The position numbers and the translations under genes were made by a program. Positions 1 to 64,000 of a DNA stretch of 64,000 bases are shown here, piece by piece. Within the stretch, counting starts at the first letter, position 1. Each line of letters opens with the position of its first letter. The stretch is taken from contig JAKQDR010000261.1 in assembly GCA_029573715.1 (NCBI GenBank), positions 1-64,000 of the forward strand. Direction: 5' to 3'. The DNA comes from a bacterium (GTDB taxonomy: Bacteria; Patescibacteriota; Microgenomatia; UBA1406; GWC2-37-13). The notes beneath the pieces are model-generated. The model was not told where the DNA came from, ran no database searches, and worked only from the letters and a program-made list of their open reading frames with translations.

Positions 1-12
1 TATCGTGTTTGA

Positions 13-64
13 GCAGTAGACTTCAACCCTTTATACACGGGCATATACGGTTGAAGTCTACTGC
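13..64. repeat. Perfect inverted repeat: GCAGTAGACTTCAACC, 20-nt spacer, GGTTGAAGTCTACTGC
   Basis: Arms 13-28 and 49-64 are exact reverse complements (16 bp). Confidence 0.85.
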
Positions 65-94
65 CTTGCTTCTGTTTGTAAAGTGCTACGCGTT

Positions 95-127
95 GCAGCC
101 GAGGGCTCAACAGCCCTCGGATAGCTG
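95..127. repeat. GC-rich hairpin CCGAGGGCT-CAAC-AGCCCTCGG with outer GCAGC/GCTGC arms
   Basis: 9-bp perfect stem at 99-107/112-120; no T-run follows. Confidence 0.75.
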
Positions 128-283
128 CGGGTCAATTATACAACAGGGATTGGCATTGATCCTCGCCACATAGTTTCAAGAATTGGAAGTGCAACTGGAG
201 TTATGTTCGGTTTTCCAGGGCATCATAATTTTCCTGGGATAGGGTTCTACGACATGAGACAATTTAAAAAACTGCCTCGGTGA
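125..283 (+). pseudogene. Possible C-terminal gene remnant (LRVNYTTGIGIDPRHIVSRIGSATGVMFGFPGHHNFPGIGFYDMRQFKKLPR*)
   Basis: Open frame with protein-like composition, no start codon of its own, ends in TGA. Confidence 0.3.
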
Positions 284-402
284 AACGAACTTGAAAGAGA
301 TAAGAAAACACATACTTGATGGTATGCGCCCTGAAGGCGAATGCAAACAAAGCCACCTACTGGAATGCTCCAGAAATTATAAGATAAAGAAGGTCCTCAT
401 CT

Positions 403-1767
403 TTAAAAATCTACAGTCTCAACGCTCGGTATTTCGTTGATGAATGAGTGTGCTAGGGTATAAGTTAGTGTGCCTTGATTTGGAATAACAATATAATCTC
501 CAACTTCACACTTCTCTGCATAACATGTGTCCCCCCATGTGTCATACGTGGTACACAAGCTCCCGCTTAATCGAAATAATATCTCTTTGTATGACGGGTG
601 AGTTATATTAATCTTAGGAAAATATTCAAACATAAATCTTTGCCATCCCACCATATGGACGCCGCCTCCTCCTGTAATTGCCAAGTTAGGGCTCTTGACA
701 TCCTCAATTTGAACAAGGAGATCCATTGCGCCATCTGCCAATATACGCCCAGGTTCGGTTATGTATTTGATTTCGCCTAAAACAGGTGTAATGTATTTTT
801 TAATACCTTTGGCGATATTGTGTGCAAAATCGTGCAACGTAGATGACTCTTGTATATATAGACTATTTTTATTATTAATACTACCACCACTAAATAGCTT
901 GAGTGCGTTTATCAATACTCCGAGATTTGTATTTTTACTAAAGACTCCTTCTGTATTTCGAGTATCAAATCCTCCCCCAAAATCTAAATATCGAATATTC
1001 TTCTTCATTGTTGAAGAGAAATTTTTAGTGATATGTTGAGATAATTGCTTTAAAGTTTCTACATACACATGTGGCGATTTGTTGCGTGAAGTATGAAAAT
1101 GAATTCCTTCAAGCTGTATGTATGGATACTTCTTGTAACAGAGTCCCCAAAAGTCATACAACTGAATTAGAGAAATTCCATATTTATTCCAGTCACCATG
1201 AAGTGGGAGATTAATCCGCACACCTGCTTTAATAGATCGCTTAAGAGTATTGGTGAGTGTTCCTAATCGGACCAATTCTCCAAAGCTATCGATATGAATC
1301 CTAGTGATGTGTGCGTTTTTGATTATCTCTTGCAAATCACTTTCCCGCTTGCCTGGGCTGTAATAAATAACCTGCTTAGATCCAGCATTAATCGCGATAC
1401 GAAGCTCTCGAACGCTTGCAACTTCTAAACCTAATCCATTCGTTACCGCATCTTTTATAAGACCCGAATAATGATTAATTTTAATGGGATAATATACCTC
1501 AAGATTAGGTATATATTTTTTAAATATCTTTCTGAATTGGTGAATTTGATTGCTAAATATTTTTCTTCGATAAAGATATAATGGCGGATAGACTCGAGAC
1601 TTTTGTTTATCTGCGAGGAAAGTTAAAAAACTGTCTTGTTGCAATATGTACTCTTTGGCAATATGATCAAGGTTCCCTTCCTTTAAATGGGATTCTATAA
1701 ATCTGGCCTTGTTTGAATTCAAATACTTAGCAATTCTCCGCATTGTATCTTTAATGTATTTTGTCAT
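403..1767 (-). CDS. Fold-type III PLP-dependent decarboxylase-like (Orn/DAP/Arg decarboxylase group)
   Basis: YYPIKIN..GLEVASVRELRIAINAG..IYYSPGKRESDL, FHTSRN, LDFGGGFDTR, ITEPGRILADGA, CEVGDYIVIPNQGTLTYT motifs. Confidence 0.8.
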   Translation of the reverse strand: MTKYIKDTMRRIAKYLNSNKARFIESHLKEGNLDHIAKEYILQQDSFLTFLADKQKSRVYPPLYLYRRKIFSNQIHQFRKIFKKYIPNLEVYYPIKINHYSGLIKDAVTNGLGLEVASVRELRIAINAGSKQVIYYSPGKRESDLQEIIKNAHITRIHIDSFGELVRLGTLTNTLKRSIKAGVRINLPLHGDWNKYGISLIQLYDFWGLCYKKYPYIQLEGIHFHTSRNKSPHVYVETLKQLSQHITKNFSSTMKKNIRYLDFGGGFDTRNTEGVFSKNTNLGVLINALKLFSGGSINNKNSLYIQESSTLHDFAHNIAKGIKKYITPVLGEIKYITEPGRILADGAMDLLVQIEDVKSPNLAITGGGGVHMVGWQRFMFEYFPKINITHPSYKEILFRLSGSLCTTYDTWGDTCYAEKCEVGDYIVIPNQGTLTYTLAHSFINEIPSVETVDF

Positions 1768-1788
1768 TTGTCTTAAAGTGTTGTAGAA

Positions 1789-3108
1789 TCATTTAAGCTG
1801 TAACGACATCATATGCTTTCCTTCAGCTTGATCCCATTCAATATAACCTGCTTGTACCAAATCAGCAAATATCGGTGAGCCAACGAAATTCGGATACCGA
1901 TGGTGATGAGCCATAGCTTCCACGTCTACTTTGGCTCCATTTACCAATTGTTTTCCCCCATACAAAGAAGCAATTTGTCGATTGGCAGAACCTCCCCCTT
2001 GGCAAAGTTGTCTCATGACCCGACTGAAATTGCCAGCCTGGATCCACATTCTGCCAAGATAATCCTGTGCTTGCTGCAACGCATTTCCATCTGTGACGAG
2101 ATTATCTGGAGCTAAGTTTTCTATTGCATCTCCTAGAATAGTTTGCACATCAGCTAACCCCATGGCGGAATTATCTGCAAGATAAAATATCGCTCGAAGA
2201 TACTGATCAAGCACCGTGCTTGCTTGACCATGGTGGCCAGATTTCTTTCCTGCACTGCCCGGAGAAACACCAGTGTTTATAATCGCTGCTGAAGCGTATA
2301 GAGCATCTGCGAGTTTAAGTAATGTCGGAGAATTTGTGCCTGAAGACATGATTTCTAATATGGGAGAAGAATAGATGGGGTGTGGTTTTCCTTGTGCGGC
2401 TGACAATAGCGTTTCATGGCCAAATCCAATTTCAAATGCGGTGGGCGCGCCAGAAGAACGGACCATGACACAGCTTGCAACATCTCTGAGTTCTGGACCT
2501 TGGGTTGATCTAACTGCAAGCATCATGCCCCTACCAGTCAATCCCAATTCTCCAAACGACCATACATATGCATCAGGTGGGTTTGTGCATGCACTAAAAG
2601 ACTGAAGCTTCACTTTTCCGCAGATCTGCGCAAATATCGGCTCATCTTCTGGAGCGTAATGTGCGACAATTCTATCCAAACCAAGCGAGTAGGGGGGCTG
2701 AGAGAAAAATGCAATCGCATCTCTGAGACTAGTATCTGCGCCTTCCACTGAAGATAGTATGCCACCACCTTCAAAATAACTCATAAATGGGGGCACGTCC
2801 TGAGTGTAATAACCATTAAGATTATGTGTTCTCAGTTTAGGTTGCCACAATGCAAGCGGGCTTTGGGGGCCTTTGCGCATTACATCTCGCCATACAGAAC
2901 TCGATGAACCTATGAATATGGTGGTTGGATCTGCATCTCCAGCAATAAGCCCAACTGGAGAAACAAGATTATAGCCATTATCTGCAAAATATCTTTGAAA
3001 CCTCTCACTATTAGACAATCCCACACACTCGTGACTCATTTCTCGAGGCCCGTGAGGGCCTCCAAATCGCTCTGCTGGAGATATTATTCCCATGTGTCCC
3101 GATGGCAC
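1789..3108 (-). CDS. Alanyl-tRNA synthetase catalytic-domain-like protein lacking editing and C-Ala domains (likely ATG start at 3093)
   Basis: [33 protein letters not shown] resembles AlaRS [50 protein letters not shown] resembles DHIRSCAFLIADG; only 439 aa. Confidence 0.55.
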   Translation of the reverse strand: [439 protein letters not shown]

Positions 3109-3605
3109 AACGAAATAACTGGACCGATGCTGTTTTGGTATTTACCTTTGTATAACGTGATTTTCCCTTTAGGCTGCCAAAATGAAACCTGTGCAATTAA
3201 CATGCCCGGATATATCTTTACCGGTAAGGTGGCATACAGTTGGAGTGTAGAAACGCCAAATGAACCGATATCGATTAGATCTGCAGTAACATGCACAAAA
3301 AGCCCCATTCTCGCGGTGTTAGATTTTGCATGTATTATGGGAACATAAAAATCACTACCTATCTTCTCTTTAGTGGAGCCAAGATAAAAGGAGCCCTTCC
3401 GCAAAGTATAGCCAGATTTGGGAATAACTATTGTTTCATATGCGGGCAATTTTTTAGGATCAAGCACCTTAGATTTGTACCGAATGAGCGTGTCTCCCAA
3501 TCATAAATCATGAGAATTTGTTGTGGTTCGTGCTTGCACATATGGAACAATTCTTATTTTACCCTTACTAACCATACTAGTAATGTGCTTACCTGTTAAT
3601 ATCAT
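3084..3605 (-). pseudogene. dCTP deaminase-like paralog 2, interrupted by in-frame TGA at 3501-3503 (ORF track shows only 3084..3500)
   Basis: Frame reads MILTGKHITSMVSKGKIRIVPYVQARTTTNSHDL*LGDTLIRYKSK...GMLIAQVSFWQ, parallel to the neighbour MILTGNHIVSS...NSYNYRLGKTL...HMIFGQVSFWQ. Confidence 0.75.
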
Positions 3606-3610
3606 AGTAT

Positions 3611-4111
3611 TCAAAAATATACGAGTGACTCCTGAGGCTGATTAATAAATCCGTATGTTCCCGCATATTCACTTGCTTTACCTTTGTTTTGCCAAAAAGA
3701 AACCTGTCCAAAAATCATATGAGGGTATACTCTGACTCTATGTGTTGCAACTATTTCCAAGGTCCATCTATGACATGACTGTGTATGACCAAGATTCGCA
3801 GAAATTTGAACAAACAAACCAAGCCTTCCAATTGAGCTTCTGCCAATAAGCGACATCGCATATCGCTTACTTCCGATAGTTTCATGGGTGTGTCCCAAAT
3901 ACATGGTACCCGGTTGCAACACGAACCCGTCTTCTGGGATAACGATGGAGTTGAACGTATGCCGCAGAGATTTGCTGATGGAACATTTCTTGAGTGTCTT
4001 GCCGAGTCTATAGTTATAGCTATTTGGATTGACCTGCGACAAGTTAAATGGCTCAATGACTATGTCGCCATTTTCCACTGAAGATACAATATGGTTCCCG
4101 GTAAGTATCAT
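3611..4111 (-). CDS. dCTP deaminase-like (trimeric dUTPase fold) protein
   Basis: VNPNSYNYRLG, PGTMYLGHTHETIG, GRSSIGRLGLFVQISANLG, TLEIVATHRVRVYPHMIFGQVSFWQ. Confidence 0.8.
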   Translation of the reverse strand: MILTGNHIVSSVENGDIVIEPFNLSQVNPNSYNYRLGKTLKKCSISKSLRHTFNSIVIPEDGFVLQPGTMYLGHTHETIGSKRYAMSLIGRSSIGRLGLFVQISANLGHTQSCHRWTLEIVATHRVRVYPHMIFGQVSFWQNKGKASEYAGTYGFINQPQESLVYF

Positions 4112-4115
4112 GTCA

Positions 4116-4946
4116 TTAAAATAACTCTACATATCTGTGGGGATATATTGTTTTTCTGTAGCGGTGAACGAGAATAACATATCGTTGATAGGGTCTGAGT
4201 TCGTTGGCGACTTGCTTTATTTCATTAAGTCTATTTTTAAGTTTTTTTATCAAACTATCATCTTTAATATTTTTGTCATTTACAATTCTTTCTACGGTTG
4301 AATCCACATAGTGCGCAAGCTCATCCTCGGTTTCTGGAATAATATTTTGAAAATCCTCGTACATTAATTCGAGTCCTTTATACACAGACATTACCTCTTT
4401 ATAGCCAACGTTTGTGGGTGTGATACCAAAAACTTTCTGTGCTTTAGCGAGCACTTTATCAGGAATAGATTTCTCAACAAAGAATTCGGCAGAAAGCAAA
4501 AATCCATCGTTTTGCATTAAGGAAATGCATTTTTGTATCGTTTGAGTTGGATTAGGGAAGAACCGCAATGCTGCTCCTATGACGACATGGGAAAACCGGT
4601 CTTTTGTGCTGAACTCCAGTGCATTAGTAGCCACATACTTTAGATTGACGCTTTTTGCATATTGCTTTGCATTGTGGCGGGCCGCCTGGATTGAAGCCTT
4701 GGAAATATCAATGCCGAGGCCTTTGCATTGAGCCATCTTGCACAGTTCTCTGACTGAAAAGCCTGTCGTGCAGGCAAACTCGAGAATGTTGGACTTGGAA
4801 TTAAGCATCGAGTAGACTCTCCATTTATTAAGAGTCATATACCCTCCTGGTGGCACATTCCACTGATTGATAAAGCCTATATAATCAGTATATATCATCT
4901 CATTAATATGCGGTTTCATTCGTATGGCAGTATTTGTTTTCTTCAT
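4116..4946 (-). CDS. Class I SAM-dependent methyltransferase
   Basis: ILEFACTTGFSVRELCKMAQCKGLGIDIS (motif I) and SHVVIGAALRFFPNPTQTIQKCISLMQNDGFLLSAEFF. Confidence 0.8.
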   Translation of the reverse strand: MKKTNTAIRMKPHINEMIYTDYIGFINQWNVPPGGYMTLNKWRVYSMLNSKSNILEFACTTGFSVRELCKMAQCKGLGIDISKASIQAARHNAKQYAKSVNLKYVATNALEFSTKDRFSHVVIGAALRFFPNPTQTIQKCISLMQNDGFLLSAEFFVEKSIPDKVLAKAQKVFGITPTNVGYKEVMSVYKGLELMYEDFQNIIPETEDELAHYVDSTVERIVNDKNIKDDSLIKKLKNRLNEIKQVANELRPYQRYVILVHRYRKTIYPHRYVELF

Positions 4947-5031
4947 AATATCTAGACGTAAAAACTAAGCTCAGTACATGAGTTGGCTGCAATTACTTTG
5001 CACAGAAGTAGTCTATGCATTCAATCCATTT

Positions 5032-5433
5032 TTAGCCAACACGTGAAAAAACTACACACTGAATAGGCCTAGCTTGGTCTATGGCTCTGTCTTGGGCATC
5101 TTTAGCTAGAAATTCGGCAACAGAGTCAAGCTCAGCTTGGGTAATGCTTACATCAGCGGCATCAAGTGCTTTGGGCCCAATTTTTGCTATGACTGGATAT
5201 GCAGCAAATGACTCTCGTGCAACAGGGCAATGTGCTTGCACACCCTCCCCTTGTTTTTCATGCAACTCAAGCAAAGGACATTTTCTTAAGAGGTTGGGAT
5301 CACTAGGATCAGCACTGAGACAAAAAGTTTCTAATCTTGGACACCCATAGTCCTTCCGAACTTTAAGATCACCATGAGCAGTAGCAACAGTTGCACCTCC
5401 TAACAGTTTTACTGATGTTTCATTGTTGGACAT
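5032..5433 (-). CDS. Hypothetical protein with four clustered Cys
   Basis: 133-aa ORF with a -10-like ATTGTA/TACAAT 8 nt upstream of the start. Confidence 0.55.
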   Translation of the reverse strand: MSNNETSVKLLGGATVATAHGDLKVRKDYGCPRLETFCLSADPSDPNLLRKCPLLELHEKQGEGVQAHCPVARESFAAYPVIAKIGPKALDAADVSITQAELDSVAEFLAKDAQDRAIDQARPIQCVVFSRVG

Positions 5434-5752
5434 AGACCCTCATTGTATCATATACTTACAGTATTTCAACTTATAGTTGTATGCTATATATCTTCCTTGT
5501 CAACACGAGTGACAGTCATTCGTGCTATTCTTCGGGAAAAATTAACAACGCATTGTTTATATATCAAAAAAACACTATTCATAGCTAAATAGACCGTTTA
5601 AGCACCACCTTAAAGTATTCGTAATAAAAATACCGATAAGAAGTGTAGATGTTAGAAGAAAACTAACTCAGGCTATTTATTTGCGCACACATCAACGCCC
5701 CCACATACCCCTTGCGCGGAGGTTGTGCCTTCGCATATACTGATACTCACCA

Positions 5753-6409
5753 ATGACACAGGGCACCACTTCCGATACCACGCACTCCAAAAAAACAAAG
5801 GTGTCCAAAAAGTCCGACACCGCACAAGCGCTCAATGAGCCCCTCATTACGGTGCACAACCCCTTCCGGTATATCTTTTTGTGGCTTGAAGATATCAAAA
5901 ATTGGATCAAAAAAGACTCAAATGGAGAGATTCGCATCCATATCCCATTCAAATGGTTTGTGACGGCACTACTTGTATTTACTGTTGGCGGTGCCATCCC
6001 GGCATATTGGCAGGGAAAAGCGGTGGAGTATGCGGGGTGGATTGCGCGCCCGACCCCCACACCGGTAGTGATTGTCCAGCCCACACCCACCGTTGCTCCT
6101 GTATTGGTGACACGCATGGGAGTGATAAAAGCTACCTATCAGGTTAAAGATTTGCTCCCCACACAAACGCCGACTCCGGCCGATGCATCCTCACCATCAG
6201 CGCTCACCACATCACAGACATCACCCCCAGCATCTCCCGCACGCTACGTGCTTATGACAGATACATATAAGCTCATTTACTTGCTCGTTCCTGAGGAAGT
6301 GTCTTTGCAAAGATTTATTGGATACAAGGCGTTAGTCACCGGGTATTACACCGCATCTAGCAATACCATTTCGGTGCAGAGCGCACAAGATATTGAGGTC
6401 GTGTATTAA
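5753..6409 (+). CDS. Single-pass membrane protein with Thr/Pro-rich linker and extracytoplasmic domain
   Basis: TM segment WFVTALLVFTVGGAIPAYW followed by PTPTPVVIVQPTPT. Confidence 0.7.
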   Translation: MTQGTTSDTTHSKKTKVSKKSDTAQALNEPLITVHNPFRYIFLWLEDIKNWIKKDSNGEIRIHIPFKWFVTALLVFTVGGAIPAYWQGKAVEYAGWIARPTPTPVVIVQPTPTVAPVLVTRMGVIKATYQVKDLLPTQTPTPADASSPSALTTSQTSPPASPARYVLMTDTYKLIYLLVPEEVSLQRFIGYKALVTGYYTASSNTISVQSAQDIEVVY

Positions 6410-6424
6410 TAGTTTTATCACCGT

Positions 6425-6736
6425 ATGCAATTTAAGCTATTCGCACTCTATCGCATATCCCGCCTAATCTTTCCTCTGCATTGGCTGGCATCTTTTGGCA
6501 TATCGGCAAGCACATGGGTGGTGACACGAAACGTGACCGAGCAGATTTCAATGACCATACTTACCTATCAATACAAAGGGTGGCCGTATCCGTGGGCAGT
6601 GACCAATGCTGCAGGCACCGGTTTTGTGATACGGCAAACCGATTTTATGGTCAATCTTTTCATCTGGTTTGTTATCACTGCGATAGCGCTTGAGATAATC
6701 TTGCGCCTCAAAAACTTCACACAGAAACAACCGTGA
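6425..6736 (+). CDS. Small integral membrane protein
   Basis: Two hydrophobic segments; follows the previous gene by 15 nt. Confidence 0.6.
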   Translation: MQFKLFALYRISRLIFPLHWLASFGISASTWVVTRNVTEQISMTILTYQYKGWPYPWAVTNAAGTGFVIRQTDFMVNLFIWFVITAIALEIILRLKNFTQKQP

Positions 6737-6834
6737 CTTTGGCAAAGAAAGCGGTTTCTGCTATACGTATCTGTGTCGATTTTTTATGATACGCGTTGTC
6801 TTCTCTAAATAGAGATATACAATGAGCTTTCTCT

Positions 6835-8025
6835 ATGCATACACTTTCCGCAGATCAAAAACTATCCCTCGATGCAATTTTGAATTGGTTTCAAAATGAA
6901 AAAGAACACAAGCAATATATTAGTTTGGGGGGCTATGCCGGAACGGGGAAAACAACACTCATAGCGCTCATACGAAACAAACTACATACCATTGATCCCA
7001 ACGTGAAGGTTGGATTTGCAAGCTATACCGGAAAAGCGGCACGAGTCTTGCGCACTAAGCTCATACAACAACAGGTGGTGCTTCCGCAAGATACGGTGGG
7101 CACCATCCACTCACTTATTTACTCACCGATTGTCAATGAGCGAAAAGAAATAGTGGGATGGAAACAAAAAGAAAGTATTGATCGAACGCTTATCATAATT
7201 GATGAGGCATCCATGGTGGATGAGGTGATATGGGGAAATCTGCGCTCATATGGCATACCTATTATCGTGGTAGGGGATCATGGGCAACTTCCCCCCATCA
7301 AGGGATCATTCAACCTTATTGAGGAACCTCAGCTGACCCTTGATGAAATACATAGGCAGGCCCGCATGAACCCAATCATTGGCCTCTCAATACAAGCACG
7401 AGAACATGGGTGTATAAAGTTTAACACCTATTCTGACACCGTCATCAAATATGATATGGCTTCGCATGAAGCACAAGAGGCAATGCAAGAACTCCTAAAC
7501 TCCGTACATACGGATACCCTTGTGCTTTGTGGATACAACAGCACACGCATTAAGCTCAACACGCACATACGAGGTGCACTTGGATTTGAAACTGCAGAAC
7601 CTTCACCTGGCGACCGGGTTATATGCTTGCGCAATAATCATAAAAAACACATTTTTAATGGGATGCTTGGAACACTTCAATCTATTAAAAGGGTTGATGA
7701 TGCGTGGTATATGGCGGAGATTATTATGGATGATGAGGAGGATGTGTATAAGGACCTTATATCAATTGCCCAATTCAATGCGCCAACCGCGATGAATTTT
7801 ACCGATAAACGATCACAAATTATGCGCGGAGATTTGTTTGATTTTGGTTATGCACTTACGGTTCATAAAGCACAGGGGAGCCAAGCAAAACGGGTGATTC
7901 TTTTTGAAGAGCGGTTTAAGAAAATGAATGATGATGAATGGAAACGGTGGTTGTACACTGCGATAACTCGCGCAGAGGAGGAGCTGTATATATTTGGGAG
8001 AGATACTTCACCTAATTCTGATTAG
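6835..8025 (+). CDS. SF1B helicase, Dda/RecD-like
   Basis: GGYAGTGKTTL (Walker A), IIDEASMVDE, GDHGQLPPI, ALTVHKAQGSQ, LYTAITRAEEELYI. Confidence 0.9.
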   Translation: MHTLSADQKLSLDAILNWFQNEKEHKQYISLGGYAGTGKTTLIALIRNKLHTIDPNVKVGFASYTGKAARVLRTKLIQQQVVLPQDTVGTIHSLIYSPIVNERKEIVGWKQKESIDRTLIIIDEASMVDEVIWGNLRSYGIPIIVVGDHGQLPPIKGSFNLIEEPQLTLDEIHRQARMNPIIGLSIQAREHGCIKFNTYSDTVIKYDMASHEAQEAMQELLNSVHTDTLVLCGYNSTRIKLNTHIRGALGFETAEPSPGDRVICLRNNHKKHIFNGMLGTLQSIKRVDDAWYMAEIIMDDEEDVYKDLISIAQFNAPTAMNFTDKRSQIMRGDLFDFGYALTVHKAQGSQAKRVILFEERFKKMNDDEWKRWLYTAITRAEEELYIFGRDTSPNSD

Positions 8026-8107
8026 AGTAAATACGCACGATGATATTAGTGTTCAACATAAACGAATGCACATTCACAATGCGCACGGTTTATATATGGT
8101 TCCCCAT

Positions 8108-8128
8108 TCGTCAAGCTCAGGGTGACGA
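8108..8128. repeat. Short REP-like inverted repeat TCGTCA-AGCTCAGGG-TGACGA
   Basis: 6-bp arms in intergenic sequence. Confidence 0.4.
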
Positions 8129-8165
8129 TTTAAAGAGAATGAATGTTTATCTCCTTTGTCGGCAC

Positions 8166-8495
8166 TTACTCACTTCGTTTTTGTAAAAACTTCCGCATAT
8201 TGCGGGGAGATTTTGAATGACCACCTGGAGCTATACGGTGAACGACAGCTGTTGGCATCTCCCACACAGGAGTACCGGGAGCTATATACGTTTCTGAGCC
8301 TCCCATAGTTGCATTATGAGCGTTTCCATCTTGACCAATACGTGCCGCATCGGTCATGCCGCACGATGGCATACCCTCAGAGCCATAGATCTGCAATATT
8401 CTTAAGCGATGCTTTGCTTCTTGATTTCCCATATACAGTAATGTGTTATCACAGGGCATCTTACTATCAAAACGGGCTATGTCAAGAGTCCCCAA
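8166..8495 (-). CDS. Hypothetical protein
   Basis: 109-aa ORF, no recognisable domain. Confidence 0.35.
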   Translation of the reverse strand: MGTLDIARFDSKMPCDNTLLYMGNQEAKHRLRILQIYGSEGMPSCGMTDAARIGQDGNAHNATMGGSETYIAPGTPVWEMPTAVVHRIAPGGHSKSPRNMRKFLQKRSE

Positions 8496-8650
8496 TACAT
8501 AATTATCTTAATTCTTCGTGATCGTGTGAGGGTAATATTGACGATGCAAGATAAAATGAGAGATTGCTTGACATTCGTTTGCGTCATTGTTATGCTCCTT
8601 ATGGCAGGTATGAAGTATCGTTAGAAAAAATTAAAAGCGCAATGTCCCCC

Positions 8651-8667
8651 CTCACCAGTTTGGTGAG
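8651..8667. repeat. Hairpin CTCACCA-GTT-TGGTGAG
   Basis: 7-bp perfect stem in the glmS upstream region. Confidence 0.7.
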
Positions 8668-8688
8668 TGAGGAATACGAGGAAGAGGG

Positions 8689-8716
8689 CCCCCCTCACCA
8701 CATATGGTGAGGGGGG
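8689..8716. repeat. Hairpin CCCCCCTCACCA-CATA-TGGTGAGGGGGG
   Basis: 12-bp perfect stem with 4-nt loop; stem core shared with 8651-8667. Confidence 0.85.
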
Positions 8717-8737
8717 AGTCGGACCTTGCTGAGTTGT

Positions 8738-8784
8738 CCTTCGCCAGGCTCCCCGATACAATCGGGACAGGCAGGATGACATCA
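8738..8784. repeat. REP-like segment CTTCGCCAGGCTCCCCGATACAATCGGGACAGGCAGGATGACATC
   Basis: Contains CCCGAT-ACA-ATCGGG stem. Confidence 0.4.
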
Positions 8785-8948
8785 TGCAAGAGTAGCGGAA
8801 ACCCTCAGGTGTGATGGCACACCTTCAAGTAATCATTCAACACTGGTTCGCAAGAACCAGCACAAAGATGTTTGCCCGCCATGTACTTCAGCATACTCTG
8901 CTATGCGCGTAATATTACGCGTTTCTTACCAATCATTTCTTTTTTCTT

Positions 8949-10730
8949 ATGTGTGGGATTTTTGGATACAAGGGCCCCAACGCTAAGGCAGGGCAGATTG
9001 TGCTTGAGGGATTGAAGCGACTGGATTATCGGGGATATGACTCGTGGGGTGTTGCGGTGCAATGCTTGGATAATATATGGCTTCGAAAAGATATCGGTAA
9101 AATCAGTGACGTTGACCACATTGCTGATATGCCAGATGCGCACACGGCAATCGCCCATACCCGATGGGCAACCACAGGTGGTGTGACGCGCGCCAATGCA
9201 CACCCACATGCAAGCACTGACGGCTCATTTGTGCTCGCTCAAAACGGAATTGTTGAAAATTTCTCAGAACTTAAACAGGGCCTTCTGACAAAAGGATATA
9301 CATTTGTCAGCGAAACTGACACAGAGGTGATTGTACGATTGATTGAAGAAGAGCTGAAACTAAATACAGACTTCGTGAGCGCTATACGCCATGCATTTTC
9401 AAAGCTTACCGGCAGAAACACAATTATCGTGCTTACCAAATCCGGGGAGATATATGCGGCTCGCAATGGTTCACCGCTTGTTGTAGGAGTTAATACACAA
9501 ACCAATGAGGTGTATTTGTCTTCAGACACCCTTTCATTTGCACCATATGCAGATCAGATGATTGTAGTTGATAATGGCCAAATGGTGAAAGTAGACAATA
9601 CAAATACTATTACCATGTTTACCTTAGCTACCGGTGAGGTTTTTGAGTATACACTGGAAGCGATGACGGTGAAGGCCGATAAAATCGACAAGGAAGGATA
9701 TGACCATTTTATGATGAAAGAGATTCATGAAACGCCCTATGTGCTTAGACAAATTGTTGCGCAAGATGCTCAAAGTCTTCAGGCATTTGCCCATGCACTT
9801 CAACGTGCGCATCGAGTGTATGTTATTGGGTCTGGCACTGCCGGCATTGCCTCATATCAAATCGCATTCTACTTGCGTTTGTATGGAAAGCTTGATGCGG
9901 TAAGCCTTATTGGTGCAGACGTCCAGAGTTATTATGAAATCTTTCAGCCTGACGATATTATTCTCGCCCCATCACAAAGTGGGGAGACCGCAGATGTGAT
10001 AGAGGTGCTTGAACATGCAAAAGAGAAGGGAGTACAAATAGGTTCCATCATCAACATGCCCGGCTCTATTATGACGCGCATGTCTGACTATCCATTCATG
10101 TGTAATGCGGGCCCGGAGATTTGTGTGATGTCAACAAAAGTGTTTACCTCACAAATCGCATGGGGGTATCTTCTTGCAAAAACAGTGCAAGGAAAATATG
10201 AAGAAGGAATACAGAACCTGCAGACTCTATCAGTTATTGTCCAAAGATATCTGGATAACCAAAATAATCACAAAGCACTGAAAGCACTTGCAAACTACCT
10301 CTCAAAAAAAGAACATATATTCCTGCTGGGCAAATATCAGAACTTTGCCATTATGCAGGAAGGAATGGTGAAGATAATTGAGGCGTCGTACAAACATGCT
10401 CATGCCATACCGGCAGGTGATCTCAAACACTATGCCATTACGTTGATGGAGCAGGGGATACCCGTGATTGTCGCGGTGTCTGACGATGTGGTCAAAAATG
10501 ATGTAATTACTGCAATCAATGAAGTGCGCCTGCGAGGTGCGTATGTCATCGCCATAGCACACAAGCAGGAAGATTATTATGATTATTACATCCCCACCGA
10601 AGATGCAGGAGAAACCGATGCGATTGGCACCATCATTCCGCTTCAACTTACGGCGTACTATCTCGCGTTAAAGTTGGGAAACAACATCGATAAGCCGCGA
10701 AACATCGCCAAAAGCGTGACCGTAAAGTGA
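8949..10730 (+). CDS. glmS: Glutamine--fructose-6-phosphate aminotransferase (isomerizing)
   Basis: N-terminal MCGIFGYKG (Cys2 Ntn amidotransferase), two SIS domains, C-terminal KSVTVK. Confidence 0.97.
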   Translation: MCGIFGYKGPNAKAGQIVLEGLKRLDYRGYDSWGVAVQCLDNIWLRKDIGKISDVDHIADMPDAHTAIAHTRWATTGGVTRANAHPHASTDGSFVLAQNGIVENFSELKQGLLTKGYTFVSETDTEVIVRLIEEELKLNTDFVSAIRHAFSKLTGRNTIIVLTKSGEIYAARNGSPLVVGVNTQTNEVYLSSDTLSFAPYADQMIVVDNGQMVKVDNTNTITMFTLATGEVFEYTLEAMTVKADKIDKEGYDHFMMKEIHETPYVLRQIVAQDAQSLQAFAHALQRAHRVYVIGSGTAGIASYQIAFYLRLYGKLDAVSLIGADVQSYYEIFQPDDIILAPSQSGETADVIEVLEHAKEKGVQIGSIINMPGSIMTRMSDYPFMCNAGPEICVMSTKVFTSQIAWGYLLAKTVQGKYEEGIQNLQTLSVIVQRYLDNQNNHKALKALANYLSKKEHIFLLGKYQNFAIMQEGMVKIIEASYKHAHAIPAGDLKHYAITLMEQGIPVIVAVSDDVVKNDVITAINEVRLRGAYVIAIAHKQEDYYDYYIPTEDAGETDAIGTIIPLQLTAYYLALKLGNNIDKPRNIAKSVTVK

Positions 10731-10736
10731 GGGTGA

Positions 10737-11429
10737 TTATTCACAGTTCATACTCGTCCGACAAGATGCTTGGGCTTCAGTTGGCAAGCTGTCACACAGA
10801 GAACATGCGCCCATATCTGAGCTTTCATCTTCCGTGGGCTGTGTAACTGCTGGCATGGTGCCCAAATCCTTCATCATATTCGATACATCAGTAAATTGAA
10901 TATCAGTGGGGGGGACAAATGTGTTTGCATCCGCGATCCACACTTTACAGCGATAATCGGTTTTCTTGTTCATTTGCGCCATTTGCGGATTATCTTCCAC
11001 CGCTTCTTCACCCATATTTTGAATATCTTCAGTCATCGCGAATTTAACTCCTGTTTTTGAGACATCATCCCACGTGTAGGCAAATATACCATCGTTAATC
11101 ATATGTCCTGAGCTTTGAGTACCTTCTGAATTGGTGAGGGTGAATGAGCTTCGTATTTTGCCATTTGCCACATATGTTGTACCCTCTGTTTTTCCCATTG
11201 CTTCATCCGCATATGCAAAGGTACATTGCTGGCTTATTGTTTGAGTCATCAAATCTTTGAGTGATGAGAATACTGTTTGCTCTTGCGTATTGGTATCCAC
11301 CGCAACAGGTTCTTGTGGGGAGGTGTCATTCACTGATGTCTGGGGGTTCATTACTGTCCAATATGCCAATACACCAACGATTACGATTGCTGCGAATGTT
11401 AGGGGGACTATGAGTTTTTTCATATGCAC
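10737..11429 (-). CDS. Membrane-anchored hypothetical protein with Cys-rich C-terminus
   Basis: N-terminal TM MKKLIVPLTFAAIVIVGVLAYW; extracytoplasmic Thr/Ser-rich segment. Confidence 0.65.
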   Translation of the reverse strand: MHMKKLIVPLTFAAIVIVGVLAYWTVMNPQTSVNDTSPQEPVAVDTNTQEQTVFSSLKDLMTQTISQQCTFAYADEAMGKTEGTTYVANGKIRSSFTLTNSEGTQSSGHMINDGIFAYTWDDVSKTGVKFAMTEDIQNMGEEAVEDNPQMAQMNKKTDYRCKVWIADANTFVPPTDIQFTDVSNMMKDLGTMPAVTQPTEDESSDMGACSLCDSLPTEAQASCRTSMNCE

Positions 11430-11527
11430 GCATTATACTCCTCAATCACACTTTGTGTGAATCCTTGTCGGGTTTTGTACCCATAATCCCATGTGTGGAG
11501 TAACTTTAAGTACAATACCCACTATAT

Positions 11528-12211
11528 ATGCGTCATATGCGTCGATTAATTAGTCGCCACTCATGGGTCGTGGTGCTGTGTGTACTGCTTTTGGTGTATG
11601 CACATTCCGCCTATGAACAAATGCATGTGAAGAATCTCCCCCCATCTTCATCGACCATACCGCCCACACCCATCTCAACTCAAGGAGCCAAAGCGCCTAC
11701 TGTTGCACTTATTAACGAAACATCAGCATATGACCAGGCGGAGTCTGAAACGGATGATGGTGCAATGCCATCTCTTACACCTGCATATATCGTGCGTGTT
11801 GTTGACGGCGATACCATACGCGTACGTATTGAAGAAAAAGAATACACCGTGCGCCTTATCGGCATGGATGCACCCGAAAGCGTCGACCCGCGCAAGCCGG
11901 TGCAATGTTTTGGAAAAGAAGCTTCCGTCGTGCTTGCAGAGCTTATCGGCGGTAAGCAGGTTTGGCTTGCACCAGATGATACGCAAGATGAAAAAGACCG
12001 ATATGGCAGATTATTGCGCTATGTGTATCTTGACGATGATACAAACGTCGCCGAATACATGATAAGAAACGGCTTCGCATTTGAATATACCTACCGGGAG
12101 CCATACCGGTATCAAAAATTATTTAGGCAGGCTCAAGCGTCTGCAGAATATGAAGCAGTAGGCCTCTGGGCGCCCGATGCATGCAGTCAGCTTGAAAAGC
12201 CGGAGGAATGA
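11528..12211 (+). CDS. Secreted/membrane-anchored thermonuclease (SNase-like)
   Basis: VVDGDTIRV, VRLIGMDAPES, DRYGRLLRYVYLDD, AEYMIRNGFAF. Confidence 0.92.
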   Translation: MRHMRRLISRHSWVVVLCVLLLVYAHSAYEQMHVKNLPPSSSTIPPTPISTQGAKAPTVALINETSAYDQAESETDDGAMPSLTPAYIVRVVDGDTIRVRIEEKEYTVRLIGMDAPESVDPRKPVQCFGKEASVVLAELIGGKQVWLAPDDTQDEKDRYGRLLRYVYLDDDTNVAEYMIRNGFAFEYTYREPYRYQKLFRQAQASAEYEAVGLWAPDACSQLEKPEE

Positions 12212-12221
12212 AGTGCTGGCG

Positions 12222-12797
12222 CTACAGTGATAAAAGTCTATTTATCTCCGGCCGGTTGAACCCCACCACAACTTCATCATCAATCCACAGCTGAGGCACC
12301 CCCATTTGTCCTGACTTTTCAACCATCTTCATCGCTTGAGATTGATCTTGTGCGACATCAACATCTTTGAATGCAACATTTTTTTGGCGCAAATAGTCTT
12401 TCACCATGTGACAATAGGGACATGTTGGAGTAGAGAAGACCGTGACATTATGCTTCTTTTGATCCACGCTTTGTGCAGGAGATAAAACTGATTTAATGAT
12501 GTTTTGATATTCTTGCACCGTCTTAATGCCCATAAGCGTCTCAACGGCAACTCCTTTTTGAAATATGATAACGGTAGGCAAGCCCTTCATTTGATAATAT
12601 GCAGTAAATGACCGATTTTTATCCAAGTCAAGCTTCAAAAACTGCACAGGCTCCCTCTTAAATTGCTCACTGAGTTTATCTGTGATATGTGCTATCTGTT
12701 TGCACGGCTCGCACCACTCTGTTTCAACAACTAAAAATGTAACTCCTTCAAATGCGACCACATCGTGTTTGAACGAATCTAACGTGATTTCTTTCAT
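12222..12797 (-). CDS. Thioredoxin-glutaredoxin fusion
   Basis: N-terminal Trx with WCEPCKQ and cis-Pro GLPTV; C-terminal Grx with CPYC and GVPQLWID. Confidence 0.85.
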   Translation of the reverse strand: MKEITLDSFKHDVVAFEGVTFLVVETEWCEPCKQIAHITDKLSEQFKREPVQFLKLDLDKNRSFTAYYQMKGLPTVIIFQKGVAVETLMGIKTVQEYQNIIKSVLSPAQSVDQKKHNVTVFSTPTCPYCHMVKDYLRQKNVAFKDVDVAQDQSQAMKMVEKSGQMGVPQLWIDDEVVVGFNRPEINRLLSL

Positions 12798-13135
12798 GTG
12801 ATTTGTGAATAATTGGTAATAAATTTACTAAGCGACTGATGCGTGTGGTTAAGCGCCGTAGCCCATGCAGCAAGGTGCGCTTTGCCCTTCGGCGTGATGG
12901 CATACATCATACGAGCAGGGCCCAACGTACTTTCATGTTTCTTTTGTTTAATGTATCCGGCCAACTTCATACGCGCAAGTGAACGATATAAATTGCCTAT
13001 ATTCACACTGCAATGACAATCTTGAGTGAGTTTTCTCTGGAGCTCATACCCGTAGCTTGGCGATTGCGCCAATAAAAGCAGGGTGCAGGGTTCAAAGAAA
13101 TTTTCAAGTACGGCGAGAGAACAATGTTTTCTCAT
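12794..13135 (-). CDS. PadR-family transcriptional regulator
   Basis: FFEPCTLLLLAQSPSYGYELQRKL..GNLYRSLARMKLAGYI; 4-nt overlap with the Trx-Grx gene. Confidence 0.85.
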   Translation of the reverse strand: MRKHCSLAVLENFFEPCTLLLLAQSPSYGYELQRKLTQDCHCSVNIGNLYRSLARMKLAGYIKQKKHESTLGPARMMYAITPKGKAHLAAWATALNHTHQSLSKFITNYSQIT

Positions 13136-13138
13136 AAT

Positions 13139-13159
13139 CTATATGTAAGTTTAATATAG
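13139..13159. promoter_or_regulatory. Candidate PadR operator CTATAT-N9-ATATAG
   Basis: Inverted repeat directly upstream of the PadR start. Confidence 0.35.
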
Positions 13160-13203
13160 CTTATGAGTAATGTCAAGCATATCCCTCTTGAAAATAAGAC
13201 ATT

Positions 13204-14127
13204 GTGCAATTACGATACATATATCTGGAAGACAATTCACGAGATTGTATTCGAAGATTGCGCCCGGCCTACGCATACGAAACCACACATCCTCGTTCGT
13301 TTGTTATTAATAGAGTCCCTCCAGAATACTCTGGAACAGTTTTTACCCAAAGAGAAATTGAGGCAAGGCATGTGGCTCCACATGCGAGAAACTTACGCGA
13401 GATCAGCAGAGATGGCCCAACAACTCACGAAGGTCGAAAATGTACTTTAAATCATCTACTCGAACACTTTGCCTCACGAGGAATGAACGCAATGTTTTCT
13501 CAAATGAGTTGGCCTCATGGTCATGTTCTAGCATGTAAACTCGCCCCCAGAGACATGGAAATCGGATCAGTATTCCATGATGAGGATGGAGCTGATGTTT
13601 TACTTTCTCATGGAGTAGGGCATGACCAAAGTCCACCAATCATGTGCGGTATCGATATAAAATCACAAGCGAGACACGATCATCGAATACGACCAACATA
13701 TTCTATAAGACTGGGAGGACCTGTATTTGATATTTATGCTGGTTCATGGCCCTTGACCCCAGATACATCTTATACACTTCACGATGCTATACAATGCGGT
13801 GCTCGCAGTAATGAATCTTGCAGAAATTTTCTGAGCTTCATGGAACGTAATATAGGTGCGTTTGGCAGATTTATGACACATCGCTTCGCAAGCAGGCTAT
13901 TTGAATATGAAGCTGTTTTAGCTGCACAAAGCCATGTGATGAAATGCAAGCCAGAGATAGCATCAATGTACCCAAGACAACAAGATGCATTACAAGAGCT
14001 TATGACTCATGTGAGTGCGGTCAATGGGGTGTTTCGGGATAATGGCTTTATCCCACATAGACAACCTCGATACATGCAAAATCAATATGCACATTTAGCA
14101 TTCCTCCCACAAACACCTCTTCCATAG
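13204..14127 (+). CDS. Hypothetical orphan protein
   Basis: 307-aa ORF, longest in the region; start uncertain. Confidence 0.5.
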   Translation: MQLRYIYLEDNSRDCIRRLRPAYAYETTHPRSFVINRVPPEYSGTVFTQREIEARHVAPHARNLREISRDGPTTHEGRKCTLNHLLEHFASRGMNAMFSQMSWPHGHVLACKLAPRDMEIGSVFHDEDGADVLLSHGVGHDQSPPIMCGIDIKSQARHDHRIRPTYSIRLGGPVFDIYAGSWPLTPDTSYTLHDAIQCGARSNESCRNFLSFMERNIGAFGRFMTHRFASRLFEYEAVLAAQSHVMKCKPEIASMYPRQQDALQELMTHVSAVNGVFRDNGFIPHRQPRYMQNQYAHLAFLPQTPLP

Positions 14128-14222
14128 TGCACAACCTCACATTATGGTGACCATTACCTCTCGGGGTGGTTTTTGATAAAACCATAGAGTAGAATGAGCC
14201 TGTTTCATTTGTCATACACTTC

Positions 14223-15692
14223 ATGAAGTCTAATAACAAATTTAAGCTATTGCACACCCACTTTGATTGGATACTCATTGCAATCTGCATCCTGGCATAC
14301 ACTGTTGTATTTAGCTATTTTTCTATTCTGCGACACAATGCGTTTGCTTCAGGATATGACCTGGCAAACATGGATCAAACCATATGGAACTCCCTGCAGG
14401 GGAGGTTCTTCTCGTTTTCTCAATATGGAGCAACCATGACTCGATTTACCACGCATGCAGATGTCATATTGGTTTTGCTGGCGCCACTCTATCTGATATG
14501 GGACAACGTGCGCATGCTTCTGATATTTCAATCTTTTGTCTTGGCACTGGGCGCAATACCAACCTACCTAATTGGTAAGCTCATTCTGCGCAGCAAGCCG
14601 CTCGCTTTCTTGGTGGTAGTAATATATTTGCTGAACCCCGGTATGCAATGGACAAACATATACGACTTCCATGCAGTCTCAATGGCCATACCCCTGCTTC
14701 TATTGGTGTTTTATTTTGGATATACCGGCAAGTGGCGATGGTATCTTATTGCAGCACTATTTGCCGCACTCACCAAAGAGCAGGTGCCTCTGACTATTGG
14801 TTCAATCGGCATTGCGCTTGCCCTGTTGAAAAGAGGTAAGGCCGTATTCATTGGGCCCGTCACATTGCTTATTGGTATTGTGTATTCACTCAGCGTCATT
14901 CTTGTGGTGATACCGTATTTTGAGGTGGATGGCATGTATAAGTACGCCCCTTGGTATGATGGGGTAATTCAACGAATAAAAGAAAGCAAGTTAATTGATG
15001 TGCCCGGAGAGCTTATCCGCAATTATGTGATGAGCCCGGATGCACTCGCATACTACCGATTGCTTTTGAGACCATTTGGATTATTGCCTCTTTTTGGTTT
15101 GCCCATATTCCTTATCATCGCAGGCCCTGAACTGAGCATTATCTTATTAAGTTATCATGCACAGATGCGCTCCATAATGCTTCATTATGACAGCGTCCTG
15201 GTACCTGGCCTGGTGATATCCAGCATATATGGCATTCATTGGACGCAGCTACTTATCTATCGACTTATCGCTCATGAAAAAACGCGTAGTGTGCTGTTTG
15301 GATTATTTCTTTTTTCGGCTTCTGCATTGATACTACGTTTTAGCTATTTCCATACTCCAACTCCCGTTAGCCCCACTTGTTGGTGTCGTATGTATGACGT
15401 GAGTGAAGCCGACAAGGCATTTGCAAAACTCCTTGAGACTATTCCTCAACATGCTTCGGTGACTGCATCACCCGAAATACGCCCACACATCACCCATAGG
15501 CGGCTCGCCTACACAATGCCTGATGCAACCTCGTCTGCCGACTTTATCGCGATTATTGATCAAAACAGATTGCCCGGAGATTACAATCCCAAAGGATTTG
15601 AGCTGGAGCTTATGGCGGTGCTTGACACCAGTGAACAGCATGAGCTGGTTAAGCGGATCGGCCACTTTTCACTCTATCAGCGCACTCGTTGA
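14223..15692 (+). CDS. DUF2079 polytopic membrane protein
   Basis: FSILRHNAFASGYDLANMDQTIWN...FTTHADVILVLLAPLYLIW motif, many TM segments. Confidence 0.85.
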   Translation: MKSNNKFKLLHTHFDWILIAICILAYTVVFSYFSILRHNAFASGYDLANMDQTIWNSLQGRFFSFSQYGATMTRFTTHADVILVLLAPLYLIWDNVRMLLIFQSFVLALGAIPTYLIGKLILRSKPLAFLVVVIYLLNPGMQWTNIYDFHAVSMAIPLLLLVFYFGYTGKWRWYLIAALFAALTKEQVPLTIGSIGIALALLKRGKAVFIGPVTLLIGIVYSLSVILVVIPYFEVDGMYKYAPWYDGVIQRIKESKLIDVPGELIRNYVMSPDALAYYRLLLRPFGLLPLFGLPIFLIIAGPELSIILLSYHAQMRSIMLHYDSVLVPGLVISSIYGIHWTQLLIYRLIAHEKTRSVLFGLFLFSASALILRFSYFHTPTPVSPTCWCRMYDVSEADKAFAKLLETIPQHASVTASPEIRPHITHRRLAYTMPDATSSADFIAIIDQNRLPGDYNPKGFELELMAVLDTSEQHELVKRIGHFSLYQRTR

Positions 15693-15746
15693 GACTCATG
15701 TGGTATCATGGGTTTCCATTATCATAAAACACTGTTTAGTTATCCT

Positions 15747-16928
15747 ATGAACACACCATCAATCATTTTTTATGGAGCAGATTGGTGCTCTGATTGCCGC
15801 AGATCCAAGGCTTTGCTTGATACACATCAAATCGCATATGACTATAAAGACATTGATGCAGACCCGCAACATGCAGCATATGTAGAACATATCAATAAAG
15901 GGCAGCGACGAATTCCCACTATCGTGTTTAGCGATGGTGCCATTTTGGTTGAACCGTCCGATGAAGAGCTCGCTCAAAAGCTCGGAATCGCTTCAACCAA
16001 GGTTGACAAAACACACGTGGATCTGGCGATTGTGGGGGGTGGGCCTGCCGGCCTTACCGCCGCAATTTATGCCACGCGTGAGGGGCTCAAGACTGCCATT
16101 TTTGAAAAAAAGGTGACCGGAGGGCAAGCTGCAACTACTGATTTTGTCGAAAACTATCCCGGATTTCCCGAGGGCATTAGCGGGTTTGAGCTTTCTCAGA
16201 AGATGTTTGCGCAGGCAGAGCGCTTTAATGCTCAGCTTATATCCGCACAAGTACAAAACATACATAATGAAGGTGAATACAAAAGAATTGAAACCGACGA
16301 TGGGGCGTATTTCGCTAAAGCAGTAATCATCACGGTGGGATCGGAATACAAACACACCGGAGCCAAGGGGGAGGATGCGTTGATAAGCCGTGGCATTCAT
16401 TACTGTGCGACGTGCGATGGGCCCTTTTATAAAGGGAAAAAAGTTGCAGTGATTGGAGCGGGTAACTCTGCGCTCCAAGAAGGTTTGTTTCTAGCGAAGT
16501 TTGTGTCACATATCACGTTTATCGTGCGCAGTGATGTGGTGCGTGCCAGTGATGTGCTCAAACAAAAAGTGCTCGCAGACCCTTCCAAATTTATCATTGC
16601 CTACCACACCAAAGTCAAAGAATTTGTAGGAGAAAAACGGCTTGAGAAGATGCTTTTGGAAAACACGACAACAGGCACTGTGTCAGAGATGCCCATTGAT
16701 GGGGTGTTTGTGTTTATTGGCCTGGTGCCACAAACGGCATTTCTCAAAGACATCGTGGCGCTGGATGAGCGAGGATTTGTGAAAACGAATGAACACCTGG
16801 AAACGAGTATGCCGGGAGTATTTGCAGCGGGTGACTGCCGTGAAGGCGCAATCGCCCAAATCGCATGGGCAGTGGGGGATGGGGCAAAAGCCGCCATCCA
16901 TGTGCGGGAGTATTTGCAGAGGGTATAA
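15747..16928 (+). CDS. trxB: Glutaredoxin-thioredoxin reductase fusion
   Basis: N-terminal Grx/mycoredoxin-like YGADWCSDCRRSKALLD; TrxR GGGPAGLTAAIYATREGL, HYCATCDGPFYKGKKVAVIGAGNSA, GVFAAGDC. The ORF track extends to 15708, but ATG 15747 starts the Grx domain. Confidence 0.93.
   Translation: MNTPSIIFYGADWCSDCRRSKALLDTHQIAYDYKDIDADPQHAAYVEHINKGQRRIPTIVFSDGAILVEPSDEELAQKLGIASTKVDKTHVDLAIVGGGPAGLTAAIYATREGLKTAIFEKKVTGGQAATTDFVENYPGFPEGISGFELSQKMFAQAERFNAQLISAQVQNIHNEGEYKRIETDDGAYFAKAVIITVGSEYKHTGAKGEDALISRGIHYCATCDGPFYKGKKVAVIGAGNSALQEGLFLAKFVSHITFIVRSDVVRASDVLKQKVLADPSKFIIAYHTKVKEFVGEKRLEKMLLENTTTGTVSEMPIDGVFVFIGLVPQTAFLKDIVALDERGFVKTNEHLETSMPGVFAAGDCREGAIAQIAWAVGDGAKAAIHVREYLQRV
16857..16919 (+). 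repeat. 3' end of trxB, copy A of a 63-nt direct repeat
   Basis: Matches 20541-20603 with 6 differences. Confidence 0.9.
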
Positions 16929-16998
16929 CCAGTTCTCGACTACGCTTCGCTTCGCTCGAACAATAACCTTTGCCCTTTAGGCTGATCGATAAATGAGC

Positions 16999-18414
16999 TC
17001 AATCGGACTCGTAGGCGATTGTATAAGCAGGAATGCCTAGTTTTTGTGCCATTCGTTGCTCCTCCGCTATATCTCTAAAAACTGGAACCATTGTTGCTCG
17101 CGCATTGGTGTGCACCCCTTGGAAACTGGTGGCGAAGTCTCTAACCACCTCATCGTCTCTCCCATGCAACACTAAGACATCAAAACCAAGTGTGGTAGAG
17201 CCTGATGAGCTTGGACTAACTATTTCTACAGTGACGCTACCCTCAGGGTGTGTCTCATCTCTTTGTAGCTGTTCAGCCATCCTTTTCAGCTCTTTATTAT
17301 TCACTCTGCCAACGGGCAACACCCCAATTGCTCCTTCTGTATTTTCTGGATCTTTTTCTCGGACTCTCCTTGTAGCAATTGCCTGCATCTCCGCCACAAA
17401 ATTCCTTTCTGGAGATATGTCAACTACATTCGCACCATAAGATCTTCCTAAACCCACTACCTCAGCAATCGGATCTTTATAAGAACTTTCATAGTGAAAC
17501 AGAGGGGGAAAGCCCAATTCTAATGTCTTTCCTTTCCAAAAACCTACTTGAAGTCCATCCATTTCGTCTAACATCGCAACCACATGGTATGGTTGTAACA
17601 TTCTTTTTTCCAACGATCCAAAAAGCTCTCGCCCAGGTTTCTGAGGTAAAGCCACCACAGTACCCGCTCTATCCAAGCCTATGTGCCTACACCATGCATG
17701 TCTCTTACCGGGCACACGTTCATCAAGTTCATCTAATCTTGTCCTATATCCATATGGAAATTTAGGTATAACACATGGAGGTTCGTCACTATTTTTATAA
17801 CTCTTTCTGGGGTTAACATATATTGAACCATACATTGGTTCTTTGGATGCATGTGTGTCCGCGTAGTTTTCAGCGATAGCAGGATGCGCAAAAACTACGC
17901 GTTTAACTGGATATATCGGTGAAACCGGAATATCTCCTTTCACTAATCTTTTATCATACGTATCAAACCATTGACGTATACCTGAAACTATGCCGCCGCC
18001 AAATAAAAGAACTGTGGATATAAAAGCATTTATTGCTTCTGCTGTTGCTATGGGCACTGGTCCAGTACGCTGATCGAGAGTTATCGCAATCGACGCTGTC
18101 TTTGTCAACCAACGTATTGTTTCTGCTGATATTTCACTCAAGCCTCTAGGCATCTGATTTCCCCAATATGAACCCGCCTGTATAAGATCTTCATACATTT
18201 GACTGGTGGGGTCTGCTAGACTGGCATCTATTCTTGCCATGGTGGGGCCTAATATTGCTGCAGCTAGACCAAACTTAAAAACTGGCGTTCTATGTAAGAA
18301 TGTCTCTGCCTGCCATGCACTAAGTCGTGCTCCATCTATGGAAGGTATGATTTGCGGTCTAACCGGTGTGGTGGGTACAAGCGTTATGGGGTCTATTTCC
18401 CAGTTATGGGCCAT
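16999..18414 (-). CDS. Hypothetical orphan protein (471 aa)
   Basis: Long ORF between the two trxB-end copies. Confidence 0.6.
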   Translation of the reverse strand: MAHNWEIDPITLVPTTPVRPQIIPSIDGARLSAWQAETFLHRTPVFKFGLAAAILGPTMARIDASLADPTSQMYEDLIQAGSYWGNQMPRGLSEISAETIRWLTKTASIAITLDQRTGPVPIATAEAINAFISTVLLFGGGIVSGIRQWFDTYDKRLVKGDIPVSPIYPVKRVVFAHPAIAENYADTHASKEPMYGSIYVNPRKSYKNSDEPPCVIPKFPYGYRTRLDELDERVPGKRHAWCRHIGLDRAGTVVALPQKPGRELFGSLEKRMLQPYHVVAMLDEMDGLQVGFWKGKTLELGFPPLFHYESSYKDPIAEVVGLGRSYGANVVDISPERNFVAEMQAIATRRVREKDPENTEGAIGVLPVGRVNNKELKRMAEQLQRDETHPEGSVTVEIVSPSSSGSTTLGFDVLVLHGRDDEVVRDFATSFQGVHTNARATMVPVFRDIAEEQRMAQKLGIPAYTIAYESD

Positions 18415-18841
18415 AATAGGCCATTATACCATCAGACTCACACCTAACATGTAGGTGCAATGCATATTGCATTAGCTTATCCTTATTACCATTTTCGGAA
18501 GATAAGTAGCTCATATTTAGCTCTATCATCACATAAAATCAGCAAATGCTTCTTCGAACGCAGTACGCAGAGAGTGTATCGAGCGCTGATTTGTTTGAGC
18601 GTAAGTAGATCATGGGTAAGGGATGCCAAAGCAGCAATATATTTGATATCGATAAAGAAAATTTTCAGAATCGATTATTTGGCTTTCAAGCCTTTAAAAA
18701 AAAGATGATACTCTAAGGAACAAACTTAAAATGGCAAAGAGCTCTGCTGAGGAAACGGAAGAACATAGATATGTAAGAATCAAATAGAGAGAGGAGTTGT
18801 AAAATCGCTTTTCGGCGAACGATTAATAGTATACTACCAAT

Positions 18842-19405
18842 ATGAACCCACTCATCTCACTCAATTTCACATCCATACTACTCAATTCTGACATGATCAA
18901 ACTTTATTTCTTCATGTTAGTTATTGTTGTGGTTGCCGTGTTCCTCCGTATAGCGAAAAAAAATCTTCAAATAAGACTCACTTTGCCCTTATCGAAGGAA
19001 TATGACTATGTGCGAAAAAAGTTCTTTATGTCAGCCCCAGAACACGAATTATTTGATTTGCTGTATCATGCAGTAGGGAGTAAGTATCGGATATTTGCAC
19101 AGGTACATCTCCCTACGATTATTGATCATAAGATTACAGGGCAAGATTGGAGAGGGGCATTTCGGCATATTGACGAAAAATCGGTAGACTTTGTGTTGTG
19201 TGACAAAAACTATATTGCACCGCTACTTGCAATAGAACTTGATGATAGTTCGCACGAACGAGAAGATCGTCGAGAGCGCGATAGTATTATTGAAAATATT
19301 CTTTCACAAGCAGGCCTTCCTTTGTTGCGTGTCCGAAAAGGCCACGGGTATGACATGAAACGACTCACTGCGGAGATTGAGGAAATGATAACTGCTCATA
19401 ATTGA
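18842..19405 (+). CDS. DUF2726-type (restriction-endonuclease-like) membrane-anchored protein
   Basis: N-terminal TM; APEHELFDLLYHAV..YRIFAQVHL...DFVLCDKNYIAPLLAIELDDSSH...LRVRKG. Confidence 0.8.
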   Translation: MNPLISLNFTSILLNSDMIKLYFFMLVIVVVAVFLRIAKKNLQIRLTLPLSKEYDYVRKKFFMSAPEHELFDLLYHAVGSKYRIFAQVHLPTIIDHKITGQDWRGAFRHIDEKSVDFVLCDKNYIAPLLAIELDDSSHEREDRRERDSIIENILSQAGLPLLRVRKGHGYDMKRLTAEIEEMITAHN

Positions 19406-19472
19406 TTATGTCAAAATCAGTAGAAATAGCCTTTCTTTTCGGACCAAAGGAGTAAAGTGACATATGAACTTC

Positions 19473-19766
19473 CTACGTTAAGTTATTAAAGGTGCCTCTT
19501 TGAAATAAGGGGACTCCCGCGTCGTCTGTTGCGTTGAATAAAGTGGTGGCAAATTTTCCTGCATCGTAGCGAGCGGGTTGACCATCATCACCAAAATACT
19601 GAGCCGTGCATTTTCCATACGTGGGGGGTGAGGTGCTCCCGCCGTCTTTCACTCTTCCACCATCAGGCATACGCAACCTTCGAACCACGTTCACAGGACT
19701 ATCTCTATCGACCAGAACACCAGGTTCAGGGCGAAACCATTTGCAATTTCCACAAGTTCTTTCCAT
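19473..19766 (-). CDS. Small hypothetical protein with CGNCKWF motif
   Basis: MERTCGNCKWFRPEPG...GKCTAQYFG. Confidence 0.5.
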   Translation of the reverse strand: MERTCGNCKWFRPEPGVLVDRDSPVNVVRRLRMPDGGRVKDGGSTSPPTYGKCTAQYFGDDGQPARYDAGKFATTLFNATDDAGVPLFQRGTFNNLT

Positions 19767-19987
19767 GTGGGTAATTATATCACTAATACGTGAATTTATG
19801 TTTTTTGCCCTGTCATATCGATAAGCATATTCAGTATCCTACGGTCAAGGTTGCACAGGTGCATACAATCTTAAAAGAGACAAAGAAGGCGTGTCTCGCG
19901 TACACACTAAACCTCTTCACCTTTCTGTCATCATAGGTTGAGGGATAATAAATACAGATGAAGCTTTTGTTCGATTATCAATCGATA

Positions 19988-20389
19988 CTATTTTTGTATT
20001 TCCGCAGGAATCGCATACTTTGGATATACCCTCCCTATAACATTTCCTGATGCTGCATCTGTTTCAATCATAACGAATACTTGTGGACCATATGTACGTA
20101 CCATAAAATCCCATTGTCGTAGATTTGCAACGCACTCCCATGAGTCTATGTCACTATGTGGATTCTTCGTCGGATCATTCCACCACTGTATAATTCTGTT
20201 GAATGATTGTATAAACCTCAAAGCGAACTCTCTTTCTCTGCCTTCTACTGCAGCATACATCCCGTCTGGAGTGAAATGTAGTTGCCAAGAGTGATCTTGC
20301 AGTTGCCGAATCAAATAGAGATCTTGACCAACGGTGAGTTCAAGTGGGAGTATTTCATCTCCTGGATTGTATCCAACTTCTATATCCAT
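19988..20389 (-). CDS. Hypothetical protein
   Basis: 133-aa ORF. Confidence 0.45.
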   Translation of the reverse strand: MDIEVGYNPGDEILPLELTVGQDLYLIRQLQDHSWQLHFTPDGMYAAVEGREREFALRFIQSFNRIIQWWNDPTKNPHSDIDSWECVANLRQWDFMVRTYGPQVFVMIETDAASGNVIGRVYPKYAIPAEIQK

Positions 20390-20540
20390 ATGAAAGAAAT
20401 TATATACTATCGCACTTCACTTAACCATCCTATGAGGTTGCACTTTTCATCTCACTCCATTATCCCATGAGGGCTGTACTCGGGCTCGTAAATGCTGCTA
20501 ACACAAGTAAAACGACTGATTAATCTGCGTTACCACAGCT

Positions 20541-20603
20541 CAAATCGCGTGGGCAGTGGGGGATGGGGCAAAAGCCGCCATTCACGTACGGGATTATTTG
20601 TAG
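20541..20603 (+). pseudogene. Displaced trxB 3' end (QIAWAVGDGAKAAIHVRDYL*)
   Basis: Same frame as trxB C-terminus QIAWAVGDGAKAAIHVREYLQRV*; differences are at codon third positions plus CAG-to-TAG. Confidence 0.9.
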
Positions 20604-20667
20604 AAAAAATTGGAATTGCGTATTATCGCATAGATTAATATTATCTGATATACTATAGGACATTATT

Positions 20668-21477
20668 ATGCGACCAGAGATGCTTCAAGCTATGCGAAAA
20701 ATATACGCTTCAAATGACGCGGATGGTTTTTCGTGGGATGTTGCATATGGAACTGAACACAAAAATGCACACGCTGGCTATCCTACTGATTCCCATTCTC
20801 GATATAATCGTGCCACATTCGGCCCAGATGATATCCGAGACGATAGTCATAGCATAACTAATACAGGTCTCTACGAAGCATTAAGACCACACATGCCTTC
20901 CGTTAAGTCATCTCTTGCATCTGCTCGATCAAACATGCTGGAAATTGACATTGGTCACATAGCAACCTGGGACGAAGTGCTCCACGTTTTCGATGCTGGT
21001 CAATTCTTGGCACCCTATCTTGTATCACACCGCAGAGTTGATCCAAACAGATTGCCACATGCATATCTCGTACTTGCAAAGGCGTCAACCGGTATGGTTA
21101 CTGGCTTACGACACATGCTCAAAACAGTTTTCAATAGGCATATTCAGAAGTTAGATCAGGTTTTTGACGATGAACAAGTAGCACAAATGAAGCAAATTAT
21201 AATACGAAGTGACGCCACACCTATGGCAAACTATGTTAATGCAGATAAAAGAGGAGAGAGGCCCATTCGTAGAGTATGTCCCGCACCCTGGGGTATGATT
21301 TCAGGAATACTAGATGTCGCCCGAAGTGGTAAGCCTCATATCACGCACACTGACCTTTTTACTGAGTCTTTAGGCATAGATGGATGGGACGATTTTCGAA
21401 ATTATACCGCAACTCATCACCGAGAAAGACTTGTGGATCTGTATGGTAAAAATACTGTTCTTCAACGTGAACTGTGA
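20668..21477 (+). CDS. Hypothetical orphan protein (269 aa)
   Basis: ORF with TATACT 13 nt upstream. Confidence 0.5.
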   Translation: MRPEMLQAMRKIYASNDADGFSWDVAYGTEHKNAHAGYPTDSHSRYNRATFGPDDIRDDSHSITNTGLYEALRPHMPSVKSSLASARSNMLEIDIGHIATWDEVLHVFDAGQFLAPYLVSHRRVDPNRLPHAYLVLAKASTGMVTGLRHMLKTVFNRHIQKLDQVFDDEQVAQMKQIIIRSDATPMANYVNADKRGERPIRRVCPAPWGMISGILDVARSGKPHITHTDLFTESLGIDGWDDFRNYTATHHRERLVDLYGKNTVLQREL

Positions 21478-21561
21478 TTTTCTTCCATCAAACCTTAGCA
21501 CTTGGCAATAATCCCCACCTCTCTTTTTGCTATAATGAGCCGTTACCATTCCTTTTGCAGT

Positions 21562-22134
21562 ATGAATAAAAAAATCATTTGGCTAGTCGTACCAATCGTC
21601 ATTATCTTCTTCATCGTTTCCTGGTTGGTTGGACAATACAACTCGTTTGTGGGGCTGGATCAAAATGTTGCTAATCAATGGGCACAGGTTGAGACCCAAT
21701 ACCAACGGCGCTTTGACCTTATTCCAAATCTGGTAAATTCAGTAAAAGGTTTCCTCGCCCAAGAACAGGAAGTATTTGGGGCAATAGCTGAGGCACGCAC
21801 CCGTTATTCTGGAGCACAAACAGTAGACGAGAAGGCCTCTGCTGCCTCATCGCTTGAGGGAGCATTTGGCAGATTGCTGGTCATCATAGAAAATTACCCC
21901 GAACTCAAATCCAACGAAACGGTCGCTCAACTTATGGATGAGCTGGCAGGCACTGAAAACAGAATATCGGTGGAGCGACGCAGATATAACGATATGGTGC
22001 GGGACTTCAATGTGGTGGTGACAAGAATTCCGGGAAGATTCCTCGCCGGAATGTTTGGATTTACACCCAAACAATATTTTGAAGCAGTCACCGCAGCAGA
22101 AGCTGCACCCACTGTAGATTTAGATCTGGAGTAG
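21562..22134 (+). CDS. lemA: LemA family protein
   Basis: YNSFVGLDQNVANQWAQVETQYQRRFDLIPNLVNSVKGF...ENYPELKSNE...RRRYND. Confidence 0.93.
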   Translation: MNKKIIWLVVPIVIIFFIVSWLVGQYNSFVGLDQNVANQWAQVETQYQRRFDLIPNLVNSVKGFLAQEQEVFGAIAEARTRYSGAQTVDEKASAASSLEGAFGRLLVIIENYPELKSNETVAQLMDELAGTENRISVERRRYNDMVRDFNVVVTRIPGRFLAGMFGFTPKQYFEAVTAAEAAPTVDLDLE

Positions 22135-22199
22135 CGGTAAGTAACATCGGACAATGGAGTGTTTGATGACTCGTATGTCCATGGTTTTTACGACGCCCT

Positions 22200-23147
22200 A
22201 TGACCCCATTATTTCTTACACAACAAAGACACCGCCTCCTCTATGGCTTCTCAATTCTATTTGCTTTCTGTACTCTGCACTTTGTACTCTGTGCTAGCCT
22301 GGTTTCCGCCGCCTTAAGCCTTCCAGAGCCTCGCGGATATGTGAATGATTATGCACAAATATTGAACAGTAATGCTGTTTCCGCTCTAGAAAATAAGCTG
22401 AGCGCGTTCAACAAATCAACAACCAATCAAATTGTGGTGGTGACGGTGCCAGACTTACAAGATACTACGCTCGAGGATTTCGCAACGCGCCTCTTCGAGA
22501 AGTGGAAAATTGGAACGAAGGAGAAAGACAACGGAGTTTTGCTCCTTGTCGCACAAAAAGAGCGCGAAGTGCGTATTGAGGTGGGATACGGGCTTGAGCC
22601 GGTGCTCAATGACGCAAAAGCCGGAAGAATCATTCGCGATATCATTATTCCTGAGTTTAAGGCAGGAAACTATGACGCAGGAGTGACAAAAGGATCAGAC
22701 GCAATAGTCCAAATTGTAGGGGGAGATGACAGTGTATTACCCGCGACATCCTCAGACTCCCAAGAAGATGGCCTCGTATTTCCACTAATGGTGATATTTT
22801 TCTTTGCAAGTGGAATACTCCAATATTTGTTTGCCTTTCTGGCGCGATCTAAATCGGCAATGCCTGGGGGGATAATCGGCGTTGTGCTGGGCATCATCAT
22901 AAGTGCACTTTTAGCATTTCCACTTTTTGGGTTCATCGCAACTCCCTTCGCACTCGGAGTATTCGGATATTTACTTGATGCGGCACTATCCAAAAACTAC
23001 CAAACGCGAAAAGGCCTGGGCCTTCCAACTGCATGGCATCAATCCGGTGGGGGATTCTTTGGCGGGGGAGGGCGAAGCAGTGGGGGAGGATTTGGCGGCT
23101 TTGGCGGGGGCAGAAGTGGAGGAGGCGGGGGAAGTGGCAGGTGGTGA
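22200..23147 (+). CDS. TPM-domain (YgcG-like) membrane protein with Gly-rich tail
   Basis: PRGYVNDYAQIL...KDNGVLLLVAQKEREVRIEVGYGLE...; C-terminal GGGFGGFGGGRSGGGG. Confidence 0.9.
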   Translation: MTPLFLTQQRHRLLYGFSILFAFCTLHFVLCASLVSAALSLPEPRGYVNDYAQILNSNAVSALENKLSAFNKSTTNQIVVVTVPDLQDTTLEDFATRLFEKWKIGTKEKDNGVLLLVAQKEREVRIEVGYGLEPVLNDAKAGRIIRDIIIPEFKAGNYDAGVTKGSDAIVQIVGGDDSVLPATSSDSQEDGLVFPLMVIFFFASGILQYLFAFLARSKSAMPGGIIGVVLGIIISALLAFPLFGFIATPFALGVFGYLLDAALSKNYQTRKGLGLPTAWHQSGGGFFGGGGRSSGGGFGGFGGGRSGGGGGSGRW

Positions 23148-23253
23148 GGAAACAGGTAATACATCTTTGGATTTAAGTACAATAAGCATTTGTATTCGTG
23201 TGCATTAGAAGAAATATATTCTATTTCAGACATTATCAATTCATGCAAAATTT

Positions 23254-23511
23254 ATGGTAAGCACTAAGCAAAAGCAAGGCGAGGAAACATTTCGGGTGAA
23301 GGGAGAGGATGTTGTCAAAAAAATTAAGGCGATCGTTCGTGAGGGCAATGCACGTAGAATAATCGTTCAGAATAAAAACGGAAGAAATCTTATCGACATT
23401 CCGCTCACCATCGGTGTCGTTGGCATAGCATTTGCCCCCGTCCTCGCCACAGTGGGAGTAATCACTGCGCTTGTAAGCGAGTGTAATATCGTGGTAGAAA
23501 AGAACAAATAA
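23254..23511 (+). CDS. DUF4342-like protein
   Basis: FRVKGEDVVKKIKAIVREGNARRIIVQNKNGRNLIDIPLTIGV. Confidence 0.8.
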   Translation: MVSTKQKQGEETFRVKGEDVVKKIKAIVREGNARRIIVQNKNGRNLIDIPLTIGVVGIAFAPVLATVGVITALVSECNIVVEKNK

Positions 23512-23512
23512 T

Positions 23513-25081
23513 TTACGAGTTTGCGCCTATTGCCTCTGATATGTGCGTGTATCCATCGCGCTTGAGGAGTTCTTCGAGTCCCATGTTTATCTGCGCGACC
23601 AGTTGTGGGCCCTGATATATCATGCCGGTAATAAGCTGAAGAAGTGATGCCCCCAGCTTAATCTTAGTATACGCATCTTCTGCAGAGAATATCCCACCAC
23701 AACCGACAATTACGAATCTATCTTTATATTGTCGATACGCCAATCGAATAAGCTCATTTGACCGCTCATACGTCGGTTTGCCACTAAAGTTTCCTTTTCC
23801 AACTGACACAATTTCTGCAGAATCGAAACAGGGATTTTGTCGATCTTTTTGGAGATTGCCAAATATCACCCCTTTGGGCGAGTACTTTGCAATCACTGCA
23901 AGCATAGCTTCAACCTCGCTATTGGGTTTTTCAATCGGCATTTTCACAAACACCGGTCGCCTCAGTGAAAGCTCATCAACTGCAATCAGTAATTCTTCCA
24001 AATGTGCAGGCGTATAGAATTCAACATCACCTTTTAAATTTGGACAGCTAATATTCAATTCATAATATGAGTGGGGAAGAGCAGACTGCTCAAACTTGGT
24101 AAACGCAAAAACGATATCCTCAACACTCTTTTTTTGAGTATTCAGTTCTAATGAATTTGTCCTTCCAATACTAATTCCATAGGGTATCGAGTTACACACA
24201 CCTTGAAGGTGTGTGTGATGTTTTAGTTTTCCTAAACGCATAATCGTGGCATCGGCTCCTAAGTTTTTGAAGCCTTTGTTTACGAGAAGCGCGCGTGATT
24301 TGGGCAGTCGCCCCAACATGGGGCGCATGTTGCCTTCATAGGCACCATTTGTGATAGTACCCACCGTTTGCCATCCAAACCCCCATACATCGAGTGATCT
24401 GGTCAACATGGCTTCATAATCAAATCCTGCTGCAAGACCAATGGGGTGATGAAATGGAATGCCCACGATGGTTTGAGTGAGCGCTGGTTGTTTCGATGAA
24501 ACGAGGCTTCTTACCACTTTTCGTACAATAGCATTACCACCAAATCGCTGGCCCAAAGCTATCATTGTGACATGCACTTTTTCGGCATCAAAAAGAAATA
24601 GAAACGGCTTCACGATAGTACGATACATATGCCCAAAGAGCCACAAAAACAGTATCTTGCGCTCCCGAGAAAACTCATAGTGCACGAGAATAAAGAGAAT
24701 GGTGCTTATGACCGCGGACAACGTGCAATACAGGCAAAGCGCACCAATGAGAAAAACCTGGATATACATAAAATATGCAGAGGCAAGAAGTCCAAGCACT
24801 GATTGGACGATGAGCCAATAACGCGCCAGTTTGCTTCGGGTTATTAGGTGGGCGAGAGCACCCCCGGCAAATATGCTGTAGTGCACCAGGCCAATAAGCG
24901 CAAGGGGAATACCAATGATAGTAGCATATTCACTGCGTAAAACTGCACCGCAATCGTTAAATAATCCTCCCACGGCACACGGAGGCACCATGTCTTTGTA
25001 ATGCTCCATCGTCAAATATCCCGCATCAAGAATGCCCAAGAATGCAGTGAAAAAAATGAGATGGGGAAAATACTTTTTCAT
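23513..25081 (-). CDS. pyrD: VKOR-dihydroorotate dehydrogenase (class 2-like) fusion
   Basis: N-terminal VKOR: CAVGGLFNDCGAVLRSEYATIIGIPLALIGL...GALCLYCTLSA; C-terminal DHODH: GLAAGFDYE..GFGWQTVGTIT..NISCPNLKG..GCGGIFSAEDAYTKIKLGASLLQLITGMIYQGP; uninterrupted frame. Confidence 0.9.
   Translation of the reverse strand: MKKYFPHLIFFTAFLGILDAGYLTMEHYKDMVPPCAVGGLFNDCGAVLRSEYATIIGIPLALIGLVHYSIFAGGALAHLITRSKLARYWLIVQSVLGLLASAYFMYIQVFLIGALCLYCTLSAVISTILFILVHYEFSRERKILFLWLFGHMYRTIVKPFLFLFDAEKVHVTMIALGQRFGGNAIVRKVVRSLVSSKQPALTQTIVGIPFHHPIGLAAGFDYEAMLTRSLDVWGFGWQTVGTITNGAYEGNMRPMLGRLPKSRALLVNKGFKNLGADATIMRLGKLKHHTHLQGVCNSIPYGISIGRTNSLELNTQKKSVEDIVFAFTKFEQSALPHSYYELNISCPNLKGDVEFYTPAHLEELLIAVDELSLRRPVFVKMPIEKPNSEVEAMLAVIAKYSPKGVIFGNLQKDRQNPCFDSAEIVSVGKGNFSGKPTYERSNELIRLAYRQYKDRFVIVGCGGIFSAEDAYTKIKLGASLLQLITGMIYQGPQLVAQINMGLEELLKRDGYTHISEAIGANS
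24194..24216. repeat. Palindrome ACACACACCTT-G-AAGGTGTGTGT inside pyrD
   Basis: 11-bp arms; encodes HHTHLQGV. Confidence 0.8.
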
Positions 25082-25295
25082 GGGCCATCATTATACTCAA
25101 TAGGAAATGGCAGAGACGATAATAATTCAACCCGGGCATTTGGGCTATCAATAAGTGATATGATGTGATATACTACTACTCGTTTCACAGTATTAGCTAC
25201 AGAATCTGCGTGACGTCAAGATTGTTTGACCTCATCTTATTTATTTACCTGCGGGCTCTGTTTCCACTTTGAACAGTATTAATTCTTTTCTTCTT

Positions 25296-26603
25296 ATGTA
25301 CCAAAGTAATTTTTTTCAGGGCAGAAATAGTGCCCCAAGATCTCGCGGTTTTAGTCGTTCACCAGGGCGAAGCTCCGGGGCAGCCTCAAGCTATGGTTCG
25401 CGTCCTCAAACGTCACGTTTTGGCTCCCGGCCAGGTGGTCGCAGTGGCAAATCCACAATGAGCAATCGCCCTCGACGCTCAATGCGCCCTGCTTCAACTA
25501 TTCCAGTCAATAGATATATAAAAAAAGCAGTGGAACACATAGTGTCAGCCACAGACCCCGTTAGCTTGATGCAATTTCAGGACATGCCCATTCATAAAGA
25601 TCTTAAAGCCAATATTGTCCGCAGAGGATTCACCGCTCCCACCAAAATTCAAGAACAAACCATTCCTCATATTCTGGAAGGAAAAGATGTTGTGGGGATA
25701 GCAAATACCGGCACAGGAAAGACAGGCGCATTTGTCATTCCACTGATTGACCGAATAGTGAATGCAAAAACTAAAAAAGTACTTATCATCGTGCCGACAC
25801 GCGAACTTGCACAACAAATTCAGGGGGAAATACATGATTTTGCCAGAGCCTCCCTATACATCAGAACCGCTATTGCAATTGGCGGGGGATCTATGCAGTA
25901 TCAGAGACGACAACTGCACAACAACCCTCAATTTGTCATAGGCACACCAGGCAGAATTAAGGATTTTGTTGAACGAGGAGATATTCGCATGAACCTATTT
26001 GACACGGTTGTATTGGATGAAGTTGACAGAATGGTTGATATGGGCTTTATTAAAGACATCACGCAACTGCTCTCTCAACTCCCTGAAAAACGTCACTCTC
26101 TGTTTTTCTCGGCGACTATTGCATCCGGAGTAGGGCAGACCATTGAAAAATTTGCCCATGATCCAATCACCATCTCTGTAAGCACTCACCAAACTTCCGA
26201 AATGGTAGAGCAAGACATAGTAAAAGTGCCTCACGGTTCGACGAAACTTACTATTCTTGAAGCATTACTCGTCAAACAAGAAATGCAAAAAGTCTTGGTA
26301 TTTGCCCGCACCAAGCGTGGCGCAGAACAATTGTCTAAGACATTGAGCGCCAAGGATTTTAGGGCATCGTGTATTCATGGTGATAAACCCCAACGAAAAC
26401 GCGAACAAGCTATTCGACTATTTCAAGAGAATCATGTCAACATTCTTATCGCAACAGATGTTGCAGCACGAGGACTTGATATTGATGACATCACCCATGT
26501 TATAAACTACGATGAACCGGCGACATATGATGATTATGTGCATCGAATTGGTCGCACCGGAAGAGCAAATAAAAAGGGATACGCACTTACGTTCGTCCAA
26601 TAA
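25296..26603 (+). CDS. DEAD-box RNA helicase with Arg/Ser/Gly-rich N-terminus
   Basis: ANTGTGKTGAF, PTRELAQQI, VLDEVDRM, FSATI, IATDVAARGLDID, HRIGRTGRA. The ORF track start is 25269 (TTG). Confidence 0.93.
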   Translation: MYQSNFFQGRNSAPRSRGFSRSPGRSSGAASSYGSRPQTSRFGSRPGGRSGKSTMSNRPRRSMRPASTIPVNRYIKKAVEHIVSATDPVSLMQFQDMPIHKDLKANIVRRGFTAPTKIQEQTIPHILEGKDVVGIANTGTGKTGAFVIPLIDRIVNAKTKKVLIIVPTRELAQQIQGEIHDFARASLYIRTAIAIGGGSMQYQRRQLHNNPQFVIGTPGRIKDFVERGDIRMNLFDTVVLDEVDRMVDMGFIKDITQLLSQLPEKRHSLFFSATIASGVGQTIEKFAHDPITISVSTHQTSEMVEQDIVKVPHGSTKLTILEALLVKQEMQKVLVFARTKRGAEQLSKTLSAKDFRASCIHGDKPQRKREQAIRLFQENHVNILIATDVAARGLDIDDITHVINYDEPATYDDYVHRIGRTGRANKKGYALTFVQ

Positions 26604-26667
26604 AACACATCGATGTAGGCGATATCAATATACTTATAAGGTGAGGTAGCTTGATATACTGCAATCT

Positions 26668-26922
26668 ATGCAGTACGTCGTATACATGGTCCGCTGCGCA
26701 GATAATTCCCTCTATACCGGCATCACTACCGATATAACAAGGAGGATTAATCAACATAACGGAGTGCGTCCAGACGGCTCTCGCTACACACGGTCGCGCC
26801 GGCCGGTGACTCTTGTGTACACAAAAAATACCCGCTCGAAAGCAATGGCACTTCGTCTTGAAGCGCGGATAAAGTCAAAATCGAAAACCTTGAAGGAACA
26901 ATTGATCAGCAGACAAGGTTGA
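26668..26922 (+). CDS. GIY-YIG endonuclease domain protein
   Basis: YVVYMVRCADNSLYTGITTDITRRINQHNG. Confidence 0.92.
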   Translation: MQYVVYMVRCADNSLYTGITTDITRRINQHNGVRPDGSRYTRSRRPVTLVYTKNTRSKAMALRLEARIKSKSKTLKEQLISRQG

Positions 26923-27564
26923 GTTGTTCCGGTTACGAACGCAAAAAAATATACACCATACCATAGCTGCACTTACCACCGCTCCAAAAGCGATGAGTAC
27001 TGCGTCACGTAAGTGTTCGCGCCTGACTCCGGGTGCAAAGAAGGGCTTGAGAAAGCCAAAAAGTATGAGGCCTCCCAAAAGCGCTGTTCCCAATAGCGCC
27101 ACTTCACCGGTATAGGCTTCTGAGGCTTTAAGTGTATGAAGCAGTGATAGGGGCAGCGCAAACCACACCAGCGCATGAATAGCGCGCCATCGAACCCCCA
27201 GCTTGCGCTGAATGAAAAAATTGGAAGTAATAAGCAGAGAGAAAAAAATGAAAGACCCGATATATCCGGGGAGGATGCTTTGTTGTAATGCATTAGCTAT
27301 GTCTGCATTAAGCACGGAATTGAATGCAATAGTCCCATGAAGCAAAATAAATATGCCTGAAACAATCCCAAAATCTCTGCGGTATCTACTCAATTTTTTA
27401 AAATGAATAGGGATGAGGGTGAATAGAAGAAAAAAAAGCCCTATGTAGATTGAAGATTTCATGGGAGCTATTCCCAAAGCCCCAAACATAACTATCAACC
27501 CCATATTGACTCCAACGATTCCAAGCCACAATGGAATGTGTTTACTCAGCGAAATTGAGTGCAT
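26875..27564 (-). CDS. Ferric reductase-like / MsrQ-like transmembrane protein
   Basis: RYRRDFGIVSGIFILLHG...LGVRWRAIHALVWFALPLSLLHTL, multiple TM. Confidence 0.6.
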   Translation of the reverse strand: MHSISLSKHIPLWLGIVGVNMGLIVMFGALGIAPMKSSIYIGLFFLLFTLIPIHFKKLSRYRRDFGIVSGIFILLHGTIAFNSVLNADIANALQQSILPGYIGSFIFFSLLITSNFFIQRKLGVRWRAIHALVWFALPLSLLHTLKASEAYTGEVALLGTALLGGLILFGFLKPFFAPGVRREHLRDAVLIAFGAVVSAAMVWCIFFCVRNRNNSTLSADQLFLQGFRF

Positions 27565-27719
27565 GATACAACGTGAAATAAGTAATCTTTAGTGATTGAA
27601 TATTCAAGGAAAAAGTATAACAAATACAACCGAGGAAACGGGTGTAGCGTAAGTAAATGCATATTGCATACGGTGTGCCACATCTTTATACTTACTCTTA
27701 TACTTAAGCCTTAGCCCGT

Positions 27720-30281
27720 ATGCCCGATCAGCAAGATAGTCAATTTCCCCAAATTACTCGTAAGCAAATCATCCTCACTTTGGCGAGTGTTTTTTTGGTG
27801 GCTCTTTTCATCATCGCATCTGTATGGCTTATCATAGATGGGAATAAACGCCTAGTCACTCCAGTCCGTAAACCTATTCTTCCACCTGAAGATAGGGTCG
27901 ATGTGTCGGCACCTCTGCCCCCCAATGATTCCGGCACCACCAACTACACTATCACATGTACCAATGGCGACTTTCAGGTAATATTGTCAGCACAAGGATG
28001 GACATCATGGTCTGAGCCAGAAAACTCTGTGACTGCAAACGGAAGACTCAGCACCAGTGTCATAACAAATCAGGGGAACAATGTTACTAGTAATTACGAC
28101 GCATACATCACCTTGCGAGGGTATCAGTGTGACGGATGCCCGGGCACCACACCTCCCAATCCTCTCGTATGTGGAAACTGTACCCAAGTACAACCGCCTG
28201 TGACAGGCATCAACACTGCCCAAATGACCGTGACGACATCGTTATCTTCAGGCTGTGGAACATTGCAAAGCGACGTGAATATAAGCAGTGTTCAACTTAC
28301 GTATGAGGGCAACCCCAACCCTTTTATGGGTGGATTTAGCTGTACCTCAACCCGGCCAACACCAGTCGGAGGGACCTCAAACCCATCTTATTGGACTGAA
28401 ATAAGCTCTATCGCACAATATTTCTGTGTTGATCCAACCAACACCCCAACGCATACTCCCACTCACACACCCACCAACACCAATACTCCAACAAATACTC
28501 CTACTGTAACCAATACCCCCACTCATACACCGACTCGCACACCGACCATCACCAATACCCCAACATACACACCCACTCCAACACCTACCCGCACGCCAAC
28601 ACCCACTATCACCAACACCCCCACTCGCACACCTACTCCAACACCCACCCGCACGCCAACCGCAACCCCCACACCCACTAATGTCATTCAAGGGACACCT
28701 GAGATATCGAAAGAATTCAGTGGTTATAGTGTCGTGGGTGATTTCACTTATGCCAACTATCGCATCCGCATAGCAAATGATGGACCAGAAGGCTCAATTA
28801 TCGAAAACATAGTAATAAACGACACCATTGCAGAAGGGACAACATTATCAGAAATTATTCACACGCCAGGGGTAGCGGTGGAAGCACAAACCTCCGTTTC
28901 ATTTAGGGCGCGCATAGCTTCGCTTACTGGTGGTCATGCGGAAGCAATACTCATTGCAGTGGCTATTCCTACCAATGACCCACTCATTTGTCCTGGTTCA
29001 AACTCTATCGAAGCCCGTATATACGCGCCCGGTGCTCAAATCCCTGCTCCATTTTTCACTCAAACCGTCGTGCCGGGAGATGTTTCTGTGTGTGGGGGCC
29101 CAACAAACACGCCCACCGCCACGCCCACCGCGAGCATTACCGCAACTATCACTCACACCCCAACGCCAACTCCAACGGCCACTATTTTGCCCACCATGAC
29201 GCACACCCCAACCGCAACACCTACTCACACGCCTACTGCATCTGCCACCCCCACCATCACCAACACCCCAACATCAACTCCCACCGGCACATTGTCACCA
29301 ACAGCCACACCGACCGAAACACCCACCCCAACCGCGACACCCACACCAACATCTGCGCCTGTGCTCAGCCAAATTGGTGACTACGTGTGGGAAGACAGAA
29401 ATGGCAATGGCCTACAAGATGCAGGTGAGCCAGCCATCGGGGGCGCATATGTACAACTTCTGAACTGTACTCAAAATGACGTAGCGTATGCGACAACCAC
29501 GACCAACAATCAGGGGTTGTATCTCTTTAACAATTTGATTGCTGGGTGTTACAGAGTGAAATTTTATGGAGTATCGGGCCATACACTTTGCACTAATAAA
29601 CACGCAGATCCCACACGGCCCGATATAGATTCTGATGCAGGCATAAGTGGCATAACAGACAATATAAACTTAGGAGTGGGTGAGTCGAATCTCACCATAG
29701 ACGCATGCATGCGCAAAGTCGCAACAGAAACTGATCTGCGGCTTGAGAAAACAGTTAACGAGACGGAGCCGACACTCTGGAACGATGTAACCTTCACGCT
29801 CAAGGTCATAAACGAAGGCAGCAATGGAGCATCAAATGTTAAAGTAAAAGACTACTTGCCGTCAGGATTTTTGTTTGTATCGGCAACCCCTGTCACCGAC
29901 CCATCAAACACGTATGATCCAATTGAACATATTTGGGATGTGGGCAATATTCCTGCCGGACAAAGCCGCGAACTGCGCCTGGTTGTCAAAGTCATATCCA
30001 TAAGCAATCTCACCAACATCGCAGAGATATACTCTATGCATGAAAAAGACGTTGATTCAACACCCAATAACCTGGTCACCACAGAAGATGACTATGCAAG
30101 TGTAACAGTGATTGCGAAACTCCAAGGTGATCAAAAAGGCATGCTTGCTGACACCGGTGTTGCATCTATACTCACGTTTGGTGTCGGAAGTGGGCTTCTT
30201 ATTGCCGCAATCGCCATCGAGGAGATGCGCGGACGCATGGGATATCGAAGTGCTGAAGAAGATGATGAAGATGATGCATAA
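27720..30281 (+). CDS. Secreted surface protein with (T-P-T)n stalks, SdrD B-like and DUF11-like domains, LADTG-TM C-terminus
   Basis: N-terminal TM; TPTHTPTHTPTNT stalks; IGDYVWEDRNGNGLQDAGEPAIGGAYVQL; LRLEKTVNETEPTLWNDVTFTLKV; C-terminal LADTGVASILTFGVGSGLLIAAIAI. Confidence 0.85.
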   Translation: MPDQQDSQFPQITRKQIILTLASVFLVALFIIASVWLIIDGNKRLVTPVRKPILPPEDRVDVSAPLPPNDSGTTNYTITCTNGDFQVILSAQGWTSWSEPENSVTANGRLSTSVITNQGNNVTSNYDAYITLRGYQCDGCPGTTPPNPLVCGNCTQVQPPVTGINTAQMTVTTSLSSGCGTLQSDVNISSVQLTYEGNPNPFMGGFSCTSTRPTPVGGTSNPSYWTEISSIAQYFCVDPTNTPTHTPTHTPTNTNTPTNTPTVTNTPTHTPTRTPTITNTPTYTPTPTPTRTPTPTITNTPTRTPTPTPTRTPTATPTPTNVIQGTPEISKEFSGYSVVGDFTYANYRIRIANDGPEGSIIENIVINDTIAEGTTLSEIIHTPGVAVEAQTSVSFRARIASLTGGHAEAILIAVAIPTNDPLICPGSNSIEARIYAPGAQIPAPFFTQTVVPGDVSVCGGPTNTPTATPTASITATITHTPTPTPTATILPTMTHTPTATPTHTPTASATPTITNTPTSTPTGTLSPTATPTETPTPTATPTPTSAPVLSQIGDYVWEDRNGNGLQDAGEPAIGGAYVQLLNCTQNDVAYATTTTNNQGLYLFNNLIAGCYRVKFYGVSGHTLCTNKHADPTRPDIDSDAGISGITDNINLGVGESNLTIDACMRKVATETDLRLEKTVNETEPTLWNDVTFTLKVINEGSNGASNVKVKDYLPSGFLFVSATPVTDPSNTYDPIEHIWDVGNIPAGQSRELRLVVKVISISNLTNIAEIYSMHEKDVDSTPNNLVTTEDDYASVTVIAKLQGDQKGMLADTGVASILTFGVGSGLLIAAIAIEEMRGRMGYRSAEEDDEDDA

Positions 30282-30297
30282 TTTCAAAATACTTTCT

Positions 30298-31896
30298 ATG
30301 GACTCACCAACAAACCCACCACAAAAACAAATGAACAAAAAAGTCATTGGCCTTGTTGTGGCAATTTTGGCAGTGCTTCTTATGACGAGAGGGGCGCTGT
30401 TTATGTATCTACAAAACACTCAAAAACCTGCAAAACCGACTGATTTTAAACCGGTGTCGGCACAGGTGGGCACCACTATTGAGGTGTCAATTGAAAATGA
30501 TGGGGCGTCACAATATTTCCGACACAATGGTGAGCGACTCTCTCTCACCAACCGAATAACTGATGTGGTGGTGGGCACAGAATACACACTCAATCTCACC
30601 AACCGCTCGGGTAGTCGACAAGGTATGTATATCCCGATAATTAAGGAAGTGTTGATGGTTGATGATGGCCAAACACAAAGTATGCAGGTGCGTTTCGATA
30701 CCACTGGAACACACTATATTACCGGCTTGCTCAAACAACCAGGTTGGGAGGGGTTGCGTACAGGGTTTGATGTGGTGTATGAAGCCACCACAAATACATG
30801 TCAGTGTGACTTGGGAGTAGTTATGGAAAATAATTGTGTGGCTCCTGCGGTGCCGGTGTGCCAATCACAAATGGTGTGTGTATGTAATGCATTCACTGGT
30901 TCCGAGCCAACTGCAACCATAACAATCACCCCAACCGTCACCGTTACTCCCACACCAACCACAACTAGAACCCCAACACCTACACCAACCTCCGGAGCGG
31001 GCGGTACATTCACCAGTTGCGCTGATGTCACCGAAATCCCGCAAGCTGAGTGTCAGGCACTTGTAGACCTGTATAACAGTACGAATGGGCCGGGATGGAC
31101 AAATGCTGCAGGATGGCTGCAAACCAATACGCCATGTAGCTGGGATAGGTTGACGTGCAATGGACCAAGAATCTCAGAACTACACTTAAGTAGCAACAGA
31201 CTACAAGGGACCATTCCCGAAAGTATAGGCAATCTCAATTTAAACGGACTTTATATGAGCAATAACAGTATTTCGGGTTCGATTCCCTCCAGCATAGGCA
31301 ACATGACTAATCTACGTAATTTATTCATAAACGACAATCAGCTAACCGGCCCTATTCCTATAAGTATCGAGAATCTTGGCCTACTTGATTTTTTACAATT
31401 AAAAAACAATAGATTAAACGGAACCATACCAAATGCATTGGGCAATCTTACAACTTTGCAAAATCTTGGTTTGGACAACAATCAGTTCTCAGGAAACATT
31501 CCCGGCGCCCTTGGTCAGCTCACACGACTAAATTCATTGCATCTGGCAAACAATCAACTCACCGGTACAGTACCCGCAAGCCTCGCTAATCTCAGTGCAA
31601 TAAGTGGCATGAACGTTTCTCTTCGCATTAACTCCCTCACTGGGGTAGAGAATCAGACGGTGTGCCCTTGGCTTGCTGCACACTCAGCAAGTAACTGGTG
31701 GCAGATGCAAACACCCCCTATAGCAACGGATCCGTGTGCAAGTGGAGGTAATGTGATCGAGGAGGCTCAGCCGGTTTCTGCACGGACAACAGATATTGGC
31801 AAACCAACCACCATGCCTGCAGCAAATCCAAATATATTTGGGAGAATCGCACGCTTCTTTCAAGAGCTTCTTAATGCTATCTTCGGCAGGAAATAA
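30298..31896 (+). CDS. Membrane-anchored plant-type LRR protein
   Basis: CQALVDLYNSTNGPGWTNAAGWLQTNTPCSWDRLTCNGPRISELHLSSNRLQGTIPESIGNL and further LRRs; upstream Thr/Pro stalk. The ORF track start 30112 overlaps the previous gene. Confidence 0.85.
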   Translation: MDSPTNPPQKQMNKKVIGLVVAILAVLLMTRGALFMYLQNTQKPAKPTDFKPVSAQVGTTIEVSIENDGASQYFRHNGERLSLTNRITDVVVGTEYTLNLTNRSGSRQGMYIPIIKEVLMVDDGQTQSMQVRFDTTGTHYITGLLKQPGWEGLRTGFDVVYEATTNTCQCDLGVVMENNCVAPAVPVCQSQMVCVCNAFTGSEPTATITITPTVTVTPTPTTTRTPTPTPTSGAGGTFTSCADVTEIPQAECQALVDLYNSTNGPGWTNAAGWLQTNTPCSWDRLTCNGPRISELHLSSNRLQGTIPESIGNLNLNGLYMSNNSISGSIPSSIGNMTNLRNLFINDNQLTGPIPISIENLGLLDFLQLKNNRLNGTIPNALGNLTTLQNLGLDNNQFSGNIPGALGQLTRLNSLHLANNQLTGTVPASLANLSAISGMNVSLRINSLTGVENQTVCPWLAAHSASNWWQMQTPPIATDPCASGGNVIEEAQPVSARTTDIGKPTTMPAANPNIFGRIARFFQELLNAIFGRK

Positions 31897-31927
31897 AGTA
31901 TTGATTTAGCCAAAAAGAGAAGGTACA

Positions 31928-31952
31928 AAAAACCCCACCATGAGGTGGGGGG
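31928..31952 (-). terminator. Rho-independent terminator of the RRM gene
   Basis: Minus strand CCCCACC-TCAT-GGTGGGG followed by TTTTTT. Confidence 0.8.
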
Positions 31953-31974
31953 ATAATTTCTGTTTTGCAGAAAT

Positions 31975-32304
31975 TTAGCGATCGTCGCGATAATTATCAC
32001 GGCGGTCACCACGGTCGCCACCACGGTAGTTATCGTTTCGATAACTTCCTTTTGGTGCTGGAGGTCGGGCTTCATTTACAAAGACCATCCGTCCATCAAG
32101 TTCTTTTCGATTGAGTTCTTCAATTGCTTTTTGTGCTTCTTCATCAGAAGACATTTCTACAAATCCGAATCCTTTCGATCGACCATCAAATTTATTGGTT
32201 ACTACTTCTGCAGACACGACTTGCCCAACTTGAGCGAAGAAAGCCATAAGGCTATCATTTGTCGTAGACCACGAAAGATTACCAACGTAAAGACGTTTTG
32301 CCAT
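31975..32304 (-). CDS. RRM-domain RNA-binding protein
   Basis: KRLYVGNLSW (RNP2) and KGFGFVEM (RNP1); Arg/Gly/Asp-rich tail; AAGGAGGTG at 32323-32331. Confidence 0.95.
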   Translation of the reverse strand: MAKRLYVGNLSWSTTNDSLMAFFAQVGQVVSAEVVTNKFDGRSKGFGFVEMSSDEEAQKAIEELNRKELDGRMVFVNEARPPAPKGSYRNDNYRGGDRGDRRDNYRDDR

Positions 32305-32510
32305 AGCAGTTTTTTAGTTTTTCACCTCCTTCTGGATTATCATATACGCTTTCTGTATGCATGCATCCAGAGGTTAGGCGAAAAACTTCGCGAGACCCTT
32401 CATGAGCGCAAACACCATTGTGTTCGTATGCAAGAATAACTAGCGTATAGTATAGCACATAGTTACCTTAATAGTGTCAAGAAGTACACCATGTAAAGTA
32501 CAATAGCTCA

Positions 32511-33320
32511 ATGACATCCACCGCCAAACATATACGCACATCACTCTCCACATATGCATCACCTGAAAAGGCAACTGTGTATGCTCGTTTTTTTAAAACA
32601 GGCAAGGGGGAGTATGGAGAGGGGGATAGATTTTTAGGAATTATGGTGCCTGATGTACGCAAAGTCGCGAAAGCATATTACAAACAAGTAACCCTCAATA
32701 CCATTCAGAAGCTTATTCAATCACCTTATCACGAGATGAGGTTGTGCGCGCTTGTAATGCTTGTGTACCAATACAATATAGCTGACGATTCCAGTAAACA
32801 GCAGATATATACATTCTATTTGCGAAATACAAAGTTCATCAACAACTGGGATCTTGTTGATTTAACCGCTCCAAATATTGTGGGCGACTTCCTTTTGAAA
32901 AATATCTCAGTGACCGAAGACACCTATTTTGCGCAGACGACGGGGTTCTCCCGAGGGGTACGGCGCAAGCAAAATACGGTGTCGAGGGAAAAACTACCTA
33001 TCATTTTGGTTGAGCTGTCTCGATCTCAGTCCCTTTGGGAACGTCGCATCGCTATTCTATCAACGTTTGCTTTTATCCGCGCAGGCAAACACCAAGAAAC
33101 ATTTGCACTCGCCAAACGGTTATTACACGATAAACACGATCTCATCCATAAAGCAGTTGGCTGGATGCTGCGGGAAGTGGGGAAGCGGGTAGACCAAAAG
33201 CTCTTGTGTGCATTTCTTGATAAACACGCTGACACCATGCCCCGAACAATGCTTCGTTATGCCATAGAGCACCTAACTCCTCAAAAAAGAAAGTATTATA
33301 TGCATCTGAAAAACTCATGA
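32511..33320 (+). CDS. DNA alkylation repair protein (AlkD-like HEAT-repeat glycosylase)
   Basis: MVPDVRKVAKAYYK..EMRLCALVMLV..NWDLVDLTAPNIVG..LWERRIAILSTFAFIR..LLHDKHDLIHKAVGWMLREVGKR. Confidence 0.93.
   Translation: MTSTAKHIRTSLSTYASPEKATVYARFFKTGKGEYGEGDRFLGIMVPDVRKVAKAYYKQVTLNTIQKLIQSPYHEMRLCALVMLVYQYNIADDSSKQQIYTFYLRNTKFINNWDLVDLTAPNIVGDFLLKNISVTEDTYFAQTTGFSRGVRRKQNTVSREKLPIILVELSRSQSLWERRIAILSTFAFIRAGKHQETFALAKRLLHDKHDLIHKAVGWMLREVGKRVDQKLLCAFLDKHADTMPRTMLRYAIEHLTPQKRKYYMHLKNS
32919..32983. repeat. Inverted repeat GACACCTATTTTGC...GCAAAATACGGTGTC inside alkD
   Basis: 14-bp stem with a 1-nt bulge; falls in a stretch that looks extra relative to AlkD homologs. Confidence 0.75.
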
Positions 33321-33415
33321 GATATATTGTTACGACCGGTCATACGTATGCCGATATTGATGCCCTCGCATGTGTTTTTGCCTATCATGAGCTGCTCCGG
33401 AAATTACAAGCGTAA
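33317..33415 (+). pseudogene. Truncated N-terminus of a DHH-family phosphoesterase/pyrophosphatase-like gene
   Basis: MRYIVTTGHTYADIDALACVFAYHELLRKLQA* with DxDA motif; ATG overlaps the alkD stop (ATGA). Confidence 0.6.
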
Positions 33416-33466
33416 ACGGGAAGATCTCTTTATCAACTATTTACCGTGGTGTACAATACTTCACAT

Positions 33467-33832
33467 ATGACAAAACATATTGCTCAAGCGTTTGTGGTTG
33501 CGTGTATGGATTTTCGGTTTCAAAAATATTTGCATGAATGGCTGGCAACACAAATGCAAGATAAAACCTATGACTTTGTAGGCTACGCAGGTAGTACAAA
33601 AAGTCTGGATGTTATTATGAGTCAGCTGGATATCTCTAAACGACTCCATGAGATCAAAGAAGTTGTGCTCATCCACCACGAAGATTGTGGTGCGTATGGG
33701 GCAGAGAGCACACCTGAGCGACACGCCACAGACTTGCATAAGGCAAAAGATGTCATCCTCGAAAAATATCCCGATCTCCAGGTCCATCTGCTTTACCTGC
33801 ATCTTGATGGAACTTTTGAGCAGGTGGTTTAG
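33467..33832 (+). CDS. Beta-carbonic-anhydrase-like protein
   Basis: VACMDFRF (CxDxR) and HHEDCGAYG (HxxC). Confidence 0.75.
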   Translation: MTKHIAQAFVVACMDFRFQKYLHEWLATQMQDKTYDFVGYAGSTKSLDVIMSQLDISKRLHEIKEVVLIHHEDCGAYGAESTPERHATDLHKAKDVILEKYPDLQVHLLYLHLDGTFEQVV

Positions 33833-33890
33833 CTATTATCCCCACAATCGCGCACGCGCTTTTTCACGAGTGGTATACTAATCTTTTGAT

Positions 33891-35099
33891 ATGACACATG
33901 TTCCACCACGTAAACTTGCATTCAAATCCCGCCGCAAGCCCGTACATGATACACGCTTAATAGTTTCAATCATCATTGCCTGCGTCGGCCTTATTGTCGC
34001 ATGGTATGCATCCGCACAATATCTGCAAGTCAAGCGAGACATCGATAACCTTTCCTACACAGGGATTCTGCAACCCACCCCAACTCCATACTATCAAAAC
34101 ATCGCACTCTTGGGATATGGGGGCGGAGATCATGATGGCGGAGCGCTCACTGATACCATCATGGTAGCGCGCATTGACAATAGAGCGAAAAAAGTATTTC
34201 TTATCTCCATCCCACGCGACACATGGATTGAGTTGCCACTGTTTGCACAAGGTGAAACCGATGGACACAAAATAAACGCCGCATATGCGCTCGGACTTGA
34301 TGACAGCTGGTACTCAAATAAACCGTCACCCTATCAAAGCAACAATGGGGGAGGGGGGAACCTCGCAAAATACGCACTTGAGCAAGTGATGGGTGAACCG
34401 ATAGACCATTTTGTGGCGGTGAGCTTTGCAGCGTTCACCCAATTTGTCGACACGCTCGGGGGCATCACGATAACCCGTCAAACATCATTTACTGACTATT
34501 GGTACCCAACCGAAGGCAAAGAAACGGATGATTGCGGAAAAAGCGAGGAAGAAATCGCCCAAGTAGAATCAACGCTCTCTGGATATTTGCGTGAACGAGA
34601 GTTTCCGTGCCGATATGAGGTGTTACAGTTTGACGTGGGCACGCATGCACTTGATGGGCAAACAGCACTCAAATACGTACGCTCACGCCACTCAGAAACA
34701 GAGGGGGGAGATTTTTACCGCAGCCAAAGACAGCGAGAAGTCATACGCGCAATTCAACAAAAAGTGCTCACCATCTCGGCAATACCCAAACTTATCGAGT
34801 ATGCACAAACAATGTACAAATATGTGGATACCGATTTCGCCATCTCTGATACTGCAAGCCTTATCCAGCTGGCACTTGCCAAAAAAGACTATGCCATAGA
34901 ATCCATAGCGCTCACTAACGACAATGTGTTTGAGGAGGGAGTGGGGCCAAACGGGGAGTATATGCTCATACCTCGCACTGGGGAAGGGGATTTCACCCCC
35001 ATACATCGGTATCTCTTTGATCGGTACAATGGGCTTTCTGACGCATCAGCGAGTGGGAGGTTCGACCTATTGCTTAGTCCAAAAACACCTTCTCAATGA
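33891..35099 (+). CDS. LytR-CpsA-Psr (LCP) family protein
   Basis: TDTIMVARIDNRAKKVFLISIPRDTWIEL..KINAAYALG..FVDTLGGI..YVRSRHSETEGGDFYRSQRQ. Confidence 0.93.
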   Translation: MTHVPPRKLAFKSRRKPVHDTRLIVSIIIACVGLIVAWYASAQYLQVKRDIDNLSYTGILQPTPTPYYQNIALLGYGGGDHDGGALTDTIMVARIDNRAKKVFLISIPRDTWIELPLFAQGETDGHKINAAYALGLDDSWYSNKPSPYQSNNGGGGNLAKYALEQVMGEPIDHFVAVSFAAFTQFVDTLGGITITRQTSFTDYWYPTEGKETDDCGKSEEEIAQVESTLSGYLREREFPCRYEVLQFDVGTHALDGQTALKYVRSRHSETEGGDFYRSQRQREVIRAIQQKVLTISAIPKLIEYAQTMYKYVDTDFAISDTASLIQLALAKKDYAIESIALTNDNVFEEGVGPNGEYMLIPRTGEGDFTPIHRYLFDRYNGLSDASASGRFDLLLSPKTPSQ

Positions 35100-35175
35100 A
35101 TCAAATAGTCGAAGTCAAGTTTGAAAATACCCCCTCGTCCCTGAGCTGTTTATTTCATTTGATAGAATATATATC

Positions 35176-36072
35176 ATGTCATTAGAAGGTGTTTCTACCT
35201 ATCCAACTACCTTAAAAGAAACAAAGGGGAGAGAGATTGCAGGAAGAGAACTGTTCGCAAACAGTATACGTTTCATGCGTCCGTTTGAGCAAAAGGTAGT
35301 CGAAGCTATGTTTAGAAACGTAAGAGCTCAATGGACTTTAAATACTGAAGCTACTGTTGGGTTCGGCGCAAGCGAAGTAATCTATCTTAACTTATTGGAT
35401 CAAGATGATTTAAGACAGACTCTGTTAGAAGAGATGAATAATGCTCGTGGAGATACTCTGTATCCTGGAATGGAGGCCCTAAGCAAAGTCCTGTTTGCCT
35501 CTTCAAATAGGGGTTTGAGCATTGGAAGTGTCTTTAAGCCGTTTGAAATAATGCACAGTCTTGGAACTATGGCAGAAGGAAATTGCCTTAATAGGCTAAA
35601 TTATGGTAGAACCAATTGCCTCGAACAAATGGCATCTGTTGTTGTCATTAGTAAGACGTTCCCACTATTGGACATATCAGAAGCAGTGATTATTCCCTAC
35701 ACCATGCAAAGCATTGGTACTGGTAGTGCAACTCATCTAATGCATGATCATTATGGTGTCTTGCTCACTACAACAGATGGTGAGAAATGGATAATGATAA
35801 ACAGCGGTGCAGTTATGAAGATGAAAGCGATGGAAGATGAATTGGGAGAGTTATCATCAGAGAACATCAGAGAATTTGTTGCATTACAAGTTTCTCAAGA
35901 GAAAAATTCTCCTTCACAACGCCAATTATTAAGGCAAGATAGGACAACTTCCATAAAACCATCTACTCAAATAAACAGAGAGGCGCGTGGAATAGCTGGG
36001 CACTTGGCCCAAGTTTATCGTGCTCAAAAAAAGCTTCTTCGTGAAGAACGAAAAGCTCTCATTAGTGGATAA
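35176..36072 (+). CDS. Hypothetical orphan protein, possible Cys/His/Asn papain- or transglutaminase-like fold
   Basis: GNCLNRLNYGRTNCLEQM...HDHYGVLLTTTDGEKWIMIN. Confidence 0.5.
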   Translation: MSLEGVSTYPTTLKETKGREIAGRELFANSIRFMRPFEQKVVEAMFRNVRAQWTLNTEATVGFGASEVIYLNLLDQDDLRQTLLEEMNNARGDTLYPGMEALSKVLFASSNRGLSIGSVFKPFEIMHSLGTMAEGNCLNRLNYGRTNCLEQMASVVVISKTFPLLDISEAVIIPYTMQSIGTGSATHLMHDHYGVLLTTTDGEKWIMINSGAVMKMKAMEDELGELSSENIREFVALQVSQEKNSPSQRQLLRQDRTTSIKPSTQINREARGIAGHLAQVYRAQKKLLREERKALISG

Positions 36073-36107
36073 GAAAGTATCCACCGCTACATAGGTCATC
36101 ATTCCGC

Positions 36108-36113
36108 TATAAT
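36108..36113 (+). promoter_or_regulatory. TATAAT 6 nt upstream of the rarA ATG (leaderless-type -10)
   Basis: gcTATAATcccctcATG. Confidence 0.55.
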
Positions 36114-36119
36114 CCCCTC

Positions 36120-37319
36120 ATGTCAACTCCTCTTGCCTATGCCCTCAGGCCCACCTCATTTGCTGATTTTATCGGACAAACCCACCTGGTCGGCCCCGGT
36201 AAGCCCATCACCCAAATGATTGAGTCGGGAAGTATTGCATCGCTTGTTTTTTGGGGCCCACCCGGATGTGGCAAAACAACTCTCGCACATCTTATTGCCC
36301 GAAACATTGAAGCAGAGTTTATTGCCCTGTCAGCGGTAGAATCCGGCAAAGAAGAAGTGAAGAAAGCAATCACAAAAGCTCAAAACCTACGAGATGGGCT
36401 TGAGCAAAAGCGCACCATCCTGTTTGTAGATGAAGTACATCGCTTTAACAAAGCCCAACAAGATGCACTGCTTAAAGCGGTGGAGGAGGGGATACTCACC
36501 CTTATTGCCACCACCACCGAAAACCCAGGATTTGAAGTCATACCCGCACTTGTATCCCGCTGCCATGTGTATATGCTTCATGCACTTTCTGAACACGAGA
36601 TGGATTTCATCATTGACCGGTGCATTGTGCATTTAAAAGGGGTAAAAATTGACGAGAAAGCGCGCGATTTCCTCCGTGCATATGCCGCAGGCGACTCACG
36701 ACGAACAATCAATGCCCTTGAGACTGCAGCAAAAATGTCAACATCTATAAGCGTTGAACTTTTATCAACTGTGTTACAAAAAAAGACTATACGCTATGAC
36801 AAAGGGGGAGAAGACCACTTCAACACCATCTCGGCATTCATAAAGAGCATGCGGGGAAGCCAACCGGATGCAGCCTTGCATTATTTGGCACGCATGATTG
36901 ACGCGGGTGAAGATCCTGTCTTCATAGCCCGTAGAATGGTTGTGTTTGCAAGCGAAGATGTAGGAAATGCCCAACCCACGGCACTTGTTGTTGCAACCGC
37001 ATGCATGCAGGCGGTCCATATGATTGGCATGCCCGAGGCGCGCATTGTGCTTGCCCAATGCGCGACATATCTGGCAACTGCAAAAAAATCCACCGCATCA
37101 TATGTGGGCATCAGCGAAGCCCTCCACGACATCGAAAACCTCCCCCTTGACCCAATTCCACTTCATCTTCGAAACCCAGTCAATAAAGTCATGAAAAAAG
37201 AAGGATATGGGGCAGGGCATGTCCGCTACCCCTGGCAAGAACAAAAAGAGGGGGAAACAGTGGAGCAAGAATACATGCCGAAGAATTTGAAGGGGAAGAA
37301 GTATTATCGCACACACTAA
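36120..37319 (+). CDS. rarA: Replication-associated recombination protein A (AAA ATPase)
   Basis: [54 protein letters not shown]-terminal [15 protein letters not shown]. Confidence 0.95.
37264..37309 (+). repeat. rarA 3' end, copy A of a 46-nt direct repeat
   Basis: Matches 39952-39997 with one difference. Confidence 0.92.
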
Positions 37320-37340
37320 CTCCAAGAAATTTGTTGATGC

Positions 37341-39851
37341 TTACGGCCCCCCACTGCCGTCTGTACCAACTGGCCCATGGCGAGTGATTGTGCCATTTAC
37401 ATCAATATCTTCTATCCAGTAATAATAGACTGAAGGTGTCTTGGTGTTTGCACGTGGCAGAGTATCCAAGTATGCATAACTGCAGCCTTGAGTGCCTCCG
37501 GGAGAGCAAGAAGGAATCATGGTTTTATTTAGTTTCACTGTTGGTTCTTTCGGTGTCGACCCTCTCCATATATTAAATCCTAAGTTGTCCATCTCAGATA
37601 CTGTCACCCATTCTGCCCGCACCTGACTTCTATTTATCCATTGTGCGGTAAATGAATCGAGCAATATTGCGAGGGGAGGTGTGGGAGTAACAACTTGCAG
37701 AGAAAAGTTAAATCCCATAGTTGAATTAATGAAAAAAGAGTTGCCATATCCGGATATCTGAAAATTATTATTATTTGTCTGACATTGGTGTGTGACCCAA
37801 TCTTGTGTCTGTGCATTGAAATACCTGACCGTTGTTTCAGGCGTGTAGCCTTCACCAAAATGTACACAAAGGGTTTCTGCGTCAGTAATCGAATTTGATT
37901 GTAGAAGATTATGAGATATTCCGATATAACTCCAGGCGTTTTGACTCATTACATATGTTGATGAAGAAATTTCGCCTGTTCCTTCAAGCTGTGAATATAT
38001 TGAGGTGTCCATTCCTGGATCAAACCTAATGAGGTATCCTTCGCCAACTTCTATCGGAAAATTATTAAAGGGAGTGTTGTTCACATGCCCAATCCACAAG
38101 GAGCCGTCCCATCTGGCGATATCTCTAGTAAACACACCTGAAAGAAGCGTTAATCTGTCCAATAGCTCTTCTGCTGTGTCCCATTCAGGGCTTGGGACTA
38201 CGTCGGGAGTAAAAGAAAACTGATATGTTGGGATTGGTGTTGGAGTCATGGTCGGTGTATTCAATGGAGTAGGAGTAGGGTATGTTGTATTATCGATAAT
38301 CGCTTTGTACACACTAAGCCTCCCACCACTTCCAATTCTTCCCGCAACCGAATTCATCATTGGTTCTACATTATTGAGTATTTTGTATCGAATATTATCA
38401 GCAGAGTCATTCGAGTCATACGATAAAAGTAAGGCCACCGCACCAGCTACATGCGGACTTGCCATCGAAGTACCACTGAGAGTACTATAAGAATTATTTT
38501 GTATCGTACTCATGATCCCATTCCCTGGTGCAACAATATCAACCGTATTAACGCCATAATTTGAGTATTCAGACAATTTATCCCAACAATCGTGGGCAGC
38601 AACGGATAGTATATTTGGCAAATCGTAACCAGCAGGATAGAAGGGATCTGTATCCGTGTTTACTCCCACCCCATCTCTCCCATTGCCCGCAGCAGCGACG
38701 TAAATTGCATTGTACGCATAACTTTCAAGAATAGCACTATATTCAGTTTGTGAGTGTCCACCAAATCGCCCATAACTATTATTACTTACCTTTGCACCCA
38801 TGATGTTTGCATAGTGAATTGCAGAAGCAATGCTGCTGGAATAAGCTCCTGGAAATATTTTAAGAGGGATTATTTTAACCCTCCAATTTACTCCAACCAG
38901 ACCTGTGGTATTGTTGCCAACTGCACCAATGGTTCCAGATACATGGGTACCGTGACCGTCATCGTCAAAAGGGTTGTTATTGTTCGCGCTAAAATTCCAG
39001 CCTCGTATATCGTCAACATAGCCATTGTTATCATCGTCTATACCATTGTCGGGGATTTCATCTACATTAATCCACATATTTTCAGTGAGATCTTCATGAG
39101 TGTAGTCGACTCCTGTGTCGATCACCGCAACGATGACCGAATCATTACCTGTTGTAATGTCCCAGGCTTCTGGAGCGTCAATATCAACATCTTGATATCC
39201 ACACCTTTGTCCATTATTGTGCAAATTCCACAAAAAAACGAAGCCTAAATCGTTGGGAATAGTCGTTGTCTCAACAATGTAATTTGGCTCAGCATATTCA
39301 ATATTAGGATTTTTCTGTAATTCGACAGCAACCCTTTCTGGTGAAATATCAGCTTCATAACTCACTGTATATGTAGAGTTTAGTCTAACTTTCATAAGCT
39401 CACTTTCATTTACTACCCTGCCTGGATATTTCTTTTTGAACTTATTCAGTTCCTCATTTGGAGTTTGTGCCCCTTTAAATACCTTTTCGAGTGTAATAAT
39501 CGAGTAAGTATTGTGCATGTCTTGCACGAATGAAGGGACAGACGCTTCAATTAGATCACTATAAGAAATGATTTGCCTATCCAATTTGGAAGTTATATCC
39601 TCGTTATTTTTATCTTTGATTCCACTGAGAGGTTCTTTGAACTTTACAATCACCTCTCCATGTTTATATTCCCGATTCAGTTGTGTGGAATTTTTGCTAC
39701 TGATTTTGGTTGCCTGCAGTGGTTTACGTTGTTCCTGAAAGCTATTGTGTGGGAAAAAGAGGGTTACTAGTAAACCCAAAGCGAAAATCAGGCTAAAAAA
39801 TAACAACCCTGTTCTTAGTTGATTGATTTGTTGTAGACTTGATTTGAGCAT
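37341..39851 (-). CDS. Secreted S8 (subtilisin-like) serine peptidase
   Basis: VIVAVIDTGVDYTHEDL (Asp), DDGHGTHVSGTIGA (His), LSGTSMASPHVAGAVALLL (Ser); N-terminal signal/TM and propeptide. Confidence 0.96.
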   Translation of the reverse strand: MLKSSLQQINQLRTGLLFFSLIFALGLLVTLFFPHNSFQEQRKPLQATKISSKNSTQLNREYKHGEVIVKFKEPLSGIKDKNNEDITSKLDRQIISYSDLIEASVPSFVQDMHNTYSIITLEKVFKGAQTPNEELNKFKKKYPGRVVNESELMKVRLNSTYTVSYEADISPERVAVELQKNPNIEYAEPNYIVETTTIPNDLGFVFLWNLHNNGQRCGYQDVDIDAPEAWDITTGNDSVIVAVIDTGVDYTHEDLTENMWINVDEIPDNGIDDDNNGYVDDIRGWNFSANNNNPFDDDGHGTHVSGTIGAVGNNTTGLVGVNWRVKIIPLKIFPGAYSSSIASAIHYANIMGAKVSNNSYGRFGGHSQTEYSAILESYAYNAIYVAAAGNGRDGVGVNTDTDPFYPAGYDLPNILSVAAHDCWDKLSEYSNYGVNTVDIVAPGNGIMSTIQNNSYSTLSGTSMASPHVAGAVALLLSYDSNDSADNIRYKILNNVEPMMNSVAGRIGSGGRLSVYKAIIDNTTYPTPTPLNTPTMTPTPIPTYQFSFTPDVVPSPEWDTAEELLDRLTLLSGVFTRDIARWDGSLWIGHVNNTPFNNFPIEVGEGYLIRFDPGMDTSIYSQLEGTGEISSSTYVMSQNAWSYIGISHNLLQSNSITDAETLCVHFGEGYTPETTVRYFNAQTQDWVTHQCQTNNNNFQISGYGNSFFINSTMGFNFSLQVVTPTPPLAILLDSFTAQWINRSQVRAEWVTVSEMDNLGFNIWRGSTPKEPTVKLNKTMIPSCSPGGTQGCSYAYLDTLPRANTKTPSVYYYWIEDIDVNGTITRHGPVGTDGSGGP

Positions 39852-39951
39852 ACACCCTTTGTTACAAGATACTGTATAACAAGTATATTGTCAAAGCTTT
39901 TGATACTATTTCTTATATATTTCGAATTTTAATTCTGTACCCAAAGGTAAA

Positions 39952-40005
39952 AGCAAGAATACATGCCGAAGAATTTGAAGGGGAAGAGGTATTATCGGGC
40001 TGATT
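39952..40005 (+). pseudogene. Displaced rarA 3' end ([17 protein letters not shown])
   Basis: Same frame as the rarA C-terminus [17 protein letters not shown]. Confidence 0.92.
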
Positions 40006-40014
40006 GATATGTAT

Positions 40015-40359
40015 CTAGATTTTTTTAATTCCATCAAAGCCCGCCTTTGAAACGACCCAACCTCTATTTCCTCCTCGTGTTGGGTGAGGTGAAAATGCAA
40101 ACACGGTCCCGCATTGAAATGGGCATAGCATCCTAATGTCTACACCCAGCCCAGTGGGGGATTCATGATTAAGACGTAATAGGGCAGTTTCTTGCACTGA
40201 GTCTGTGCCAGGATATTTATTGTAACCTGCACATAGTTGATTGCTTCCAAGTTTACGATGCATAGGTAAGCCTGCTTTACTAGCAACTATAAGCATTGCA
40301 GGTAATCTTGAATCAACGTCTCCGGGTAATTCATCAATACGGCACCATGCGTCCAGCAT
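40015..40359 (-). CDS. Hypothetical protein
   Basis: 114-aa ORF; ends 10 nt from the rarA remnant. Confidence 0.4.
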   Translation of the reverse strand: MLDAWCRIDELPGDVDSRLPAMLIVASKAGLPMHRKLGSNQLCAGYNKYPGTDSVQETALLRLNHESPTGLGVDIRMLCPFQCGTVFAFSPHPTRGGNRGWVVSKAGFDGIKKI

Positions 40360-40480
40360 ATGTTTTTTATATCAGCAATTCGAAATACAATAATGGATAC
40401 TGAGTGTCATTAGTTTATCGACAATCACACATTGAACACGTATTAATATTAGCACCATATCCCTATCCCTTTTTCATTTG

Positions 40481-40642
40481 TTATTTAACGTCGGGCTTAC
40501 CCCCTCTACCATATCGTCTAATCTTTGGAGTCGACTCTAAAGGTTTACGACTGATAAGGCGATAAAATATGTTTTCAGCGAGCTTTGCTGTAAATCGCGT
40601 GACCGGCTCGACCTGAATAGTCCGTTTTTCTTCCAACGACAT
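40481..40642 (-). CDS. Small basic protein (53 aa)
   Basis: MSLEEKRTIQVEPVTRFTAKLAENIFYRLISRKPLESTPKIRRYGRGGKPDVK*; 11 nt after the preceding small ORF; below the ORF track length cutoff. Confidence 0.5.
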   Translation of the reverse strand: MSLEEKRTIQVEPVTRFTAKLAENIFYRLISRKPLESTPKIRRYGRGGKPDVK

Positions 40643-40653
40643 ATGCAGATATT

Positions 40654-40809
40654 TTAATGCTTATTTTTAAAAACAGTGCCCCTGCGTACATTTTTTCTGA
40701 CTTTCTCTGCGATACATCCAATGAGGCGAATAGGGTCCAAAAAAGCTTGTCCCCGGAGCACGCGATACAGATAATCATGTTTTTTGGGTTGCTGTTCTGA
40801 TGCGCTCAT
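40654..40809 (-). CDS. Small basic protein (51 aa)
   Basis: MSASEQQPKKHDYLYRVLRGQAFLDPIRLIGCIAEKVRKNVRRGTVFKNKH*; ATGA overlap with the NUDIX stop. Confidence 0.55.
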   Translation of the reverse strand: MSASEQQPKKHDYLYRVLRGQAFLDPIRLIGCIAEKVRKNVRRGTVFKNKH

Positions 40810-41255
40810 GCAGATAGCATATCACGCAGATGTGCTGCGTGGGTGCGCACCAGCTGACCAATGAGGTTTGCCTCATCAAACATCGTAAGCAGCTCATCAA
40901 AGGTCGCGAGTGCATATTCTTCGTGCTCATCAGACAGTTGTATAGTGCCTTCCACACGCCCGGCATACGTCAGGCGAATAACATGCATCTTTTTTTTCTC
41001 AACCCAAATATCTTGCGCTCCCAACAAAGCAGACGTTTCCCAATGATCTGCGCTGTATTCCAATCCCGCCTCTTCACGGATTTCTCTTTGTAAGTTGTCA
41101 TACAAAGAAAGTGTGGGGTCGATTCTGCCTCCGGGGATATCCCACATCGTGCCTTGCACATGGCTATATGCTACGCCCGAGCGCCGGAGAACCAAGAACT
41201 TGCCATTATATACCGCAAGAATCTTAACACCGACTTGAAGAGTGGTAGGGTTCAT
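40806..41255 (-). CDS. NUDIX hydrolase
   Basis: GGRIDPTLSLYDNLQREIREEAGL Nudix box. Confidence 0.93.
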   Translation of the reverse strand: MNPTTLQVGVKILAVYNGKFLVLRRSGVAYSHVQGTMWDIPGGRIDPTLSLYDNLQREIREEAGLEYSADHWETSALLGAQDIWVEKKKMHVIRLTYAGRVEGTIQLSDEHEEYALATFDELLTMFDEANLIGQLVRTHAAHLRDMLSA

Positions 41256-41281
41256 GGCGGTACTATTCTAGCAAAAATCCC

Positions 41282-41734
41282 TTAAGATGAAGTGGGAAGA
41301 GCGAGGCATTTTGCCTCACTGGGGACAAATGAATCTTTAACATTTACAGTAAAGCTAGCTTGAGCTCCTCTATTAGGATGTTCAGGATTATATTTTAAGG
41401 ATACATCACTTGGTGAAAGGCCTGGGCAAGAAACTCGATATTGACTACAGCTTCTACATGGAGGGATGGCCACTTGGTATGCGACGGTGCCCATATTCAT
41501 ATTATCTCCACGGTTATCAATAAATGAGCCTTGTGCTGGTAGAACCGAAGTTGATATATTAATCTTTCCATCACCGAAAGCTGCAGTTGTTTCTGCGCAT
41601 AAATCAACCACTGTTCCCGAACAGAAAGGGAATCCTTTTATTGTATGAACAACACGATGCTCAGCTCTCACACTGCCTCGAGTTGGTATAAGAGAATACT
41701 CTTTATTAAGATGGCTAGAGATTGTTAGAGCCAT
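41282..41734 (-). CDS. Hypothetical orphan protein
   Basis: 150-aa ORF. Confidence 0.45.
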   Translation of the reverse strand: MALTISSHLNKEYSLIPTRGSVRAEHRVVHTIKGFPFCSGTVVDLCAETTAAFGDGKINISTSVLPAQGSFIDNRGDNMNMGTVAYQVAIPPCRSCSQYRVSCPGLSPSDVSLKYNPEHPNRGAQASFTVNVKDSFVPSEAKCLALPTSS

Positions 41735-41868
41735 ATATCAACACAATGATTCAGGGTCTATAAAACCGTTATTTACAATAGGCCTATAATACACTAATTA
41801 TCCTACAATTCAAGGTGAATGGACTATTACTTAACGTAAAATGAACCTGTCCCAAGTACAATACTCCC

Positions 41869-43041
41869 ATGTCAGCACAAATTCCCCGATTTATTGTCAT
41901 TGATGTGGTGCCCCCGCATACGCGGATCGCAGAGAGTGAAAAGCGCCTCCAAGAAACCATTCAGCTCGTCCACACCCTCACCGGAGGGAAAGGGGTTATT
42001 GGCCACATAGTGCAACAACGCATTCACCCCGATCAAACCACCTACGTTGGCAAAGGGAAAGTCGCAGAGCTTTTTGAATTGATCAAACGCGAACCGGTCG
42101 ACACGCTCGTGCTCAACGATATTGTCAGCTCAAATCAGGTGTACAACCTCAAAATGGCGCTTTGGGATGCAGACTCCGATATCACCGTGTGGGATAGGGT
42201 GGATCTTATTCTTAAAATCTTTCAAAAACATGCACGCACTGCCGAAGGAAAACTGCAAATTGAGCTTGCGGCAATGCAGCACATGGGCCCTCGGATCTTT
42301 GGGATGGGGATGATATTATCCCGACAGGGTGGGGGAGTGGGAACGCGCGGCATCGGCGAGACCAATACCGAGCGGATGAAACGCCATTGGCGCGACGCCA
42401 TGCGTGAGGTGCGCCTTAAGCTTGCAAAGTACCAAAACAATCAGCAAACTCGGATTGAAAAACGACAGGAGAGAGGAATAAAGACGGTCGCAATAGTCGG
42501 ATACACCAATGCGGGAAAAACGACTCTATTTAATACGCTTACGGGGAAAGCAAAGCTTGAGAAAGATGTGCTTTTCGCAACGCTTGATAGTGCGACAGGA
42601 TATCTTAAATATAAAGAACAGAGTACGGAGTACAAAGTACAGAGTGAAAAAATGAACACAAAGAGCAACACTTTCTCCCTTCAACCGATTTTGGTGTCGG
42701 ATACGATTGGGTTTATCAAGAATCTCCCTCCTAAATTGGTGCAGGCATTTCGTTCAACACTTTTGGAGACGGTGAATGCAGACTTACTGGTGCATGTGGT
42801 GGATGCGTCAGATCCTGATATTGAAGAAAAGATCGAAACAGTCCAGCGCACATTGCGCGATTTGGGAGTAGAGGATAAGCCCAGCATAATGGTGCTTAAT
42901 AAGTTCGACCTTCCACCGGGCGCCGACATTCAAAAGATTAAGGATATTATCCACGTCTACCAGCCCGTGTGCGTTTCAGTGAAAGAGGCCGACTCAACAA
43001 AAGCGCTCACGGAGAAAATAGTGCAAATATTGCAAAGATAA
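41869..43041 (+). CDS. hflX: GTPase HflX
   Basis: VGKGKVAELFELI, GTRGIGETNTE, GYTNAGKTTLFN, SDTIGFIKNLPPKLVQAFRSTLLE, NKFD. Confidence 0.96.
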   Translation: MSAQIPRFIVIDVVPPHTRIAESEKRLQETIQLVHTLTGGKGVIGHIVQQRIHPDQTTYVGKGKVAELFELIKREPVDTLVLNDIVSSNQVYNLKMALWDADSDITVWDRVDLILKIFQKHARTAEGKLQIELAAMQHMGPRIFGMGMILSRQGGGVGTRGIGETNTERMKRHWRDAMREVRLKLAKYQNNQQTRIEKRQERGIKTVAIVGYTNAGKTTLFNTLTGKAKLEKDVLFATLDSATGYLKYKEQSTEYKVQSEKMNTKSNTFSLQPILVSDTIGFIKNLPPKLVQAFRSTLLETVNADLLVHVVDASDPDIEEKIETVQRTLRDLGVEDKPSIMVLNKFDLPPGADIQKIKDIIHVYQPVCVSVKEADSTKALTEKIVQILQR

Positions 43042-43095
43042 TTCACTCACGTTTCAAAGTAGCTAAAGAAGGGTAAATGGTATACTTTTCACCAC

Positions 43096-44526
43096 ATGTC
43101 CACGTTCATCTCCACCTCTATCCCATACGTCAATGCACGGCCCCACATCGGCTTTGCATTTGAGGCTGTTCAGGCAGATGTGCTTGCCCGACTGTTTCGA
43201 AGGGCTGGTGAGGATGTGCACTTCACAACCGGCACCGATGAGAATGCGCTTAAAAATATTGAGTCAGCAGAGAAAGCAGGGAAACCTGTGCAAGAGTTTG
43301 TTGATGAAAACGCACAAGTATTTTTAGAGCTCTGTAAAAGCTTGGGAATAAGCAATGACACCTTCATCCGAACAACCTCAGCACAGCACAAAACAGGTGC
43401 TCAAAAATTGTGGACACTTAGTGCTAAAGATATCTACAAGAAAACATATTCAGGTTTGTATTGTGTGGGATGCGAAACATTTTATGAGGATGGAGAATTT
43501 CCGGACAACATCTGCCCCAACCATAATCGCACACTTGAGCTTGTGGAGGAAGAAAACTACTTTTTCGCCCTTTCCCGCTATCAAACTCAAATCGAAAACA
43601 TGCTCGAAACCGACAAGCTCACCATTTTCCCCGCATATCGCAAAGAGGAGCTTCTAAACTTCGTGCGTAAAGGCCTGCAAGATTTCTCTATCTCTCGCCC
43701 CACCAAACGCATGAAGGGGTGGGGGGTACCCGTGCCCGACGACGACAGTCAGCGTATGTATGTTTGGTATGACGCTTTATCAAATTACATCACTGCACTT
43801 GGGTTTGGGGAAAAAGACGAGTCGCTATACCACACCTATTGGGAAAATTCAGAAAAACGCATACATGTCATTGGCAAAGATATCATCAAATTCCACGGTA
43901 TTTATTGGCCCGCCATGTTGCTTTCTGCCGGGCTTCCACTCCCGACTCATCTATTCACCCACGGGTTTATCACGGCAAACGGGCAAAAAATCAGTAAATC
44001 ATTGGGTAATGTGGTCGACCCGTTTGCACTCATCAAAAACTATGGCCTTGCCGCCGTGCGCTACTATTTGGCCCGTGAAATACCTCCCCATGATGATGGT
44101 GATTATAGCGACAGCCGCATGCGACAGCTGTATACGGCAGATCTTGCCAATGAACTCGGCAATCTTCTCAGTCGCACAATCGCCATAGCAGCGCAGGATG
44201 GAATTATCATTGAAGCAAATGCCATGGTTCTTCAGGCGCACCATGACAGCGGGATGCAAGAAAAACATACTCCATTCCACTATCAAACGATCCTTGCTTC
44301 TCTCTGGTCACAGGTAAAGGAAATTAACAAATCGTTTAATGAATATGAGCCATGGAGTAAAGATGCAAATGCGCGATCGTCATTTATCCGAGAAACACTT
44401 GGTGCGTTAAGTCAGATCGGACAGAAACTACAACCGTTTCTCCCTGAAACTGCACAACTCATACGCGAGCGAACTCAAGGCAAGATAGAGAAGATACGCC
44501 CACTGTTTCCAAGGATTGAGGTGTAG
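43096..44526 (+). CDS. metG: Methionine--tRNA ligase
   Basis: TSIPYVNARPHIGFAFE, TTGTDENALKN, KMSKS-equivalent KISKSLGNVVDP. Confidence 0.96.
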   Translation: MSTFISTSIPYVNARPHIGFAFEAVQADVLARLFRRAGEDVHFTTGTDENALKNIESAEKAGKPVQEFVDENAQVFLELCKSLGISNDTFIRTTSAQHKTGAQKLWTLSAKDIYKKTYSGLYCVGCETFYEDGEFPDNICPNHNRTLELVEEENYFFALSRYQTQIENMLETDKLTIFPAYRKEELLNFVRKGLQDFSISRPTKRMKGWGVPVPDDDSQRMYVWYDALSNYITALGFGEKDESLYHTYWENSEKRIHVIGKDIIKFHGIYWPAMLLSAGLPLPTHLFTHGFITANGQKISKSLGNVVDPFALIKNYGLAAVRYYLAREIPPHDDGDYSDSRMRQLYTADLANELGNLLSRTIAIAAQDGIIIEANAMVLQAHHDSGMQEKHTPFHYQTILASLWSQVKEINKSFNEYEPWSKDANARSSFIRETLGALSQIGQKLQPFLPETAQLIRERTQGKIEKIRPLFPRIEV

Positions 44527-44555
44527 AAAATGATTGTCAGGGTAACCAAACAACA

Positions 44556-45161
44556 ATGGTACATTCTTTAACTGTCAAAAGAGCCCAAAAAATCCACGCT
44601 GTCCTTGCTCATCGCCAACAAGGCATTGTCGTGCTTGAGGATGTGCATGATCCTCACAATGCTGCAGCCGTGCTTCGTAGTGTGGACGCTTTTGGGTTTC
44701 AAACAGCATATTTTATATTCGAGCATCAAAAGGCATACAATCCCAAACGAATCGGTAAGCAAAGCTCGGCTTCAGCCAATAAATGGCTGACGATTGAAAA
44801 GTTTGCATCCACGAAGGCCTGCTACGACAAACTGAAGTCGGAAGGATTTACCATCTATGCGACAACACTAAAATCGGAAAAGCCTCTCAACTTGTACACC
44901 CCCATGCCGACACTCGGGCCCAAAATCGCACTTGTTTTCGGCAATGAGCACGCAGGAATATCTGAATATGGCCAGATGCACGCCGATTACCACCTGTATA
45001 TCCCGATGCAGGGCTTTGTACAGTCGTTTAATATCTCAGTATCGGTCGCGCTTGTATTGGCCGAGATCACGCGAAAACGAAGAGAACAGGGGATAGAAAA
45101 ATACGTGCTCGACGACCAACAGAAAAAAGAACTGCAAGATAAGTGGATGCCGGAAGTTTAA
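44556..45161 (+). CDS. SpoU/TrmH-family RNA 2'-O-methyltransferase
   Basis: VLEDVHDPHNAAAVLRSVDAFG, IALVFGNEHAGIS, IPMQGFVQSFNISVSVAL. Confidence 0.93.
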   Translation: MVHSLTVKRAQKIHAVLAHRQQGIVVLEDVHDPHNAAAVLRSVDAFGFQTAYFIFEHQKAYNPKRIGKQSSASANKWLTIEKFASTKACYDKLKSEGFTIYATTLKSEKPLNLYTPMPTLGPKIALVFGNEHAGISEYGQMHADYHLYIPMQGFVQSFNISVSVALVLAEITRKRREQGIEKYVLDDQQKKELQDKWMPEV

Positions 45162-45166
45162 CTCAC

Positions 45167-46240
45167 TTAATTGGTATATACCCCGAGTTTTTGTGCAGCT
45201 TGATAAATGGGATTATCTTTGGTGACTCGCTTCACCACATCGATTTCACCCGTTAGAGGCGACAGCACAATCTGGCCACTGCGCATGCTAACAATCGTCT
45301 TAAATTGTCCTTGTTGATAAGCCTCAAACGCCGCAATGCCATAGCGACGAGCGAGGATTCTATCTTCTGCATTGGGGCTGCCTCCCCGCTGTGTGTGCCC
45401 CAAAATGACATTGCGCAGTTCAAACTTACCGGGGAATTGAGTTTCTATCATTTGCATGAGCGTATATGATGATCCCACCATTTGATTTTCGGCATTTTCC
45501 TTATCTTGCATGGTTGAGGGAAGATTAAGCGTGATGCCTTCCGCGACCGCAATGACTGCCGAACCATGAGTTTGCATATGCTGCTCTAAAAATCCGACAA
45601 ACTGCCCCAGATCAAGCGGAAACTCAGGAAGCAGTATGGCATCGGCACCTGCAGCAAGCCCTGCATGAAGGGTAATCCAGCCAGCCGTACGGCCCATACA
45701 CTCTACCAGAAAGACTCTTCCGTGGCTCGTGGCAGTAGTATGAATTTTATCCAGTGCCTCAACTGCCACTGAAACTGCAGTACTAAATCCAAATGTCACA
45801 TCAGTTGTTGATAAATCGTTGTCAATGGTTTTGGGCACACCAATGATATTGACCCCCAAATCAGCCATCTGAGATGCACCAGCCAGTGAGCCATCACCGC
45901 CAATGACAATAAGTCCTTCAATGCCAAGCGAGTCTAAGTTTGTTTTGGCCTCAAGTAGTATGGCAGGATCTATCGCATGCTTTTCACCTCGACCGATTTT
46001 GGCCGAGAATCTGCCGTGATTGGTGGTTTTAAGGATAGTACCGCCCAAATGGCTTATGCCACGCACAGACTCAAGATCAAGCGTGCGATAGCGCATGGGA
46101 GAGAGTGCACCTTCCCATCCTTTATGAAAGCCAATATACTCATAGCCCTGCGCACTGCCCATTTTCACAATGGTTGCCACCACTGCATTGATGCCTGCGC
46201 AATCACCGCCTGCGGTAATGATGCCTATTTTATGAGCCAT
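45167..46240 (-). CDS. pfkA: 6-phosphofructokinase
   Basis: GIITAGGDCAGINAVV, GGDGSLAGA, PKTIDNDL, ECMGRTAGWI; start set at MAHKIGII (the ORF track extends to 46273). Confidence 0.94.
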   Translation of the reverse strand: MAHKIGIITAGGDCAGINAVVATIVKMGSAQGYEYIGFHKGWEGALSPMRYRTLDLESVRGISHLGGTILKTTNHGRFSAKIGRGEKHAIDPAILLEAKTNLDSLGIEGLIVIGGDGSLAGASQMADLGVNIIGVPKTIDNDLSTTDVTFGFSTAVSVAVEALDKIHTTATSHGRVFLVECMGRTAGWITLHAGLAAGADAILLPEFPLDLGQFVGFLEQHMQTHGSAVIAVAEGITLNLPSTMQDKENAENQMVGSSYTLMQMIETQFPGKFELRNVILGHTQRGGSPNAEDRILARRYGIAAFEAYQQGQFKTIVSMRSGQIVLSPLTGEIDVVKRVTKDNPIYQAAQKLGVYTN

Positions 46241-46247
46241 ATCGCTC

Positions 46248-46253
46248 ATTATA
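46248..46253 (-). promoter_or_regulatory. TATAAT 7 nt upstream of the pfkA ATG
   Basis: Minus strand TATAATgagcgatATG. Confidence 0.55.
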
Positions 46254-46321
46254 CGTGAGTCACGCTGCTTCATTCAATAGCTATTGCACACATGGCCCAC
46301 CGATAGGTATGATACATGCCT

Positions 46322-46948
46322 ATGCATATCATCAAATCAGTCACCATTTTTGGCAGCGCAGTGGGAAGTGGGGGAGATCATGATTTTAATCAGGCATTTC
46401 TCACCGCAAAAAAGCTTGCAGAATATGATCTCACCGTTGTTGATGGCGGAGGGCCGGGTGTGATGTTTGCCGGGATAAAAGGAGCGGAGGAAGCGGGGGG
46501 TAAAACGGTGGCAGTATACTTGGAGCCTGATTACGCCACCGCCATACAAGGCAAAGAAAACAGTATTGTTGCAGATGAAATGTATTCAGAGAAAAACTAC
46601 ATCGACAGAACGCAGCGGCTCATGGAGCTGGGTGATGCATATGTTTTTTTTAACGGTGGCACCGGCACTATCTCTGAATTTGCGATGTGTTGGGTCGTGG
46701 CACGTCTCTATTTTGGGTTCCACAAGCCAATAATTCTCTTTGGTTCATTTTGGAGGGAAATTGTCGAAACATTTGTCAAAACCATGCGTATCCGACCTGA
46801 GGAAGTGCGCGTACTAAAAATCGTCGAAACTCCCGATGAAGTCATTCAGGCACTTGAAGATTTTGAAGATATGATTGAGCAAGACAGGAAAATCCATATT
46901 GAAAATCCTGGCCGTGAGCGACACCTCATGCTTGGCTATCGGGACTGA
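46322..46948 (+). CDS. LOG-family Rossmann-fold protein
   Basis: TIFGSAVG, VVDGGGPGVMFAGIKGA, FFNGGTGTISEFA. Confidence 0.85.
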   Translation: MHIIKSVTIFGSAVGSGGDHDFNQAFLTAKKLAEYDLTVVDGGGPGVMFAGIKGAEEAGGKTVAVYLEPDYATAIQGKENSIVADEMYSEKNYIDRTQRLMELGDAYVFFNGGTGTISEFAMCWVVARLYFGFHKPIILFGSFWREIVETFVKTMRIRPEEVRVLKIVETPDEVIQALEDFEDMIEQDRKIHIENPGRERHLMLGYRD

Positions 46949-46985
46949 AGAAAAATGTACGGCTCACTACCACCTGATTGCGATG

Positions 46986-47657
46986 CTACAGTGATGTGAC
47001 CTTTTGCAGTTGCCCAACCACGATTAAACGCTTCCATGTCGTGCCTGCAGGCCAGCACGTCATAAGGGTTACTGAGCGCTCAAATGAGGCATCCTCCATG
47101 ATTGAGATATCTTGCGCATCAACAACTCGTTTTTCTCTCACTCGATATATGTACTCAGAGCCCTCATAATATACCGAAAATTCATCATCTCCTTCTAATT
47201 TATCTATCAAATAAAAAATTGCATTGTAGCGACCTGCATCAAAAATATTTTGCGCAGAGTGAGCGAACAAAAAGCTGTTGCCTGCCTTATCAGGCGTTGA
47301 CGTACCCGCAGCGTGCGCGACTCCTTTGGAAAGGGCCTGTTGATAAATACGACTATCAAATGCATCAACATCCTTCACAACCGGCGCATATGCCCCTATC
47401 TTGGGTACTGCTATTGAGAAATCTATGGGGAGCGCATTGCGAGGGTCGGGAGTGGGGGAGACGACAGTGTTTGGGGGGAGATACTTCACAACGCTTGTGC
47501 GCCATACATATTGTGTTTCAAGCCATAAGATAGGGGTGAACACAAACATAAGAACACCCAGCCCGCTCACTATAGAAATGATGGCGATTACCAATGGCCA
47601 TGGGGGAGCTTTTTGCATGGTGTCAGATTCTTGAACCTTCTTTTGAGCCTTATTCAT
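46986..47657 (-). CDS. Sortase
   Basis: N-terminal TM; FAHSAQN (His), TLMTCWPAGTTWKRLIV (Cys/Arg). Confidence 0.92.
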   Translation of the reverse strand: MNKAQKKVQESDTMQKAPPWPLVIAIISIVSGLGVLMFVFTPILWLETQYVWRTSVVKYLPPNTVVSPTPDPRNALPIDFSIAVPKIGAYAPVVKDVDAFDSRIYQQALSKGVAHAAGTSTPDKAGNSFLFAHSAQNIFDAGRYNAIFYLIDKLEGDDEFSVYYEGSEYIYRVREKRVVDAQDISIMEDASFERSVTLMTCWPAGTTWKRLIVVGQLQKVTSL

Positions 47658-47665
47658 ATGCTTGA

Positions 47666-50600
47666 TTATTTCTTGGTCTGAGGAGTTTGAATTTGCTCTG
47701 TTTTATTTTTCTGCCGAGCTCGATAGTACCATGCGTATGCCAACCCTCCAACAAGCAGTCCCACTCCGACAAATGCCCATACACTGCGACTTGCTCCTTC
47801 TTCAACCAAATTATCAAGTGGGGGAAGGGCAGACTCTGGTGTGGCGACTTTCTCGCCCAGCACCTCTCCTTCGGCTTTACCTTTGGGTGATGGCTGAGCT
47901 GTCAAACCATCTTGCTCACCGAGCACCTGCCCTCCAGTGCCTCCCGATCCCTGCACAATGAGGGCACCCTCTTCAATCACCTCTGCTGAGGTGCTTCCTG
48001 TGGAACTGGTGACTGTTTCAACAACTTTATCTCCGACCGGGTCTGAATAATTACCCGCCGCATCAAAAGCACGCAATGCGTAGTAATATTTTTTATTACA
48101 ATCGGGTACGAGTTCCACGTGGGTCGCTTGGGTGTTTGAACCAATGGTGAATGTGGCTACTTTAGTGCCATCATTGAGCGTAAACTCTGTGCTGTCACCG
48201 CGATACACCTCAACGCGCACCGTCTTACCGCCATCGTCTGCCGACCAGAATGTTATTTTTTTCTCACAAGAACTCAAATCAAATCGGTCGTAGTTTCGAG
48301 GATTTCCCGGACGCGTTGATGTAGAAATGTATTTCACCGTGATCGTCTCCGCTTGGGCCACATATGGGCTCGCAGGAGAACCCAGCACAGTGACACGCAC
48401 TTCGTATATGTTGTCACCTTCAGCGAGCGCACCAGTTTCAACTTTACACGCACCGCTGTCTCCACCGGCTTTTAGGGTGATATCCGACCCAAATTGCGTG
48501 AAATTCCAGCTGTTTTTAGGGCTTTTTACATAACAACGGGCCGTAAGCTGTCTGTTCATCATATCAAGCGCCACAAATCCAAGGTTAAACCCTTCATTAG
48601 TAGGAGATCGAGGCTGCTCAACCCGCACCACAATCTCATCGGCAAGGGCTGCATGCACAGCGGGTGTGTTGCCATACACATACACAGACAGCACCCCAAA
48701 TATGGTGAGAAGAATTGCAATCATTTTAGGTGTGTATTTCATACGAGTTTTAAACAAATACCATAACCCAATCATCAAGCCCACCAAAAGCTGTGCAAAC
48801 CCCAGTATCACCAATATACTTGCAACACCGGTTGCCGGGAGCCGACGCGCAGATGTCGCACCGAGCACATTGCCCAAATCGCGCTTCTCAAGTATGTTTA
48901 TGGTGTTTGAGGGTGTGCCCACTTTTTCAATTTCTATTTGGGTGCCAACGACTGTATCAGTAATTATGCCAGGATCTGTTTTGGTCGAGTCTGCAGAGCT
49001 TGCAAGCACCATATCTGCCTTATCTATCGCACAAGATGTCGAGTCGGCACACCCATAGGCCCACGCCAAGTCCTTATACACTCCTGGCTTGCTGTCTGTG
49101 CCTATTGTCGCAACATATGTCAAAACGACAACATCACCCATGGCAAGATTGCCCAGAAGCCACGTACCTGGCGATGAATAGACAGGCTGGGGAATAGAGT
49201 AGGGAACTCCATTTTTCAATGCCTTCCATGAACCGCTCTTGTATGCAAATCCCCCTGGTGGAAGATCTATGACTTTCACATCCACCATATCATTATCCAA
49301 CACCTCAATCGTGATGGTATAGGTCACATCTGCACCCACCGCCTGTGGAGTGGGCCACTTGTCGTTGAATTTGCTGATCCGAAGCACTGGCTCAACTTTT
49401 TTATTCACAAACGTAACCGATTTAGATGCTCCGCTTAAAACAGTCACTTGCATGTCGCTTACCCCCGCATTCTCATCACCGAGCATCGCATCAAGATAAT
49501 ATCTGCTATCTATATTTATCTCTTGGAATGTGTATGTGCCTGGATTGACGGTAAACACATGAGGGCTGGTTTCTGTTATCACATGGGTGCCGAGCATTTC
49601 TCCCGCATCAACATCGAAGGGGAAATCGTCTGTAATGTCTTGATCAACGTGGTTTATCACATTCTTATTCACAGTGATGGTGGCCTTTTGATAGTTCCCT
49701 ACATAGCATGTTTTTTGCTCGCCCGGCTCAACGGTCACGGCAAGCCCTGATCGATATGAACCATTTTCATCTTCTTTTTGAGCGAAAACCGACGAAACGC
49801 CCAATATTCTATCTATGAGTCCGACACTTTCATCACCATCAATTGGGGTGGGGGTCGGAGTGGGGGAGGACATACTCCCATTGCTACAATATATATCTGT
49901 CACCCCCATAACATCACACCAGTTGCCCCATTCCTCCTGATAACTTAGGTCAATATCGATATTATGAAATAAGCTACAGTTTTCAAATTGAGTACAGGGC
50001 CTTGCGTCGCCATAGGATACCAATCGATCATACCCATTGGCCTGACAAGCCTTAAGTGCACATGTAGCAGCATCACCACACTTGTTCCATCTCGAACACA
50101 TCCCATGATGCCCATACGCCCACCCATCTTGAGTTATCTTTACCCCTTCCTGAGCTCCTTCACAATAAATATTGGACTGATACCAACCTTCCTGCATGAT
50201 TTCATCAAGCACATAGTCGCCAGCCCCAAGCACGAAGGTGGTGCTTCCCGAGCTGTCGGTCGATTGGGTTGTGGTTGGGCCATCTGTCAAACTCATGGTT
50301 ATATCCCAGTTGGGGAGTAGTGGCTCACCGTTGTCACGCTGACCATTGTTATTAAGATCATGGAACTTGTAGACTACAACATCACCATACTGAGTGTTAC
50401 CAAAGTTATATTCCGGACCAGCGACCATATTAACACTCACTGCCATACCCCGAGGATTTAAATCGGGCAAGGTCACCGTGTGACATATTGGATCAACTGG
50501 ATAGGTTTGTGCCCATCCTGATTGAACAACCTCACACACGTCATAGGTACCTGCGAGAAGCCCCTCAAACCAATACCAACCGTAGTGCTCATCATCACCT

Positions 50601-53600
50601 GATGTGGTGGTTTTCGGCTCACCTGCATCCCATTGCTGATTGTTATTTTGATCAATGAAAATCTCCCAACCGCTGAGCAATTCCTCTCTATCATTTACCC
50701 CATTGCGATTTGCATCATTCCATTTGTAGCCATGGATGTCATATGATTGTGTGTTTGTGATTTGACATACTCTTTCTCCATCGGAGGGTACCAATATGCC
50801 AGAGCACGAGTTGCTTGTTTGTTCCCAGTTTGAAGGCACATCTTCACTCACTGAGTATATGTTTGGTTCAACAGTGAACGTATAGTCAGCCACATCCGTT
50901 ACACTGCCGGTGGCCGCCCCATACACCTGACCACCACCTGAGACGGTGACACTAAACTCTGTCGGGTCGCCCGATGGAATTGTGGTTTTCTGAACTCTCA
51001 GTTGGCCCGTCACCAAGCGATTCTCAAAAATTACTGTGGTGTCTTGCTCGCTCACCGTGACTGGGGCAGGGAATAAGGCTGAATCTTGGCCATTTACCTG
51101 CGTTGATACATGGCTCCAATGAGCTTGTGGTAGTTCAAATGCTACATAATCACCATATGGCACATCCTCCAAAGTGACACAGCCATTATCACCGGTGACA
51201 CCAGTTGCCAGCACCTCATGAATTCGTGCGCGGAAATTGCCATTATTAAGATTGTCGTTGTATTGGTTGTCCCAAACGTTCAAATTAAGATTACCGCCAG
51301 CAAAACCTGATACCAGAGTGGTGTATTGGTGAGCTGGGCTGTAACCACCCCACGCAATATTTTGACCACCAACTTTGAGTTCTAAACCTCCCACGGTTGA
51401 AAGCTGATCTCCACTCACCCAGCCATCAGCGCCCATGGGGACATTAAGCGGTCTGTATGAAAAGCCGGCATCTGCAATCATTGCTGAATTACCATAGCGA
51501 TAGGTGCCAAAGGCAAATACCACATGATCACCAGCTGGCAACGAGGCATCGATGCCACTACCATTTGTTACCGGAATCTGATCATTAAAAAGCGGGTTTT
51601 GCTGTGCCAATCCTACGGTCCAATTTGCCAGAGGTTGATCGTCACCGTCAACCTTACAGATCGTTACGTCTTTTTGAACAGGTGCATTGAAAGCGACACA
51701 GTAGTAGCTTTGACCAGATTGAGGAGAAACTATTTGATCGAAATTATCATAATTTGCCACATCCGTATGACAATACATTTCAGCGCTTACATTGCTACCG
51801 GGGCTTGCTTGGGGCGGGTAGCTGAATGGTACATAGTCTGCTTTCAAGCTTTCTCGCACCCATATACCTGGAGCGCTCTCTAAGTTGTTGATGGAGACCT
51901 CAGTAACACCATTTTCATTGGTGGGACCGAATGTTTTCCATTGATTGTAAGCAGTGCCTGTTTGCGTATTTGGTCCACAGTAAGGCACATTACACATACC
52001 TGATGAAGATTGACCAGCAGCAAGACCTAAAACTTCACCACTCAGCTTGTCAACACCCTGTTGACCTGATTTATCGGCGAAGCCCCATTGGAAATCCCAA
52101 TCCTGAGCAAACCAACATTTGCCATTTGAATTATTTACAAAGTTTTGCGCAGTGTTTGCATTGATGTTCGCACCATTGTGCCAGTTGGGTAGATATGTTT
52201 CATTCTCACATATAATTTTATGTGCGATTATCTTAGTGGGCGGTTTTGGTTCTTCACATACCTGCTCAACCACATCTACCGCGTCAAGATCATATCCATC
52301 AGCTGTCGCCTCAAGAGCTGGATCGCTGGTGATATCTGTTATCTTGACATACTTGGCCCACAACAAACCTGACCCGTTGAGATCTAAATATCCAATTCCA
52401 TTTCCACCATCTTTGTTGGTGACATTGCCAATACTTACCCATGTTGACCCATCTTGACTGACTTCAACGGTTGCTGTTTCAACGCCATAACTGTTTCTTC
52501 CATTGGTCACTTCGTGGAAAGACAAATCAGGAGCATTGAGCACATCAACGGCATATCCAGAAAGCTCAAGTATGATGGTCCCTCCATAGCCCAAAGAATA
52601 AAACTGCCCATCTGCAGGGCCAACCGCTTTCCATGGATTCATACGGGCCACATCAGTGATAGGAGTGCCATTTTTACGAAGCCCCTGGGTGTGTGACACA
52701 TAATTGCCCGACCATGCAGCACCTTGCACACACGCAATTGGTGTCGGGGTTGTGGTTGGTGTGTTGGTGGGTGTGGGAGTACTGGTTGCGGTTGGAGTGG
52801 GGGTCGCTCCTTGCTCCGTACAGGCAACGCTCACATCATCAACAAACATGCCGAGTGAGTCAGTCATTCCGATTTCAATGAAACTGATTCTTGTAAGGCT
52901 GGTGGTGGCAACAAAAGTATAACTTTCTGCTTGCCAGTTGGTGCTACTACCACCTGCAAGATTGCCACTATTAAACATCTCAGTATTACCAACGACAACT
53001 TGCAAATGATTATTATTATGGTTTGGTCTGGCAGAATACTTCCAACCAAGTGTGTACTCATATCCGGGAATAGTTGGGATGTCTTGTGAAAGCGCAATAG
53101 AGGCAGGTTCACCACTAAACCCATCGCTGGGCCCCGTCCAATCGGTATCTAGCTCCACATATTGTGCACCACTTGCTGGCAGCCAACCGTTCACCCCTTG
53201 ATGCACTTCGGTTTTTGGCTCAGGGCGAGTGTTACCATTGTAATCTGAAAAGCCACCATACCACTCAGCTGTCCAGCCAGCCATTTGTGCGTTATTAAAC
53301 ACATCCCAACCAGTACCTTGGCTCACAACTGGTGTTTCAAAACTACCATTGGCAACCATTTCTTGTCGGCATTCATTTATCCAGGTACACTCACTTGAGC
53401 AACTGGATTGACCATTGAGCGGGCCATAATCACATTGTTCATTGTCATTTTCTATGCCATCGCCACATCTACCAGCAGGTGGAGTGGAAGTCGGCGTGGA
53501 GGTGGGTGTGGGGGTATTGGTTGGAGTAAACGTTGGGGTAGCAGTTGGAGATACACCAGGAATATTACAGTCATTATTCCATATCGCTTGTCCCTCGGTA

Positions 53601-55138
53601 GTCCAGTTTTTACCAGGGTAAGTGCATATCCCGGAATCACAAGAATAGTAGAAGGGTGGGATGATGTCTCCCCATGGAACACTCGGATACACACCACCAT
53701 TGTGGCCATCATGACCTTGAACGTCTGCGCTCTTACTTGGATTCATACTATTGTAAGGATTTGCGTGTGCACTGGTGGAGTGACAAATAGTTACCTTGTC
53801 GCAATCAGTATCGCTGGTATTTGCAAGCCCGGGAGAGATACAACTTAATATAAAGTCAGCGCTGTTGTCATTGGTATCCTGACCATCGGGAAAGCGAGAA
53901 AGTCCTACCGTTCCAAGTGATACATTGTCGGCAATTGTTCCCGCTGTTTCGGTATATCCAGGTGTATCGCCTCCGTAACTTACGGTGTCAACAAGAACTT
54001 CGGATGAAGCAGATTTAAAAAATAGTGCAACCGCATCCGGACCTTGTTGGAGTAAATTAGTATCCGGGGAAACGTCCATGTCACAATTTGGGGTATTACC
54101 GCTTTGCGCACAAATTACGAAATAGTCTCCAGATGCGAGGCTTACGTTTGGAAGATCGAAGGCATGGCCAATTGATGGAGGCGCACCGTTATTGATTGTC
54201 CGCACCTCATAATTGTCTAGATTAACAGCTGTTTGACCGTTATTTTTGATCTCGATAAATTCAGCATCATCAGTCCCCGGCTGATCATAGTCAATTTCAT
54301 TAATCACTAGAAGCTCTGATGGTGTAGGAGTGGGGGTATTGGTCGGGAGGGCATCAAGCCCATCGCAATCTTGATCGATTCCATCACCGGCAATTTCGGG
54401 CGCGCCAGGATAAACGGAAGAGTCACTATCGTTGCAATCGGTATTATCAGCTACATAACCGACTGGTGCCGAACAGGCTTGAACGGTACTGTCATTATCC
54501 CCGTAACCATCGCCATCGGCATCGAGATAGTAGGTAGAAGAAACGCAAGTAGGAGTGGGGGTAAGTGACGGCTGAATCGTGTTCACATCCTCAAGCCACT
54601 TTTTATTATCTTCAGTAAGCTCAAGCAGGTTGCTCACATCGTTGTCATTTTCAATCTTCCCTTCGCCAACAAGTGAGAATGCATTGCTCTCCTCTAATAT
54701 ATACCTATGCTCATACGCCCAGGATAAATCCTCAACCTGCACTTTCACGAGTGCGCGCTTTACTTCATGATCAATGCAATCAACTGCAGAGCATGTACCT
54801 GCATACAATTTCTTTTTGAAAATACCCGATGCATCTTCACCTTTTCCTTCTAATCCTTCAACCTGATACCCGTCATCTTTCACTCGAGTATATGCCACAA
54901 CATAGCTAACTTCTGAAGACGTATTTACCGAAAGTTCAAGCTCATTTTTTGAAACATCAAATGTGACAGATAGCACAGGCGGAGCGTCAGCATAAGCAAT
55001 TTGTGAGCTCACTCCATACGCGAAATAGGGGAGATAGCTATTCGCCAAAAGCATAGTGGTGGTGAGGAGAGAGAAGATCTTCCGGAGTGCAGCCTTATAA
55101 ACTCGTATATGGGTTAGAGAACGAGTGAGGTTTCTCAT
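47666..55138 (-). CDS. Giant multidomain surface protein (2490 aa) with internal LPATG-TM and a second C-terminal secreted module
   Basis: Signal peptide; MopE-like DADGDGYGD..DCNDSDSSVYPGAPE; lamin-tail-like VINEIDYDQPGTDDAEFIEIKN; SdrD B-like DANRNGVNDREELLSGW and DLNNNGQRDNGEPLLPNW; LPATGVASILVILGFAQLLVGLMIGLWYLFKTR; then MKYTPKMIAILLTIFGVLSVYVYG. Confidence 0.9.
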   Translation of the reverse strand: MRNLTRSLTHIRVYKAALRKIFSLLTTTMLLANSYLPYFAYGVSSQIAYADAPPVLSVTFDVSKNELELSVNTSSEVSYVVAYTRVKDDGYQVEGLEGKGEDASGIFKKKLYAGTCSAVDCIDHEVKRALVKVQVEDLSWAYEHRYILEESNAFSLVGEGKIENDNDVSNLLELTEDNKKWLEDVNTIQPSLTPTPTCVSSTYYLDADGDGYGDNDSTVQACSAPVGYVADNTDCNDSDSSVYPGAPEIAGDGIDQDCDGLDALPTNTPTPTPSELLVINEIDYDQPGTDDAEFIEIKNNGQTAVNLDNYEVRTINNGAPPSIGHAFDLPNVSLASGDYFVICAQSGNTPNCDMDVSPDTNLLQQGPDAVALFFKSASSEVLVDTVSYGGDTPGYTETAGTIADNVSLGTVGLSRFPDGQDTNDNSADFILSCISPGLANTSDTDCDKVTICHSTSAHANPYNSMNPSKSADVQGHDGHNGGVYPSVPWGDIIPPFYYSCDSGICTYPGKNWTTEGQAIWNNDCNIPGVSPTATPTFTPTNTPTPTSTPTSTPPAGRCGDGIENDNEQCDYGPLNGQSSCSSECTWINECRQEMVANGSFETPVVSQGTGWDVFNNAQMAGWTAEWYGGFSDYNGNTRPEPKTEVHQGVNGWLPASGAQYVELDTDWTGPSDGFSGEPASIALSQDIPTIPGYEYTLGWKYSARPNHNNNHLQVVVGNTEMFNSGNLAGGSSTNWQAESYTFVATTSLTRISFIEIGMTDSLGMFVDDVSVACTEQGATPTPTATSTPTPTNTPTTTPTPIACVQGAAWSGNYVSHTQGLRKNGTPITDVARMNPWKAVGPADGQFYSLGYGGTIILELSGYAVDVLNAPDLSFHEVTNGRNSYGVETATVEVSQDGSTWVSIGNVTNKDGGNGIGYLDLNGSGLLWAKYVKITDITSDPALEATADGYDLDAVDVVEQVCEEPKPPTKIIAHKIICENETYLPNWHNGANINANTAQNFVNNSNGKCWFAQDWDFQWGFADKSGQQGVDKLSGEVLGLAAGQSSSGMCNVPYCGPNTQTGTAYNQWKTFGPTNENGVTEVSINNLESAPGIWVRESLKADYVPFSYPPQASPGSNVSAEMYCHTDVANYDNFDQIVSPQSGQSYYCVAFNAPVQKDVTICKVDGDDQPLANWTVGLAQQNPLFNDQIPVTNGSGIDASLPAGDHVVFAFGTYRYGNSAMIADAGFSYRPLNVPMGADGWVSGDQLSTVGGLELKVGGQNIAWGGYSPAHQYTTLVSGFAGGNLNLNVWDNQYNDNLNNGNFRARIHEVLATGVTGDNGCVTLEDVPYGDYVAFELPQAHWSHVSTQVNGQDSALFPAPVTVSEQDTTVIFENRLVTGQLRVQKTTIPSGDPTEFSVTVSGGGQVYGAATGSVTDVADYTFTVEPNIYSVSEDVPSNWEQTSNSCSGILVPSDGERVCQITNTQSYDIHGYKWNDANRNGVNDREELLSGWEIFIDQNNNQQWDAGEPKTTTSGDDEHYGWYWFEGLLAGTYDVCEVVQSGWAQTYPVDPICHTVTLPDLNPRGMAVSVNMVAGPEYNFGNTQYGDVVVYKFHDLNNNGQRDNGEPLLPNWDITMSLTDGPTTTQSTDSSGSTTFVLGAGDYVLDEIMQEGWYQSNIYCEGAQEGVKITQDGWAYGHHGMCSRWNKCGDAATCALKACQANGYDRLVSYGDARPCTQFENCSLFHNIDIDLSYQEEWGNWCDVMGVTDIYCSNGSMSSPTPTPTPIDGDESVGLIDRILGVSSVFAQKEDENGSYRSGLAVTVEPGEQKTCYVGNYQKATITVNKNVINHVDQDITDDFPFDVDAGEMLGTHVITETSPHVFTVNPGTYTFQEINIDSRYYLDAMLGDENAGVSDMQVTVLSGASKSVTFVNKKVEPVLRISKFNDKWPTPQAVGADVTYTITIEVLDNDMVDVKVIDLPPGGFAYKSGSWKALKNGVPYSIPQPVYSSPGTWLLGNLAMGDVVVLTYVATIGTDSKPGVYKDLAWAYGCADSTSCAIDKADMVLASSADSTKTDPGIITDTVVGTQIEIEKVGTPSNTINILEKRDLGNVLGATSARRLPATGVASILVILGFAQLLVGLMIGLWYLFKTRMKYTPKMIAILLTIFGVLSVYVYGNTPAVHAALADEIVVRVEQPRSPTNEGFNLGFVALDMMNRQLTARCYVKSPKNSWNFTQFGSDITLKAGGDSGACKVETGALAEGDNIYEVRVTVLGSPASPYVAQAETITVKYISTSTRPGNPRNYDRFDLSSCEKKITFWSADDGGKTVRVEVYRGDSTEFTLNDGTKVATFTIGSNTQATHVELVPDCNKKYYYALRAFDAAGNYSDPVGDKVVETVTSSTGSTSAEVIEEGALIVQGSGGTGGQVLGEQDGLTAQPSPKGKAEGEVLGEKVATPESALPPLDNLVEEGASRSVWAFVGVGLLVGGLAYAWYYRARQKNKTEQIQTPQTKK

Positions 55139-55234
55139 TGGTAAAAATACGAAATGTATTTGGCCCGATTATACACCCCTTACAACCTCTGTCAATGGTA
55201 TTGCGCATTGTCAAAATAAGCTATGCAGAAAAAC

Positions 55235-56335
55235 CTAACACGCAGATGCGATCGCAGCAACCAAACGAGAAATTGTAGTGTCATCAAGTACCGAAACAAA
55301 CACTACGTTTGAGGCTAAGCCTTGAGCGATTTTCTCAAGCTTAAACCTCGCCGTATCATCGCACAATACATCTACTTTTGTCAAGACCAACATTTCTTGC
55401 TTCTTAAGCAAATCAGGATTATAAGCTGCAAGCTCTTGGCGAATTTTTTGGTAGTCTGCCACCATATCAGCAGTTTCACAACTTATACAATGGAGAAGCA
55501 CCCGCACTTTCTCAATGTGTTTTAAGAATTTGTCACCGAGCCCTTTGCCTTCTGATGCTCCTTCAATAAGCCCCGGTATATCCGCCAATATAATTCGTTT
55601 CTCCTCACTTTGTACTTTTTGCCCTGCTTGCCCCTCGAAGTCTTGACGAAGTGGGGCTTGCCCCTCGAAGTCTTGACGAAGTGGGGTACTCTGTACTTTC
55701 AGTATTCCTAAGTTTGGTTCAAGCGTCGTAAATGGATAGTTTGCCACTTTCGCGTGAGCATCAGTGAGCACATTGAGAAGGCTACTTTTCCCCGCATTAG
55801 GAAGCCCAATGAGCCCACAATCGGCAATCAGCCGCATAATGACATGAAACTTTCTCTTTTGACCTGGCTTTCCAGGATATGCGGTGGAGAATACTCCTTG
55901 GTTTTTACGAGATACCGATGCATTACCCCAACCACCCTGCCCTCCCTTACACAACAACACAGGTTTCCCTTGCGTAAGCTCAATCGATTCATGAGTCACC
56001 GTATCTATGAGCAACGTGCCGATAGGGAAGCGGAGCGTAAGATTTTCACCGTCTTTGCCATTTTTTGTTGATGATCTGCCCACCTGTCCGTCGGGAGCAT
56101 GATACGATAGAGTGCGCGTGTATTTAAGAAGCGTAGAGAGATTGGGGTCCACGACCGCATACAGATCACCACCCCGACCACCATCACCACCTGCAGGCTT
56201 GCCATAATTAGGGAAAAAAGCAACTCTTCCATCGCCTCCATCTCCCGCCTCAACCAATATTATTGCTTCATCAATAAGCATGAATCTCATTGTAATGCAC
56301 ATAAAGAGAAAATCCATTCTGACATGACGAAACAC
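55235..56335 (-). CDS. obgE: GTPase Obg
   Basis: IILVEAGDGGDGRVAF, GGDGGRGGDLYAVVD, GLPNAGKSSLLN, ADIPGLIEGASEGKGLGDKFLKH; true start probably MFMLIDEA/MLIDEA. Confidence 0.95.
   Translation of the reverse strand: MFRHVRMDFLFMCITMRFMLIDEAIILVEAGDGGDGRVAFFPNYGKPAGGDGGRGGDLYAVVDPNLSTLLKYTRTLSYHAPDGQVGRSSTKNGKDGENLTLRFPIGTLLIDTVTHESIELTQGKPVLLCKGGQGGWGNASVSRKNQGVFSTAYPGKPGQKRKFHVIMRLIADCGLIGLPNAGKSSLLNVLTDAHAKVANYPFTTLEPNLGILKVQSTPLRQDFEGQAPLRQDFEGQAGQKVQSEEKRIILADIPGLIEGASEGKGLGDKFLKHIEKVRVLLHCISCETADMVADYQKIRQELAAYNPDLLKKQEMLVLTKVDVLCDDTARFKLEKIAQGLASNVVFVSVLDDTTISRLVAAIASAC
55626..55686. repeat. Two tandem copies of a 30-nt unit GCTTGCCCCTCGAAGTCTTGACGAAGTGGG inside obgE
   Basis: Exact period-30 repeat; encodes PLRQDFEGQA twice on the minus strand. 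Confidence 0.95.
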
Positions 56336-56352
56336 TCAGCCTCAACTTGAGC

Positions 56353-56382
56353 TTGACTTTCCTGTTCGTCTGAGCGTACAAT
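56353..56382 (+). promoter_or_regulatory. Sigma70-type promoter TTGACT-N18-TACAAT
   Basis: Followed by AAAGGAGGTG at 56391-56400 and ATG at 56411. Confidence 0.7.
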
Positions 56383-56410
56383 GAGCTCGAAAAGGAGGTG
56401 AACTCAAACT

Positions 56411-56605
56411 ATGGCAGTCAAATTTTACGATGTAAAACTTCGCAAAGAAGTACATCTTGATGAAAAAGATGTTAAAACAGTAGAGTACAAACGCGAAACA
56501 AAAGATGGCAAAACACAAGTGCGCTATGCGCTTCGTGGCAAGACATCTGATGGACGCAATCTCACAAAGTTTGTGAGCAAAGCAGATTATGACAAAATGA
56601 AATGA
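56411..56605 (+). CDS. Small conserved-looking protein (64 aa), possibly a Cys-less DUF5679-like relative
   Basis: Strong promoter plus Shine-Dalgarno; MAVKFYDVKLRKEVHLDEKDVKTVEYKRETKDGKTQVRYALRGKTSDGRNLTKFVSKADYDKMK. Confidence 0.8.
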   Translation: MAVKFYDVKLRKEVHLDEKDVKTVEYKRETKDGKTQVRYALRGKTSDGRNLTKFVSKADYDKMK

Positions 56606-56616
56606 GCATCTTACAC

Positions 56617-56670
56617 AAAAATCCCTTCACTTTAAACTAGAGATAATGATTGAATAGTGAGGGGATTTTT
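56617..56670. terminator. Bidirectional terminator-like hairpin AAAAATCCCTTCACT...AGTGAGGGGATTTTT
   Basis: 15-bp stem with one G-T pair, U-tract on each side. Confidence 0.7.
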
Positions 56671-56877
56671 GATAAACCACCCTTCCACGCCCACTTCCAA
56701 CCAATTCTGCATCCCTCTCATCAACTGGTGCTAGTAGGGGAGGCCGACATTTATCCATAGTTCATTGAAAGTGGACGCGTGTGTCATATATAGTGAATTG
56801 CTTATTGCAAAAACAGTAAAGCTATATGCTTTAGGTTATCGTTGACATGTGAGAGTTTAAATTGATAGTATGAGTCT

Positions 56878-59800
56878 GTGTTTATACAAAAAAGCCGCAT
56901 ATCCTTACTTATATTGCTGGGAATACTGTTGAGCAGTGTGTTAGTGCTTTCAAAAGTAATTGCTAGCTCGAATCCGACAATTACTCTTACCACACCAAAC
57001 GTAATTTCAACCGATCAAAGCTCGGTTGCTATTTCAGGAAATGCTGTTCCTGGAAATTTTGATATTGCAAGTGTCAAGTATCGAGTTGATACCGTGTCTG
57101 ACGATTGGCTCCCATGTACTGTATCGCCATCAGATCCCGATCGAGTTAATATCATAAGAGATGCTTTATTCTCATCAGGCACTGGAGAGGGAATTGGTCC
57201 TGATAGCGATGCACAATATACTCTATTGCAATCAGATGGCAAGCTCGTGGTTGGGGGCTATTTCTTAACAATAAATGGGGTAAGAGTGAGTGGAATTGCT
57301 CGTTATAACACCAATGGAACTTTAGACACAAGTTTTAATTCTGGAACTGGGTTGGATGGCGACGGCATTGAGGGTATGGCCCTTCTGCCTGACGATAAAA
57401 TTCTCATTGGAGGATACTTTTCGACATACAATGGAGTGGCTCGCGATGGAATTGCTCGACTCAATGTCGATGGGTCGCTTGACACGAGTTTTAATCCGGG
57501 GAGTGGCATGGATGGTGGAGCTGTGTACTCATTTGCAGTCCAACCAGACGGAAAAATTCTCATTGGGGGGTGGTTTACCACATTTAACGGCACAGGAAGA
57601 AGTAATATTGCTCGACTCAATGTCGATGGGTCGCTTGACACAAGTTTTGATCCGGGGAGTGGGGCGGGTGGCGGTGTCTACTCTATTGTACTTCAACCAG
57701 ATGGGAAAATACTGATAGGAGGATACTTCACCTCATACAATGGGGTTGGTCGCAACAGGATAGCGCGACTCAACGCCGATGGGTCACTTGACACAAGTTT
57801 TGATCCGGGGAGTGGGACAAATAATGAGATTTACAGTATGACTATCCAAAGTGACGGGAAAATATTAGCAGGAGGTCGCTTCACTACATATGACGGAGTA
57901 AATAGGAGTAGAATCGCGCGAATCAATACTGATGGGTCGCTTGACACGAGTTTTAATCCGGGGAGTGGAGCGATAAGTACACTTGATTTTTCTACTAGTA
58001 TCAAAGCTCTCATACTCCTCCCCGATAACAAACTACTAATTAGCGGATACTTCAACTCATATAATGGGACAAGCATTAATATGATAGCTCGACTTAATGC
58101 TGATGGGTCGCTTGACACGAGTTTTGATCCGGGGAGTGGGGCAAGTAGCACTATTTTTAACATTCATCTCAGACCTGATTACAAAATCGTTATTAGTGGA
58201 TATTTTACGTCATTTAATGGATTCGCCAGAGAAGCTCTCGCCCAACTCAATCCTGATGGAACACTTGATGTGGGTTTTAATGCTACTACAGGGCTCAATG
58301 GTAATGTAAATGCACTCACAACACAGAGTGACGGTAAAGTTATTGTGGGAGGGACATTTACGACATATAAAGATGTAATCAGACGCAATATCGCGCGACT
58401 CAACGCCGATGGATCGCTTGACACGAGTTTTGATCCAGGGAGTGGAGCGAGTAGCACTGTTTCCTCTATTGTGCTTCAACCAGATGGAAAGATGCTCATA
58501 GGGGGTTCTTTCACCTCATATAATGGGGTTGGTCGAAACAGGATAGCCCGACTCAACGCCGATGGATCGCTTGACACGAGTTTTGATCCGGGGAGTGGAG
58601 CAAGTAGCACTGTTTACTCTATTGTGCTTCAACCAGATGGGAAAATACTGATAGGAGGATACTTCACCTCATATAATGGCGTTGGTCGAAACAGGATAGC
58701 GCGACTCAACGCCGATGGGTCGCTTGACACGAGTTTTAATCCGGGGACTGGTACGGCGGCCACAGTAGCTTATATGAACAGCATTAATTCTCTTGCACTC
58801 CTCCCCGATAACAAACTACTAATTAGCGGATACTTCAACTCATATAATGGAGTAAACATTAATATGATTGCTCGTATTAATAGCGATGGATCACTTGACA
58901 CGAGTTTTAATCCAGGGAGTGGGGCAAGTAGCACTATCTACTCTCTGCTACTGCAACCAGATGGAAAGATGCTCATAGGGGGTGCTTTCACCTCATATAA
59001 TGGGGTTGGTCGAAACAGGATAGCGCGACTCAACGCCGATGGGACGCTTGACACAAGTTTTGATCCGGGGAGTGGAGCAAGCAATGACGTTAGGAGTATG
59101 ACTGTCCAAAGTGACGGGAAAATATTAGTAGGAGGTGGCTTCACTACATATGACGGAGTAAATAGGGGCAGACTTGCTCGTATTAATAGCGATGGATCAC
59201 TTGACACAAGTTTTAATCCAGGGAGTGGGGCAGACTCATATAATGCATATGTTACGCATATACACTATCAATCTGATGACGCCATAATTATTGGAGGCGG
59301 GTTCACTTCATACAACTCTCAACCTGCGAATTATCTGTTAAGAATATATGAGGCCGGAGAAGAACGCAGTTTTACATGCACCGTTGAACTTTCTTCATTT
59401 TCTCCAGGCACGTACTCAATCTATCTGCTTGCTGAAGATATCAATGGCGGAACCTCTGGCGACACAACAACACTAGTGAACGTAAATTATCAAACTAACA
59501 TTTCAGATGTCGACAGCATACAAACTACCCCAGCAACCTCCAGTCATACTCCCACCCTCCCCCCAGAAATCCAAAGAAGATTAGATTGGGGGTATGATGC
59601 AAATGGTGAATGCGTGTCACAAAAACCAGGAGGAATGCCTGAGATATTTAGAATCGATGTGACAGACACAAAAGCCACTCTATACATTGCACCTCCCTCT
59701 AAACCATATAACACATTTACGATCAGTTACAAAGAAGTAGGGAGTGTTGCGTGGGGATTTGAACACCCTGTCTATGCAGACTCTCCTGAGTATGCCATAG

Positions 59801-60171
59801 ACTTTTCCCATGTAGATGATGGGGGAGTGGTGGTATATACCATTAATGATCTCAAACCAAATACTCGATATGAGTTTAAGGTAAAGTGTGCAAACAAGTG
59901 TGCATCAACAAGTTATGGGAATACTGTCGCTGCTGCGACTCATGTCAAGGGAGTCTCTGCCACCAAAACATATCTTGCAACTTCTGAACCAGCACCTTCA
60001 GCATCATCTTCATTGATTCAGACTGGGGTGCCCGCCATATACGCTACGCTTATGGGCGCATTTTTACTCTCAGTAGGTATTTACACTAGTCAATCAACTC
60101 CAAGACACTATCGTAAACCCATCTATACACTGAATAAGCCGAGGGTGTTGCGATTTAAAAAGAAAAAATGA
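56878..60171 (+). CDS. Secreted delta-60-repeat protein with C-terminal LIQTG-TM-basic tail
   Basis: GTG start, signal peptide, many ~50-aa units [43 protein letters not shown]. Confidence 0.92.
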   Translation: [1097 protein letters not shown]

Positions 60172-60186
60172 AATAACTGTACTTTC

Positions 60187-61005
60187 TTACGAACTCGCAC
60201 TGGTGTAGTGCCGGAGGGCGAACAGCCAAAATCTTCGAGAGAGAAAAAATAATATCAAAGTAGCGAAAATAAGTGCCACAATTTCCGCTGAAGTCACCAT
60301 ACCCAACAGTGCCTTCATTGGTATGGTGAGCGCAAGGGCAAAGGGAAAAAGAAACAGAAGTGCCATAAACCCAATCTCTCGCAAAAATTCATAGGGAAAT
60401 CGAGATGAAACATTGAGATAGTACAAAAAATCTACAATATTGTCCATTTGAGGAAACCACACAACCAGTGTCGTCACCAAAAGCCATACCGAGTAAATGG
60501 TGACAAAACCAAAGATGAGAAGGATGCCAAACAGTGCAATAGAAAACCAAGAGGTGGCAAACCCATAGAGATGAAGGTAATATGCCAAAACCCCCACACC
60601 GAGTAAAATGCGCACCATATATGCAGGATATACATAGGTGAGCGACGCACTGAACTGAGCGTCAATTGGTTTAAGTAGCAGAAAGTCAAACGTGCCTCGG
60701 TTCATAAGCTCGGGAATCCGCTCCATATTCTTACTAATGATGCCATGAAAAAACCCGAGAAAAATCACTTGTATTGCAGCAAGAACCATCAGTTGCTCAC
60801 CGCTATAGCCAAATACACTGCGTACACCGCGCGTGGCAAAATACACTGTTGAAAGCGTTAAGCCACTCCACAGCACCGTTGAAACGAGCATCCCCACCGT
60901 ATTAACCCGAAATAGCAACATGCTCTTTATGGCCATACGCAGATACGTGGCGTAAACACGCATATATTTTCTCAATGAATTGGAAGATGACAAATGAATG
61001 TGCAT
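60187..61005 (-). CDS. ABC-2 type transporter permease
   Basis: Six hydrophobic segments; MNRGTFDFLLLKPIDAQF typical of COG3694/COG4587 permeases. Confidence 0.85.
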   Translation of the reverse strand: MHIHLSSSNSLRKYMRVYATYLRMAIKSMLLFRVNTVGMLVSTVLWSGLTLSTVYFATRGVRSVFGYSGEQLMVLAAIQVIFLGFFHGIISKNMERIPELMNRGTFDFLLLKPIDAQFSASLTYVYPAYMVRILLGVGVLAYYLHLYGFATSWFSIALFGILLIFGFVTIYSVWLLVTTLVVWFPQMDNIVDFLYYLNVSSRFPYEFLREIGFMALLFLFPFALALTIPMKALLGMVTSAEIVALIFATLILFFLSRRFWLFALRHYTSASS

Positions 61006-61011
61006 ATATCA

Positions 61012-61815
61012 TTAATTACCTGCAGCGGTAAATGCTTTAATCCCTGCGTGCCATACTATTCGATACAAAATGCTTGTCACCATAAGCCACATTATCTGCG
61101 TTGCAATATATCCGCTCACCGCATCGGAATGAGCTTGTCCAGTAAAAAGGAGTGCGGGAACATAAATGATGTAGGGGAGGGGAGTGAGAAAGGCCACTCG
61201 CTCCAAGAAGTCGGGAAACAAATAGAGAGGCATATTAACCCCACCTAATAGAATAAAAATGGTGTCGTATGCATTGTGAATCAAGCGCAGGTCATACAAC
61301 CAAAAGGCCAAAAAGCCAAGCATTTGCTCAATATTGTGACAAATAAAAAAGCCCAAAACACTAGAAAATATCGCAAGCCCAATCAGAGGAAGTGAATCGC
61401 TAAACGTGAATAGGTGGGGGAAAAAGAGCGACAAGCATCCAACGATTATCGCCCCATACCCCCCTTGCACAATGCGATAGGGAAGCTCATGAAATAACGC
61501 GTTAAACGCATAGTAAGAATACGGTTTAAGAAGCATGCGCGATAATCCGCCCTGTTGAATCTCTTCGCGCATGATCCATTCTTTCATATGTGATACCAAG
61601 AGCGCACTTAACGTCACAATCACCACATAGTAGCTTACTATCTGTTCTACCTTAAATTGTGACGCAAGATTTGGATTATCACGAAGGACAAAAACCCAGT
61701 ACATACACAGGAGTGTCGGCACAAATATGGACATCATAAAATACACCACACTGCGGGAGCGCACATACAATCCGCGCCTCAGTGCCAGGTGGATAAATCT
61801 GAGAAATCGAACCAT
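61012..61815 (-). CDS. ABC-2 type transporter permease
   Basis: MREEIQQGGLSRMLLKPYSYYAFNALFHELPYR; operon with neighbours. Confidence 0.85.
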   Translation of the reverse strand: MVRFLRFIHLALRRGLYVRSRSVVYFMMSIFVPTLLCMYWVFVLRDNPNLASQFKVEQIVSYYVVIVTLSALLVSHMKEWIMREEIQQGGLSRMLLKPYSYYAFNALFHELPYRIVQGGYGAIIVGCLSLFFPHLFTFSDSLPLIGLAIFSSVLGFFICHNIEQMLGFLAFWLYDLRLIHNAYDTIFILLGGVNMPLYLFPDFLERVAFLTPLPYIIYVPALLFTGQAHSDAVSGYIATQIMWLMVTSILYRIVWHAGIKAFTAAGN

Positions 61816-61818
61816 GAA

Positions 61819-62835
61819 TTACGTCTTTTGTAAATAGATATCGCGCACAACCGCCTCAAGATCAAGCTCTTGTATGGTGATGTCTGCGACCGGGAGCTTT
61901 TTCAAAAGTGCCGCCGCGACTTGTTTAACGGTAAGGCTTTCCACTCTGAGTTTCACTGCGAGGGGCTCGTATGAGTCTACAATGCCATACTGCGTAAGTG
62001 TTTCTTGAGGAATGGGAGTTAAAAAAGTCAAAAAAAGCACTTTATGTTTGACATATTTGCGCGTAAGCTCATGGACACTTCCGTCATACACGATGACCCC
62101 GTGATTGATGATAATGATGCGCTTACACAAACGCTTAACGTCGTCCATATAATGACTGGTGAGAATGATTGTCGCATCATATTGTTGGTTGTAGCGAGCA
62201 ACAAAATCACGTAAGTGTTGTTGCATAACAATATCAAGCCCTATGGTCGGTTCATCCAAAAACAGGACTTTTGGCTTGTGAAGTAATGCCGCCATAAGCT
62301 CACATTTCATCCGTTGTCCCAACGAAAGATTGCGCGGGGGTTGGTGTATCTCATCGCGTACATCAAACAATTCGACAAATTCACTGATGGTCTTTTGAAA
62401 TACGTCAGGTGGTATATCGTAAATTTCCTTGTTTAAAAGAAATGTATCATACACGGGGAGCTCCCACCACAGTTGTTGTTTCTGTCCCATCACCAAGGTG
62501 ATTTGCTTCAAAAATGCATGGGGCCGAGTAAAGGGCTCAAAGCCCAAGACACGCACCGAGCCTGCGCTTGGATACAACAGGCCCGAAAGCATTTTGAGTG
62601 TAGTGGTTTTGCCTGCCCCATTGGGCCCGATAAACCCAACAAGCTCGCCCGCACTAATGGAAAAGTTTACTTCATTTACCGCCACTTTTTTAATGGTTTT
62701 TGGGAGTAGTAATGACCTGAGGCTTCGCTCTTTCCCACGCACCTGAAACGATTTGGACAAATTAGACGCTTGAATGTGGGCTGGGTGCATAAAAATAAGC
62801 CGAAATAGAGCCTTAGTATAGCACTTTTGCCACAT
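61819..62835 (-). CDS. ABC transporter ATP-binding protein
   Basis: GFIGPNGAGKTTTLKMLSGLL, LSLGQRMKCELMAALLHKPKVLFLDEPTIGLD. Confidence 0.95.
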   Translation of the reverse strand: MWQKCYTKALFRLIFMHPAHIQASNLSKSFQVRGKERSLRSLLLPKTIKKVAVNEVNFSISAGELVGFIGPNGAGKTTTLKMLSGLLYPSAGSVRVLGFEPFTRPHAFLKQITLVMGQKQQLWWELPVYDTFLLNKEIYDIPPDVFQKTISEFVELFDVRDEIHQPPRNLSLGQRMKCELMAALLHKPKVLFLDEPTIGLDIVMQQHLRDFVARYNQQYDATIILTSHYMDDVKRLCKRIIIINHGVIVYDGSVHELTRKYVKHKVLFLTFLTPIPQETLTQYGIVDSYEPLAVKLRVESLTVKQVAAALLKKLPVADITIQELDLEAVVRDIYLQKT

Positions 62836-62883
62836 ACATCAAATGGTTTACTTTGTGACATATCCGTGTACAATGAGCACCAT

Positions 62884-63558
62884 ATGAATATAAAAATTAT
62901 TGCTATTTCAATCGTGGCTATCGTTGGATTCCTATTTGTTTCATACAGCGCCTTTAATAAACCAGAAACAGTAACATTTGATGGTGTTTCCGAGCTTCGC
63001 ACACCTGAGCAAGCTTCAGCAGCAGGCACGCTTGTGGATAGGGCAAAGGGTTCCGGCCCAAACGTTATGGTTGAATATAGCGATCTCCAATGTCCCGCTT
63101 GCAAGTCTTTTCATGAATATATCGAGCAAGAAAAAACCAACGACGCCGAATTCGCCCGCATTATGAGTGAAGAATATACGGTTGTATTCCGGCATTTTCC
63201 TTTGGTTTCAATTCATCGGAATGCCCAGCTTGCAGCTCAGGCTGCAGAAGCCGCAGGTGCCCAAGATGCATTCTTCCCGTTTATAGATAGTGCTTTCGCA
63301 CGACAGCAAGAATGGGGAAATAGTGCAACGGCCCGTGATGTTTTTATTGAAATCGCTCAAGAACTAGAACTAGATGTGGAACAGTTTTCAACGGATATTG
63401 ATTCTCCTGCTGTGAAAGCCAAAGTCGAATCCGACTTGTCGACTGCCTTGAGCATGGGCCTTAATTCCACTCCAACATTTTTCATTAATGATCAAAAAAT
63501 AGGTGGCTTTGGAAGCTTTGAAGATTTCAAAGCTATTATCGTACAGTCAGCACAGTAG
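62884..63558 (+). CDS. DsbA-family thiol oxidoreductase with N-terminal TM
   Basis: VEYSDLQCPACKSFHEY; STPTFFINDQKIGGFGSFEDF. Confidence 0.92.
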   Translation: MNIKIIAISIVAIVGFLFVSYSAFNKPETVTFDGVSELRTPEQASAAGTLVDRAKGSGPNVMVEYSDLQCPACKSFHEYIEQEKTNDAEFARIMSEEYTVVFRHFPLVSIHRNAQLAAQAAEAAGAQDAFFPFIDSAFARQQEWGNSATARDVFIEIAQELELDVEQFSTDIDSPAVKAKVESDLSTALSMGLNSTPTFFINDQKIGGFGSFEDFKAIIVQSAQ

Positions 63559-63579
63559 TGATTTTCTTTTTTTGAAAAC

Positions 63580-64000
63580 ATGGTGCTTTCTGCTTCAGGC
63601 ATAACACTTAATTACACACACTTACCACGCCGGCAAGAGGGGAATTCCACGCCTTCGCTTCTTTTACTTCACGGATGGGGAGGCACCCAGAAAAGCCTTA
63701 TGCCGCTTGCAACCATGCTCTCATCTCACGCCAACTGCTATATCCCTGATTTACCCGGGTTTGGAAAGAGTTCCAAACCGCCAAATAGTTGGGGGATTTA
63801 TGAGTATGCTGATTGTCTGAAGGAGTTTATTCACCTCGCAGGGATTGATGAGCCCGTTCAACTGGTGGGACACTCATTCGGGGGAGCTATTGGGCTCATA
63901 CTGGCGGCGCATTATCCTGAATTAATTGAAAAGCTTGTCGTGTGCGCCCCCTCATGGCATCGAGCAAAAAAATACGCAGACGAAACCCCCAAAAAACCTC
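63580..64000 (+). CDS. Alpha/beta hydrolase, truncated by window end
   Basis: LLLLHGWGGTQKSL, IPDLPGFGKSSKP, LVGHSFGGAIGLILA. Confidence 0.92.
   Translation, partial: MVLSASGITLNYTHLPRRQEGNSTPSLLLLHGWGGTQKSLMPLATMLSSHANCYIPDLPGFGKSSKPPNSWGIYEYADCLKEFIHLAGIDEPVQLVGHSFGGAIGLILAAHYPELIEKLVVCAPSWHRAKKYADETPKKP

Follow-up and report, generated by a model that had tools for sequence, protein, structure and literature searches.

A VKOR–dihydroorotate dehydrogenase-like fusion with an altered substrate pocket in Woesebacteria-like Patescibacteria, and its possible role as a quinone relay in disulfide formation

VKOR and DsbB require quinone, the resulting quinol normally being re-oxidised via the respiratory chain, and VKOR and class 2 dihydroorotate dehydrogenase (DHODH; TIGR01036/PyrD) each ordinarily reduce quinone. 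The VKOR–thioredoxin fusion of Synechococcus (PDB 3kp9/4nv2) has a four-helix VKOR core, two cysteine pairs and a conserved Ser six residues past the second Cys, all of which are shared by the protein described here, but it carries an outer thioredoxin domain where ours would carry a cytosolic flavin domain. In CPR bacteria, the lineage group to which our host also belongs, VKOR has been described beside an MdbA-like thiol oxidoreductase with a likely disulfide-forming role that our protein may share; a flavin fusion is not mentioned in the text of that paper (PMC6744442). Some fungal class II DHODHs also bear a catalytic Cys, which accompanies anaerobic function without being its sole cause (PMC8520639). 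The class 2 fold, the exchange of Ser for Cys and hosts that do not depend on respiration are common to the fungal enzymes and our protein, although the fungal enzymes still make orotate and have no VKOR. The architecture of VKOR joined to a DHODH-like domain was not found in the open-access papers searched.

The window analysed here, a DNA stretch of 64,000 nucleotides, comes from a 1.79-Mb Patescibacteria genome assembly that is 91.7% complete. The original prediction that a single ORF joins a complete VKOR domain to a class-2-like DHODH was borne out by Pfam, NCBIfam, AlphaFold2 and Foldseek. The ORF has an ATG start and zero internal stops, and its VKOR half contains the following features:

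23513–25081, minus strand: whole VKOR/DHODH-like fusion ORF, 522 amino acids (ORF reading with Pfam/NCBIfam; 53 distinct homologous fusions)
24683–25060, minus strand: VKOR domain, residues 8–133, four predicted membrane helices (PF07884; AlphaFold2 helices; matches to PDB 4nv2/3kp9)
24950–24979, minus strand: first VKOR cysteine pair, C35...C44, in the predicted outer loop (invariant in 53/53 fusions)
24725–24736, minus strand: active site C116-L-Y-C119 at the start of helix 4 (invariant in 53/53 fusions)

Pfam places VKOR (PF07884) at residues 8–133 (E = 4e-26; 92.1 bits against a cut-off of 27.5) and DHO_dh (PF01180) at residues 201–506 (E = 5.5e-47; 160.8 bits against 27). The NCBIfam class 2 profile TIGR01036 (pyrD_sub2) scored 227.6 bits, above its cut-off of 200, and the class 1 profile TIGR01037 scored 60.5 bits, far under its cut-off of 270. 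As the TIGR01036 match begins at residue 156, it takes in the N-terminal quinone-tunnel helices of class 2 enzymes, which separate VKOR from the barrel. AlphaFold2 gave a confident model of the full-length protein (mean pLDDT 89.6, pTM 0.87). Its VKOR half matched VKOR-type structures (4nv2/3kp9, Synechococcus VKOR) and the best Foldseek matches of its DHODH-like half were class 2 DHODHs without exception (TMt 0.84–0.93).

The fusion is a real and widespread architecture among these tiny, uncultured bacteria. A search of relatives, Candidatus Woesebacteria and allied Patescibacteria including one named Woesebacteria genome (L066), found full-length single-frame fusions at 47–59% identity in more than 30 genomes, and a class-wide search added more. 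The 53 distinct fusion proteins all retain four VKOR cysteines and belong to one Patescibacteria class (Woesebacteria-like), in which they span seven family-level groups (f1, f2, f9, f10, f19, f25 and f38). The fusion is thus not confined to one assembly, and its recovery from independent genomes rules out an assembly or frameshift artefact. Split or broken frames were seen in a few genomes (G011, G044 and G071). The two genes also occur separately side by side, with a 3 bp gap (L169), a 78 bp gap (L183) or an overlap (L050), so the link between VKOR and the DHODH-like protein appears to be kept in different forms. Elsewhere in the clade, 11 standalone DHODH-like genes (L172–L182) have no VKOR nearby, and several of the genomes that encode them lack any VKOR match, which suggests that the flavin half is able to work without VKOR. 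Fused and standalone DHODH-like proteins interleave in a quick tree with 13 label changes, at least 4 of them forced; the tree of the VKOR half contained too few alignment columns to bear on a single fusion event.

The VKOR half has the hallmark layout of its family in all 53 fusions, with a CXXC at the start of helix 4 and a CXnC between helices 1 and 2 (AlphaFold2 helices 5–28, 51–81, 84–112 and 117–136), and both of the cysteine pairs that had been read from the sequence are present. The loop joining helices 2 and 3 and the stretch that follows helix 4 carry basic residues, which suggests that the C-terminal domain is cytosolic; from this charge sidedness and the predicted helices we place the VKOR cysteines on the outer side of the membrane and the flavin domain on the inner side. 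VKOR is frequent in the host's class (160/385 genomes), and some genomes encode a separate VKOR in addition to the fused one (G003, G044, G052, G059, G180 and G209). It could be argued that the two halves are joined only for anchoring or for matched amounts, each using the general quinone pool. The standalone DHODH-like genes, which recur inside the fusion clade and occur in genomes without VKOR, fit such an arrangement, but the four invariant cysteines indicate that the VKOR half is more than a mere anchor and the coexistence of fused and separate VKOR within one genome points to a specialised task for the fused one, so we consider uncoupled halves improbable. A candidate partner for the VKOR half is encoded 38 kb from the fusion gene:

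62827–63558, plus strand: DsbA-like protein (Thioredoxin_4) with a CPAC motif and a putative anchor at its N-terminus (PF13462; strongest such match in the genome)

The DHODH-like half contains the following features:

24482–24628, minus strand: class 2 DHODH N-terminal helical (quinone-tunnel) segment, residues 152–200, with the invariant H170 at E. coli H19 (PRK05286/TIGR01036 matches starting at 152–165)
23564–24481, minus strand: DHODH-like FMN barrel, residues 201–506 (PF01180; Foldseek)
24416–24418, minus strand: Y222, in place of the orotate/FMN-contacting Lys (E. coli K66; alignment)
24275–24283, minus strand: V267-N268-K269, equivalent to E. coli N111-R112-M113 (alignment)
24038–24055, minus strand: catalytic loop NISCPN, with C346 at the position of E. 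coli S175 (C in 53/53 fusions)
23852–23854, minus strand: L410, in place of the orotate-contacting Thr (E. coli T247; alignment)

We aligned the 53 fusions with 19 standalone clade members, 11 distant or intermediate CPR/DPANN members and 67 canonical class 2 enzymes, numbering the pocket by the aligned E. coli K-12 PyrD (N111 = V267, N116 = K272). The roles of K66, N111, N139, N172, N177, N246, T247, H19, R102 and Y318 are those which we take them to have in DHODH structures. In common with class 2 DHODH, the fusions have the fold, the tunnel helices, the barrel glycines, FMN-site K217, orotate-site N172, N177 and N246, and quinone-site H19 and R102 (H170 and R258, invariant among the fusions). 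They differ from it in K66>Y, N111>V, N139>S (FMN site), S175>C, T247>L and Y318>I, as well as in the VKOR fused in front and a location outside pyr operons. Position 222 is Tyr in all fusions and in 19/19 clade standalones but Lys in 67/67 canonical enzymes and 11/11 intermediates, while position 410 is Leu in all fusions and 11/11 intermediates but Thr in 66 of the 67 canonical enzymes. The position of N111 holds Val in 52 fusions and Ala once, and the quinone-site Tyr is absent, Ile484 taking its place in 52 of the 53 (the remaining row is gapped). Only six columns across the domain are invariant inside the clade and inside canonical class 2 yet differ between them, and four of these are the ligand positions K66, N111, N139 and T247 (hypergeometric p ~0.002). 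These substitutions are strong evidence that the substrate pocket has changed, and the DHODH-like half is probably not a dihydroorotate dehydrogenase. A DHODH-like enzyme that uses dihydrouracil instead has been shown (PMC10395836).

The intermediate CPR/DPANN group has K222 and Y269 where the fusion clade has Y222 and K269. Lys and Tyr have thus apparently been swapped, which suggests, as far as sequence can tell, that the pocket still requires a positive charge. A wider group of standalone CPR/DPANN DHODH-like proteins (L072–L078 and L080), from Andersenbacteria, Uhrbacteria, Vogelbacteria, Saccharibacteria, Woesearchaeota and Pacearchaeota, shares V267, C346 and L410, and these proteins may likewise not be true PyrD.

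The original prediction had also drawn attention to the Cys in the catalytic loop, a residue more typical of class 1 enzymes. The residue is indeed there (C346), but it deserves no special weight, since 21 of the 67 canonical class 2 enzymes, mostly from Bacteroidota and with an otherwise normal pocket, share it. Judged by this alignment, a class 2 enzyme with Cys here is unusual but not exceptional, and we rejected it as the key novelty of the fusion.

Does the fusion nevertheless make orotate? It may still be a genuine dihydroorotate dehydrogenase, its pocket rearranged and VKOR acting as its membrane anchor, that works in pyrimidine synthesis in at least some genomes. In keeping with this, the protein passes the curated class 2 cut-off, retains N172, N177, K217 and N246, and has an invariant K269 that may replace the Lys lost at 222 and so preserve the positive charge for a carboxylate. 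Moreover, pyrB is somewhat commoner in carriers of the fusion than in non-carriers among near-complete family genomes (a weak association, p ~0.01), so that a pyrimidine role stays conceivable, and two pyr operons lack a recognisable pyrD (L157 in G020 and L163 in G071). Against it, K66, N111 and T247 are all replaced, and mutation of the equivalent Lys abolished the function of a class 1A DHODH (PMC10395836). At least seven carriers have another PyrD, either within a pyr operon containing pyrB, carA, carB, pyrC and pyrE and/or pyrF (G037, G041, G032 and G010) or as a separate class 1 PyrD together with pyrK/pyrE (G046, G003 and G012), and the fusion gene was never found beside pyr genes among the loci read. 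Twelve of the 27 near-complete fusion genomes, the host included, have no pyrB above cut-off. Profile searches of the 91.7% complete host assembly found no TIGR00670 match for pyrB, only a 28-bit partial match for pyrE and no second DHODH/pyrD. The proposed link to pyrimidine synthesis thus finds little favour: such a role is unlikely in the host genome, and across the clade we regard a true dihydroorotate dehydrogenase as a realistic but unlikely reading.

Other observations concern the pyr loci of relatives. The operon without pyrD in L157 (G020:C2:160000-179000, positions 8041–13022) holds FrdA/FrdB fumarate-reductase-like genes and an aspartase/fumarase-like gene, and dihydroorotate may be oxidised by another route in this case. 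An aspartase-like gene also lies within the pyr operon of L160 (G041:C14, 2932–4221). Divergent PyrD proteins of 355–371 amino acids occur in pyr operons (L160; L154, 7565–8632; L161, 3567–4682), and the two that were scanned, from L154 and L160, score far under the NCBIfam cut-offs. DHODH-like ORFs of about 635 amino acids were seen in G029:C392 and G026:C1 (L162, 5675–7576); the one in G029 also matches pyrE, suggesting a PyrD–PyrE fusion.

Neither haem-copper oxidase subunit I (COX1) nor cytochrome bd subunit I had a match in the 73 family genomes, while controls were positive. The original prediction had called for a check of quinone synthesis genes, and none were identified in the host genome. 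The presence of UbiA was rejected as a sign of quinone synthesis there, given that the family identities differ: of the host's two UbiA-family proteins, one resembles a carotenoid-type prenyltransferase, encoded beside CrtI, and the other a decaprenyl-phosphate phosphoribosyltransferase, and neither fits MenA/UbiA. Quinone, if used, would therefore be taken up or made by an unrecognised pathway. The CrtI phytoene desaturase gene beside the UbiA-type prenyltransferase gene (L153, G000:C157, 5254–7632) suggests carotenoid synthesis in the host.

It had further been proposed that the two halves are coupled through a shared quinone. The conserved fusion of two families that meet quinone and the retention of the class 2 quinone-site His and Arg speak for such coupling, but oxidation of DsbA driven by dihydroorotate does not balance: quinone reduction is the usual direction of both halves, and electrons from dihydroorotate could support the oxidation of DsbA only if one half were reversed. 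Rather, we hypothesize, at a probability of roughly 40%, that the fusion is a relay of two domains that links envelope thiols to a cytosolic substrate through quinone and probably drains the electrons of disulfide formation. The VKOR half would take electrons from a DsbA-like partner and hand them to membrane quinone. The DHODH-like half, on the cytosolic side, would retain FMN, together with the quinone tunnel of class 2 enzymes, alongside a rebuilt substrate pocket, and would re-oxidise the VKOR-made quinol and deliver its electrons to an acceptor in the cytosol. The simplest balanced order would then run from thiols to VKOR, quinone, FMN and the cytosolic acceptor, and the relay could act as a local substitute for the quinol oxidase that is seemingly absent from these cells. 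In proposing this order we infer the presence and origin of the quinone, its sharing by the two halves, FMN binding, the direction of flow and the acceptor.

The same chain could also run in reverse, with a cytosolic substrate reducing FMN and quinone and the quinol driving VKOR backwards to reduce envelope disulfides in the manner of DsbD/CcdA. Quinone sites in both halves and the lack of a detected oxidase would suit this direction, and quinone reduction is the normal direction of class 2 flavin domains. However, by reduction potentials taken from general knowledge, quinol reducing the VKOR disulfide would be uphill with ordinary quinones. Bacterial VKORs are, moreover, known as quinone-reducing disulfide formers (PMC11208910, PMC6744442), and we consider reverse flow very unlikely.

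If the relay drains electrons from disulfide formation, the fusion might be a self-contained, respiration-independent disulfide-forming machine by which fermentative symbiotic bacteria form disulfide bonds without an electron transport chain, a broader idea that we hold as doubtful but worth stating. The fusion offers one concrete, testable protein for electron disposal after disulfide formation in Patescibacteria that seem to lack a quinol oxidase. It also serves as a warning that labels of "quinone-dependent dihydroorotate dehydrogenase" in these genomes, though above the curated cut-off, may hide another substrate. Fumarate was entertained as the acceptor, a guess from the aspartase genes in the pyr operons of relatives, and set aside: loss of K66 and N111 disfavours a carboxylate unless K269 substitutes.

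Gene neighbourhood gave no clue to the substrate, no neighbour being consistently shared across the fusion loci. In the window itself the neighbourhood is rich in redox genes, with a thioredoxin–glutaredoxin fusion (12222–12797, minus strand) and a glutaredoxin–thioredoxin reductase fusion (15708–16928, plus strand). An MsrQ/ferric-reductase-like membrane protein, whose match lies below cut-off (E = 2.5e-8), is encoded 1.8 kb from the fusion (26875–27564, minus strand), and this putative haem protein could be another quinol user.
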